Of a stretch of DNA of 64,000 nt, positions 1 to 64,000 are shown piece by piece. A program made the translations under genes and the position numbers. The notes beneath the pieces were generated by a model, which saw only the letters and a program-made list of their open reading frames with translations, was not told the DNA's origin and ran no database searches. The stretch's first letter is position 1. The number at the start of each line of letters is the position of its first letter. Location: assembly GCA_963971405.1 (NCBI GenBank), contig OZ020488.1:27299089-27363088 (forward strand), written 5' to 3'. Origin of the DNA: Psococerastis gibbosa. Taxonomy: Eukaryota; Arthropoda; Insecta; Psocodea; Psocidae.

Positions 1-1324
1 ACCTGATATGTTTCCAATCTTGAGAGCTATTATCATCATCGTCTTATAGGCAGCTCTGAGATTTAGTATCGACCTAATTATTCCGAAGGCCTTGTTCATT
101 GTGATAATTTCTCATCAATTGCCTCTCTGTAGTAGTTAGGATTAAGAAGGGCAGTCGAGTTATTTGGATGAAATAATTTTTTTCATGTTCAATAGACTCA
201 AATATTAATAAAATACAAATAGACTTAAATTATTTTAAGCCTTACGAATAATAAATACGAAATAAAATCTTCCGTAGTAAATTTACATTTTCACACCGGT
301 AATGTTATAATTATAAAAAATTGCATTATATAGTACCATACAGATTCTTTGAAATACAATAACTTAAATTTAGGCTAGAGTTACATCAAAAGTGATCCAA
401 AAACGCCCATATCATGAAGGCAAATAAAATTAATTAATACTGTATACTATACTACACTAGGCCTACATACTATACTAATACTGAAGAAAATAATTATTTC
501 GATATGGTAATTCAAATTTGAAAAATCAGTCAATTCATTGATCAATGATTAATTTATAAATTGTTATTGTAATCTCTCATGGCCCAGTGCACAGCGCCCA
601 GAGGCCAAGGGGTGCAAGTGATAAAAATAAACTTTCGAAATAATCGACATACTGTAGGCTACTAACGTATAAATATAGGAAAGCAAAAATGTCACTGGCA
701 CCCCTTGGTTTCTAGGCGCTTCAAATAACACCAAACATATCTACGCCCTTCAGGGACAGAAGATACGAGTTGCCTAGGCTCTGGCCAACGTTTCAATTGT
801 CGTAATATTTGCGGGAAAAATTGGTACACAGTACACATCTTAAATCACTTAAATAATTTAGATTTGCGGGGCAGACAAAATTATGGCAAATAAAACAAAA
901 CGACCCAACCCAAAAACCCCATTAGAATGGTAATGAGAAGAAACCATTCATATTGCTAATTAAATCATTTAATAATTTTTGATAAGCAAAGAAAAAGAAA
1001 TTGATTGCGAGTGAACCCGTACATGCTTTAGTATTTATCGGTTCGTATAATCGATAATTACTAGGAGTTCCATTTATCTTTATTAAAAGTAAAAAAAAAA
1101 TAACTTTGTAGGCTATTATTTGTCATTATTATTGTATGTATTATTTATGTATGTATGTATTGCATGTATTATTTGTATGTATTGCTAAAGTATTGGATTG
1201 TTCGATAAAAAATTCCATCGTCCCGAAGAGACAGATGCGAACAATGTGTTAACAATGTCATGCATACCTATAAAAGTGATACAGCCCACAGGATATGGTC
1301 AGGTGTATGGATTTCCTCTTTTTT
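1..1324. other. AT-rich non-coding stretch
   Basis: No gene seen. TATG/TATT-rich low complexity at about 1130-1190. Short frames lack family features. Confidence 0.5.
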
Positions 1325-1393
1325 TTTTCAAAAATAGTCGCTCGATGATTTTTGTGAACCTAGTGGAAAATTTCATCCAAATCGATCAATTAG
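1325..1393. mobile_element. Small fragment of the CARGCACG element beside a LINE tail
   Basis: GATGATTTTTGTGAACCTAG followed by AATTTCATCCAAATCGATCA matches the 15060-15110 block of the full element. Confidence 0.55.
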
Positions 1394-1556
1394 TCCTCGA
1401 AAACGCTGGAAGGATGAGTTGGAAACTGACCTTCGCGAGTTAGGAGTCCGTAGATGGTGGAGTTTTGTACAAAACCGAGATGACTGGAGGAGTGTTGTCA
1501 AGCAGACCAAAGCCCAACAAGTGTTGTAGAGCCGGAAGAAGAAGAAGAAGAAGAAC
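1394..1556 (+). mobile_element. LINE 3' end with (GAA)n tail, inserted in a DNA-element fragment
   Basis: The sequence CCTCGAAAACGCTGGAAGG onward matches the copies at 37251 and 36276 (minus). It ends in (GAA)6-like repeats at about 1537-1556. Upstream, 1325-1393 belongs to another repeat (the CARGCACG family), so the LINE piece lies at the edge of it. A clean target duplication was not found. Confidence 0.7.
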
Positions 1557-2156
1557 ATAGATTATTGGTGCGAGTAATAATTTGAGTCCTTTACATAACG
1601 TGGTGTTAATTTTGAACACGTTAATGCTCCGAATAGAGTGTTTATAGATTTCTTGTATACGCAGTAATTTGTAATGAAAACAGTTATACACCTTCCTTGA
1701 ATAAAGTGAACATGGGAAACCACCTCCTCCCTTAAGATGAAGGGTGTCGGGCTTTCCAATCTATTCCCCGAGCGAGACCTCGCGCTGAAAGATTCAATCT
1801 TCATCATTGAGCTTCAATATTTTGAGATATACATTTCACACATTCAATGCGACAGAGGGGGCGAGGACTGGGGGGGAAATTTACGAATCGTCTATTTCGA
1901 ATTCCCTCTGTATAGTTACTTCATTTACATTGCGTGGAAATATCAGTTTGTTAGCGTTTGAGCTTTGACGTGAGTTGCTATTGAATGGTAAATTGTTCCA
2001 ATAATGGGAAATAGATTGCCAATGAAAGTCTTTTTGTATTTCGTGCTATTGCTTCCTCATATTAAAACTACAACAAATGTGAATTTCACGTCGACGTATA
2101 GTAGTATATCTAGTTTGTATATTTAGTATCGTATTATACTATCGTTGGTATGTATA

Positions 2157-2235
2157 GTTAGGTGTAAAAGAGGGCCATAGACCTTAATCTCGCTGTATCT
2201 AAATTTTTTCAATCGAAGTAATAATTGGAATGTTT
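2157..2235 (+). repeat. (ATT)-tailed interspersed repeat, copy 1
   Basis: GGTGTAAAAGAGGGCCATAG followed by CTCGCTGTATCT matches the inverse of 8350-8405. The tail is degenerate. Confidence 0.55.
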
Positions 2236-4016
2236 AGGCTGCTATTCCACTTGCCAATATTTTGTCATTTATGCATCAATAATAAGTCTCTACCATATTA
2301 TAACTTAATTTATAATAGGTAAGTTAAGTATCTACATAATGGTCTCCTTAAAACAAAAAGCTCATCAATTATAGATGCACAAATTACGGAATATTGACAA
2401 GTGGAATAGTTTCTTATGTTGAAGTATAGGATTTGAATCAAAATTTATTGTAGGTATTAGACTTTCCAATTTTTCTGACGTAGACCCACACTTATTGGAT
2501 CGAATATTGGAACAATATTTGAGTGTGTAATAATAATAGGACAAAAATAAAGAGAGTGTGATTGATAACAATGCAGTCATAGGCCAGACATTGCAGACAT
2601 CAATATATAATTTAGTGCCCGCACCGCTCATTCATCATCAGTACTTACACAATTATTATTAATTTCCAAACATCCATGCTCACAAACACTTTGCATCAAA
2701 TGAGTGGCATTGTATTGCAAATCAAATCATCAAATTATTATGGATCTTAAAACATTCCAAACATACTGTGCATGCTGCTGGGATGTATAATTAATGTACA
2801 GAATAGAATTATAATACATAATACAATAATGTACTGCATATATATTTTATATAGGTAGAGGAATGGGCCAGATCTTATATACTAATAACATTCATTAAAC
2901 TTCTATTGCACGCTCGGGGACATGTCAATTACTGATGTCGTCAATAATTCAGCAAAGGTGATCAAAAGGAATTAACGAGAACGCGTCAAAACTAAGCAAA
3001 TTGTCATGCCGGCCGTTTGAAGTATAGGGGGGGGGGGGGGGGTCCCCGGACACTAAATTTCCAATAGGCACCGTGAGCGGCGGTGTCGGCACATCTCCCA
3101 CTCTGGCACCTCCAGGCTATCACAAAGTGCTAAAACAGGGAAGGGAGAGAAATGAAAAGCGCGAATTTCGGACCTGGGGATTATTTCCGATTACACTTGT
3201 TAAAATGATTGAAGAGGGACAGACATTTTCACGGTACCGAACAATTGAAACCATTTCCAATTTTACGCAGGGCAAACGTGTAGAGGAAGTCGGCACTCGT
3301 ATTAACGGATTTCATTAAAATATTACAAATCTGAAGTGCGATATCGTTTTACACATAATGACACCAAAGCATGTGCCTTTGTAGAATTCGTTTATACATT
3401 TTAGACTACTCATAATTTTATAATATTAAATAAATATCCTAAATAGGACAAAAAAGTCAGGAAATTTGGCAAGAGGCAGTGTATTTTAGTCGATTAAAGC
3501 CACAACCCATATCTTCGTACAATTTATACGTATGCGTGGTGCACATAAACACAACACAAGAATTAAGGGAATTACAAATTTACAAACGATGTCTCTGTAA
3601 TGAGAAAATGGGATCAGGAAAGGCCAGGGAAAGAAATATAAAAGAGCAGGCATTTCTTGCAGTTAGCACTTTAATTTAATTTTCAACGAGTCTGCACACT
3701 TTAATAGCAAAGAAGCAGAGGGTACTAAAAGTTAAATTCTGTATGCAAGACGTGCCAATTATCTTGCTAATAATGCTAACGGTGGCTTCAAAGTAGCTCC
3801 AAATTTTGCAAAACCAGCGAGGGTAGGGAATCCATGCCTAGGGGAAAAGTATAATTTCTTAACGAAAGTCGTTTTCACTGAAGACAGATACAAAGTAAGT
3901 GACGGAAATATTTGAACACAATAACAATGGCAGCGTTTAATCGTGTAACGACCATTTCGGAAAACTCTTCAGCACGCTTTCAGAGAAAAATATTTGATTG
4001 TATAGTCTATATGGAC
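2236..4016. other. Non-coding stretch with a G run
   Basis: A run of about 15 G at 3028-3042 is followed by TCCCCGGACAC. Nothing else recognised. Confidence 0.45.
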
Positions 4017-4203
4017 AGGACATGTAGAGTAGTGGTACAGACTCCGACTTTCACGCGAAAGGTTGTTGGTTCGAGTCCCACACTTACTAAATTGTCTGGC
4101 CATGCTTCGGAGAGCATATAAAACGGGCAGGCTTTCCTAGTTGAGTGTAAGTGAAGGCTGGGTTGGCTCAGTAATAGAAAAAAAAGTCAATATTTATTTA
4201 TGG
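4017..4203 (+). mobile_element. tRNA-Glu-derived SINE, copy 1
   Basis: The head runs GACATGTAGAGTAGTGGTAC (A-box region), then CTTTCAC at the anticodon loop (UUC, Glu), then GGTTCGAGTCCC (B box). A unique body (CTGGCCATGCTTCGGAG) follows, and a tail TCAATATTTATTTAT. This copy has small internal losses relative to the others. Confidence 0.8.
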
Positions 4204-4231
4204 GCAAACACGCAGTGCACTTCATTAATAA

Positions 4232-4371
4232 GGCGGGGTTTCCACCGACCTCTCATTGCAGAATGCAAATGACACTGACGTGGTAGCAGACATTCAAAAC
4301 TTATTAATGATATCTGCTACCACGTCAATGTCATTTGCATTCTGCAATGAGAGGTCGGTGGAAACCCCGCC
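4232..4371. mobile_element. Foldback MITE, 140 bp, TAA target duplication
   Basis: Nearly perfect palindrome: arms of about 60 bp begin GGCGGGGTTTCCACCGACC and close with its complement. TAA flanks both sides (4229-4231, 4372-4374). TAA duplications and GG-starting ends fit PIF/Harbinger-type elements, but there is no transposase here to confirm it. Confidence 0.88.
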
Positions 4372-4374
4372 TAA

Positions 4375-6206
4375 TGCCCGAACCAACGGACACTATGCAC
4401 AGCAGCTGCTGTCATTTTTGTGCAAACGACAATGCCATCCAGATGAAGTAGCGTATAATATGGACACGCTATGCAAGTACTTATATATATATATATATAT
4501 ATATAATTATAAAATATATATAATTTTTGAGTCAAAAATATAAAAGAAAATAATAGCAGGTACACGATATAACGATATTACGTCACCACCTGGCCACCAG
4601 TTTCATGGCTTTACGAATGGAAATAGGATCGTTTACGCGCCTATTATGTTTCCCAACTTGTAAAGCTTATAATAAAACTCTTTAATGCACATCTTAGGGG
4701 CACTTTTTAGGCAACATTGCGAAATAAAGCCCCATTCCGTTTCCAAAATACATTCGGGAATACTAGTAGTTTACTCAGGTTCTTGAGAGTATACAACAAA
4801 AAAGACCGCCAACCTTGACGGTTAAAATAAAGTTTCTAAATGGCTCCTCGATCTGTCACATTGCCACGTTACAGATGAGATGTTTGCTCTGACGACATTG
4901 TAAAACAATCTTTCTTCAACAAAATTATGGCCTGACACAAGAGTTTATTTACTTTTACGCAACGCAACGCAACGAATTAATGCCCGAAAAATAAAGCATG
5001 GAGTAAAGCCTGAAAATGAGTCCGAAGTACGGAATCTACTTTATCTACTAATGTTGTGTTTGAGAACATGTAGATGTTTTATCAATGCGTTTTTAATTAC
5101 ATAAAGCCTGAGAATATATTGTAATACTTCGTGGGCATTTGACATGAGACACTGTATACATATAATTTTAAAAAGAAAAACTGTTCCGAAAATTTGCTTT
5201 TGAATAATAATTTTGCACTTTATTCATGCATTTCGTGGCAATTAACTGAGGCGTTCCCAAAGTATGTGACAAGAAAACGAGTACATGGTAGGTAATTGGA
5301 AATGCATCATTGTGTTTGATGTGTTGCTAATTTTCCACTGATACGTTACTCTGGAAATCTTCCCATAACAGACTGGAGACAAAAAGTACATTTCAGTGTG
5401 GTGAAACAATAGCGGCGGTAAGCACAACATAGTTTGACTCATAAATTTCAAATCTTCAAGTTATTTAACACAGCTGGGAAAATGATACTAGTGAGGTACA
5501 ATAATACTAGTACAAGCAAAGTGAAAACTTGCTCGGCGGAACTGAGTCAGCAAACGAGGCAAGCTTCCCGCTAACGAACGTGACACCGCGGGCGGCAATT
5601 TACTTGCAGTTGAGACATCAAATGAAAGAAAAACAATACGCTCAAAACCGCCTAAAACAGAACCTCTTCAAAGAATTCTTAGATTTAAAAAAAAAAAAAA
5701 AAAAGTAATTAAAAGTGGTTTGTTATGTCTAAGTATGTGCACCCAGTGAGAGGAACACTATCATCGTCTTATCATCATGGATTGTTAGGGTATATTATTC
5801 GTGTAAGCAATTGCGGAACGGTGGTCGAGTCGGAGGACCCTCTACCAGTCCTCAGGTCTAGAACCCCAATGAGTTGGGCAGAGAGAGAACTACCCCCTCC
5901 TCTATTTATTACAATTGTAATTTTTTTAGCCCTTCCGAAATAATGCTCTGGATGCGTCACTGCGTGTAAGTGTCACAGTCACATGTATGCATGTAGATAC
6001 TTTATATATTTAAATTTTAACATGTTCTTATTGGTAGACGGTGGCTAATTTTCAGCAAAACACAGAGTATTCATACGATTGTTCTAATTTTCATAATGTT
6101 CGTTTGGTCACCCAAAGCTCATAACTTCATCACATAAATTCAAATTGCTACCCTACACTTTCATTCCGTCAGAACGTGGAAGTGGATGGTGATACGCACA
6201 TGGGTA
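4375..6206. other. Non-coding stretch
   Basis: A (TA)n microsatellite at 4482-4502 and an A run at 5689-5704. No gene seen. Confidence 0.45.
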
Positions 6207-6214
6207 CGTGCACT

Positions 6215-6386
6215 CAAGGCCGTAGCCAGGGGGTTCAAACACCCCCCACCCCCCGAAATGAAATGGCTTGACACTAGATAGAATCGGATTTTGGGAGGAA
6301 AAATACAAACGACTATGTATTATCCAATGAAATTTCAGAACCCCCCCCCCCCCCTCCCCCGAAAGAAAATCCTAGCTACGGCCTTG
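6215..6386. mobile_element. hAT-type MITE, CAAGGCC family, copy 1
   Basis: Ends are CAAGGCCGTAGCCAGG and the complement of CAAGGCCGTAGCTAGG. Flanks CGTGCACT (6207-6214) and CATGCACT (6387-6394) match at 7 of 8. A C-run at about 6342 sits inside the right end. Confidence 0.87.
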
Positions 6387-6394
6387 CATGCACT

Positions 6395-8307
6395 CTATAA
6401 GGCTATAATCTTAAACATACGGTACGACGGTTTATAAGAATAAGAAATATAAGAAGAGCACAAAACTACAAAATATAGGAATGAGAAACCAACTCTGAAA
6501 GGGTTGTCGATTCAGAAAGGTTGGGGGGTTGCGAATAGACTCAAAACTACGTACTTCATAATTAACCTGGTAATCGGATTATAAGACAAAAGCGATTATC
6601 GTTAGGAGTCAAAGCAGACTGGACCCCAATTACGACCCCCACCTAGCGTACTATTATTGTAATTACTTCAAAAGTAAGTAAAAGGAGGCAAGAGGGGGAA
6701 GGGAACCCCATAACTGAGCTTGCTATTGTATATCGAAACTCGTTAGTACCAAAACCATACATAGCGTATTTATTCATACTGGTTAGTCCTTTGTGTACAT
6801 AATGTTTATAACGGCAAATTTTCAGTTGCATGGATATTCCAATTTACAAGAGAAACGCATATGGGCCGATGAAATAGCCTTAGTATCAGCTGAGGATATG
6901 GAAGCACACTTTAAATTTTGGCGCGTGTTTACATCATGCAGTTTAGTGTAAGAAAAGGCCATTGGCCCTAACTACGCTGTTGAATAAAGACGATTTATTA
7001 TTATTATTATTATTATTACATCCGCAAAATAACAAGATTTTGAATCGAATGAAATGGCAAAATGATAATTCCCACATTACGCATGTAGGTCCCACTAAGC
7101 AAATTTTATACTTGAACTGTGTTGCTATGACAATAACATTATATTGTATAACTTCCATTATCAGTTTCTGTAGAGTGAAGTATAAGAGTGAATGAATGAG
7201 TGCCTGATTTGGTGTATTCATATTTTCTCTCTATTTCTTTTGCTGTTTTTTTTTTGCAGGAAAAAATGTTATGTACATTAATATGTAGGCCAAAATAGGT
7301 TAGCTAGTTTGTTTGTGGCTATTTAAAGCTCACCTAATATAAAGGCGTCATTCATTCATTTACCAAGACATTTACCAAGACAATTTACAAAGCCAAACCT
7401 TAGCTAGTTTTTTCGTTTCCCAAGACACACAGAATCAGGGCAATACATTTAAGGCATCGTCAGTACAGTGGTGAAAAAAAGGAAGTTCACGTCAACCAAA
7501 AAGCAAAGGGCTAGCACTCAGAAGACAAAGGGGGTAAGTTTGTGGATTTGAGCGGTTTTTTTGTCGACGTTGCCATTAAGTCGAGCCTTTGAGCGGGAAC
7601 CATGTAACAACGGCGCAAAGCCTCCAGCGATTCTTCATGTCCCCAACTCTCTCGCAAAACAATGAATTGCCACGAAGAAAGTTAATTTCCTTGAGCTTAT
7701 GCTTTTCAGCAATGCTGGGCGGAAGATTAAGGGCAAGACTGATGGCAAGCTGTTAGTTTCCAGCAGTGTGTTAGGGAATGATATAACGGTCTTTAAGCTT
7801 AATGCAATAAAAAACCCGCGTTAAAAGTTAGGAAACAAAATAAGACAATATGTAAAGGATTTTTTGCTGGATAGTGTACTTACTTCTATGAGATAAATTT
7901 AGGCGCTAAGAGCTGGTGATATTTTTTAGACGCTCAGCGTTTGATTTTCAAATATTTAGGGCAGCCTGAATGCACGATACATACTGTATGATGACTCACA
8001 GCAGGAAGGTGAGAATGTTGAAACGCTCAGCAGTAAGTTAATAGGGAGCACTGACGAAAATATTTGAGGGCCTTCGTGATATATCAGCACCTATATTTTC
8101 CGCGTGGAATTTCTTCGTAGGGTCACTAAATAAATTAATAATACTGTTTCACGAAGGTCCCACAGTCAAGACAAGCATGTGACAGTTATTGCCCATCCTT
8201 TGCAAGCACCTAATTTCCCAGTATAACAAAAATTAAAAGAAAACTGCTAATTCCAATTAAATTCAAAATACTTAACTTAAATGCTCCATTGAATCTCGAA
8301 TTATATC
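6395..8307. other. Mostly non-coding stretch outside 6942-7018
   Basis: No gene, RNA or further repeat recognised. Confidence 0.4.
6942..7018 (+). repeat. (ATT)-tailed interspersed repeat, copy 2
   Basis: GTGTAAGAAAAGGCCATTGG, CCCTAACTACGCTG, AATAAAGACGATTTATT and a (TTA)n tail. The final CTAACT-CGCT block resembles the SINE 3' domain, so the two families may share a 3' end. Confidence 0.6.
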
Positions 8308-8405
8308 AATTTTGGGCATTAATAATAATAAAGTCTTCATTGAAAAAAAAATATCGATATAGCGAGATTTGATTTAGGGCCTATGGCCCTCTTTTACACC
8401 CAACT
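8308..8405 (-). repeat. (ATT)-tailed interspersed repeat, copy 3
   Basis: Minus strand: GGGTGTAAAAGAGGGCCATA, TCTCGCTATAT, AATGAAGACTTTATTATTAT. It ends about 55 bp before the LINE at 8471. Confidence 0.6.
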
Positions 8406-8468
8406 GTACATATTCTGTGCGATAGCTTAATGGAAATATTTGTATATAATAAACTACATTCAATCATA

Positions 8469-8470
<2 letters not shown>

Positions 8471-8505
<35 letters not shown>

Positions 8506-9163
8506 TTTGTGGGGCCGTTTGCCGTTTTCCGTTTGCCGTCTACGCCCATCTTATAACACCAGTCTTTTTGATAAATTCTAGTGTTTTTGTGATGGGATTA
8601 GATCGGATGGTTTCCTCTTCAGACCTAGGGTGGCCAAGAGTTTGGTATCGAGTTTTTCCCAGCGCTTCACATTCAAAGAGAATGTGTTCAGCTGTTTCTT
8701 CTTCAACTTCACACAGTCTGCATCTACTGTCGTTTTTCACGCCAACCCTATGCATGTGTTTGTTGAAGTGGCCGTGGCCCGTAAGCGTGCCAACCACCCT
8801 TCTAGCTTGCTCTCTACTTAAAGAGAGAAGCTGATCGGTGAGCTTTTTACTAGGACCCGGAATAACCTTCTTAGCAAATCTGCTTTCCGGGACTTTCTTC
8901 CATTCCTCTGCAGTTTTTCTCTGCACCCATTTTTGTACAGAAGTACGGGCCTGGCAATAAGCCATCCCATACTTAGGTTCTGCACCAATGAATGGCGTTT
9001 CTGCACCTTTTCGAGCCAGCTCGTCGGCTCTTTCATTCCCATCAAAGTTCGAGTGAGCCGGGACCCAAATCAGCGAGACTGAGTTTTCCCGACACACCTT
9101 TATTAGGAGGTTGATGCAGTGCCACACCATTTTTGATGTGATCTTTATAGCCTCCACAGCCTT
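8471..9163 (-). mobile_element. 5'-truncated LINE (RNase H-bearing) with poly(A) tail and target duplication
   Basis: Read on the minus strand this is the 3' end of a non-LTR retrotransposon: end of an RNase H domain, a C-terminal zinc-binding domain, a stop, a short 3' UTR of about 38 bp and a 31-nt poly(A) tail (T run at 8471-8501). The 11-mer AATCATATCTT occurs at 8462-8472 and again at 9164-9174, a perfect target-site duplication bounding the copy. The open frame is uninterrupted through the whole insert, so the insertion looks recent. The domain order fits the Jockey/I/R1-like LINE groups; the exact clade is not assigned. Confidence 0.9.
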
Positions 9164-9169
9164 AATCAT
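8540..9169 (-). pseudogene. LINE ORF2 C-terminal fragment: RNase H end plus CCHC-type zinc domain
   Basis: The frame gives 209 residues. Residues 35-53 read WVPAHSNFDGNERADELAR, the last RNase H motif, with the conserved His and Asp. Residues 150-167 give C-x2-C-x8-H-x4-C (CRLCEVEEETAEHILFEC), the zinc motif found downstream of RNase H in LINEs. The reverse transcriptase and endonuclease are absent because of 5' truncation. The apparent ATG lies inside the flanking target duplication, so it is not a native start. No host role is expected; any transcript would depend on neighbouring promoters. Confidence 0.88.
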
Positions 9170-9174
9170 ATCTT

Positions 9175-9558
9175 CTTAATAACAATCTAATTCAAATGGG
9201 TATTATGAACAAAATAAATGTTTCTCGCGGAAATACCTTATCCTGAAAGATTTGAGATGGTAGGTAAATTATTAGATGCGCAAGATCAAAAAAGGCGATG
9301 GGAACATTTCAATTTAAAGCATTAATTCATCAGAAATTGTAGCCTCTTAAAATCCAAACTTAAGAACCTTGAGTGAAAGAGTTATACATTTTCTCTCATT
9401 ACCTTAATTCCTCTATTCTTTGCGAATCATCACATTAGCAAATTAAGCCCTTTTGAAAAGAAGAGAGAAAATCCACCTTGTCAGATCTTAACTTTCGTCC
9501 AGGTGAATACAATATACAATACAATTTATATAAGTATTGAAATTAATTATGCTAAATG
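9175..9558. other. Non-coding gap between LINE and foldback MITE
   Basis: AT-rich with no recognisable feature. Confidence 0.4.
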
Positions 9559-9561
9559 TAA

Positions 9562-9941
9562 GGCGCCCATTCCATTGACTGGCTAGGGCTATTTCCAAAA
9601 ACAGTGACGTGGTAGCAGACATTCAAGACTTAGGTTGCGTTTCCAACGATCTCGCATTGCAGAATGCAAATGACATTGACGGAAATTAGAATTTTTCTTT
9701 TTATAAAAATCTATTAAAATGTTCGTACTTAACATATCCCATGACGCCATTTTTTAATTTTAGTTTGTTTGTGATTTTACTGTATGATCATTGATCAATT
9801 TTAACTATGGCATAGAGGAAAATAAATATTTCCGTCAATTCTGCAATGCGAGGTCGGTGGAAACGCCACCTAAGTCTTGAATGTCTGCTACCACGTCACT
9901 GTTTTTGTAAATAGCCCTAGCCGGTCAATGGAATGGGCACC
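9562..9941. mobile_element. Foldback MITE, 380 bp, same family, two-module arms
   Basis: Flanked by TAA at 9559-9561 and 9942-9944. Arms of more than 100 bp start GGCGCCCATTCCATTGACT. A second terminus-like motif lies inside each arm (9633-9651 and 9852-9870), bounded by TTA and TAA. The core is AT-rich and contains GATCATTGATC. Confidence 0.87.
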
Positions 9942-9944
9942 TAA

Positions 9945-10504
9945 GGAATAAACGACGGCATATTTTTCTCATGGGCATGTCTGTTTGCAGTTAATAGGGA
10001 TGAGAATCTTTGTCGGTAATATCTAAGTTTTACCGCTACAACATTGCGTAAAACCTCACTGTTTCGCACATATTTTATCAAAAATTTCCTGGGGGGGGGG
10101 GCTTATTTGTGTACAAGTTACTTATACTTGGACGTTGAATAGGTATGCTATAATTTTACTATATTTCATAGAGATACAATATATTGTACTATCGACTCAA
10201 CCCCCCCCCCCCCCGCCCTCTCAGAACTCCCGGATCACCCTAGTGTCTCTATTTACTTAACCTTCGATACACATTCCTCAACATGAAACCTACTCCAACT
10301 GAAGAGTCACAAGCAGACCTGCATTACAAAATGAGGAGAAAGAATGTGGTAAAAAATCCTATTTGATAAATAGCAACACTGTTAAGAGTACTTTAAAGGT
10401 AATAGTCTTAAGGGAAAATCGGACCACCCTTAGTCCAACTTTTGGCTAAAATTATATTTCACAGGAAATATCGGTCGCAAAGAAGAAATGTTCCATTGAA
10501 TTTC
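9945..10504. other. Non-coding stretch with paired G and C runs
   Basis: A G run at about 10091 and a C run at about 10201, 110 bp apart, look like the inside of an element of the G-run MITE type. Terminal repeats were not identified. Confidence 0.35.
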
Positions 10505-10612
10505 GCTGTAATAATAATTATAATAATAATAATAATGTCCTGAAGGCCTACTTATACAGTGGCCCATTGGTCCCTTGCCCAATGCCAATGACCCCATAGA
10601 TGTCGGGCATTA
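10505..10612 (-). repeat. (ATT)-tailed interspersed repeat, variant
   Basis: Minus strand: CATTGGCATTGGGCAAGGGA, AATGGGCCACTGTATAAGTA then (ATT)n. A related piece is at 38895-38950 on the plus strand. Confidence 0.55.
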
Positions 10613-13600
10613 TTTATATTGAAATTTGGGCCATTGGCATACTGGTACTGGTATCGATGTCAAATTACACCGGCTACAAGCTATAATAGACAAGCTTACC
10701 ATTGAGGCCATGTACAAAGACCAAGCGGAATCACTACTAGTCGTAAATACAGATACGAGTCAAATTTTGGTGTACATTATGTAACTTACGTTTTGGAATT
10801 AACTGCACACGACATCCACAGGTCTGTAATTTTTTTACAATTCAAGCTCCAAAACTGTGGCCAATTGGTGTTCGTGACGGCCACATAATTTAATGCACTA
10901 CAAAATGTAGACGAACTTTTCTCTTAAGTTTCGGGACATTTTTTATAGCCTTATGACCAATATTTCCCATGAAATTTGAATTGTTATACACGTCAGAATA
11001 TTCTACGTCTCTGAAAAGCACGCCACAAAATGCAACAGAACCGGTCCGAGTTTTTTTTAGACGTTTTTTTTTTATATTCTTTATATAGGACGGCACTGCA
11101 GACCACCTAGCCCACTGCCCTGCCCTACATGCAATCAACGACAACGATAGTGACGGACCCTTCAAGACTGCACTGGGAGGCACGGCGTTAAATAGCTGAC
11201 CAGCCAAGGACGCGGGCGTTGGCTGAAGAGGAAGGACTTTATTCTATAAAATCCATTACAAAAATAGGGGGTGCGGGGCTTTAAATAAATTCCTTTTATA
11301 CTTGGCTATCTTCTCCACCGGATCCTCAGTAGAAATTCAAAGAGTCCGGGAAAACAATCAGAAGACAAAGGAGACTCAGACAGAATAAGAAGTAGAAAAA
11401 AATCAGTGGCAACAGGGTCACTGACTCACTGCCCTGATATTGCTCACAACAAAATAAAAACTTTTACAATGGGAAGTAACAATAACTTGTTAGATTTACA
11501 ATATAACAGCACTGTAAAACTACAGAGAAACATCTGCCAAGTTTATAAAACGGAATTAAAAATGAAGTGAATGAAGAAAGAAAGAGATAAGTTTTCTCCT
11601 AAATTTCTGTAACTACTCGTACTCATACAGTTTAACACTGACAATGTGATGTATCATTCTAACACATCTTATCGTAACTAACTTGCTCTAAATTGACTGC
11701 TGCGTGCTAAAGCATGCTAAGCAAGTAAACAAACTTGGATGCAATGCTTACTATATACAGTAAACACATTTATTTCATTTCTATTGTCTACTCCAAAATT
11801 ATATTTTCAAAGGAGGTAGGCATAACAAGGCTATACAAATACCAAAATTAGAACAATCTCTCTTTAAGCATCTCTCAGGAAAATGAAAAAGAGGTGGTTC
11901 TCAAATCTGACAGAAACAGCCCGAGAATTACCATTGGCCGCCCTTCGGTTTTTTTTTGTGGCCACAAAGTCCGAATCAACAACCCCAACTTTCTCCCAGC
12001 AAAAACCCAGCAGGAGACGTTGCCTTTTTGTCAAATCCAAAAATCTGCTCCGCATCTCAACGACTATGATTAATACGAGCTTTGCTTTAACTCACCCTAT
12101 GGCTATTAATATTATCCCACAAGAGAATTACACAGCCAATGAGTTGGTTTTGAATGTGTCTAACGCTAAGAGATCTTCATGGGAAGATGGGAATGATATA
12201 ACTGTACGTAGTTAAGGAAACGGAAATTCAGTAGGGACATAACTTCTTAATAAAAAGTAGGTATCTCACTCTTGAAATACTGCAGGAACCGTACTTTTCG
12301 AATTAATATAGTTAATAGAATAGGTACACTGCCATACCGCAATCAGTATCGAACGTTCTGTAATAAAGACACAATTTATTGTTTGTTCGATACCCACTTC
12401 AAAGCTAACAATAAACTATTTCTCTTGGCAAGAGTAAACAGCATGATTCTCATTTAACTGCTTGCTGCTGTGATCATTCTTCCTCTAATCATAGCTGAAA
12501 ATGGGGTCCGCAGCAGGTGGCTAGTGCAACGGCGAAAATTCATGATCAGTCAGAATTAAACTTGAATTATAAGATTGTGACTGATGTTCATTGTCATCGA
12601 CCGAAGTAGGCGCTTTCTTATTCGGCTGTATTGTACTTTCGGTACAAAATGCATTTTCTAACAAAGAGGTTTGTGACAAACGATCAGTGGAAGACGAAAA
12701 AGTAAGAAAAAATGAAACTGCACTTTCTCACTCGGTAAAATTATCGAGACGCATTGAGTTTTGATAATTTATAGGGAGTCACGCAGCATAAACTACGGTT
12801 CGCTGCCTGCGGGTCGCTGACACAATGGTCCGAGTGCCAAAACAGCAAAGCACTGAAGCGAAAAAAACACGGCTCATAAAACTGCGCAGCATCCAGCAAA
12901 CAAAAATTAATACCTTCCGAAATGATAACGGAAAAAGGGGGGGAGGGGCTTTATATGGCTCTGCTTCAATTTTGTCATCGTCAGCCATTGTTGATCTCAT
13001 GCCATCAAAATGTTTTTTCGAAAGTCACAAATAATTATTTCGCTGTTCTGCAACCAAAATTTATAATTCAAGTTATTGCAGCACAGTCCAACTGCAAACT
13101 ATTTTCGCGCTTCGCCTTCAAAATGTTTGGGACTTCCCGATAATGTGTCGCAGACGTGCGATGTTTTTGGATGGACACATTAAGGATTAGACAAGGAAGA
13201 CTCCGGTGTCATAGTTCATGAAAGCCGAAGCAACGCATGTTTTCAATTTAAATCCTAAACTAGGTACAACGTGTTTTTATTCGGGCATTACGACTTTACA
13301 ATTAAAGAGCATAAGAAATGACACTATAATCACTTATCATGAATATGTTTGATAGAGATAGAATAAAGACTCGTTCGAACTTTGGAGGCGGAGCATATTA
13401 CGTGAAATAATACAAGCTTATCAACGAAAGAAGAATTTGAGTAAGATGATCATGGGGGCAGGAGAGCATAGCGATAAGTCGTGAAAAATGGTTTTTACTT
13501 GTTGTATTTTTGGATTTCACGATGTTATCATAGTGAATACAATAGGGGAACGAATACTCGAGATAATGAAGAGCTACATATCATTTCATTTTTATGGAAC

Positions 13601-14506
13601 TCAGTGGTATTATTTTTGCATTCAACAACACAATACTATTTAATCGCACAATCTCTGTTAATTACTCGTATGTAAGCTCATAATAAAAAAAAGAGCAAAA
13701 TTTTTGACTGCTTTTATTGATTCTTCTGGTGCATAGAACAAAATATAAAGTTGCGAATAGTCGAACAAGTATCATAGTCGTATAATTTAGCCTGTATATT
13801 TTACATTGTCTAAATATAAACAACTGTAAATAATTGTGCAGTTGAAAGTATAGTTTTAAAATGGATGGATTAAGAAGTGTTAATAGACCATAGAAAACTT
13901 GAGATGCCACGACACTGGAAGAATGGAACGTTTAAAAAGGCTGGGGGCTCTTGCACTAATGACGTCATTTATCCCCAGAGGTTGCTAAATGTCAACCCCA
14001 GTCAAGGGCCGTTAGAACCCTTTAGTTTGAGCCCCTGTCAAGCCAGTATATACACACGATAAATTTTGAAGAAAATTAAATCAGACCAGACTTAGAACAA
14101 CATCACTGAGATACTATACGTAAATTTACTACGAAATCAACAGCAGAAACATAAAAAAGCTCAATGAAGCATAGAAAACAGGGTTTCCTCTTTTTTTTTT
14201 TAAAGGAAATATACTTTTTTTAACCAATCCCCCCTATTACACACTCGAATGTTGGCTAATATAATAAAGACAATTTTCTTTCTTTCTATCTTTTTCCAAT
14301 ATGATATTATACAGTAGCCTATATGAGTCTAAGGAAAAATTGGAAAGTGTAATACCTAAATTCAAATTGTAAACACAAACATTCCAAGTATTTCAATGGT
14401 CGTACTAATATTAATAAATAATAAATTGGTTATTATCATGTTTAGTTCTTTAACTGAGACTTTAACTTTCCAAAAAAGAAAGGTAACTTTCCAAAAAAAG
14501 GAGGAA
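10613..14506. other. Largely featureless 3.9 kb
   Basis: No element with ends or target duplication and no coding region found. The longest frames (105 and 110 residues) show no motif. Confidence 0.4.
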
Positions 14507-15130
14507 CAAGCACGTGTCCAGGATTTTATTTCGGGAGGGGCTAACTACCAGGGGGTTGGGGGGGGGGGGGTTGTCCACCTGACGTCACTCGTCACTGGTG
14601 GTGAGGTAAATTCTAGATGGGTCAGACCAACGCATTACCACACAGCAATACTGGCAGGGCAAGCAATGCATTAGAGCGTGAATTTTCTATTAAAAAAAAA
14701 AAAAAAAAACATTTTTTTGTACAAAAACAAATACTTTTTTGGGAAAGCAACCTGTCCGGTTTCGTTACTCAATTTAACACCTAAAACATACCTGAAGGTA
14801 GAAATCATCGATAGAAAGGTGTCGCAGAAAAATTATTATTTAGTCATTTTTATTTTTTTACCCCCAGAAGGAAACTATCAAGGGGCAAGCGACCCCCCGC
14901 ATTTTATCAACATTAACAACAACTACAATATATGAGAATTTAAAAGAAATCGTTGGAGCCGTTTTTGGGGAATAATTTTTTTAGACGTTTTTTTGAAGTT
15001 TTTTGAAAATAAAAACCCCCCAAAATGAGTTAGCCCAAAATAAAAAAAATGGTCTCGAGGCATGATTTTTGTGAACCTACATGCCGAATTTCATCAAAAT
15101 CGACAGAGTAGTTTGCCCGGAAATCGACGC

Positions 15131-15173
<43 letters not shown>

Positions 15174-15378
15174 TTTCGTAAAAACCACTTTTTTGGGTTC
15201 CTGGGACCTTAATACGTGTAAATCCGTTGATTTCTCGGAATCGAAAATTTCGACCGTCACAAAGCTATCCTTATACTACGTATAAATTGGAAAGCAATAA
15301 ACTAAAAAATCATTTCCCCCCCCCTTTTTTTCGGGAGGGGCTTCAGCCCCCAAAGCCCCCTCCCTGGCTACGTGCCTG
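14507..15378. mobile_element. Full-length 872-bp hAT-type non-autonomous element, CARGCACG family
   Basis: Left end is CAAGCACGTGTCCAGG, right end the complement of CAGGCACGTAGCCAGG. Flanks AGGAGGAA and GGAAGGAA match at 6 of 8. It contains a G run, an A run at 14692-14709 and a (CAGA)n tract at about 15130-15172. No transposase frame is present. Fragments recur at 1325, 33788, 35135 and 39235. Confidence 0.75.
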
Positions 15379-16340
15379 GGAAGGAACTTCAATATTATGG
15401 AACGTGAAAGCTTAAAAAAAGCCCGGGAAATGGCTTCGATCTCTTGATTTAATTCGGGTAGTCTCATAAACTAAGCCATGTTTTTCTACATCGTTATGGT
15501 CAAATAAGGCATTTGCACACAGAAATTCTGTGACAGAATAAACGTCCTTTTACTTGATACAGTCGTTGGTCAGAACATAGGGACTATAATAACAAAGCTA
15601 AACAAGCATTAAATGAAGCAGCCGCCCAACAATTTCGCGTCCAAATGATGTCATTATTGCCATTTGATTCGGGCTATCAGTCAAAGCAAACAGCAGTGTG
15701 TGTGTGTGTTTAAAAGCCTTCATCTCCGCCATTGTCGCTATGGTGACGTCACCGCCAAGGTATATTCCCTTGATTACTGTACCGTGCAGATAACAGCAAT
15801 CATATTCAAACCTGCGGCCGCCATAATTGTTCCAACAGACAATAATAGCGATAAAAAAGGGGTTAGCATTCTCTCATGTACGTATAGTCGTGCCATGCAT
15901 GCAACATAGCAATTTAGTTCACGTGACAATGCGCATGCGCTATAAGAAACGACTACGTTGTTACCAACTTAAATTTTACTGGAGCAGTATCACTATACAC
16001 TTTTGAACTGTGTGTTTACAACTGTATGCCTGATTGTAGTGGGATTGAAATCGTTGTTTTTGTTCATCACGAGTCACGACAAATAATGATAGAACATCTG
16101 CCTTCTATCGTAGAAACTACAGTAGCAAATACATAAATACCTTACGCTATATACAGTATACAGTAGTACAGTACAGTATTGCACTTGGAAATTAAAGGTC
16201 CTCATACAAAAACCCCTAAAGCTCCAAAGATCATTGACTCGCAGAATTCCGTCTTTTTTCAACTCTGGCAAAAATCACGATATTCCATACAGTAAGTGCA
16301 CGTGGTACCGCTAGGTAGGCTGAAAATTCATTAGGTATGG
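15379..16340. other. Non-coding stretch
   Basis: Only short GT repeats at 15697-15710 and TATACAGTA-like low complexity near 16150. Confidence 0.4.
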
Positions 16341-16803
16341 TACACTTCACTAAAGCCTTGCTTGATACCAAGTATCGTTAGAAGCCAGGGGTGACCAAAA
16401 ATATTGCCTTCTCTCATTAGTTGCGAAATGTAAGAAGAATGCTCCGCTGTTTACAAAATTAAAGCAGCGAAAATTAAAGCTTTATTATGTAACTCTTACT
16501 AAGATGAACCCGCTAGACTAATTTTGTCTATCGGCCAGAGCGGCAATATATGCTTACAAACTATAAACTACCCTAACACCAGAATCAGCATAGAGTCATT
16601 GATGTTAAACATATATGGACTCTTATCCTTATGTATAATGACTGTGGCAATATCTTTTCAAATTGGGACGGAGTAAGGTTATTTTACGTTCGCTTAACAT
16701 TTGCAGTGGCTTGACAACTGCTCACTGTTTCGTTACATTTTGGCCACCCCTGCATGTAGTTTCTAACGGTGCTAGGTATCAAGCAAGGCTTTAGTGGAGT
16801 ATA
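16341..16803. mobile_element. Composite inverted repeat containing a hAT-type MITE
   Basis: Outer arms share CACTAAAGCCTTGCTTGATA. Immediately inside, 16386-16752 has ends CAGGGGTGACCAAAA and the complement of CAGGGGTGGCCAAAA, typical hAT ends. No 8-bp duplication was seen at the inner edges, so the inner and outer parts may be one element. Confidence 0.6.
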
Positions 16804-17360
16804 GCCACTGCAATACTCAAAAGTAACCAGGTATTCAATGTACAGTAGGTACTACACTATTGTAGTTAAACTCTATTGAACTTTGCCCCACACAGATCGA
16901 CGGGAATTTAACCCTAAATCATTTTTCCGAGTTGTTCCACGATGGCGCAAAATTATTGGTTTTGCTCCTCAGTAGTAATGGCTACCTCGTGATTCGCCAA
17001 TCTTACAATCTTGCAGGAACCGATACACTGCACGGTAAGTCACAATACACCAAAAATAGTTCACACAAAAGCTAATTGAAATGGTCCTTCAAGGGAATTG
17101 TGTTTGCTATTTTCTATAACTGCCAACTGACGAGTTTCTCAGTAGAAGATTACAAAAATTATCATGTATGGTCAAATTTTTGTCACTCTTTTACCTACAA
17201 TTCGCAAGTACTGCCACTCTACGCCTTATTTGCAGTTTCCTCTTTATTTCCACACAAATCATTTTTATTTTCAACGCCCTCGAAAATTTGAAAGGTTAAA
17301 TCATTGGTCCACAGCATTTTGTAATTTGGGCCACTCCCTCAATCATGATTCAAGAGGACC

Positions 17361-17531
17361 TCAGCCGTGTTCACACCCTCTCCCAAGCCCATGTCGAATG
17401 GTGATGATGTATTCTGATGTGAATGATTTAGGAAGTGCACGGTCGATTACAATCTCTTCGCTACCTGCCCTCGTGATGTTGTACCTGTACACTAGTTCAT
17501 CCCATTCATTGCTAATGGAGTTACGTGTATT
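17361..17531 (-). other. Coding-like patch, not recognised
   Basis: A 56-codon minus-strand frame between two TGA stops reads SNEWDELVYRYNITRAGSEE then IVIDRALPKSFTSEYIITIR. Composition is protein-like and more GC-rich than its surroundings, but no start or acceptor is evident. AGG|GTGTGA near 17370 could be a weak donor. It could be an exon remnant or an old transposon piece. Confidence 0.25.
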
Positions 17532-17960
17532 TCATTCATTAACTAATTACTGAACTATTAGGTGAGCATAATATGCACATTCCAAACACGCCTTTTACCA
17601 TCTTTAGCAACATGAAAACCTATTGATCATTTGAGTTTTAAATAATTAAGTACTGATACTGCGCTGCCATGCAGCCTTTTGCTAGACTTGATTGATGTTT
17701 CAAGTTGCTTAATTGAGAAGGGGGGGGGGGGGGGGAGTCAACTGACCCCCATATCCTCTGGTAACTGTGGCCCAACGCTGCTAGTGACGGCTACATAGTA
17801 CAGTATCGTATTTCTGACCGTTTATGACGTTTGTCTCACAACGGGATCCCTGTCCACCAGTAGGAGTCGGGAGATTCAGACTGCTGTTCGTCTCCTGTTG
17901 TCCTGGCGAAACACGCTGTCAGTGATAAAACTTGCAGTCTTGTTGAATATTGGACAGTAC

Positions 17961-18450
17961 CAGTGCCGGATTAACCCTTGGGGGGGGGGGCGGGGGCACA
18001 AGATCTGGGGGGGCCGTGAGTGCAAACCAGAGGCATTAGGGGGGCTGGGTAACCTTTCGGGGGGGGGGGGGTAAACCTGAGATTAGGTCTCACCATCCCA
18101 AGACTTTCATCCCCCAGAGAAAAAAATTGATAAATAGGCCCCAATTAGTGAGGTTTTACGCATTTTACACCCTGGAGAAAGGAGCGCCCGGGGGTCTCCC
18201 CTGGAGAAAAAAAATGAAAAATGGGCCCAAATTAGTGTGGTTTTACGCATATTATAACTTGGAGAAAGGGGGGCCCGGGGGTCTCCCCCGGAGAAAGAAA
18301 TGGATTAATAGGCCGAAATTAGTGAGGTTTTACGCATTTTGCAAGCGTTGAGATTGTACCGACGAATAAACCTACCACTGAGGTCTCCTCAGAAGAAAAA
18401 GTTTGAAAAAATAGGTCTGAAATATTGGGATACATAATATACGTAATATA
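17961..18450. mobile_element. G-rich repeat beginning with a hAT-like CCAGTGCCGGATTAACC terminus
   Basis: A terminus-like motif is followed by three G runs (about 17980, 18010, 18060) and the 87-bp tandem repeats. The right end was not found. Related sequence without tandem units occurs at 39830-39900 and 54780-54860. Confidence 0.4.
18105..18350 (+). repeat. 87-bp tandem repeat, about 2.7 units, open reading frame preserved
   Basis: The marker AATTAGTG-GGTTTTACGCAT recurs with spacing of exactly 87 bp (18148, 18235, 18322). One frame is open through all units and gives a 29-residue repeat, e.g. INRPQLVRFYAF then LEKGAPGGLP. No known protein is recognised. Confidence 0.75.
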
Positions 18451-18974
18451 TTCTTGTGAAATTAAGTCAACGTGTTGATTTTTTTGCAGAAATCCAGAAT
18501 GCACTCACCTTAGCCGACACATCAATATATAAAGCATAGACACGGTAAACTGCGAACACCAATCATCCAAAGCTACTTATATCAACAAGCACGGCGTTTC
18601 AACGCTATTAGACCCCAGAGAGACATACCGTTACATAAATCGCGTGCGATAACGGGCAGGGGTGCCACCCACATAACTGAATTAGTCTGCTATCACGTCC
18701 GCACTAATGTCATTCAGCGATTCACCACTTGCATCTCCGGGATGTTCAGTTGTGTTATACTATATAGTATATACTGTATGTCCCACAATAGTGGGAAAAT
18801 TGACATTTCAGTAATTCACTCTGCTCCGCCGGATTCGTTATGGTATCTAAGGCAATTAGGTGCCCCTTTAACATTTTGGTAGAATTGGCAAAGTTCCAGT
18901 CTGCGGACAATTTAATCAAGTCCATGCCAAGCTTTACGGAAATCATCCCAGTCACATACCAATGATACCATCGT

Positions 18975-19166
18975 CAATGTCGGATCCACGGGGGGAGTCG
19001 TCAGGGGGTCATGACCTTCCCCTAAATAAGTAAATTCATTAGATAGTAATTTTTTTTTTTTTTAAAATAAAACTCAACTTTTCAACAAACAAATTACCTT
19101 TTAAACTTGTCTTACATACAACTTGTGACCCCTCACCCCCTAAATTTTCCGGTGGATCCGTCCTTG
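18975..19166. mobile_element. Probable hAT-type MITE with GGATCCAC ends
   Basis: Ends CAATGTCGGATCCAC and the complement of CAAGGACGGATCCAC. Flanking octamers ACCATCGT and ACCATTTA share only five bases, so this would be an old copy. Confidence 0.5.
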
Positions 19167-19174
19167 ACCATTTA

Positions 19175-22100
19175 ATTATGGTTAATTCATAATTCCATAG
19201 CAAATTATTTTGTTTCATCCTAGGTACCTAGTACCTACCCTTAAAGTCAACTTCTCCTTGGATTGCTTTCTTGCAATATAATTGAAAAGTATGTGAAAAA
19301 ACTACTTCTTTTGACAAAAATCAGAAAGTCTGTAGTTAGTATGACAGTTTTAGAACAGCGGAAGGGTTAGGGATGCACACGGAACAAAGGATATGCCCCC
19401 CTCCCGTGCCCCCCCCCCCCCCGCTAACCCCGATGTCTCGTCCCGTGTCTCGCATATAACCCAAGTAAAGGTCCGACATCATGTATGTGAAAAATAAAAA
19501 AATAATAAATAATGTAGGTTATGCATGCACGAAATACAAATACGATCAACCGAAATATGAAAGTTTAAAAGGAAAGAAAAGTAGAGAGTAGGAAGGTACG
19601 GATAGACGCTTTATTCCTTCAAGGGGTAAAATGACATCATTACAACTGGTATAGCTCGAGACCTCGCGACCTTGACAACCTTCGACCTGGACTTACAAGT
19701 CTTAGGCACCTCATAAAAAGCGTCTGGTGTCACTCAAAGATTGAGCTGTCTAAAACGAATCATGCGCCGTCATTTGCATTCTCGACGATTGTTCATGCCG
19801 CTACAACAACTGCTTTGTGGGGATAGACACTTTGCCATAATATAAGCAGGTATATGCTTAATTTTCTCGCAATAAATTAAAATAAAAAATCGAGCAGATT
19901 AATCAAAAAGTAATTTTGGGAATCAAAATCCCCATTTACATAATAGTAGTATCAATAGCCCCGAATGTAGGAAAAATGTGATGAAAAAGTCGTAGGACCG
20001 AGGGAGCTGGGCTACAATATAAGATGCAGAGATGAGTTGCTGCCAAGCAACTGTTAAGATTGTGACCACAAAAGAAGAACGGATCTCAGAAGAAGAATGA
20101 TAGGATTGTAGAGGAAGAATGGTAGAATAGGCCAAAATGAAGATGGTAGCGGAGATGAAGAATGATGTGCAGGGGCCGGGTCCACTTACACTGGAAGTCA
20201 CCTGAGACAAGGTCGAGTCCATTGACTCTGCGAACCCAACAACCGCGACATGCAAACCCGTGGAAAACACTTGTTGTGGTCAGTGGTCACCCAACATAAA
20301 CATAAACAACAACATTTGGGCTGCACTGTGAAGCTTCAATATAATATAATATATAATATATATATATATATATCGCTGTCAATAAATAAATTTTCCAAAT
20401 TCGTCCGGGAATGGCTGATGAGATATAGTGGACCAGGCTGTTATGTGTTTACGAGAGATCTGTTATTAATATGTAAGTGTAGTTTAATAAGTTTAATTAA
20501 GTCTAATTGCATTTTTTTTCTTTTTTTTCTTTAGTTTTAGAGTAGGGTAAATTGTTATAGGTCTTCATGTGGAGCTTTACAATTATTGTATTTAAATTGT
20601 TCTATATTTAATACATTCATTCATATATATATATATATAAATTATAAATTATTATCATATTTATAATTATTCATTATACTTAGTTTATTCTATTATTCCA
20701 TTATTATTATTATGATTTACAAAATAGTGTTATGCCTAAAGAGGTGTTGAAAATGACTGTTATTCAATTCTTTTATAGGTATGTAAAACATCTTTCTTCT
20801 TTTATCTTTTATTTGTCTGTAATGTATTGTAATTGTGATTATGTAACAATATAATATACAGTATCTTTTATAGATTGAATCGTATAACGTCGTACTGATT
20901 TATTATATATATATAATATAATATAGGGACGACGAGAATCATTAGAATTCAAAATAATCTATGTGGAATGATATTGGTGGAAAAGATGCGAAAGACTTCA
21001 AGTGCAAAAGGTCAGAAAATATAGTAACCGTAAACAGTTTACATGGATTCATTGACACAAAAATTAAAACAATACAGTACATGTTATAAGACTGTATGAT
21101 AGCCAGGCCATCTACCCTGTACAATGAGAAACTCGTATCGGCAAGGATGGACGGTCTATCACGTAGGAGAGAGAAATATTGACATCAATGTCACCGGCTT
21201 GAAAAGAATATAATCTGAACATTTCGAAAAATAGAATACAAGGGGTAGCATAAATCGTGAAAAATGACAATTCGGATATTTTTTTAAATATTGTAACGGT
21301 GCGTTTGAAGTCTGTGTGATAAAGTGTAAGGTGTACCGGTGACCGATATGCTCCCATACATTATCATCCAATTTTACAGTTCATTGTTTTTTTTTTTTTT
21401 TTTTAAAAGATTAATCGAAAACAAACAATTTAATGAATGTATCCAATTGACCTCTTCAGTCGCCTCTGTAGGTTAGTACCCGTGTTGAGTTACGACACGT
21501 CTCCGATCACATGGCGTGTAAAGACTCGCACAAGTGCAAGCATGTTACCACCTGGCCATCGAAGTCGATATTGTATTATTGTAATTATACTTATAAATAG
21601 ACAGCTAGTCATCACACACATTAAATTGTGCGGAGTTCGCAAGTACCCTCACACGGAATTTCCTTTTAGATGACTCTGAACTCGGCTTCTTTGTTCATTA
21701 ATTACTTTTTTTTTCCAGTACAATACATTATATTGACACAATAAAATCATATACCGCAAGGCTTCAGTCAGCCCGTGTTAATTTATAAAACAAAACAGTG
21801 GAGGTTTTTAATATAAATAGAAAAGCAAAACGAAGAAACAGAATATAGTAGGCCTAGTAGGGTACGCTGCGCTGGCTCTGAATTTAAGATATAATAAGCG
21901 TGGTTCCCACGATCATAAAAAAGAATGTCAATCAATCAATGAATCAATCAATCGATTGCGTATAATATGTATGCACATTACATTACAATAAAATTACTAT
22001 CGCTGGGCTTTAGCAATTATTTCCTTTTTTTTCTCAAATACCGTTCCTCGGTAAATGTGACAACTTGATCCTATCAACCGTATTGAGAGTTTTTTCCAGT

Positions 22101-24612
22101 TGTCATTGACCGAAGGAACGTTTTTTTTGAAATTAGGAGGTAGGAGCTACCAGAAGTACGCAGCAGTTCTCGAATTGAAACTGGCACTTTTCTTCCTATG
22201 AACATTAGTTATCATGTCGTTGAGTCAAATTCACCCATTAATAAGCCAACTCTTTTGAATTTTGTAGGCCTACCGTTGAAAAACATTAATCAAAATTCAA
22301 AACAGCACAGGGTGGTGTGCGCTGATGCTGTGTAGCAAAACTAATGAAGCGGAATAACTGCACTGCTCAATACCTACTGTAGGTAGAGCTTTTAATCAAG
22401 GTGAAATGAAAGACTACCCGAATTCAAAAGCTACAGACATTGAAAGAGTCCTTTTTTAATCACTTTGTAAAAGCAAATTGGTTTCAATTCAAACCTGACA
22501 GAAAAACCTTTTGAAGGCTCTCTTAAGTAATTTAATGGAGAATTAGACAACACTGATGCGGTAGCGGTACTGTAGCCTGCAGTCTGCCTACAAAAAAAAT
22601 GGTAGAAAGAAAAAGAAAATTGTCTTCATTTTCCACATAGGCGAATTGGGCCTTTCGGTCCACTCCTACCACTAACCCATAACTAATGACACCTTCCGTA
22701 AAGTTTGACCAGAAATTAAAAGCCATGAAACTATGTATTTCTTCGATTTCAGCATGTTACCTAGTATATTACGCTTGTTTTGGAACATGGTTTCTGACCA
22801 GCAATAAACTACCAGCTAATAAAATAACTCCAAAATTCGGCTTTGGTGTGTTAACTGACACCTATTGTATTATTACATATTATTGGGTGCTGGCTTGAAA
22901 GAACTATAACATTATATTATTACTTATTATTATTGTATATTATGCACAAGATTGAAAAGAATAGAAATTACTTAAACAACTTAAAAACGGTAAATTTTAT
23001 TCCCGCTCCAAAGCAGACGACATTCAAGTGTTTTGGCATGCATAGAGCATTGAAAATATGTTCCGCCTACACCTAGGATAAGATTGATAATATTGAATTG
23101 TTCATTTGTTCTCTTTGCCGCTAATTGTTTTTATGTTGTAACTCTGAAACGTGGAAACGCTTCCTTTGCCCTTTCTCCGCATTTCCCCTTACGTTTCACC
23201 GCTATTGGCCTTAGTTAGCATATATGGTTAGGCGCCATATATTCTATTTTTTATCATTGGATTTTCCAAATAAATCCGGCCATTCAGTGACACATAATAT
23301 GGAAGGTATGTTTAGTTAAATTAATGCATTTAATGCACCTTTTTCCGCTTCAACTACATCTCTGACGTCAGATCACAAAAAACACATTGAGAATGCGGAT
23401 AAATGAGTATTTACGCGGGTCATATGCAAATTTGCAATTTCCGTCCGCTGTAATTTAGACGGTTTGCATGTACGCTTTATGATTGTCACATTGTTCGGCC
23501 CATTTGAAATACTGAGCCCAATAATTGCTACATTTTCATTTGAGCTTAAAATTCAATGGAGGTGAACCGCTTATTAGTTTGACTTGATCATGTTTCGTTA
23601 TGAGCGAATTCACCAGTCGTTTATTAGCGACAATTCAAGATAATAATCGACAAAGTAGAATTGGTTATTGGAATTATTGTTCACTTGAAAGCTATCGATT
23701 TTGTCGCACTCGTACAATTACTAGACTCGACGTTTGGGCAGGTGATAATGCATTTCATTGTACAATTTTAAAATTGCACACATGAATTATTATTTTGACC
23801 ATTGAAGTGCTGGCTTCAGCTGCAATGCAGTATACAATGGTACAATGATACAAACCTTGCACTCTTTTCTTTAAAACAATTGTATCAATTGGAGTTTATT
23901 CAAAATAATGTAATCCTATTCCTGGTATTATGTTAATCTGAAAACGGCATAGTAGGGCTGCAGCTCTAAATTTATCGGGGGAGGGGGGGGGCAGGTCCAA
24001 GGAAGTGATATCGCGAAGCTAGCTAGTTCAAGCAAAGGTACTTCCTTAATTGAGTCGTCAGGATTTCAGAGGTTAATACCTCAGCTTTGCAAATGAGGGA
24101 CATTCAATAATTTGGGTCAAGTCTCAAGAGCAATATAAGAAAGAAATTAATGTGTGTCGTAAAATGTCTCTGTGATTTAACGGCATAGCGTGGACGTGAG
24201 TCAACGACTAATTTAATTGTATTTTCTGTAATTTGTATTCAGACAGTTTGAAAGTGAGGTGACACTTTGTTATCCTCGTGCCATACCATACCGGATATCC
24301 CTATCTCATTTGACAGCTCCACTGCGATTTACTAAAGTAGCCTAAGCCAACTAGGGAAATTGGCAACAGCATTGGTTTTTTCACCCCGAGAGTCACATTT
24401 ATTCCGACAGTGAATCATTGAAATCGAACCTAGACGAATTCCTTCTAAAAAAGGGTTTACAAAGTCAACACGCGTTCTTTGACCGAAAGTAACTTTTGTT
24501 CATATTTTTTTATCAATTAATTTTAATAATATAGACTAAATACAGTATGCAGAGGGCCCCCGGTAGCAGAAGAACATCCTGGTTAAAAAACCTGAGGCAG
24601 TAGCTTGGCAGA
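19175..24612. other. Largely featureless 5.4 kb
   Basis: C run near 19409, AT-dinucleotide repeats at 20340-20372 and 20625-20640, T run at 21389-21405, G run near 23985. No gene or bounded element found. Confidence 0.4.
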
Positions 24613-24627
24613 GCCACAAAAATAAAT

Positions 24628-24773
24628 CTTCTTCTTTTTCTGGCTCTACAGCCATCATTGATGAGCTTCAGCCTGCTGGACAACACTCCTCCAGTCATCT
24701 CGGTTTTATACAACTCTCCTCCATCTACGGACTCCCAACTCTCGAAGGTCAGTTTCCAACTCATCCTTCCAGC
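24628..24773 (-). mobile_element. Short LINE 3' end, same family as 37251-37430
   Basis: On the minus strand it encodes the RWKDELETDL-like segment and ends in a GAA-rich tail. Flanks are GCCACAAAAATAAAT (24613-24627) and GCCACAACAATAAAT (24774-24788), a 15-bp target duplication with one mismatch. The frame is shifted relative to the coding copy at 36276-36612. Confidence 0.83.
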
Positions 24774-24846
24774 GCCACAACAATAAATGACGGCAGTGAT
24801 TACAAGTTAGTAAATTCGAAATAGAAAAATCTAATTCAACAGATTA

Positions 24847-25274
24847 GGGGTATTCACTCCGTTTTGATTTACCTAAGGGGAAAGTAGGAATAGAACTCCA
24901 GTTTTTTTACGCAGAAAAATAATTGCCATGGAAACGTATATCTCTAAGTTTCCGACTTTACCCAACCTAACCCAACTTACTTCCAAAGTTTCTTTGCCTC
25001 CTGCTGTAGTCCACCTCTTGCCATATGTTTCCTTTTATTGTTGTTTTATTAATTTCTGTCGCAGAGCTTATTTTAAAATTCAAAAGCAAAACAACAACAA
25101 ATATGGCCGTTTGGCGTTTTCGATTTCCCATGCTCAGTTTACCCAACCAAGTAGGGAAAGTGGGGAATGTTTTGAAATAGCCTACATTTCCTTATGGCAT
25201 TATTTTTCTACCGTAGAAAAACTTAACTGGAGTTCTACTTTCCCTTAGGGAAATCGAAACGGAGTGAATACCCC
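24847..25274. mobile_element. Inverted-repeat element, 428 bp, flanked by TA
   Basis: Arms of about 95 bp start GGGGTATTCACTCCGTTT and share CTAAGGG-AAAGTAG-AACTCCAGTT. TA lies on both sides (24845-24846, 25275-25276). The superfamily is uncertain. Confidence 0.72.
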
Positions 25275-25276
25275 TA

Positions 25277-26132
25277 TTGTGAATACTCCAGCTGTGAATA
25301 CCTCTACCAGTAATTTAGAAGCTGTTTCAACGCATTCAGTAGGGAAGAAAGGAAAATGAAAAATTGATATAGCTATAGGAAAGGCTGCACTAATTTCAGG
25401 ATGGACGGGAAGGAGCCATAATTTTGAAAGCTGAATGAATGGAGGATGGAGTGGTACTTTGAGTTGTTTAAGAACAATTCCAGCAGTTCGCAGAGCTGGA
25501 GTCTAAAAACTAAAATCCGATTAATTGGGGTGCGTTGCTTCAACAAGAATTAAGGCTTTTCTGTAGGATTTCAAAGTTGAGAGCCATGTTTCTATAACTG
25601 TAAAGTTTAAAGCTTCTAATGGGTTCTACTCCAAATAGACAAATTTACTACAATGAGGAAACATATCCCATAGTCAGACTTACTGTGCTAACTACGATAG
25701 GTAACTATCAAAATTTTTGGCGTGTGAATTCTATTTTGGAGTAGGAGGTACGTTTTTTTACTGGTGTACGGTATGTCTAGAAAATCTTTATCCGATAAAT
25801 TAGTAGTTGTACCACTTGTACAAGCTTGATGTCTCAATGATACCACAAAAACGTTAGATTTGTTTCAGAATAACGAACAGAACCAGCATTGGCTTTTTGT
25901 AGTAGACATGTCGTAAATACCCATGACCTTGAGTTTCATACGTCATCAACATCAGGTGACTAGCTGAGACTTTGGTCTCGAGAAAAAAAATTTATTAACT
26001 ACGGTACTATTCTTTGCTAGCTGGTTACAGGTGCCAGATCCCAGGTGTGCCTATTGATTAGAGCTGTTTAATAATCACCTTGGCCGTCAGTCAGTGAAAA
26101 ATAATTAGAGTGGATATTACTACTTCTATATA
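25277..26132. other. Non-coding stretch
   Basis: Nothing recognised beyond AT-rich sequence. Confidence 0.4.
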
Positions 26133-26140
26133 CTTACAGT

Positions 26141-26294
26141 CAGGGACGGTTCCAGCCCATTTTGGGGGGGGGGGTAGCTGTGGGTCAAAATAGGAAAAAC
26201 ATATGTAGAATTGATTAAATCAGAGCGTAATATATTAATTTACAATAGATTTACCAAATTTTTGGGGGGCAGCTCCCCCCTGTATCCGTCCATG
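26141..26294. mobile_element. hAT-type MITE, CAGGGACGG ends
   Basis: Starts CAGGGACGGTTCCAG and ends with the complement of CATGGACGGATACAG. Flanks CTTACAGT (26133-26140) and CCTACAGT (26295-26302) match at 7 of 8. A G run is near each end. Confidence 0.78.
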
Positions 26295-26502
26295 CCTACA
26301 GTGCATATGAATTGCACTACACATAAACACATAAACGCGTTGCCTTATCATTAAAAAAATGTTTCTAAACCATTCACAAATTTTTATTTCGATTTGATTA
26401 ATAAGTCCGTCTATCTGTCCCTCGGCAACAAAGGCTTCTGGCAACGATATTAGTTAAATAAACAACCGAGGCTTCGACTGACCGACCGGTCCGGTATAAC
26501 CA

Positions 26503-26700
26503 CAAAGGCTTTCACGGCCGGAGTTACGTGATGAATCCGTAGAAGCCGTAGAATCCGGGATGATAGGCAGCGGAGACTAGAAATACAATCTTATAAGTTC
26601 CACTGAAGATGTCAACCGCAGATGTTGACGAAACGTTTGGAAGTAAGCTTTCAAAACTACCATCCAGTGTGAGTATGATTGCCTACCTGGTACGAGTCCC
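26503..26700 (+). mobile_element. Penelope-like terminal fragment with hammerhead-like hairpin
   Basis: CTTTCACGGCCGGAGTTACG, TCCGGGATGATAGGC and CACTGAAGATGTCAACCG-type sequence recur in the fragment at 48262-48500. Repeats of this kind sit in the terminal regions of Penelope-like retroelements. No reverse transcriptase or GIY-YIG frame is present. Confidence 0.45.
26602..26634 (+). ncRNA. Hammerhead-like hairpin core
   Basis: ACTGAAGAT, stem GTCAAC (26611-26616), loop CGCAGAT, stem GTTGAC (26624-26629), then GAAAC. The CTGAAGA...GAAA pair matches the hammerhead core, but a U sits between CTGAAGA and the stem, which the minimal core does not have. Activity is not established. Confidence 0.3.
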
Positions 26701-28463
26701 AGTTGCGGCTTTTTTCGCCCAATATGGCGAGCCGGGGGCAGATGACTAACTATTTTGCAGCAAATGATTCATTCCGAAATAATATGTTAGTTTGAACAAA
26801 TTCAATTTGCATTTAATTTGCTATACAGAGGTTCTAGGCATAAACAAGAGTGTTTACTAATCTTGCGAATGCTGGAAATACTTCCAGGAAATTAAAATAA
26901 TCATAATTGATTGTCGTTTCATAAAAGCCTTCGTTTTGAAGATCAGAGTAGCAAAGTTTCTCTGGAAGCTTTTAAAGCTTTAAGTTAAATTATGCTAATC
27001 GTAATAATAATAAACTTTAAACTGAATTATTAATGAGGAGAGCAGAGACAGACAGGCAAGTAACTTCATCTGCCTTACCTACTGATTACTGAATTACAGA
27101 TACAATGCAGAGCATGCGAATAAGAAAATAATAGAAGTACAGTAGTGACATCAGGAACCAGTAGACATTTGTAATTTGTTCAAAATTAATGTTCACAGCA
27201 CGCAATAATGAACATGCAATGAGGTATGCATAGTTGTGCATGTTAGTGCAAAACTTAGCAAGTTGAGTGCTGTGCTGCTTTTTCTCATACAGCAGTCCAG
27301 TTCCGTCTCTTACCTATAAGCTCACGCATTTAGTATTACCTACTTTTATCTATTTTATTTGTTTTTTACTTATTAATTACTCGCCGTGGACTGTGCTATT
27401 GTATCGTACTTCCTGCCTAACACCTCATCCTGTCACACTGTGGCTCTGACTACTCTGCTGCTGTACTTCAGCACCGGTACCGGTAAGCGTCGGCTACACG
27501 TCTCAAGGTAAGCCACAGTGCTCCTGCACCCCCTTCTAGCGCCACAGTTCACAGCAGGCAATAATGAACATGGAATGAGGTATGAATGGGAAAGCTCGCA
27601 TGGTGATTTTTCTGCTGTGACTCAACTCAGCGTAGTTTTACTATATAGGTCAGTAATTTCAATTTTCCTGGAAAATCAAATTTTGTATAAAATTCTTCGT
27701 ACAGTATTTTCACAGGTTGCTCACGGTTCCCACAGTCAGTTTGAATACACGCTCAAGTTCAAAACAACGTTCAACATCAGAAACGCGAGAATCAAACGGG
27801 CCATTTTCAATATATCACTAACTATACAGGTAAAGTAGGTAAAGTAGCTATGGCCCGAACTTCACGCTCTCAGCCCCGGCCGAGATCAATTTTGGTGTTG
27901 CTCATAATGAACGTATTATTTCCTCAAATTGGTTAAACTTGTATAGGTTGTAAAATAGGTTTCATTTAAGGTGCATGCAACGTATGATAAATGGCATTAT
28001 GAACCTGAAAGTTCAAGTGCACTGCACGAGAGTCAAGAAAGGTCACAGAGGTCGGGAACATTGCCATTAGACGGTATATAAAACGTTATCGTATGAAGGC
28101 GTGAAGTCGACACAAAGAGGGTGCTACGACTCATACTGAGCACAACAATAAAGTTATTATACCATACTTTATACTCCAGATAAACTCTGTGATACACAAT
28201 AAATGTAATACATCTAAGATAGTGGAGGTTCTTGACTTTCCATAGGCTGTTTCTATACAAATGCTGTACTTCGTATGACAATGTACATTATGTCCTTCGC
28301 ATGGTTATTGGTTGCGTTCAAGCAGTACATACAGGTATACAGTATGCCTATAGATAGACAATAGTCAGGGCAAAGATTCTATTGAGTAAGAATTAGGTAC
28401 AGTAGTTTAAATATAGTACATTAATGCAATATTTGCTCCATTAGTCTAGCTAGAGTACTATTT
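26701..28463. other. Candidate intron sequence of the Dok-7-like gene
   Basis: No second Dok-7 exon or other gene seen. ACAGCAGGCAATAATGAACA (27549) resembles ACAGCACGCAATAATGAACA (27195), each followed by TGCAATGAGGTATG or TGGAATGAGGTATG: a short direct repeat 354 bp apart. Confidence 0.4.
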
Positions 28464-28606
28464 AGGAAAGGTGAGACATTCGAGCTAGCCAATTTTTTTT
28501 TTTTTTAATCTGGGGCTACCTGCTATTCTTTTCAAAGTCTGTTCATAGGAGACGTGGGAAATTAAAAAAAAAAAAATCCATTTTTGGCTAATGTTCCATC
28601 TCTCCT
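28464..28606. mobile_element. Possible small inverted-repeat element
   Basis: AGGAAAGGTGAGACATT and TAGCCAA on the left are imperfectly matched by the complement of AGGAGAGATGGAACATT and TAGCCAA on the right; a T run and an A run lie just inside. Confidence 0.42.
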
Positions 28607-29235
28607 ATACAGACAACATTTCAACCCAACTTAAATGGGCGTCTTATTGAACCATTCACCAAGCCGTATTTCTACAATGACGTCGGCCAATCGGGGCTGC
28701 GAGAATTATTCTTGTGTACCGGGCCAGACATATTCTACTGATAATTTATTCACATTAACTCTCACGATAACAATGATTATGTGGCATTTCTGGAATTGCT
28801 TGGAAATATTGTGAATATCTGATCCCCCCCCCCCCTACACTACACCTTTTTGAACAAAGTCGATTTGCGCAGGGATTATCGATCGTAGAACCATTAGAAA
28901 TATCTGTAAGTATCTGTATCATGTAACTTTCATTAACACCAACTGGCCACAGTTCTTAGTTCTTGAACTCCTTCCTCTGGATAATCACACCAAACGTTTT
29001 TTGCTCAAATCAAATTCAATATTTGTGGCCAATCTGTGTGAGAAAGAGGTACATAACATACTAACATATCAAACTGTTCAGAAAAATTTCTTCTGTTTGC
29101 ACTGATGATTTTGACAACGCTCTAATAAAATTATGATATTTCATGAGGGATTTGATTTTTACACGCATAAGGCCCTTTTTAATTAATGCTTTAATCCCTT
29201 GACTTAAATTAAAAATATGGATCTTGCTACAATTA
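28607..29235. other. Start of Dok-7-like intron 1 and distal sequence
   Basis: A C run at about 28827. No coding sequence recognised. Confidence 0.4.
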
Positions 29236-29241
29236 ACATAC
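29236..29241 (-). promoter_or_regulatory. Splice donor of Dok-7-like exon 1
   Basis: Minus strand reads CAG then GTATGT, matching the metazoan 5' splice consensus, in phase 1. It lies exactly where the match to the Dok-7 family stops. Confidence 0.75.
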
Positions 29242-29344
29242 CTGCCACTGGAGACAACTTTCTCATAACACACCAGCGGGACTTCCACTTCTTCCCATCC
29301 CGAAACTTGACGGTGCCCTCAATCACTGCCGAAGTATCCGTCAT
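29242..29344 (-). CDS. Dok7: First coding exon of a Dok-7-like adaptor (start of PH domain), partial
   Basis: The exon opens with ATG and encodes 34 residues plus one base. Residues 12-30 read VKFRDGKKWKSRWCVMRKL, followed by SPVA, and the opening MTDTSAVIEG resembles the N-terminus of Dok-7. In that family this is the first strand pair of the PH domain, which binds membrane phosphoinositides; the PH and PTB domains together let Dok-7 bind and activate the muscle kinase MuSK in vertebrates. The exon ends GCAG followed by GTATGT, a strong donor, leaving a single G so that the next exon should begin AC to restore the expected Asp of VADC. An in-frame TAG lies seven codons upstream (29363-29365), supporting this start, and the base at -3 is G. 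No exon 2 was recognised in lower coordinates. The family call rests on remembered similarity; an IRS/Dok relative is the alternative. Confidence 0.82.
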
Positions 29345-29530
29345 GACGGGCGTATCACTGCACTAAACCATCAACAGAAATACCCGCACACTTGGGACGT
29401 CAGTACGCCACACTGGCAACAATAGGAAAGTTCCCTCTATCACTGCTTAACTCTCCGTCAATCCGCCATGTTGGAGTAAAGCTTCACTAAACCGTTAACA
29501 GTAAGAGGTACACTAGGGACGTGTCTATTC
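29310..29530. repeat. Degenerate tandem duplication over the Dok-7 start codon
   Basis: Sequence at about 29311-29403 is repeated at about 29428-29525, offset 117-124 bp. Shared blocks on the plus strand include CCCTC-ATCACTGC, TCCGTCA, CACTAAACC, AACAG and GGGACGT in the same order. The proximal copy contains the first 11 codons and the ATG; in the distal copy the position aligned with ATG reads ATTG. Both copies are diverged with small gaps, so the duplication is old. Confidence 0.6.
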
Positions 29531-29546
29531 CATCAATAAACACTGA

Positions 29547-29554
29547 TGACGTCA
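29547..29554. promoter_or_regulatory. CRE palindrome TGACGTCA upstream of Dok-7 exon
   Basis: A perfect TGACGTCA lies about 203 bp upstream of the ATG. The same octamer is the classical CREB/ATF site. A TATAAATA string follows at 29561-29568 but is oriented for plus-strand transcription, away from the gene. Promoter function is inference. Confidence 0.3.
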
Positions 29555-29568
29555 CATGGCTATAAATA

Positions 29569-30948
29569 GTTAGAGAACTGGGTGTAGCTGATGAAAATAA
29601 AGAATTGGTAATGAATACTTATCTTTAAACACAATTTTGAAATTTTGTTTCGTAATATTAGACCCATCATGCGATTGGCTACTTTGTATGTTTCTCGGTT
29701 TATAAAGATGGACCTGTGCACCGAGGCATAGAGTTTGGACTATAGACAGGGAACTTTGGTCTGTTCTAAGATTTGAGTGTATTCGACCATTCTCCGATTT
29801 ATTGTGCAATGTTTTGGTAATTCATTATAAGGGCTACGACGCAGGACCCCTTCACAAAGTGCACTTATAGTGTGGTTGTTTGTTATGGTATTTATGGTAG
29901 CTATTGGTATGTTTTTTAATTAATAAATACTCAAAAAACTCAAATCTTCTAGCATAATAATAGCAGTTAAAAATTACAAGGGTACAAAAACAATACCAGT
30001 ACTAATAAAATCAGTAAAATGAATGAAAAATAAAATACCAAGCGGAAATTATAGCAGATGGTTTACAGCAGCAAAGCAAGCATTCAGAAATCCTCAAAGG
30101 GGAAGAAATTGGGAGGAAGGGGAGCGATTGGGGATGCCCACATCATAAATTATGAAATTCCTTCCAAACCGTCCGCTGCGGACCTTCCTCTCTTTAGATA
30201 CCAAGTGAAGCCACTTTCATCCAATCTTCATAACATATTGATTTAATTGAAATACCTAACCTTTTGCACAATTTCATATTTTCCGGAAGGATAAGTTTCC
30301 ATGCGGAGAAATAAGGTTTCTCGTCGAAAAAAGCAGTTCAGTATGTAATGTGAAATACAATATTATATTAAGTGGTGAGCCCTCGGCATAGCTTGTGGAA
30401 ACACAGCATTTCTCGTGGGAATATCTGACTTGCTGCAACTTGTCGAATATATGTACTAAGTAGGTAGTTTCATCCAAATTTTGAATTACTCATAATAATA
30501 CTAGCATATCATCTTCAAGAGAACATGGACCGTAGAAAATGGTTTATTAAATAAAAAGTAAAAACTGACTGATTTTGGAGTGATCCAGGGGCGGCCAATA
30601 TCTACGTTCCCAATTCTCCAAACGGCCAAAATAGAAGATATCTTAAAAACGAAAACAACGGTTTGTTGTAATCCTGATACACATTTTTTTTTTCAACGCT
30701 TGCCTTCTGCATTTCGGTTTTTAGCAACCCTGCCAGCCTGGCGGGGGGAGTGAATCTGTTTATTAACTTGAGGCACCCTATGGGCAGACTCCTTCCCATC
30801 GGGGAGAAGGGGAGTTGACTGACAGGGTGGACTTCCTGATTATAGTGGACTCCGAACCACTTGGGGAACAAAGTCACACGATTAATTCGGAGGTGACCAG
30901 GACTCGACACGCTCTCAGACTGACTAGTATAGTCTCAGCACGTTATCA
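29569..30948. other. Sequence upstream of the Dok-7-like gene
   Basis: No gene identified. 30600-30940 is more GC-rich and includes a 102-residue minus frame without recognisable motifs. Confidence 0.35.
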
Positions 30949-30956
30949 TGTCCCAC

Positions 30957-31137
30957 CAAGGCCATAGCCAAGGGGGGGTTCATGGGGGTTCAAACCCCCC
31001 CCCCCCCCCCCGAAATGAAATGGCTTTATACTAGATAGAATCGGATTTTGAGAGGAAAAATAAAAACCACTATGTAATACCCAATGAAATGTCTAAACGC
31101 CCCCCCCCCCCGAAAAAAAATCCTGGCTACGGCCTTG
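30957..31137. mobile_element. hAT-type MITE, CAAGGCC family, copy 2
   Basis: Perfect 8-bp duplication TGTCCCAC at 30949-30956 and 31138-31145. The internal sequence (GAAATGAAATGGCT, AGATAGAATCGGATTTTG) is shared with copies 1 and 3. Two C runs lie next to the ends. Confidence 0.92.
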
Positions 31138-31145
31138 TGTCCCAC

Positions 31146-32519
31146 CCTGCCAACGCTGAGCAAACTACCAAGTTTGCCGCAGTTTGGAACAGGCTGTGCT
31201 TTGGTGGATTATACTTGGTATGGGTTGGCTACTCCTGACACAAATAGAAAACAACAAAGAAGCAAATTTCAAAGCAGAGAATCAACAATCGGAGAAAGAG
31301 AAAAGAAAAAAAAGGTCTACAGAGCCACCAGAAGAGGGGGAATTGTAAGTCCTCTAAAATCCCCAAAAGAAAGAAGGGAAGCAAGGGATTTGAACTCGAC
31401 ACATAACAAACTACAAAACAGAGGTTCCTTATATTGCACGAGTTTCTTCTAAAGTTGGCAAAGTTTCGTCACATGCTTTCGATGTGTACTTCTCTAACCA
31501 TCCTAATTATGTTGTAAACCTAAATATTACAATGCCCCCGCGGGAAACAAGACTTCACAGAGAATAAAGGCAAGCCTTTTTGTCATGTTGGCCCACATTT
31601 CTCCTGGAATTGATATTATTCACTTTATGTGAATAGAACTGTTAGAATGTTATGTTCCTAGTGTAACAAAAGAAGTGGTACGTTCCTAAAATGCATCATT
31701 ATAACAGGATTTCCGGAGGAACAACTTATTAACGAATTTGTGCTCATCAGGGTCTGTGCTAAATTGCAGTGGAAACGCTGGTGGAATATGCATATTAGTT
31801 TTTTAAAAATTATGTATTATTATAATTTGAATGTCATCAGCCAGAAACCGCGAGTGACCTACTCCTTTGAGCATGTGATGAAGTAGGCCTTCGTACCCCC
31901 CCCCCCCCCTAATAATGGCAACCCCAAGCATAATGGACACGACGGGACAATGTTCGTTTGCCATGTGTACTATTTCCACGGTAGTGATGTAGTGCTCAGA
32001 GGATTTTTTGGAAATTATTTCATCTGCTTGTCTAGGCCTATTATTTACAGTACCATTTCAGAAAAGACTTCATCCATAAAAGGAGTAAGCAATGGAGAGA
32101 AATGGAAGAAATTAATACAGCACATACTGAGAAAGATCATTAGCATTTTGCTGAATGGTAAATAGACGCGTCATTATATGAGTTTGAAAACATTTGCCCG
32201 GGTTCGCCCCCAGGCGCTCTCTTCCGCCTCCATTGTTCCCTAATTCATTATGACCTTTTGCTCACTTCTAGGCTTTGATTAATGCGTTATGGCCTTTCTG
32301 TCAGCCTAGTTGTAGCTGTGGGCCCAATTTGTTGATATCTTTGTTAAATAGATAGAAGGGACTAATTTGACGAGTTACAGACAGATAACAGTGCATACTA
32401 GCCTATTGTGTAGAAATATTAAATGCAGGACTGAGCTGCAGGCTACTAGCCGCCGCTAGTCACAGGGGGAGGATAGCGAATTGGCCACCAGATACGGTGC
32501 CAACTGCGAATACAACGAA
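31146..32519. other. Non-coding stretch
   Basis: A C run at about 31897. A 122-residue frame at 31084-31452 starts in the hAT-type MITE and is low-complexity basic sequence, not a convincing gene. Confidence 0.35.
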
Positions 32520-32522
32520 TAA

Positions 32523-32914
32523 GGCGGGGTTTCCACCGACCGGCTAAGGCTATATACAAATACGGTGACGTGGTAGCAGACATTCAAGACCTAGGCGGTG
32601 TTTCCATCGACCTCGCATTGCAGAATGCAAGTGGCATTGACGAAAATGTTTGTTTCACTCTATGCCATAGTTAAAATTGATCAATGATCATAGAGTAAAA
32701 TCACAGACAAACTAACTAAAATTAAAAAATGGCGTCATGGGATGTGTTAATTACAAACATTTTAATAGATTTCTATAAAAAGAAAAACAAACAATGTCAA
32801 TGTCATTTGCATTCTGCAATGCGAGGTCGGTGGAAACCACGCCTAAGTCTTGAATGTCTGTTACCACGTCACCGTATTTGTATTTAGCCCTAGTCGGTCG
32901 GTGGAAAACGCGCC
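32523..32914. mobile_element. Foldback MITE, 392 bp, same family, core inverted
   Basis: Flanked by TAA at 32520-32522 and 32915-32917. The arms share the two-module arrangement of 9562-9941 (internal terminus-like motifs at 32594-32612 and 32825-32843). The unique core lies in the opposite orientation to that copy. Confidence 0.87.
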
Positions 32915-33019
32915 TAAGCAGTCCGCGACCTAGCAGCGACATTATCGGATGCTGGTGTGTTGGTGGCAAGTCCAGTGGTGCAGGCATGTCTAGAAAAAGC
33001 CACAGCAGCCCAAGGTCAA

Positions 33020-33223
33020 GACATGTAGAGTAGTGGTACAGACTTTCACCCGACAGGTTGTTGGTTCGAGTCCTACACTTCTTAAATTTTCTGGCCATGC
33101 TTCGGAGGACATGTAAAGCAGGCGGTCCCGGGCTTTCCTAGTTGAGTGTAAGAGAGGGCTTTGTAGCCCTAACTCCGCTAGGTTGGCTTAGTAATAGAAC
33201 AAAAAAAGTCTTTATTTATTTAT
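33020..33223 (+). mobile_element. tRNA-Glu-derived SINE, copy 2
   Basis: It has the same head, B box GGTTCGAGTCC, CTGGCCATGCTTCGGAGGAC body, TAACTCCGCTAGGTTGGC block and ATTT tail as the other copies. It lies about 100 bp after the foldback element at 32523-32914. Confidence 0.82.
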
Positions 33224-33787
33224 AAGGATGACTATATGTACGGGGCGAATAGTAGCGCCAATAAAAGCAACCACTACTAGGGCACTCGTTTGTCGTGGGA
33301 CCTGGGCTTGGGAAACTGGCCCCGAAGGCGGAGGAACTCAATGAAGAGTCAACGGCATAAGGATGCAGAAGACAACGGGAAACCACTGCATTACAATTCC
33401 CTGGTACAGTCTTACTTGACTTCCTTATATCTACGTGCTTACAATTGCCATGATGATCGCTAATCTTCGATTGAAGAGGCATTCGAAGAATTAAATACAT
33501 AGAAGGCAAGCCCTACGTAAGTAGGAAAGTAAGTAGAAAAGTCGAAAAATTGGATGAGAGTGAGACCGGAGCCTGCGTCTCTTAAACCTAACCTAAGGGA
33601 AGAATGAATACTTAATTATCATTAGTTATTGCTCATTAGTAGTGTGCATATGATAGAATAGGAACATTCCCTCAGGCAGTGAATTCAATCATTCACTACG
33701 GTAAGCTCTGACTATGCATGAAGTCAGGTGGGGATATAAGGTGCGCCCCACTGACAATTTTTAGCGTTGGCTAGGAAGAATCATTGT
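33224..33787. other. Unclassified repeat-like stretch after the SINE
   Basis: GACAACGGGAAACCACTGCA at 33373-33392 and the mixed composition suggest an interspersed repeat, but no second copy exists in this window. Confidence 0.3.
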
Positions 33788-34447
33788 TTTTGCTTTCCAA
33801 TTTATACGTAGTATAAGGAAAGCTTTGTGACGGTCGAAATTTTCGATTCCGAGATTTCAACGGATTTACGCGTTTTGAGGTCCCAGGAACCCAAAAAAGT
33901 GGTTTTTACGAAATGTCTGTCGGTCTGTCTGTCAGTTCATCTATTTCCGGGCAAACTACTCGGCCGATTTTGATGAAATTTTTTATTTTGGGCTAACTCA
34001 ATTTGGGGGGGGGGGGGAGTTATTCTCAAAAACTCCAAAAAAACGAAAAAACGTCTAAAAAAATTATTTCTCAAAAACGGCTCTTTCTTTAAAATTCACA
34101 TATATTGTAGCCCTTATTAATGTTAATAAAATGCAGGGGGTCGCTTGCCCCTTGATAGTTTGCTTCGGGGGGTAAAAAAATAAAAATAACTAAATTATAA
34201 TGAAAAATGACTAAAAAATAATTTTTCTGCTAAACCTTTCTTTCGATGATTTCTACCTTCAGGCATGTTTTAGGTGTGTAAACGAGTAACGAAACCTGAC
34301 AGTTTGCTTTCCCAAAAAAGTATTTGGTTTTGGTCACAAAAAATGTTTTTTAAAAAAATGGTAGAAAATTCACGCTCAAATGCATGCAAGTGCAAATGCA
34401 AATGCCCTGCCATTATTACTGTGTGGTAATGAGTTGGTCTGACCGGT
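33788..34447. mobile_element. Internal part of the CARGCACG element, inverted relative to 14507-15378
   Basis: It aligns end to end with the complement of about 14632-15300: GCTTTCCAATTTATACGTAG at one side, a GTCTGTCTGTC tract, the TTGGGCTAACTCA block, the GGGGGTCGCTTGCCCCTTGA block and GAGTTGGTCTGACC at the other. The terminal CARGCACG ends are lacking. Confidence 0.8.
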
Positions 34448-34502
34448 ATAGAATGTGCAATGCCATCGATTAATTCAGTGCTTTGGGATAGGTGATATCC
34501 TA

Positions 34503-34640
34503 GGCGATTGCCAGAGGTGGTCCTTGGGTTCCGGACCCCCCCCCCCCAGCGTACACTAGATAGAATGGAGTTTTAAAGATTTTTAAATTTATCAAGGTTA
34601 CCTCACCTCCAGTGACGTCAGGTGGACACCCCCCCCCCCA
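34503..34640. mobile_element. Inverted relative of 62500-62656
   Basis: TTCCGGACCC with a C run, TAGAATGGAGTTTTAAAG, TTACCTCACCTCCAGTGACG and GGTGGACA with a C run appear in reverse complement at 62545-62655. Confidence 0.5.
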
Positions 34641-35134
34641 GAGATATCCCAAATTAAACCGTAGAAAAATTATTTACCATGAAATTACTTATTTTCTCTA
34701 ATTTTCTACTAATTCATAAATTGGAAAGCATGTTCGAGTAAACTCGGACCGGTTCTTATATATTGGAATGATATAAAGACATTATAAATATCGGTTTACC
34801 AAACTTGTATGCCTCCCCCCCCCTGGAAAAAGTCTGTAGGCGCACCTGCATCGAGTGGTGAAGGTGAATAAAGGCGAAAAATAGACAATTTACGGTAAGA
34901 AAATGCGAGGTTAGCTCGGCACAATTTTTTGCGAAGTTTGCACTAAGACCGAAGGAAATGACACGCGACACTGGGATTTTCCGTCATCACCTGTGACTTG
35001 ACGTAACTAAAGTGCAATGTAGGCTGTCCTGTGACGGCGAGCTACAAACGAAATTCATGCAGGAATACCTGGCACTGGTAAACTTCGTTCTTTTTACGGA
35101 ATTGAGGGTTATTTACCTTTTTTGTCCACAGAAT

Positions 35135-35275
35135 CAAACTATACAGGGGCAAGACGCCAAGCTTTCGTTTAAATTAATAACGACTACAATATGTGGGAAT
35201 TTAAAAGAAATCGTTGTGGTCGTTTTTGTGAAAACATATTTGGTAGTTTTTTTTTGGTATAAAACCCCTCATTAA
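35135..35275. mobile_element. Fragment of the CARGCACG element
   Basis: GGGGCAAGACGCC and TTTAAAAGAAATCGTTG correspond to 14878-14960, in the same orientation. Confidence 0.6.
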
Positions 35276-36275
35276 GAAGACAAAAAAAAAACAGGCCTAT
35301 AGGCGCCAAGTTTTATTGATTGTTTCCGATTAAGTCGGAGTAGGCTACATAATTGACAAAATCAGAATACGATTTCCAGGGAGTCTATGTAGACCTATTC
35401 TAGTTTGAAGAGCAAAAAATCAATGGCGGATCCAGGAGGGGGGGGGGGCACGGGAACACAAGAACGAAGCCCCTGAAGTTTAAATTGATACTATTCATAT
35501 TAAAAGTGCACCTATTTCGGTCTGCGGTGGGGGAGGGGGGAGAAAATCACTTGCCTGACCAGGCTAAGATATTAATATTTAGTTCAGCCACCTTATTAGT
35601 GGCCCAAAATTGCATGCCTAGCCAGGTTAGGGCTACATTTTCACAGCTCTGTTTTAACACACTAAAACAAATTAAAATGCAATCCAATCAATAAAGCTTA
35701 GCGCTTAAAGCATCATTACCAATTCACAAATTTCTACACAAACAAACAGAATTGAAAACACCGGCAAATATACGCAATAGTACCGCAGAGTGCTACAACA
35801 CTCCTCCCCACAGCACAACACAGAGGCGACTGCTGAGCAGGAACGGAACCAGCCGCTGGCTGCAGACGTGAGCGCCTCTCGCGGTAGGTCCAGTAACTAC
35901 AGCACCCAGAGCTTCCTAATTCCGATAATGGCTTGTCGATACCTAACTTCATTTTGGGTTCTTTCATCAGCATGACAACTGAAGGATTTCCCGGATAAAT
36001 TGAAATTAGACGACAACTCTGTGAGAGGGGTTGAAGCAAAGAAGGAAGGGGGATGGTTGGAAAACAGCCAAGACATTAGTTTTGGACCTTTGTTGTGTTG
36101 GCAGGTCAGGATTTAATTTTCAGGGGAAAGCTCTTAGTAATTTGCAATACTATCACATTGTAAAATAATTTTTCAATTTCACTTCCTCAATCTGATGAAA
36201 CCCAAAGTTGCATATGTTATGTTTCTCTATTAATCACCGGAGTCAGATAGGCCTATAGCCCCAGTTTTTTTTTTC
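35276..36275. other. Non-coding stretch with G run
   Basis: GGCGGATCCAGGA with a G run at about 35437 resembles a terminus of the GGATCCAC MITE type. The partner end was not found. Confidence 0.35.
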
Positions 36276-36612
36276 TCACAAATCTTCTTCTGCAGCCCTT
36301 GATGAGCCTGCTCGACAATACTCCACCAGTCATCTCGGTTTTGTAGAACGCTCCACCATCTAAGGACTCCCAACACGCGGAGGTCTATTTCAAACTCATC
36401 CTTCCAGCGTTTTCGAGGACGTCCCGCGCTCCCGCCAGTCGTCTTCCTGTCATGCTTGCTTTGTACATCTTGTTCGGCATGCGGTAGCCTTACATTTTTA
36501 TGGGTTGCTCTTTTATAAACCTGACTATGCCTTCTCCGTTGAGTATTGTGTCTATTTTGGCGTAGTTTTCTATACGCCACTCTCCGTCTTCGCATAGGGG
36601 TCCCTAGATCCT
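36276..36612 (-). mobile_element. Longest readable copy of the (GAA)n-tailed LINE 3' end
   Basis: On the minus strand the segment starts GGATCTAGGGACCCC and contains the equivalent of GEWRVRNNAKIDTI and later GRPRKRWKDEFEIDLRVLG and WWSVLQNRDDWWSIVEQAHQ, a hallmark of LINE reverse transcriptase C-termini. The frame is not continuous with the upstream motif. It ends CAGAAGAAGA. A T-run plus CACAA motif near both edges could be the target duplication, at low confidence. The host-side transcript or function is not evident. Confidence 0.75.
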
Positions 36613-36683
36613 TTTTTTTCACAATACCCATATTAATGTGCGACTGAGGTTAAGATAATTTTTCTAGTCACTAAATTATATGA

Positions 36684-37080
36684 AACTGCATCCATACGAA
36701 GCGCCTAATCAAATATCCAGACACCAAAAGGGCTAAGAGTCTATTAGCACTGGACAGAACGCGCGTGCGTCGGGTGATATCCCTGCTCACTGATCACGGG
36801 AACTTCAAGCACCACCTCGCCCGGATTGGTGTGCAAGTGGACAATGGCATGTGCCGACATTGTGCGATGGAGACCGAGAGTGGATGGCACATTCTCGCCG
36901 AGTGCCATAAGATCAGGCGCCCAAGACTGGAACATCTGGGATGTACAATTGCTACTGACGGCTGGGCTCCAGAAGTCCGACCCGTGGCCATGGCGAGATT
37001 CGCTGAAGCAGTGGGTCTCGACTAGTACGACTGGGGGACCTATGGGCCCAAATTGCGGCCTGGGTCCCGACTACTACTAT
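36684..37080 (+). mobile_element. 5'-truncated LINE C-terminal fragment, second copy of the zinc-domain type
   Basis: An open frame from 36684 to the stop at 37023-37025 contains SLLALDRTRVRRVISLLTDH and then C-x2-C-x8-H-x4-C (CRHCAMETESGWHILAEC), arranged as in the LINE at 8471-9163 but clearly a different subfamily. The RNase H part is missing. After the stop comes a GC-rich 3' UTR ending in a short (TAC)n tract at about 37070-37080. GAAACT near both edges could be a short target duplication, but this is weak. The 3' UTR motif GGGACCTATGGGCCC is also seen at 54938. Confidence 0.78.
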
Positions 37081-37250
37081 AGGAAACTACCACTAATTTC
37101 CCCGTTTGACCATTAGCAGAAAAATTAGCCATAAACATTATCAAGGGAACAAAAAATATAGTTGTCAGAGCCCGTGCGCGCACAAAGGTTAAGTTTTAAG
37201 AACGATTTAATTAAATCCGAAACATTTTAATAGGACATGAACATGCCTGG

Positions 37251-37430
37251 TCCTCGAAAACGCTGGAAGGATGAGTTGGAAACTGACCTGCTCGAGTGGG
37301 GAGTCCGTAGATGGTGGAGCGTCATAGGAAACCGAGATAAATAAATATTGACTTTTTTGTTCTATTACTAAGCCAACCTAGCGGAGTTAGGCCTGGAGGA
37401 GTGTTGTCGAGCCAGAAGAAGAAGAAGATG
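37251..37430 (+). mobile_element. LINE 3' end with (GAA)n tail, interrupted by a SINE fragment
   Basis: The insert starts with the coding piece for PRKRWKDELETDL-type sequence and ends in (GAA)n. It is flanked by ATGAACATGCCTGG (37237-37250) and ATGAACATGTCTGG (37431-37444), a 14-bp duplication with one mismatch. Compared with the copy at 1394-1556, extra sequence of about 52 bp lies between the CCGAGAT and TGGAGGAG blocks; that extra part is the 3' end of the tRNA-Glu SINE in minus orientation. Confidence 0.82.
37341..37392 (-). mobile_element. SINE 3' fragment nested inside a LINE tail
   Basis: It matches the last ~50 bp of the tRNA-Glu SINE family (CTAACTCCGCTAGGTTGG on the minus strand, then AATAGAAC-type sequence and an ATTT-rich tail). 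The copy is 5'-truncated and interrupts the LINE at 37251-37430. Confidence 0.75.
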
Positions 37431-37444
37431 ATGAACATGTCTGG

Positions 37445-39234
37445 AGTATTCCTGGGGGTCTAAGGAAAGTGTTTGCTAATGACCAGTGTATAGCAATTTG
37501 CTGTAATGCGTTTACCTTTGGAGGCTACTTGACTATGGAAACAGCCAACCGCCATTGAATATGAAAGCATAAATTGATAAATTAAGTTGTAATTGCATTG
37601 AATGCAATATGAGCTCATGAACAAGAGGACAAACATTAGTTATTTATTCGTAAGCTTACCATTAATTAATACAGACTTTGTAGCGGCAACTGTGAATACA
37701 TCAATAAATATTCCATTTAATATTACCCAATACTCGACTATAAAGTAATACAAGCAAATTGGTAATGACTGATAGTTCCTTTGACTCTTTATTAGCAACA
37801 TCATACCACTCGTAACTCAACAGATACAGTACAGTAAATAAAAACTGTGATATCATGATTAGGTACGTATACTACCCGGTCACGATATGATGACATTTGG
37901 AACGCTTATAAAAATTGCATATCCTGGAGAGATCGTGTTCCTAATGCTGAGTTCCTGAGGCAAATGGATACAGAAGCCGAGTTGCTGCTGACGGTTAAGA
38001 AACGGAAACTAACATAATTTGGCTCTATGACAAGAAAAGTATCACCTTCTGCATGTAGGTATAATAATGCAAAGGAAGATCGACTGCTTACACAAATTTA
38101 CCCAGGTACATGCTTCGCTAAATTTCTGTGCCGTGTCAATAATTTTTCATTGTTTATATTTACGATATTTAACGTGGTTTTTACCATGATAAATACTGGA
38201 TAGTGAGCCCTATAATAAATACTTCCCGAAAAATTTGATTTTGCAAAAATAAATAAATAAATTATTAAACAGATGTTTGGGTGTCCGAGTTCAATATATG
38301 CAATTAAGCCTTTACTGCCTTAATGAATCAACCTCCAATTCACATTCACGAACCCTTTCAAATTATTAAAATCGGTAAAATCGTATTGCTAATAATGAGA
38401 CCTCAAACTTGTCAAATTAATTGCACGAAGGCGGGTGGGGAGAGGAATGAAAATTGAAAGCTTTCCTTATTCATCTATCTGGGATTTCCCGGGGCTATCA
38501 CGTCATAATTAGCCGGAAAATATAAAGCGGAGCCTTACTTTGAAGACAAGTTTTGACGCCACTCTTGTAAGGACTAAACCATCAAAATAATTACCAGCGG
38601 TTCCCCCAAAGGCCGAAACTATTCAATTAGTGATGACTATTATAATTTGGGCTCGTTAATATCTATTTAGTAGGTATTGAAAAAACTGTAATCTGACATT
38701 GTAGGTACTTTTATATTTTTTTCCAAGATAGAGAATAGTGCAGGACTATTAGTCCTGCACTACGCCAAATCATTTTTATTATGGAAGACATCGGAAGATA
38801 AAGCGATTAAAATATCCAGTATATTCTTATTACATACCAGTTTGTTACGGAAATTTCATACGGAAACAATGGAAATATTGTCCAAAATTCATGGAGTCAT
38901 TGGCATTGGACAAGGGACCTATGGGCTAGTGTAAGTAGGTCTGGGTCCATAAAAGTCCATAAAAAAATTATAATTCTTATTACATGGGTATGAGTAAAGA
39001 AAGACTTAATCACCCAGCTAATAGTTCTCTACTAACCGATGTTTTCTACTAAACGATGTTCACCCTTGCCACTTAAAATCAGTGGAGTCCGAGATTTTCT
39101 ATCTCTGATGAACTTGTTTGGTATTGTTACACTATTTAGCAGTCACCAAAACAAAGTTAGGAAAAGTTTTTTTTAGTAATTTTTCATGAAAATTGAGCAT
39201 TTTTAATTTTTTTCCCCTAGGAACAAGTTGTCAA
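37445..39234. other. Mostly non-coding stretch
   Basis: Apart from 38895-38950, only a short hairpin ATAGTGCAGGACTATTAGTCCTGCAC-like palindrome centred near 38749 (GTGCAGGACTA / TAGTCCTGCAC). Confidence 0.4.
38895..38950 (+). repeat. Fragment related to 10505-10612
   Basis: GTCATTGGCATTGGACAAGG then GACCTATGGGC-AGTGTAAGTAGG follows the order seen on the minus strand at 10548-10612. The T/A-rich tail follows. Confidence 0.45.
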
Positions 39235-39600
39235 GTGGTATGTGGTCTGCAAGGGTTTTGTTTACATTCACGAGGACTAAAAAATGTGCGAATTTTAAGG
39301 AAATAGTTTGAGCCGTTTTTGAGAATAAACAATTTAGCGGTTTTTTGGAGTTGGGGGGGTGTCCCAAAATAAAAATAAATTTTCCCTAGGTATGACTTTT
39401 GTGAATCCTACATGCTGAATTTCATCGAAATCCATTGAGTAGTTTGTCCACAAATCGACGGACAGACAGAAATTTCGTAAAAACAAATTTTTAGTTTCCG
39501 GGGACATCAAATCTTGTAAATCCACTGAAATCTCGAATTCGAAATTTTTGACCATCACAAAGCTTTCCTTATATTAACACATATATCGGAAAGCAAAAAA
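39235..39600. mobile_element. Diverged fragment of the CARGCACG element
   Basis: Same order of blocks as 14930-15300 (AAATAGTTTGAGCCGTTTTTG, GTGAATCCTACATGCTGAAT, CGACGGACAGACAG, CATCACAAAGCTTTCCTTAT), with many differences. Confidence 0.7.
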
Positions 39601-41587
39601 TGATAAATAGGAACCTATAGGAAAGCTAAAATAAAATATAATTGAAGATTTGCGGTAAGCTACTTTTGTTGAAATCTCGAAATTGAAGATTCATGAATAT
39701 AACTGCAAACACCCCCGGTTAAAGGTTTTTGGTACCTAGAAAAAAATTCGTTTTTACACGTTTTGACAATAAGTTTAGTTTTAACGAACGAAGATTAGCA
39801 TTTAGGCTACAACTGCAAACAAAGGCCCGGGTTTCTCCCACTGAGAAAATGATCGATAGGATAGACCTAAAATATTGGGGCTATATGCATTTTGAATGGA
39901 GCCTGGTTTAGTTTTTCAAGCAAGGTTTAGTGTTCAACAACAAAGCTTAATTTATACTAACATGTAAATAGGAAAACAATATTTATGCGTCTGAAAAATG
40001 GTTTGGTAATGTGATATGGCTATATGAATGGAAAGCTATCAGTTCACAAACACCATTCGTGATGTAAATTAGCAATAACGTGTAAAAGAACGCTATAACA
40101 GAATTGGTCATGGACGAACAGAGACAGGTGTAAATCCATCGGAATACAACAATATAAGCCGGTATTAAACCTGAAATTCTATTTCAACTTTTCCATTTCT
40201 GTAACCCATTGATGTTAATGTTCATGAATTTTTTATTGAAATAAAATTTGCCTCGTCCTGCAGGGAAAGAGTTTTTGGTGCAGCCCCGAATTTAATATGA
40301 GTCGGCCGCAAATGCGATTGGATTTTACAGTCAGTGGGCCAGCTTGAAATTTCGTTGCCACATTTTATACGGTCCGTGGTACAATATCGCAAAATGTATT
40401 TTTTTTTTTTTTTAATTTGGACAGTTCCCTTGTTACAGCAATAAACCTTCTAAATTATTTTGACGAAATGAATGTGTAGATTGAAAAAGAAGCCTGTTGG
40501 GATGTTCAGTACGGAACCATCTATAAATTTTAATTGTTCATGTTTTTTAGGACGATTTCAGGGATTTCATTATTTTAATGGAACCGGCACTTTTGGTTCG
40601 CAACAGTTCGTAGGCTAGCAATATTTTGTAGTATGACACGGTTGATATTGGCTGCAATTCAATTTTAAAAATAAAAAATGGCAAGATCACCAAGATGGTT
40701 GTAAACCACTTTCATGGTCACTGAAGTGCAGTTAGGTTCAGTAGTATAAAACAAGATAGCAAGTACTCACTAGTAGTATAGTAGTTGGCCAAAGCCTAAT
40801 CTGAAGTGACATACAGTAAGATATATGGAGTATTGGTGTTGCTTGCTTACATTTTTTCAACTTTTGCATGGAATGAAAAATTCAGCTCACGTAGTAATGT
40901 ATTCACAAATTTTACTGAAACCGTTCATACCAGTTCAGTTTTCGTAGGAAAATCCGTTCAGTTCACCATTCGAAAATAACTACCTATTCCAAAAATACCT
41001 GTCAACTCGAGCAGTTCTTTTTGAACTAGGGACCGAAAGACCAGTTGATGGAACTGGTTAGGACAGTTCAGTTCACTTAAATGAACGGATTCATCAGTTC
41101 CGTTCACTCATGAACTACATAGCGCTAAGCGCGAACTACTGTGCCTACCTGTACCTAGGCATGTTTGCTTTATATCATCCCAATTTGTCAATTCCCTACT
41201 GAATCGTCTCAGCAGCTTCCAAAGAATATCAAAATAAACGGCAGAAACTGTAGGTGGGTCTTTTCAGAAACAATATTATATAGTAGGTAGGCAAGAAAAA
41301 AAGGGACCCTGTGCAGCCTGAAAACCGGCGGACGGCGTCGGGCTAAATCCAAAGAGGATTTAAGGATAACGATGTTTCCTGAAATTTGTCAACCTTTTTT
41401 ATTTCTTAGCATTTTCTTCCTCTTTATCAAATAAAAAATAATTGTTTCAAGTTTTTATTGGCGCTATAATTTTTATATCCCTTGGTTCTACATTTTGATT
41501 CCCGTGGAGGGATATTCTCTTGTCTTTCTTTTTTGTCTCATCTCATCAGTCACATTTTGGCTTCGTGTAACGTTCATCCCGGGTTTC
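39601..41587. other. Non-coding stretch with GTTC-rich zone
   Basis: About 40915-41135 has many AGTTC/GAACT pentamers in both orientations. A T run is at 40400-40415. No gene seen. Confidence 0.4.
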
Positions 41588-41706
41588 AGGGTTTGCCAGC
41601 AGAAGCTGTGTCCCAGACGGATCCCTCAGATGCCAATGAATAGGCCATTCAGGCCTAAATGTTTTGGATCAACCCGTTCCAGGCCCGGACACATTAAGTA
41701 AAGCTT
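41588..41706 (+). repeat. Interspersed repeat with TTAAGTAA end, copy 1
   Basis: GAAGCTGTGTCCCAGACGGAT, TTTTGGATCAACC and CCCGGACACATTAAGTAA match the inverse of 52805-52930. One frame resembles EAVSQTD...FWIN in both copies, so it may be a LINE C-terminus and tail. Confidence 0.6.
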
Positions 41707-42098
41707 AAGATAAAAAGAAGCCATTGATTACGAAGCCGCTTCGATGGGGGAAGAAATGATAAAAAGCACAATTCAGCAAATCTATTCACAGCTTGGAAGT
41801 AAAAGAATAAATCAGCAAGTACTGTAGGTAAGCAGTGCTGGGACAGCAATGGAACAAAGCTAACGGTAATTACGCCAACAGATGCTCCTGCCCTGATTAA
41901 CATTCTGTTAGAGCTCACAGCAATTTTGTTGCTACCTCAGCATTTCCGTCAACTCGTCTCCCTATTGCTTCTAGCTCTTTACTGACAAAGATACCTGAAA
42001 CGTACGTTGATTGTTTATGTAAACTACAATAGGCATAAATAAATAAAAGGTACTACCCGTGTGAAGGCCGATCCGATAGGTGTCCGATAACTGTTTAA

Positions 42099-42445
42099 GA
42101 GTGTACAGCCCGTAGAAAATTGGCAGCCCAAAATTTAACACGTTTTATTTGTTATTTAATTAACTAAGCATATTATTAAAGATTTAGCTAATCAAAGTTG
42201 TAGAAGACTACTTCATGCATCATATTATAAGATATTTTTAATTTTCGAAATTGTAGTTTTTTCTAAAATATGCAAATATTTTATAAACAATAACTTTTCG
42301 AAAACTAAAAATAACTTATTATATGATGCATGAAGTAGTCTTCTATAGTATAACTTTGATGAGCCAAATCTTTAATAACATGCTTAGTTAATTAAATAAA
42401 AAGTATTACATTTCGGGCTGCCCCTTTCCTATGGGCTGTAAACTC
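42099..42445. mobile_element. Large foldback element flanked by TTAA
   Basis: Two arms of about 155 bp, diverged in places, run GAGTGTACAGCCCGTAG inward and are complementary; both include GACTACTTCATGCATCATA. TTAA flanks at 42095-42098 and 42446-42449 suggest piggyBac-type mobilisation, though TA of mariner type would also fit. Confidence 0.75.
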
Positions 42446-42798
42446 TTAAATTTAACATTACATATTATATTGCAGGTACCTGGTACATTGCAGGTATCAA
42501 ACAGCCAGATGTCGCATTAAATTGGATAACACTGCAAGAAATTAAATTAATAAGGTCACGAAGGGCTTTTTATGGACCTAGTCCTATACTTAAGCTTACC
42601 ATTGACAAAAAGTAACAAGCGTAAGCATGACTTCACCAAGTTTGGGTAAGAGTTTACAAGTAAATATACCACAATATAAATTATATTTTGGTTGAGTTTT
42701 AAGTATGGTAGGCCTATTGGAAAATTTTTACCTATTCCAGGCATTTCAGTGACTTTAGACATAACATACCTGCATAACAGCCAGTCGGCGACTCAGTG

Positions 42799-42983
42799 CA
42801 AGGCCTTAGCCAGGGGGGGGGGAGGTTCATGGGGGTTGGACCCTCAACCCCCCCCCCCCCCGAAATGAAATGGCTTGACACTAGATACAATCGGATTTTG
42901 AGAGGAAAAATAAAAAACTACTATGTAATATCCAATGACAATTCTGAACCCCCTCCGGAAAAAAAATCCTGGCTACGGCCTTG
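42799..42983. mobile_element. hAT-type MITE, CAAGGCC family, copy 3
   Basis: Flanks ACTCAGTG (42791-42798) and ACTCGGTG (42984-42991) match at 7 of 8. Same ends and core as copies 1 and 2. Confidence 0.9.
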
Positions 42984-43237
42984 ACTCGGTGTGACACTAG
43001 CACTAGCCAATGGACGAGCCGGGCTGTGCCATCAACACATTTTTATTGCGCATAGTTTCTTCAAAATCATAACGAATATAGAAGCGTAAGTCCAATGCAT
43101 ACTTTCTTAGAATGGTCGCCTTTATTGTTCATTGTCATAACAACGTAAACACCTAAATTACTGTAACTTTTTTCTTTCCTTTTCTGCCTGTCATGCGTCT
43201 TGCCAAAACGTCACGATAATCAACTAGTAGAGTATAA

Positions 43238-43446
43238 ACACATGTAGAGTAGTGGTACGGACTCTGACTTTCACCAGAAAGGTTGTTGGTTCGAGTCCCA
43301 GACTGGCTACATTTTCTGGCCATGCTTCGGAGGGCATGTCAAGCAGGCGGTCCCGGGTCTCCCTAGTTGAGTGTAAGTGAGGGCTTTATAGCCCTAACTC
43401 CGCTAGGTTGGCTTAGTAATATAAAAAAAGTCCTTATTTATTTATT
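43238..43446 (+). mobile_element. tRNA-Glu-derived SINE, copy 3
   Basis: Full-length-looking copy: head ACATGTAGAGTAGTGGTACG, anticodon-loop TTTCAC, B box GGTTCGAGTCCC, body, CTAACTCCGCTAGG block, tail TTATTTATTTATT. Confidence 0.85.
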
Positions 43447-46400
43447 AAAGAAGATCGACCATGTCCACAAGTATGCAAGAGCTGGAATTCCTTGATTAAA
43501 TTTTGCACACCCACAGGTTTAAGTGTAGTCTCTTAACTGTAAGAACTCTTACTTCAGTTTGTAAAATACAGTACATACCTACCTAAAGTATTGCAATATT
43601 CTATAGGTCTTCAATGGCATTGTGGTAGCTTGTTCGTACTTGTGGGACTCTCCACACACCTAGCGATCGGTGACCTGTCGTAACTCAACATAGGTATTAC
43701 CTACAGAGGCGACTGAAGAGGTTATTCGGAAACATTCATTGAATTGTTTGCATGCGAATAATCTTTTTATGAAAAAAAATATATATATATATAACAATTT
43801 CTTTATTCTCATCTCCTTAGAATTTAACCTGTCATACAAATTTTCCTTTCACAAAAAACAGCCAGTGCTTTGATATTGTTCTGCAGGAGGCGGCAGACCC
43901 CCAAGGCTGACAGGAAACAGAGATAAAGACAAAATACTGTAAAATGCTAGTTTTGCATAACTGACAACCCTTTGCGGCGAAAGAAAATGTTTGAATGATG
44001 TTTTTTTTTAATGGGGAAGAATTTTGCATAGCCAGAGTACGTAAAGGATTAAAAAATAAAATAAAAATTTTACCAGCATTCTTTCTATCATTCAGGCCGG
44101 ACTTGGCTGAGAAATGTGAAAATGTTGACTGCCTCTGTGAAGCAAGATTTTCAGTTTACTATTTTCTCACAGTGCTAAACCAGAAAACCATGACAGAAAA
44201 TTATAAAATTTCTTGCATTCAAATCTAATCACGTGACATGCATTCTACAAATAACAGCATCCCTTAAAACACTCCTTATACCCATAGATATTCACCACGA
44301 AGCGAAAAACTTTGCGTCGGAGAAAAATTCTCGCAAAAACTCTAAAGAAGATCCGACCAGAATAATAAAAATACGAAAAGTTGAAAAGAAGTGGTAAAAT
44401 GGGTCGTAGTAAGAAGTTTTCAATTGGATAGTTCACAGTATTTTTTTGCTTTGAGCAATTCCAAACCTCATCATGCAACCCTTTCTGTTTTATCTTTCCT
44501 ATCATCCCTGCAGAGCAGAAAAGAGATTCTACAAAGCATTACATAGGATATGATGACTTTTCTTCTCACGATTTTGCGAGAAAGCTGTACCAGAAAGGCG
44601 GAAAATAGCTTTAAATGATAACCTATGACAGTATGAATTGCAATCGTTATTGTCTTGTCTGAGCTCGGAAAACACGTATTTGCAATTGCAATTTTGTACA
44701 TGGACGAAAGTTAGTTACGTACCGAAAATGTAGTTACAGTACCTAAAAATAATACATTGTAGTAGCACGGTATAGTACGTTTTTAATTATTAGACAGTTA
44801 GAAGATTCATTTAAGCATGCATTCTATTGCACTTGCATAAAAGAATACGATAAAAATTGTGCCACTATTATTATTTACAACCTCGATTTGCTTCTTCTTA
44901 ATTTTTAAATAATTAGCATGCTTTAACTTCCTCCACAACCCCTTCACATTATTTCCAGTGCGCATGCAATATTTTGAATAGATCTTTCACATTTTTTATC
45001 GTCATCCTAAACAAATTAACCTCTACGCCTTAAAACCATAGCACATGACTATATATATATTGAAATATAGAACCAGGACATTAGGTAAGTCATTGCAAGC
45101 AGCAGCCTGATGGAATCAATGCTGCCGGTCTGTAAGACTGAATGGTAGTGATCAGTGGAATCGAACTAACTGATCAAGTCCAACAAAAACAAGCATTGCT
45201 GATTAATGTATCCGGAATAGTCAGCGCTGACTCCCGACCTTCGCACCAGGACTTTGTATATCCGCTTGGCGGGGGAAATTTTTATTTTCAATCTCATGTC
45301 TTTCGTTCCCATGTATCATATGATATGATCTTTATGACACTTTGAAATAAACAAATAATACACGAAAAAACGCACAAACTTTATATGGTTGGGAAACCCC
45401 ACATTCGACTGCCTTATTTAAAATTTCCAAAAATTACAATTAAGATGAGCTCCCGTGCTGTCACTCAATGAATTTGCAAATTCTGCCCTGCATTTTTCAT
45501 GCAAAGAACTGAATTCTGCCGTAAAGCCAAACCACCACCCAAATATTTTAAAATCAGGCGTCAACAAAATACTAAATTGCAAAATTGGGCTACTTGCACG
45601 CTTGGATCACCAATGATTATCATTTACGGGCGACGTTAGGTTCCACTTTTCTGGGGAAGATGTTGACAGCTTTCTTCGCCATGGTTGGCGAGCAATGCAA
45701 ATACAATTATAATATCAACACCCGAAGCCAGGACAGGAAGTTGAAAAAGTAGTAAAATATTAATTGACGAGATAAGAAAACAGTTTCGCTGCCGCTTTAT
45801 CAGGGAATTGTGTTTTTCTTGATAATGATTTTTAATTTAAATTTAAACTTGAAAAATTGGGTCACTCGAAACGATAAACCAATGTAAGCTAAAAGTTAAA
45901 GAAGACATTCTGTTTGAAGAAATTAAGAGAGTCCCTGGGCGCTGAGTTTCAGTGACATTCGAAACCAATCTGGACGCGAAATCACACGTAACGGGAGACC
46001 GTTCTAGACAACGTGTAACGAGGTAAAAGACTGACTTCCGGCCCAAAAATACGACCGGAAATTTCGCACTCACCCCCTACGCCATTAGCATCTTTATTTC
46101 TTTCTCTTCCGAACCACCCTCTCTTTCGCTCCAACTTGAGCAATTACAAAAACCGCTTCAGGCTAACCGAAGGGAATTTTTCTCTTTGTTATGAGAAATA
46201 GCTGAGGGAAGGAAATGTATGTTTGTTCAGTGGGAATCGAGGTTCAAATGGGACGGGGAGAGGGAGAATTAATCTGAACACCATTGATCTGCTATCGGTG
46301 GGTTCAAGTAGGTAGCATTTTTCACCGACTTTCCTCGGTTTTTTCCAAGTAACATCACATCGTCGTATTGAAAGGCTTTAATTTTATAAGGAGGCTTGGA

Positions 46401-47965
46401 TGGAAGTAAGACCTCCCGCGGGCCTGACGGGGTGAGAGGACAACTTGTGCACAACCCAACTTTTGCCGAAGTTAACGCAACAACGGACATTGCTCACTTC
46501 CTGTAGCATGCCTTTGCTACTTGCAACGGAGAAGCATATTAGAACTTCGAGTAGACTATACTACAATATTAATGCAAGCTGTAGTATCGCAAAATAGTGT
46601 ATTTCAGCTTTAAGTAATCTTTCAGTGTGTTTTCCTCAGTTTGGCAGTTAATAAATCAACAGATATTCGAGTCAGAGCCAATTCCACCATCCGAAGGTTA
46701 TTGGCATACTGCAGCCCTCCACTATGTTTTATGCTATAACCGTGCATGGCGGACGACAGCAGTATCCATGATTTCCGTAAGTGTTCATTAAACATAAAAA
46801 ATACTAAAATGAATTCGTACAAAATAAAAAGGATACCGACTATCCTTCATTAACGTTACTGATAACGGTAACCTTATGATACCTGCCCACTTGCATGTAT
46901 ACCGTATTTAGTTTCATTGCGAAATATACTTCCAAAAGCCCAGAAATAGGCTTAGATTATGGAACCAGAAACCACGAGTTCGAAAAAGAACATTGCGTTG
47001 ATCATTTATGCGCAAAGCCTGAGGAAAGGTCTGCGGAAGGGGTTCAAATTCAGACGGTACGATATGCAAGGGTTCTGCGAAAGGCAACTCATGAAAATTA
47101 ATGAAGGCTCGGTAAGGTACACGATATGGGGAACGTAATGTGTTTAGAGCGGCATGTATGCGAAGGATTACCATGCGGTTCGTCAGCGGATCAAATACTC
47201 GGAGAATGCTGAGTAAGCAGCAACTGCAAAACTTCTCAACTCTCCGACTCAACGCTGTCGTATTTTAATATTATTGTCGGTATTCCGCTTTTATGCCTCG
47301 TTTATTACGATTCTCACTCAATCAGCGAGACTTGGAAATGAATGAAAGACCTCTTCCATTATTGACGAGCCAAGTTTCCCCGCCAAAACAAATATTGAAT
47401 TTGCGGCAATGTGAATTGCGTTCCCACTGTTTATTGACAACCAGTATCGCAGACAGAAACTATTCTACAATAATACTCTCATAATTCTTACCTGAAGAGT
47501 GAACGTCCCTAATTATCAATTAATGCGCCTTAATATGCTCAACATAACAAAGAGCTGGAAAGCAATGATTACCTGAAACAATGAGAAAACAAAATGAGCG
47601 ACAGCAGTGGGTACGGTGCAGTACAATACAAATAATGTTCATTGTATGCAGCTGTAATCGTCGATTTGTACATTTGACTTTTAGTACTGAGCAATTTATA
47701 AGCTCTTAAGAACGGACACAACAGAAAATTAAAATGGAAACGAGCACGTAAGGTATTTGCTAGACTTGGGCTTCAAGTGGCAAGTCCATCAACTTACATC
47801 CAATCAGGCATGCAATAGACAAAGCTATATTAGTATGCTTCTTTAGCAGACAGAAATTTGAAGTACTCGAGAAAGCTAACCCAGAATTAAGCAGGCCTCT
47901 TCACGAACTTGGTAAAGTCGAACTTGGGCTCCCGCCTGTTGCAATGTGTCAATCAATGGTCATTA
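43447..47965. other. Largely featureless 4.5 kb
   Basis: Minus frames at 46269-46490 and 46914-47252 lack motifs. (TA)n at 43780-43791. No element with ends was found. Confidence 0.35.
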
Positions 47966-48012
47966 ATAAGCATGTCTCAGCTTGTCCATATGGACTTGTA
48001 GTCGGTGAGGGT
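47966..48012 (+). repeat. Direct repeat matching 48457-48500
   Basis: AAGCATGTCTCAGCTTGTCC and AGTCGGTGAGGG match AAGCATGCCTCAGCTTGCCC and AGTCGGTGAAGG. It may be the other terminal repeat of the same Penelope-like copy. Confidence 0.45.
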
Positions 48013-48261
48013 TGACATCGAGGACACGAACCAGTTTTCCAACGGCCAAAAATACGGAAATAGTTCTAATAATGTCAGAAGAACCCATAGGGCTAGGTTT
48101 ATGGGCCATAAAAATGCTATTTTCTTCTTTTCCTTCCTTATCTTCAACAGGCTAATCCACCAGCTAGGGGAACTTATTAAACAAAATAAATTATTTAAAA
48201 GAAAATACAATAGCACGTCCACCCAAATGCTTTCAGAACAACAATAATAATAAAGCAGTAT

Positions 48262-48500
48262 AATGTCAAAAACTTTCACGGCCAGAGTTACCTGATGAAG
48301 CATATATAGTAGCATAAGGATCCGGGATGATAGGCGTTTTGAAAGCGTACTTCCAAACGTTCCGTCAACGTACGCGTATTTGGCCGAAATCTTCAGTGGA
48401 ACTGCGTAGACAGATTGACCACGACCTACCATCCCGAATTCATCAAATAATAAAGCATGCCTCAGCTTGCCCATTGCCACTTGAAGTCGGTGAAGGACCA
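48262..48500. mobile_element. Second Penelope-like terminal fragment, hairpin part inverted
   Basis: The CTTTCACGGCCAGAGTTACC and TCCGGGATGATAGGC blocks are on the plus strand as at 26503, but the CACTGAAGAT...GGAACGTTTGGAAG block is on the minus strand. The hairpin core is diverged here. Confidence 0.42.
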
Positions 48501-51103
48501 AACTTATAATACGAGTAATACCAAAAATAAAAATAAAACAAAGAGAATCAATTAATGGGCAAATGCAATTGCGTACAAACTGTTATGTTACAATACACGT
48601 TAACTTACTTACTTAGGTTTATAAGTAGGCATGCGTCCATAAGAAGCCCTTCAGAATTAATATAAACTGAAGGATGTTACGTTCCCTTTATTTTCTACCT
48701 AACATTAATTTTTAGTACTTGCTGAAGATGGCTCAAAAGTCAATGCCAAATAGGGGCAACAGCAATTTAATCCTATATTGTAAAGTATATCGTCCGAAAA
48801 TCTCAAGGGAAAAAAATTAAAACTGGAATAGGCCTATTTAACCTTATTTAATTTTGTAAATGATTTACAAAAATTTTCATTTGTTGAGTACATTCCCGTG
48901 CATTATGAAATGATCAACTTTTTAAGAGGAACTCTTGTTTGCTTGTTTTGATAGAGACAACAAAGGCACTGTTTTCATTCGGGGCTTAAGAGGGGGAGGA
49001 GGGGAGGGGGGACGCACGTGCTATTCATTGTGCTATTGATATTTACTGTAATATTGAACGGAGTTACTGTTCAATGGTTTGGAACATCATGTGCGCTGCA
49101 ATATTGATTGCCTATATTTTTTATAACAACAACCCCCCTTCCACCTGTGAGTTGGCTTTTTGCTGATTTATACTGGTATTTCTCGAGTACGTGTGCAACC
49201 ACAATTATCCACCATTTCGTCAGATTAAAAAAAAAAGGCCTAAAATTTTCCGAAACCTATCTAGACTAACTTAGTGGTTTATTTTGTAGTTCAAATAAAA
49301 GTTTTATTATAATGTACAAATATGGAGAATTGTAAAGTACTTACTTAATAGTCACCGAACATTGTATGACAGTGGTAAGGACTCCCCGAATTTGCCAAAT
49401 ATAGAAAGCATTGATCAGAATTTTGGCGCCTATTGGTGATAACCAAGCACCAGCGATATACAACCACAAAAAACTTGCTTATTTTTTTTAATATCGGTGT
49501 CAATATAAAGCTTTTTAAATCAAACTAAACCAGACAGAGAGTGGGCAATTTATTTCTTAACCTCCTCCCATGTAAAATAATACCTTCCTAATAAGTTTGA
49601 ACGTTGTACGATAGCCTAGGTGAGTAAGGAAGGTTCCACAATTGTTTACAACTATCGTAGTATGGTAATTGTAACTTTACAAAGGCAATAACAAATAACA
49701 GCTCAGAGAGCCAGATTAAAATCTCTTTATAAATAATGGAAAGAACACATTGTAAGAATTGCAGGGAGGGCCCCCAGCCGAGGGGTTGAAGCCAGTTGAT
49801 GAATATTAACGACAGGGGGACACCTAAGCGCCCCCTGGGACTGCAAAATATGAAAATTATATACTTTTTATTGAGAGTTCCAAAGCAGCTGAGCCCCTGG
49901 AAAATGATTCATTTTGGCCATGAAATTAACTTAAGAATACACCCTAAAAATAACTAAACCGACTGAATATTAATCGAATCGCATTGGTATACGTTAAGCC
50001 GGTAAGGTCATACCTGTAGCTTTGCAAAAGTATGAAGTGTGCTTCAGTAGTATGATACAAACCTCCAAGTCTAAGCCATAAAGCACCGTAATTAGATTTC
50101 GAGGTAAAGCATCGTTGACTATTCCCGGATACGTCTCCTCTTATATGCTCAAAGACCGAAAAGGGGGCTTAACAAGATTCAAAAGAAGGCGGAAAATCAA
50201 TTATTAGTTGGCATTAAGCGCTACTTTGAACAAAAAATACTTTTCTCGTGAAGGAAAGACGGGGAAAGCTCTATAAAGGGGGAAAGCCCCGGAAATTGGC
50301 ACCATTTGAGCCGGTGGTTGTTGGGGCGAGACAATTTAACGGTCAGCCTTGAGATTTATCGATTGCTGACTAGACAGTCTGTCACTCACAAGTACACCTT
50401 ATCAAATTTTCCACATTTCCCCAACAATAGTTCCACCTGTCGTCAATAAAGAAAAGGCATTTGGAAGAGCCAAGGAAATTTTATTTATTTAAGAAGCACG
50501 CATCCAATACTAATCTAGACTAAATCCCTGCCGCCCTTCACGAAATTTGAATAAGTTAAACAATAGTATACCGCTAACAAATTAATTTTCCAGAAAAAAA
50601 TAATAGAATTAACCGAAAATTCTCTCGTACGTGCGGATAAAATCAGATTAAGAAGCCACACGTATAAACATTATGTATGTAGGCCTACCTATAGGTATAG
50701 GGGAAATGATGGGAAACTGAAAGACAAAATTAACTAATGTGAGTTGTTGTAATACTTAATTTGCCAGATCTAGCGTATGTTCGGGTTAACAGTTTCGGTC
50801 CTCTCTGGCAAGTAGTTGATAGCTATAGAGGCAAACTGGTTTCGGACCCTCCCGAAATTTTTTTACATGCACGCCACTGCGTAGAACTAGCATTGTAAAT
50901 TCTATACAGTATACTACCTACTGTAAAAGGTCGTAAGTCATTTATTAAGAAATTGCAGAATACAGTTGCTTCTGGCCCTCTACACCAATTAGGTTATTAA
51001 TTTTAGTAACAATGCGATCAAGGGGTCAACCTAGAAATTCTTCTTCGAAGCGTAATTAGATGAGAGGATCAGCGGGTCTAACATTGGAAAATGCAACGAT
51101 TAA
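48501..51103. other. Largely featureless 2.6 kb
   Basis: A G-rich tract at 48991-49012 and one hAT-like terminus (complement of CAGTGGCGTGCATG) at about 50866-50879 without its partner. Confidence 0.35.
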
Positions 51104-51111
51104 GATAGAGT

Positions 51112-51384
51112 CAGGCACGTAGCCAGGGAGGGGGCTTTGGGGGCAGAAGCCCCCCCCCCCCTGAAATGAAAAAGAAAAGAAAAATCCTTGCATTGTTCTG
51201 TTTGATGTTTCACCTGCTTTTTTTTCTCCCTCTAAAAACACTAAAACTGTGTGTTTTTGCATGTAAATTCTTAAAAATTTCCTAGGGGGGGGGGCGGACC
51301 GGCCGTTTTACTGGGGGTATTCAATACCCCCTCGACCCCCTGGCAGTTAGCCCCTCCCGAAATAAAATCCTGGCTACGTGCTTG
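51112..51384. mobile_element. Short hAT-type element, CARGCACG family
   Basis: Ends CAGGCACGTAGCCAGG and the complement of CAAGCACGTAGCCAGG, with a perfect 8-bp duplication GATAGAGT at 51104-51111 and 51385-51392. It keeps the terminal blocks of the 872-bp element but has a different, short centre. Confidence 0.92.
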
Positions 51385-51415
51385 GATAGAGTACATGTGC
51401 AAATTTTTGCAATGT

Positions 51416-51638
51416 TTAAATAAATAAATAAATAAATAAGGACTTTTTTGTTCTATTACTAAGCCAACCTAGCGGAGTTAGGGCTATAAAGCCCTCTCTT
51501 ACACTCAACTAAGAAAGCCCGGGACCGCCTGCTTTACATGCCCTCCGAAGCATGGCCAGAAAATGTAGGAAGTGTAGAACTCGAACCAACAACCTTTCGG
51601 GTGAAAGTCAGAGTCCGTACCACCACTCTACATGTCCT
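51416..51638 (-). mobile_element. tRNA-Glu-derived SINE, copy 4
   Basis: Reverse orientation: an (AAAT)n tract at 51416-51439 is the tail, and CTACATGTC at 51629-51636 is the head. TGTTTA at both edges is a possible short target duplication. Confidence 0.85.
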
Positions 51639-52804
51639 GTTTAGCCTACTAGTACATCAACATCACCCCAAACCACTGTAAATTGAAATATCGTTATCTA
51701 CAGTAGTGTACAGCTCGCCGAATCCAAAGTAACCAATCAACAGTGACGGTCATTAGAGCTAATCGACCGATTGTGCACTGAAAATAAATTGAATAACTCG
51801 CTCATCTCTGGTATGGATGATTCCATCTTGTCGTTTAATAATTTATTTTCAAATCCGAGTCAGCTTACGTTCACGTCAGTGACTTTATTATTATTTCCCA
51901 ACATAAAATCCCCCAGAAAATTGAAAAGCGCAACTCCCTTCTATTTTCAACTCCTCAAATGTTCTTAGTTCTTAGTCGTAAATATATTCTTAATTTGTTC
52001 TGTTCCATTTTGATTAGAAATTTAACAGCAGTAGACTCTGAGTTTGTCTTTCATTTTCCTTCCTGAATTCCAATCAAGTTTGAAGATAAAGATCATGCCT
52101 GGGGAATGTGAACTCAACAAGTTTAGACTTTCTGCCTTCTTAACATTAGGCTCTAGTTTGAAGAAACTATGGAAAGGCTAGGAAAGTTGAAAATCAGAAT
52201 TTCCTCCTATAAATCAGTTAATTGTTGGCTAATGAGAGGGTAATGACGTGGATTCTACTATATATATGTTGTTACGAACCAATACCAAAAACGAATTTCT
52301 ATTGTATCTTTTATTGCCACACAGCAGTTTTCCCTGTTTAATCACATGTATACTAAAATCTAAAAAAACTAAGTGTACATTGTTCAAGCCATGACCCATA
52401 GCAACGTCTAACATACGCAGTAGGTGTTAAGAATGACTAACCAGATGATAGCTTTTAGAAGTCAACGATGGTCAATTTCTTCAACCGAAAATTAAAGGAC
52501 ATACGTAGAAAAAAACTGGGCTTGGCGGGATTCAAACCAACAACAATAATAATAATAATAATAATAATAAAAGTCTTATATTTACGGGGCGGGACGTAAC
52601 ACTAGAAAGTCTATTACTGTCTAACCCACGTCCAAAAAACAATATAATTTCCTAAATACATAGCCAACCAAACAAAACGATCTACGCCTAACCGGGGCGT
52701 CGTCTTAACCGCTGGAGCACAGGCCCTAATTTTCCGTTATAACGCGGAGGTTACTTCTTCAACCAAAGTTAATTTAATGTCAGTGTTATACTGTATATAC
52801 CATA
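51639..52804. other. Non-coding stretch
   Basis: An (AAT)n microsatellite at 52545-52570. No gene seen. Confidence 0.4.
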
Positions 52805-52935
52805 ATACTTACTTACTTAACGTGTCCGGGCTTAGGACACGTTGATCCAAAACGTCGCGGCCTGGATGGCCTTGTCATTAACTTCTATAAGATCTGTCTG
52901 AGACACAGCTTCTCCTAGTCTCGGGCAAACCATAC
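52805..52935 (-). repeat. Interspersed repeat with (TAAG)n tail, copy 2
   Basis: Minus strand: GGAGAAGCTGTGTCTCAGAC, TTTTGGATCAACGTGTCC, CCCGGACACGTTAAGTAAGT. Second copy of 41588-41706. Confidence 0.6.
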
Positions 52936-54927
52936 AATACTGGACTATAATGTGTATGGCAGAGCTTCAATTAAGCATAGCACTATGGAAAAGATTGCAG
53001 TGGTCTCTAGCCTAAGTACAAGAACAGCACAGCAAGCATTACCCTTCCCCCTGGCCCTTGAGCTCTCTGTGACTCATGGGGCCGCTAATAAGGGTGAAGA
53101 GAGCAGGGGTGGTTATCTGGGCAAATCTTTCCATGTGTGCAACTATTCGAAATCAATTACGGATTCCGGCCGGCATAGTGGTGAGTCAGCACTCAGTGTG
53201 TCAGCTGCACGGGGTTCAACTGCCATGCAACTTTAACAATTTTGACCCTTTTCCTAAAAGCGCGTAACCTGGTTCCCGATAACTCTCACTTGTTCGGAAT
53301 ACACGGATACAATTCCAATGCAAGCTTCTGATTGGCAACTGCAGTCTGCTGCTTAGAGCGGGTGCGTCAACCCCCACGAGGAAATGTTAATACCAGAAAT
53401 GCACGAGGAAATATTAATAATCTTTAAAAATCAACAGTGTCTATGGCAAAGGGTAAGGCCCGATTCTCCCGGACGATTTAAAAGCCAGCGATTGGCTGGC
53501 GATTTGTCATGAGAACAAATGAGTTGGTGATTGGTTGGTGCAAAAAAACAGTCTATATCTGAACGCACTTCGGAAAATTTCTATGTCACTGGCGTGTCGC
53601 TAGCTTGTCGAGGGGAAACCCGTGCACCTGCGGCAAGCCAGCGTCAGTAATCCCAGACTCTGGGGCCGATTTGCTCCCATGACAAAGTTCTCAGCGAATT
53701 GCAGTGTGTACCGCGGGCCTCAGTTTCAATGGATCCGTTAATTCTTTTATTGTGCTACTACTGGAAGCCGCCAATTTCATAATTTCTCTGCTGAACGTAT
53801 ACTAGGCCCAATAGCAAAAATTATTCTTGTACGAGAATCCCAAGCAGCTTTAACGATCTGTATTGATGATTTCCGCAAATTATCAAACCAGCATTGCAGA
53901 ATTGTACAGAATTGCACGGGATGAGGCTAAATGGCAAACGGCAGCCTTGCGAGCGCCTCACTTCAGTAAAAATCACTTGTACTTATCGCTGAATCTCTTT
54001 CAGGTGGCGTTTGCGCTGCAGCACCCGCCCGACACATGTCTGTTCGGATAAGAAGGGCCCTCAGTACGTTAATTGGTTTGCCCCTGGGCGAGTACTCGAG
54101 GATCAACTTACATCTCGTGTGCTTTGTTTACTCTACTACCAGGATAGAAAAGGGAGGGGAGGGGGTGACTAGCTGCACTGCCAGAGGCGTACAACCCCAC
54201 ACCCCGGTCCCCTCAGCTGCACGACTTCCTATTCAAGTCTCCCCATCAATCTTCTAGTATTCATAGGAGTCTTAGAATATTAATTAAAGATTCGGAGAAA
54301 CAAGAGGAAGGTGTGACTTACCGCAGACTGTCTAGGGTTTGTTGGGATGTGTCTATGGTACAAATAAGGGTAATGGGCCGGGTTTGCTTTGAATTTCAAA
54401 ACCTATTTTAATGCTTTCGTGCTCATGACGTTAGGTAGGGTGATGAATAGCGGAATTGTATAGATCTGCTGATATGATAGTGCATATACGGTAGTCACTG
54501 TCCTTTTGTAGTGTCTTTCCGACAAAAACACTGCCATCTTATTTTTCTACTGCTGATAAATATGTTTCTAGTCTTCGCCAGATGCTTTGCCACGGGGCAT
54601 GAAGTCTAAAAACTAGTGCCGTCATTGAGTGGCTAGTCGTTGCATCCATGAAATTAGGCTCCACCGATTACGAGCAAGGCCGTCACCATGATTTTATTTC
54701 GGAGGGGGTTGAACCATAAGTGCCTGTGGCTGTGCACACAGAACCTTAACAAGATGTTTATCGTCCACAGGTTTGAGTTCATTTAGGTTCCCCCCAGGAA
54801 AAAATTGAAAATATAGGCGCGAAATATATCTTAGTAATTCTTTACGCATTTCAACAAGTTCAGATTTTTCTGACGGAGACGTATTGTTTATTCTGCAAAT
54901 GTAGGCTCGAAATATAAAGTTTAGACT
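52936..54927. other. GC-richer non-coding stretch
   Basis: 53000-53720 is more GC-rich than average and has two ATTGG (inverted CCAAT) motifs near 53495 and 53535. CAAGGCCGTCACC at 54683 resembles a hAT terminus. No coding gene supported. Confidence 0.3.
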
Positions 54928-54937
54928 TACCCAGATC

Positions 54938-54986
54938 CTATGGGCCCTCAACGTGGCCTGGGACTCTGCCAAAAATCTACTACTAC
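54938..54986 (+). mobile_element. 49-bp LINE 3'-end insertion flanked by a 10-bp duplication
   Basis: The insert begins CTATGGGCCCTCAACG, contains GGCCTGGG and ends in (CTA)n, matching the 3' UTR of the LINE fragment at 36684-37080. It is bounded by TACCCAGATC at 54928-54937 and 54987-54996, a perfect direct repeat. This is an extreme 5' truncation from target-primed reverse transcription. Confidence 0.7.
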
Positions 54987-54996
54987 TACCCAGATC

Positions 54997-56605
54997 TTAT
55001 TACTGGAAATAGGAGCACAGTGGTCAAATATATCGTACCGTTTTGTAAACTAGCCATATATGGTTCGATAATACTATATAATTAACAATTTCAGGCTTTC
55101 CGTTCTCCATGTCTAGTTGCGAATACGTACATTAAACGCCTTAATGACATGCGGCATACAAAATTATCACGTAAACATTTTGAATTTTTAGCCCAAATTT
55201 ACCAAAATACTCAGTGTTCTCTGCATTCCCTTCACCTTGCCTAAAGTTTCGGAAATTATCGTTGTCAGATTTACAAATTGGCCAATTTCTTCCCTTTAGG
55301 CTACGAATATGCAAACATCAGAATCAATATCACCAATTATTGTGTTTTACTGTTGACCTATTGTATGTTATAATGTTATATTATAATGTAAGCCAGTTAG
55401 ATCCGATTTGTATAAGACCAATAGAATTGTTCCAGATATTTTCCAATTTGGTGGCTCACTATCGTCGATAATGCTACGTATGCATACCACTGGCGGTATG
55501 TGTAATTAACATAAATCGATGTTGTAGAGGCTAGGTTGCTCCATTAAACTCGGTTTAATATGTATTTTACAAATTACATAGGAATGCACGACAAGCAAAT
55601 AAATTTGAAAATGGTAATCGTATCAAAATGATTCTCCATGGGAAAACATCAAACGCGTTGAAACACATGGAATTTTCATTGCAATTTTAAATTTTTCACT
55701 GCTTTGCTAAAGCCAGAATATAAGAATAGTCATTTCAGCATGTAAATGTATGCCAATTGCATGCGTAATACAATACTAACTTAGTAGTAGGTCTGTTAAA
55801 AGCCTGAAAGAATACTGTAAGAGAAGAAGTTTATTACATGGTAAATAGGACATTTAGGCCAATTTTTAACATTAAATTGACTACAGTAGAATATGGGCCA
55901 AATATAGATTTTATAGACTAATGCGTTATGAATGCTTTACATTTTTTTGTATTTATACTTGAACATTACCCTCCTTTAGACGTTCAGTCCCTCTCCCAAG
56001 TCGAATCATGCACCATCACCACCACAATATGTACGGTATGCACATGCATTCTGCAATAAACGATAAATATAAATTTTCTATTCAAACAAATATTGCAATG
56101 TTCCACCTGCAAACATTCAGATCCGTCACACGAAGACGTTGAATATTTAAGGTGGTGGGGTAAGTCTACAAGGGTTGTTCGGGCCTATGGTCGTTCGCTG
56201 CTCCCCACCCCACAGAGGGGTAGATAATGTCACGCTTTGTCATACTCCCCCTCGTCTCTGTAATTCTCATTCTCTGTCGTTGCGATGTGATATCGAGTTG
56301 TTGAAAACAAAAATCTTACACTACTTCAATATTGTTATTCACGTAGAAGTGGATTATAATGATGATGGAGACAACATGCCATAGCTACACTTAGCAAATC
56401 AGTTAGTTACGAGTAGGATGCCTCCTCAAGGTAAAGTATGGGCAACATTTTCGCAAATACACTGTTGGTAAGCCTAAATCCGCGACATTGTGAACTTGAA
56501 CCTTCCTTTTTGAAGCGTAACATGTTATTAAAATACGAAAAACATACAATAGTATGCTTCAACTTCATTGTTCACGTCCGTCTCCGATAGCTATCGGAGG
56601 TTAGA
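54997..56605. other. Non-coding stretch with a perfect palindrome
   Basis: CTCCGATAGCTATCGGAG at 56582-56599 is an 18-bp perfect palindrome. Otherwise nothing recognised. Confidence 0.45.
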
Positions 56606-56613
56606 TCCATATG

Positions 56614-57216
56614 CAGTGCCGGATCACCAACTAGGCACACAAGGCAACTGCCTAAGGGCCCAGAGCTGCCTGAGGGCCCACAAATTTAAAAAAAAAGGTA
56701 ATTTATTAGTCCTATGTAATTATTCAATACTTTTCATAATAATTTAAAAACTCAAATTTTTAAAACAGAAAGTTTTCCCGCCAAAACTTTAAAACTTTTT
56801 ATATACCTGTAGCATTTAAATTATGATGTATTTTGTATTTAGTATTATTAGTTCTTATAGTTGTAATGTCAGTCACCTTACCTAGTAAGACTAGAGACAC
56901 AGAGACATAGAGGGGCGCGCACCAATTTCATTGCATGAGCGGGGTCCGGAACCCCCCCCCCCAAAAAAAAAAAAAAATTAAGCAAAATAGCAAATTTTGT
57001 AAAAAAAAATCGCCGGGGAGTCCCCGGTCCCCCTTTTTCCAGTTTTGTTAATCAAGTTATCGTCTGCAAAATCAAAATTTTTTGCCGACAAACTATTTTA
57101 GGCCTATCTTTTAAAAAAAACAATCCGGGGGGGGGCGCCAAATGAAACACCTATCTTTATGAAAACTGGACCCCCAAAAAAAATTCTGGCTACACCACTG
57201 CCTAGGGGCCCAGGGG
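56614..57216. mobile_element. Possible hAT-type element starting CAGTGCCGGAT
   Basis: CAGTGCCGGATCACC is a common hAT end. TCCATATG (56606-56613) and TCCATATC (57217-57224) match at 7 of 8. The right end lacks a matching inverted terminus. A second hAT-like terminus (complement of CAGTGGTGTAGCCAG) lies inside at about 57186-57200, so nesting is likely. Confidence 0.42.
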
Positions 57217-57711
57217 TCCATATCATATGCTAACATTTAATTTCGCCAATCCATTCTATCCATAGGTTTACTGTATATTGAGGATATACAAGCACTCTGC
57301 GCGTAGCCACCAAATACATAAAGCATTTAAAAAAACCGCAGCATGTCGAGTGACGTAAATCAATGAGCTCTTTGTATGGTTTTAATTTTAAAGGCCGCTG
57401 AACCGCACAAAGGCCCATGTAAAAAATCATCAATACAACAGGCCGTACAAAAACAAAGCACATCACGCAACTTGACTGCGTTTCCATTATTTGAAAGCTT
57501 TTCATCTTTTTCGTTTGATTTTGTTGAATGTGAGGTGGAAGACACCAGAGGACAATATATATTCGTCTTTTCTATCGTATTTTGGGCACATTTATCAGGT
57601 ATGGTTGTTTACATTTTCTTTTAGACCTAGACCGGCATTATAGGTACTCGTTAGTCTATCACAGTTTCACGGTTCTAATCATCGGTCAAGTGAGTGAATA
57701 ATATAGGCGTT

Positions 57712-57937
57712 AAATAAATAAATAAATAAATAAATATTGACTTTTTTGTTCTATTACTAAGCCAACCTAGCGGAGTTAGGGCTATAAAGCCCTCTCTTAT
57801 ACTCAACTAGGAAGACTCAGGACCGCTTGCTTTACATCCCCTCCGAAGCATGGCCAGGAAATGTAGCAAGTGTGGGACTCGAACCAACAACTTTTCGGGT
57901 GAAAGTTGGAGTCTGTACCACTACTCTACATGTCCTG
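57712..57937 (-). mobile_element. tRNA-Glu-derived SINE, copy 5
   Basis: Reverse orientation with an (AAAT)n tail at 57712-57734 and the head at 57929-57937. GGCG next to both ends may be part of a target duplication. Confidence 0.85.
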
Positions 57938-60857
57938 GCGCTTGGCTTACATCTACTGTATATTCTAGAATTGTGTACAGTCCAATATATTTGTGATTGG
58001 ATATCGAAGTCCAAATGGACAATATAATTTTACTAAAACCTCGAAATCCCGTTTCACCAGAATAATGACATGACATCGATGACACAGCCGAAATATAGTT
58101 TGATATGAATTGAGAAAAACAACAAAATCACAACTGTTGGAGCGTTTCACGTGTAACTAGTACTAAAAAATGAACCCTACCCAGAATTCATGCAGGACGC
58201 GCCGTTTCTAATAAAGTGGTAGACTTTTTAATAAGTTACAAAACGTTTCTGTATAACGAAGTAATCAGTGTTAATGGTTTGGCAGGACATAAAGATTCGA
58301 GAGCTGCTCTTTTCTAAATCTCTATTAACCAAGAGTCAGCCAAGTTTAGCGATTTGACTAATTAGGCATTGTTGAATGAGAGAGGAAAATAAGGTGAGGC
58401 ACGGGGGAGTGGAGGGTAGTTTCTGCCACCTTTCTTCCCTCTACCTCATCAGTTCCTTTCAATTTCGGTCTATTTGAGGGACAATCCAAAACTTATGCTC
58501 CTTTTTCATTCAGAGGCTTGCAAGTGTTATATTATGAGGATTGTGGTCAGGGCCGGTTTCACCCTGTCAGCTGCCCCTTGAGAATAAAAGTAAAATTAAA
58601 TGACAGTATTATGGACCGTCATTATGAAATTCAACGTTTTTTTTAATGTACTCTTACCCACCGGTGCATCCTCCTAAAAAGGACTTTCGTCAGGGGTACA
58701 ACCAGGGAGGTAAACCCCGCGTCCCTCGCAGTATTTTTTAAAATAAAATAATAATAACATTTTTGTTAGGCTCACCCAGGGGAGTTTGTTATATAAAGCC
58801 CTCTCTTTAGGTATACTCAGCTTTTTTTTGAAATATTAAGGGTATAATAGTACAATAGATTCCTACAAATTTTAAACTAGTACCTATTCCAACAATAAAA
58901 ATTTAATTGGTGGCGCTAAGCCAAGAACCCTAGATAGCGATTGTACCGCCAACCCCCCGAAGGGGAATAAGGCGCGGTGAAATTAAGCTAAGCCTTAGGC
59001 CTTATGCAGGGTTTATTGGATAATATGCGGCACTGATTACTATAATAATTAGGCATCCTAATTAAATTAGCTAGAATTCTTAGCGATGAAAAAAAATCAT
59101 TTTTTCTTTTAAAAATTATAAACAACTCAGAATTCACTGGCGACGAGATGGCAGGCCAATTTTATACTGTCAAAAATTTCTACAATACCTAACGGAGGAT
59201 ATAGTACTACACAATTATACAGTACAATTAGTAACTTGTTAACTTATGGATAGCACCTCGCAACAGTTACCCCAACTTTTACGAAAAATTGCTGAAATTA
59301 CCACCTGCGGGCTTTCTCTCTTGAAATATTCTCACAGCTGTCTTGGTTGAATTATTATTCGGCTGCCAACTGTCTTTGATCATGGAAAGTAAACTTGACG
59401 CATTCTTGCTAAATCATTAATTTCGAATTTAAAGCCTTCTTCTTGAATCATATATTTCCTTTATCATAACCCTCAAGTGCAACATTAAATACAAGGTTGC
59501 CTGATTATACAATGCATACAGTGTGGATATTTTTAAGGAATAGGGACTGGGTGCCCAAAAAGAAAATACCTCAAAAAGCCCATTGTGTTGAATTTTGAGA
59601 ATATAAATTTAACTATGTATCTTCGGACCAATAATATAATGAAAGCACTTGGTTATTCCACTACTTGAATATACAGTACTATATATAGACTAGTATACAT
59701 GGTCAGATGGTATACTGTATAATACCTTTTTATAATATTTTAAAAACACATGGCACGGCAGTCCAAAGAGAACTAGGGCTAAGTACTGCTGATAGAGTAA
59801 TTCTCTCTCTTGACCGTTGTTCAATTTGGGATGTTCCGGTTAGCAACATGTCCGACAGCCGGGTATTTCCCTACCGGTGGTGGTACCCTGGTACCCAGGA
59901 CCTCGAGAATACAATACAATACTTGCGTATAACCTGTGATGAATCACTGTACCTATACGCCGTCTATCCCACCTTGGTGGGTCATGGACAAAGATTGATT
60001 GATTGATTGATTTATATTAAACACAGCAAAATACATGATACCGATAATTCAAACAATATACCACCAACAAACTAACTTCGAACATGTAAAAGTCAATTAT
60101 ATAAAAATATTACACCTTGCCCATATACCAAGCGACGCCCATGGATGCCAATATCAGCCCCAAGATTTCATTGTGGAGCATCAGAACGGTCGATTTCGGG
60201 GTTGATTAAAACATTTGGTATACGTGTACATTGGCGAAATTAAACCCAGTAGTCTACCTACTTACTTGTATACTGTATGTATACTTGTATATCTGCCACG
60301 ATCTTCTTCAAGTTATACAGCCGAATGGATGCCAACATGTGGCTTCGATGCCTCCACTACCTACCTATTTTACAATATCTCAATGTCTTTTATTACAACT
60401 TTACGGAAGGTATTATCGAGCACCCCTAACGTATAGCCCTGCTACTGACTGGCATAGTCGGCTTATGGTGAAGCTTGCATTCTCAACCCTTTCCTAAAAA
60501 GCTGAAGTGGATGCCATCTGGCGCCAAGCTCTGTCAAAAGTAAAGTGAAAACGTGCAATTGCGGGTCTCTAGCGGTGAAAGGACGAAGCTTTTGCTTGCA
60601 ACCCTTGCGGTATAGAGGGTGCTGCAGCCCTGTTTTCCACGCTTTCGCGCCCATAACACGGAAAACCCCTCGAGTGAAAAATCAGTTCCTGCTTGCTGTT
60701 TTATATCTCTACAGCGTGTGCATAGGTTGCCAGCCTATGTCTAGACACTGCAAGTGGAGCGTATTACATTTCATAACAATAATAATAAAATAAAAACAGA
60801 AGTATCTACGTAGCCTATCATAATTCATTGGTCTCACAGATTAAGGGGTTTATAGCC
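57938..60857. other. Non-coding stretch
   Basis: CAGGGCCGGTTT at about 58556 resembles a hAT terminus without a partner. (GATT)n at 59995-60013. No gene seen. Confidence 0.35.
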
Positions 60858-61430
60858 TTCTTCTTCTTCTGGCTGCCCAGGTCTTTATGAGTTTTGGCTC
60901 ACTCAACAACACTCCTTCAGTCTCAGGTTTCAGGTCTCAGGTTTGTACTTTTGTACGACGCTCCACCATCATGCACAGACTCCCAACTCCATACTCGCGG
61001 AGGTCGGTTAATTCTAATTCAGTCTTCTCATTCTGCTTGCTTTGTACATTTATTTGGAAAGCGGTTTTACATTCGAACGACGTGTCCCAGCCATCATAGA
61101 CGTCACGCTTTTATAAAACGGACTATCAGTTATATATATAATAATAATGTCTTCGCCATTGGGTAATTGTGTCAATTTTGGCGTTGTTTCTTACACGCCA
61201 CTCTCTGTTTACGTACAGAGATCCATACTAGTATTATGGAATTCTCCTCATAATCTTCCTTTCCAATAGACTCGCAGTTGACTGGCGTCGTTGTCGGTAT
61301 GATTCCAGGTTTCTGAGCCGTCTGTTGCATCAGGTCTTCGTCGTAGCTTATTATAAATCATTGGCATCGACAGTGTAGGTAGTAGGTTTACAGTGTAGAC
61401 GAGAAACTCGTCTGTCCTGGCCTTCCAAAA
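60858..61430 (-). mobile_element. Degraded longer copy of the (GAA)n-tailed LINE
   Basis: On the minus strand, order is: sequence for LERKIMRRI, then REWRVRNNAKIDTI, then the AAGCAAGCAGAATGAGAAG block, then the CCTCCGCGAGTATGGAGTTGGG block, then a GAA tract at 60858-60870. These blocks occur in the same order in the copy at 36276-36612. A dinucleotide TA run interrupts near 61131. Many changes indicate an old copy. The 5' limit is approximate. Confidence 0.6.
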
Positions 61431-62499
61431 AAATGAATTTACCTAAACTAGATTACACAACCTAATATTGACATTTGCTGATACCTCATGACACCACAAT
61501 TCCCCGTAGCTTTACCAGCAAAGATAGATGGTGGGAGCAACCCTAAGTTATCATATAATCTGAAAAATAAATGCTTTTAGTTATTGTCGCCAGCAGGTTT
61601 ACGTATCGGTGGGTAAGGAAATGGAAATAACCAAAAATACTTTAGTAGCCTATTTTTTAGAATTACCTACTCAAACCCACCACTATTTACTTTAGAATAG
61701 CTTTGGCATCCTAACTCCTAAATTCTAATTAACATTGCCGTTGTGTCCAACGATAATGAAATAGAATGGATGGCGCCAAATCTTCAGCCATGCATTCCCG
61801 ATAGCGGTGAAACCTGAGGAGAAAACCGGGGAAATGTCATAGGAAATTATAGAGGCTATTTATTAAGGACTTAAGGCAAAGGAAGAAACCAAATGAGCAA
61901 TTCAACAGGTGCAGTAACTTTCCGTCACATGAATCACAATCTAAACAGTTTGTGATATTGAATTGTATTATGCTTATGGCGAGTATCGTTGAGTGACTGA
62001 GCTTTGGATGCCCATCTAGCCCACCAGGTTGTGTCAGTCAATCAGCATTCAGGACAAAGGGTATATGTTGTAAAAGCATGAAGACTAATTTTTTTTTTTT
62101 TAAAGTAAGGGTCACGGTATAATATGTAATCTATTTTTTTATCTCTCTTTTTACAAAACACTGTCGAACAAAAGAACGGCCAAAGGAGGGTTATAAAATG
62201 ATGCGATGAGATAAATGTAAATTCAATGGATGGGGAAAATAAGAATGCTGAGTTTCAGGTCGACATGAAAATTCTTACGGAATTTCAAGCTTATTCGCCA
62301 TCCTATTTTAACCACTGGGACTGGAAGAATGTGAAGGATAAAATTTGCTGCGTGTACGAATTGCCACAGCCAGTGCCGGATTTACTTAATGTCGGTATGC
62401 CTATTATAATTATGGTTGTAGTTGGTAGACGTCCAGAGAAGAGAGAAAGCTAAGAGAGAGGAAGGACATTTTCTTTGTCTGACAGCTAGGGATCGAAAC
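61431..62499. other. Non-coding stretch
   Basis: A T run at 62091-62101 and a CCAGTGCCGGATTTAC terminus-like motif at about 62369. No gene seen. Confidence 0.35.
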
Positions 62500-62656
62500 C
62501 AAGCCTGTAGCCAGATTTTTTTTGGGGGAGGGGGTGTCCATCTGACGCCACGGGAGGTGAGGTAACCTCAATATATTTAAAACTTTATTCTAAAATTATT
62601 CTAAATACCTAAAAATTTCAGGTGAGGGTCCGGACCCCCCTCTTTCTACGGCCTTC
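62500..62656. mobile_element. Probable hAT-type fragment, GTAGCCAG / CTACGGCC ends
   Basis: Left CAAGCCTGTAGCCAG and right CTACGGCCTTC resemble the CAAGGCC family. The block TCTGACGCCACGGGAGGTGA and GGGTCCGGACCC also occurs inverted at 34503-34640. Confidence 0.5.
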
Positions 62657-62882
62657 ATCTAATTTAACTCTCTGATAATCAAAGGGTTAGGCGTATTTAA
62701 ATTTAGCACTAAAAAAGTACCTGAGCACCTGTATTGTTATAACATTTTCCTATCAATTTTACTTGGTAAATGTCTAAGAACTTTTTTAGTACTTTTGATA
62801 TTAAATTAAGTTAAGTTGAAATTTTGACGTTCGCCCATTCTCCAACCACATGGCATAATTATATATAGTGAAATAACGCTGA

Positions 62883-63116
62883 GAACAGGACCATCCGGAG
62901 GTTGGCGGAAGCTAGGCCGCAAGGAAGAAGACCCATCGGCAGACCGAGGACAACCCTTGAGGAAAGGATTGAACAACTCGCCGGAGCAAGAGGGAAAACA
63001 ATGGCCGAGCTCAAGGTGTTAACGTCCCACCGGGGCGAGTTCAGGAAATGGGTTCGGGGCGACCCCCCGCCCCCCACGCTGCGCACGCGGCACTAAGGAG
63101 GAAGAAGATGAAGAAC
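62883..63116 (+). mobile_element. 5'-truncated LINE with (GAA)-rich tail and 12-bp target duplication
   Basis: AAATAACGCTGA occurs at 62871-62882 and 63117-63128, a perfect target-site duplication. Between them the frame is open from 62884 to a stop at 63094-63096 and reads RRPIGRPRTTLEERIEQLAG, then FRKWVRGDPPPPTLRTRH. The G-R-P-R motif followed by a basic helix is the C-terminal end of many LINE polyproteins. The tail after the stop is GGAAGAAGATGAAGAAC. Perfect flanks and an intact frame suggest a young insertion. It is a different subfamily from the GRPRKRWKDE copies. Confidence 0.87.
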
Positions 63117-63128
63117 AAATAACGCTGA

Positions 63129-64000
63129 AACACGTAATAACGCTAAGTTGAATGAGTCTGCCGTTAGTAATCTGTATTGCAAGGAAAACAGCAAGACATC
63201 GTTGTTACTTTAAGTAAAGATCCAGTTGGGTAATGGATTCCATAATGGGTTAGACAGACACCTCACGCAAAAGCCTCCAAGTCAATATGTAGGCACTGAA
63301 AAATACATGAACCTTCTCCCCACCTTAATTTTCGTTGTATCCTTTGTAGCAGTCGAGTTCTGTAGGGGTATCGTGTAATTCGGATTTTTCTGAAATTCAT
63401 TCGATTCGGGAAAATAAAAACATTTCTGCTGCCTTCTAACAAAAGTTCTTGTCCAAGCCTTTGTGGTGAAGCATATTCCATTAAGAGTATACGTCCTGTA
63501 GGAAATTGTGGCAATTTCATATTGGGTGCCACAGAGCAAAAAGGGAATAATTTTTTGAATAGTTCCATTTTGTCATCAAGGAAAGAATCTTGGGGTTCGG
63601 CAGCAGTACGAGCGAAGGGTGCGAGTGATATACAAGTTGGCTATTGTAGGCAGACACAATAATTAGGCTAGTATTATTTTTTTTTTTAAATATTGCATTC
63701 TTCTGAATTTGGCATTTTATTGCCACCAAATGAATTAATCTAGTACTCAAATACTACGAAATAATGCACCCCCAGAGCTACCATTAATTAAGACAGCAAA
63801 AGCCTGCAAGACAATGCTAATCACACCGCATTTTCTACAATAGCAGTGGAGCGGAGCACGAAAGAAGAGCCAATGAAATATTTAAAAAAAATTATTATTA
63901 ACATGCAAATAATAGCCAAAAAGGTTCGAGCAATTTACCTAACCAATACTACTGTACAATATACCTACAATAGTATAGGTTACCTATTTACTTTAGCAGC
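63129..64000. other. Non-coding end of window
   Basis: A 101-residue minus frame (63263-63568) has no recognised motif and is not called a gene. Confidence 0.35.

Follow-up and report, generated by a model that had tools for sequence, protein, structure and literature searches.

A 103-bp exon as the probable start of a Dok-7 gene with a 173-kb first intron in the insect Psococerastis gibbosa

In vertebrates, the kinase MuSK of the muscle synapse is turned on by the adaptor Dok-7, a protein about half as long as the insect one predicted below. R159 is one of the residues of the phosphotyrosine pocket of Dok-7; the roles of R158 and R174 in the same pocket, and of dimerisation through the PH domain, were reportedly described by Bergamin in 2010. 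A passage of PMC13305817 states that the PTB domain of vertebrate Dok-7 docks on the phosphorylated NPXY motif of MuSK, and an excerpt of PMC5043372 describes binding of a phosphopeptide around Y406 of mouse Dok7 to a CRK-type SH2 domain from a choanoflagellate.

Statements on the corresponding insect proteins differ between sources. A table in a review lists Nrk as the fly homologue of MuSK (PMC6982143), and a passage of PMC7067388 groups Nrk with Ror or, alternatively, places it closer to MuSK; going by these parts of the two papers, an insect relative of MuSK is thus already in print. A figure legend in one paper on LRP4 gives Drosophila as having neither an Agrin nor a MuSK homologue (PMC8006230), a statement in a second LRP4 paper denies it clear homologues of both (PMC11190576), and in passages of both papers fly LRP4 works via SRPK79D. 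Caenorhabditis elegans has no clear MuSK orthologue according to a statement in PMC1939731. An insect Dok-7 was not named in the titles and abstract openings returned by our literature search, the coverage of which extends to a minority of subscription journals. Insect Dok-7 proteins may well have been annotated automatically in databases.

The window analysed here is a stretch of 64,000 nucleotides (C13:27299089-27363088, contig OZ020488.1) from the genome of Psococerastis gibbosa, which comprises 409,210,807 bases in 68 contigs. Insect-type odorant receptors (PF02949) gave six matches in this genome, all over the cut-off, and were matched in 0 of 14 control genomes. A 30-base TTAGG pattern was found 13,642 times in forward and 7,517 times in reverse orientation, with 0 matches for the reversed control, and the matches listed lie no more than 16 kb from the end of contig C1. 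We take such odorant receptors and TTAGG telomere repeats to be marks of insects or arthropods. Within the window, a short minus-strand exon that encodes the beginning of the PH domain is very probably the first coding exon of an insect Dok-7 gene present in a single copy. It is followed by a 173-kb intron and is predicted to be spliced to a 2.8-kb exon carrying the rest of the PH domain, the PTB domain and a long tail with YxxP motifs, with a short exon 3 after that.

Exon 1 and the structure of the predicted gene

Exon 1 occupies positions 29242-29344 on the minus strand of the window (C13:27328330-27328432). Its 103 bases start with an ATG at 29344 and comprise 34 codons and one further base (phase 1); the minus-strand translation of 29344-29242 is MTDTSAVIEGTVKFRDGKKWKSRWCVMRKLSPVA, in which VKFRDGKKWKSRWCVMRKL is present exactly. 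On the same strand, an in-frame TAG (29363-29365) lies 21 bases 5' of the ATG, and the boundary to intron 1 reads ...CCAGTGGCAG|GTATGTTAAT, with the predicted donor GT at 29241-29240 (GCAG|GTATGT). The preliminary description of this DNA had listed the ATG, the upstream in-frame stop, VKFRDGKKWKSRWCVMRKL and a consensus donor without giving a strand, and all of them were found on the minus strand. A plus-strand reading of 29242-29344 was rejected because of stops in frame 1.

Assignment of the exon to Dok-7 draws on its translation and on searches in both protein and genomic sequence. When the exon 1 residues were compared by phmmer with 177,635 distinct PDB sequences, Dok-7 (3ml4) was the top match (E 1.4e-10) among four in all, the second being myosin X (E 0.11); mouse Dok-7 shares 24 of the 34 residues, as counted by eye on the alignment. 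The 34 residues alone matched no Pfam family. The PH-PTB region of mouse Dok-7, a query identical to the 3ml4 sequence, detected two places by tblastn in the whole 409-Mb genome at E up to 1, both on the same contig and the same strand. One of them is exon 1, with 66% identity over mouse residues 4-38 (E 5.4e-8), and the other (C13:27154354-27154902; 33% identity over mouse residues 32-211, E 4.7e-29) sits inside a 962-codon open frame. The earlier placement of the exon at the N-terminus of Dok-7 is therefore borne out by the protein search that had been proposed for it as well as by tblastn, and what had been called a real host exon was correctly spotted as part of an ordinary conserved host gene.

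Exon 2 is predicted at C13:27152109-27154895 (2,787 bp) and exon 3 at C13:27151167-27151308 (142 bp), separated by a predicted intron 2 of 800 bp. At the start of exon 2 the acceptor reads TTGTTTCAG|AT TGC (TTTCAG|AT-TGC), so that the final G of exon 1 and the AT of exon 2 give Asp, followed by Cys, as in mouse. Donor and acceptor match the consensus, and the phase of the exon 1 and exon 2 splice sites fits (phase 1). A downstream exon beginning with AC-TGC had been anticipated; such an exon exists and encodes the same Asp-Cys, but it starts with AT-TGC. A location of exon 2 within the window was rejected, as no second place matching mouse Dok-7 by tblastn was found there. Splicing of exons 1, 2 and 3 to one another is predicted from the sequence. 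The intron position may match that in human DOK7; a literature search on the human DOK7 c.101-1G variant found no paper.

Intron 1 measures 173,434 bp, with its last base at C13:27154896. The 264 kb that were read contain no N, and hence window positions 1-29241 (minus strand) consist entirely of intron; they hold its first 29.2 kb, and it continues for about 144 kb past the left edge of the window. The suggestion that the lower part of the window is a long first intron thus held, with a gap-free sequence and exon 2 on the same contig and strand.

The joined frame comprises 1,010 codons without a stop. Read-through beyond exon 3 gives AGG TAA, and AATAAA signals occur at C13:27151109 and 27151097 (58 and 70 bases past the exon 3 end); exon 3 was therefore taken as terminal, which gives the protein a predicted length of about 1,011 aa. 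The sequence AG|GTAAAT at the end of exon 3 may also be a donor, which would make further exons, starting with an exon 4, possible. A codon-usage scan for exons beyond exon 3 yielded no convincing candidate.

Is the short exon still part of a gene? Intron 1 contains a LINE with long open frames, and a dispersed repeat starts less than 70 bp from the exon 1 donor, both of which, together with the 173,434-bp distance, would suit a stranded Dok-7 fragment or pseudo-exon cut off from the rest by 173 kb of repeat-bearing DNA. However, the exon has an intact start codon, reading frame, donor and phase, the last of these matching exon 2, no other place in the genome was found to encode the exon 1 residues, and the open frame of exon 2 lacks an ATG ahead of the remaining PH domain, which makes a stranded fragment very improbable. 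We give still less credence, close to none, to the exon belonging to a different PH-domain protein that is merely Dok-7-like. Such an origin could be read from a match of just 34 residues and from weaker PDB matches elsewhere, that of myosin X among them, but Dok-7 scores almost nine orders of magnitude better than myosin X and the in-phase exon 2 continues Dok-7. The exon is accordingly treated below as the start of the Dok-7 gene. At 34 codons and isolated by a 173-kb intron, it was nonetheless recognisable from raw sequence; such small isolated exons are often missed by gene-prediction programs.

On the minus strand, a diverged local duplication consists of an upstream copy at 29430-29514 and a downstream copy at 29313-29392, and covers the 5' UTR together with the region around the start codon in exon 1. 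Its alignment score was 28.5, compared to a maximum of 16.5 in 2000 dinucleotide shuffles. The upstream copy includes a possible upstream ORF of three codons (ATG GCG GAT TGA, 29458-29469, minus strand) with a putative function. A possible core promoter lies at 29542-29568 on the same strand, where the pattern matches are TATTTATAG, whose first T is at 29568, TGACGTCA, starting at 29554, and TCAGT, starting at 29546. The first T and the A of TCAGT are 24 bases apart, a somewhat short TATA-to-start distance.

Several other features were recorded in and around the locus. The LINE in intron 1 (C13:27236830-27240551) has long open frames for ORF1, with a GDSL-type esterase match just below the Pfam cut-off (32.2 bits; cut-off 32.9), and for ORF2, with endonuclease and reverse transcriptase. 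Window positions 8540-9175 contain a LINE fragment with RNase H, and the dispersed repeat near the donor (29134-29173) recurs at 16 other places in the genome with 78-93% identity. Also in intron 1, a 405-codon open frame without a Pfam match (C13:27231036-27232250, plus strand) has the second highest codon-usage score in the 264 kb, the other frames there being of low complexity. Outside the window, roughly 20 kb downstream of exon 3, lies a 1,487-codon open frame (C13:27127119-27131579, plus strand), likewise without a Pfam match. Its first 656 residues have 29 matches in the genome: 19 at 100% identity (rounded, self included), 17 of which share the same full frame length, eight at 47-48%, and two shorter pieces. 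This pattern suggests a mobile element that has been spreading recently. Further downstream of Dok-7, open frames resembling NFU1 (C13:27111012-27111794) and valyl-tRNA synthetase (within C13:27105475-27107907) were noted by eye.

Identity and layout of the predicted protein

At about 1,011 aa, the predicted protein consists of a PH domain, a PTB domain directly after it, and a long tail. Its N-terminal PH domain is of the Dok-7 type and keeps the RDGKKWKSRW and SPVADC blocks; the Pfam PH model scores 23.5 bits, just under the cut-off of 25.1, and the IRS/PTB model (PF02174) scores 32.2 bits, above its cut-off of 22. Compared with PDB, the joined first 220 residues matched Dok-7 (3ml4) over query residues 5-211 with E 1.2e-46. 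The next best molecule for the joined PH-PTB region was Dok-5 (E 3.1e-6), and Dok-5, Dok-1, Dok-2 and FRS2/3 matched in the PTB domain only (E 3.1e-6 to 2.5e-3). An IRS-type PTB sequence is hence common to all of these proteins, whereas the match over PH and PTB together is to Dok-7 alone. Seven places of the IRS type were found in the genome, all over the Pfam cut-off, and the Dok-7 gene is one of them. When the insect Dok-7 was used as query against its own genome, it found its own two exons and, much more weakly, another PTB place at E 9e-6 and a chance-level place at E 0.8. On this best-match evidence in both directions the gene is taken as a single-copy Dok-7. No NCBIfam family was matched by exon 2.

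Vertebrate Dok-7, as represented by 3ml4, and the insect protein are alike in having an N-terminal PH domain followed by a PTB domain and, more tentatively, in the YxxP-bearing tail. They differ in the predicted length of the insect protein, in the concentration of most of its coding sequence in exon 2, in the 173-kb first intron, and at one position of the PTB domain: the LRRYG core is kept, including R158 and R159, but R174 of the mouse domain is replaced by Leu. A literature search on R174 found no paper. The tail (795 residues) has five YxxP motifs, of which four lie at residues 350-465. Taken over its full length this is a weak excess, with five motifs compared to a mean of 2.0 and 866 of 20,000 shuffles reaching five.

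A MuSK-type kinase and a proposed docking contact

A query consisting of the kinase and juxtamembrane region of human MuSK matched at 112 places among the 124 scored of 196 candidates. The best place was C20:10450811-10451725, with 64% identity over query residues 3-312 (E 2.7e-129); the next one had E 1.5e-39. In the reverse direction, the 435-codon open frame at this place had MuSK as its best PDB match (E 1.2e-130), followed by an entry named EGFR (8.6e-86), among the best 60 of 237 matches. At its start, the frame encodes the last part of a Kringle domain. Ten NCBIfam models matched this kinase, all far under their cut-offs. Set beside MuSK or Drosophila Nrk, the insect kinase differs in the Kringle end at the start of its frame and in its juxtamembrane motif: the juxtamembrane sequence is NPMY-QRMPLLL-NPKL in MuSK and NQSY-HKTGSQL-NPKL in the insect. 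The insect kinase has no NPxY; NQSY keeps the Asn, the Tyr and the seven-residue spacing to NPKL but loses the Pro. As for other candidate partners, Rapsyn_N gave one match in the genome (77.4 bits, cut-off 23), with one of 14 control genomes matched, under the cut-off. No match to the agrin NtA domain was obtained in this genome, nor in any of the 14 control genomes.

By analogy with vertebrate Dok-7, the insect protein would dimerise through its PH domain, and its PTB domain would dock on the juxtamembrane tyrosine (NQSY) of the MuSK/Nrk kinase. The docked Dok-7 would then promote activation of this candidate partner, and the YxxP tyrosines of the tail may be offered to Crk-type SH2 adaptors. 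We infer that insect Dok-7 may act as an adaptor-activator of a Nrk/MuSK kinase. Its docking contact would be somewhat altered, and may be weaker or different, given Leu in place of R174 and NQSY in place of NPxY.

These same two substitutions could instead mean that a true Dok-7 does not dock by phosphotyrosine on a MuSK-type receptor at all, its PTB domain being re-purposed or its partner being another receptor. The two LRP4 papers (PMC8006230, PMC11190576), in which Drosophila has no (clear) MuSK homologue and fly LRP4 works via SRPK79D, point the same way. Retention of the LRRYG core argues against such a loss, as does the presence in the receptor of a tyrosine at the MuSK position, with seven residues between it and NPKL as in MuSK, and with the Asn of NPxY retained. 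On balance we consider a loss of this docking rather unlikely, albeit an alternative to be taken seriously, and favour the adaptor-activator role.

The gene adds a member to a known family, and its occurrence together with a MuSK-like kinase in an insect is mildly surprising given the LRP4 papers. More speculatively, and with a smaller chance of being right than the loss of docking just discussed, insects may keep the Dok-7 and MuSK/Nrk pair with both contact points altered, in which case the neuromuscular switch of vertebrates would represent an ancient signalling module of bilaterians with a modified, perhaps phosphorylation-independent, docking step. With Dok-7 and a MuSK-type kinase present in one insect genome, inheritance of the muscle-synapse switch from an older pathway becomes directly testable.
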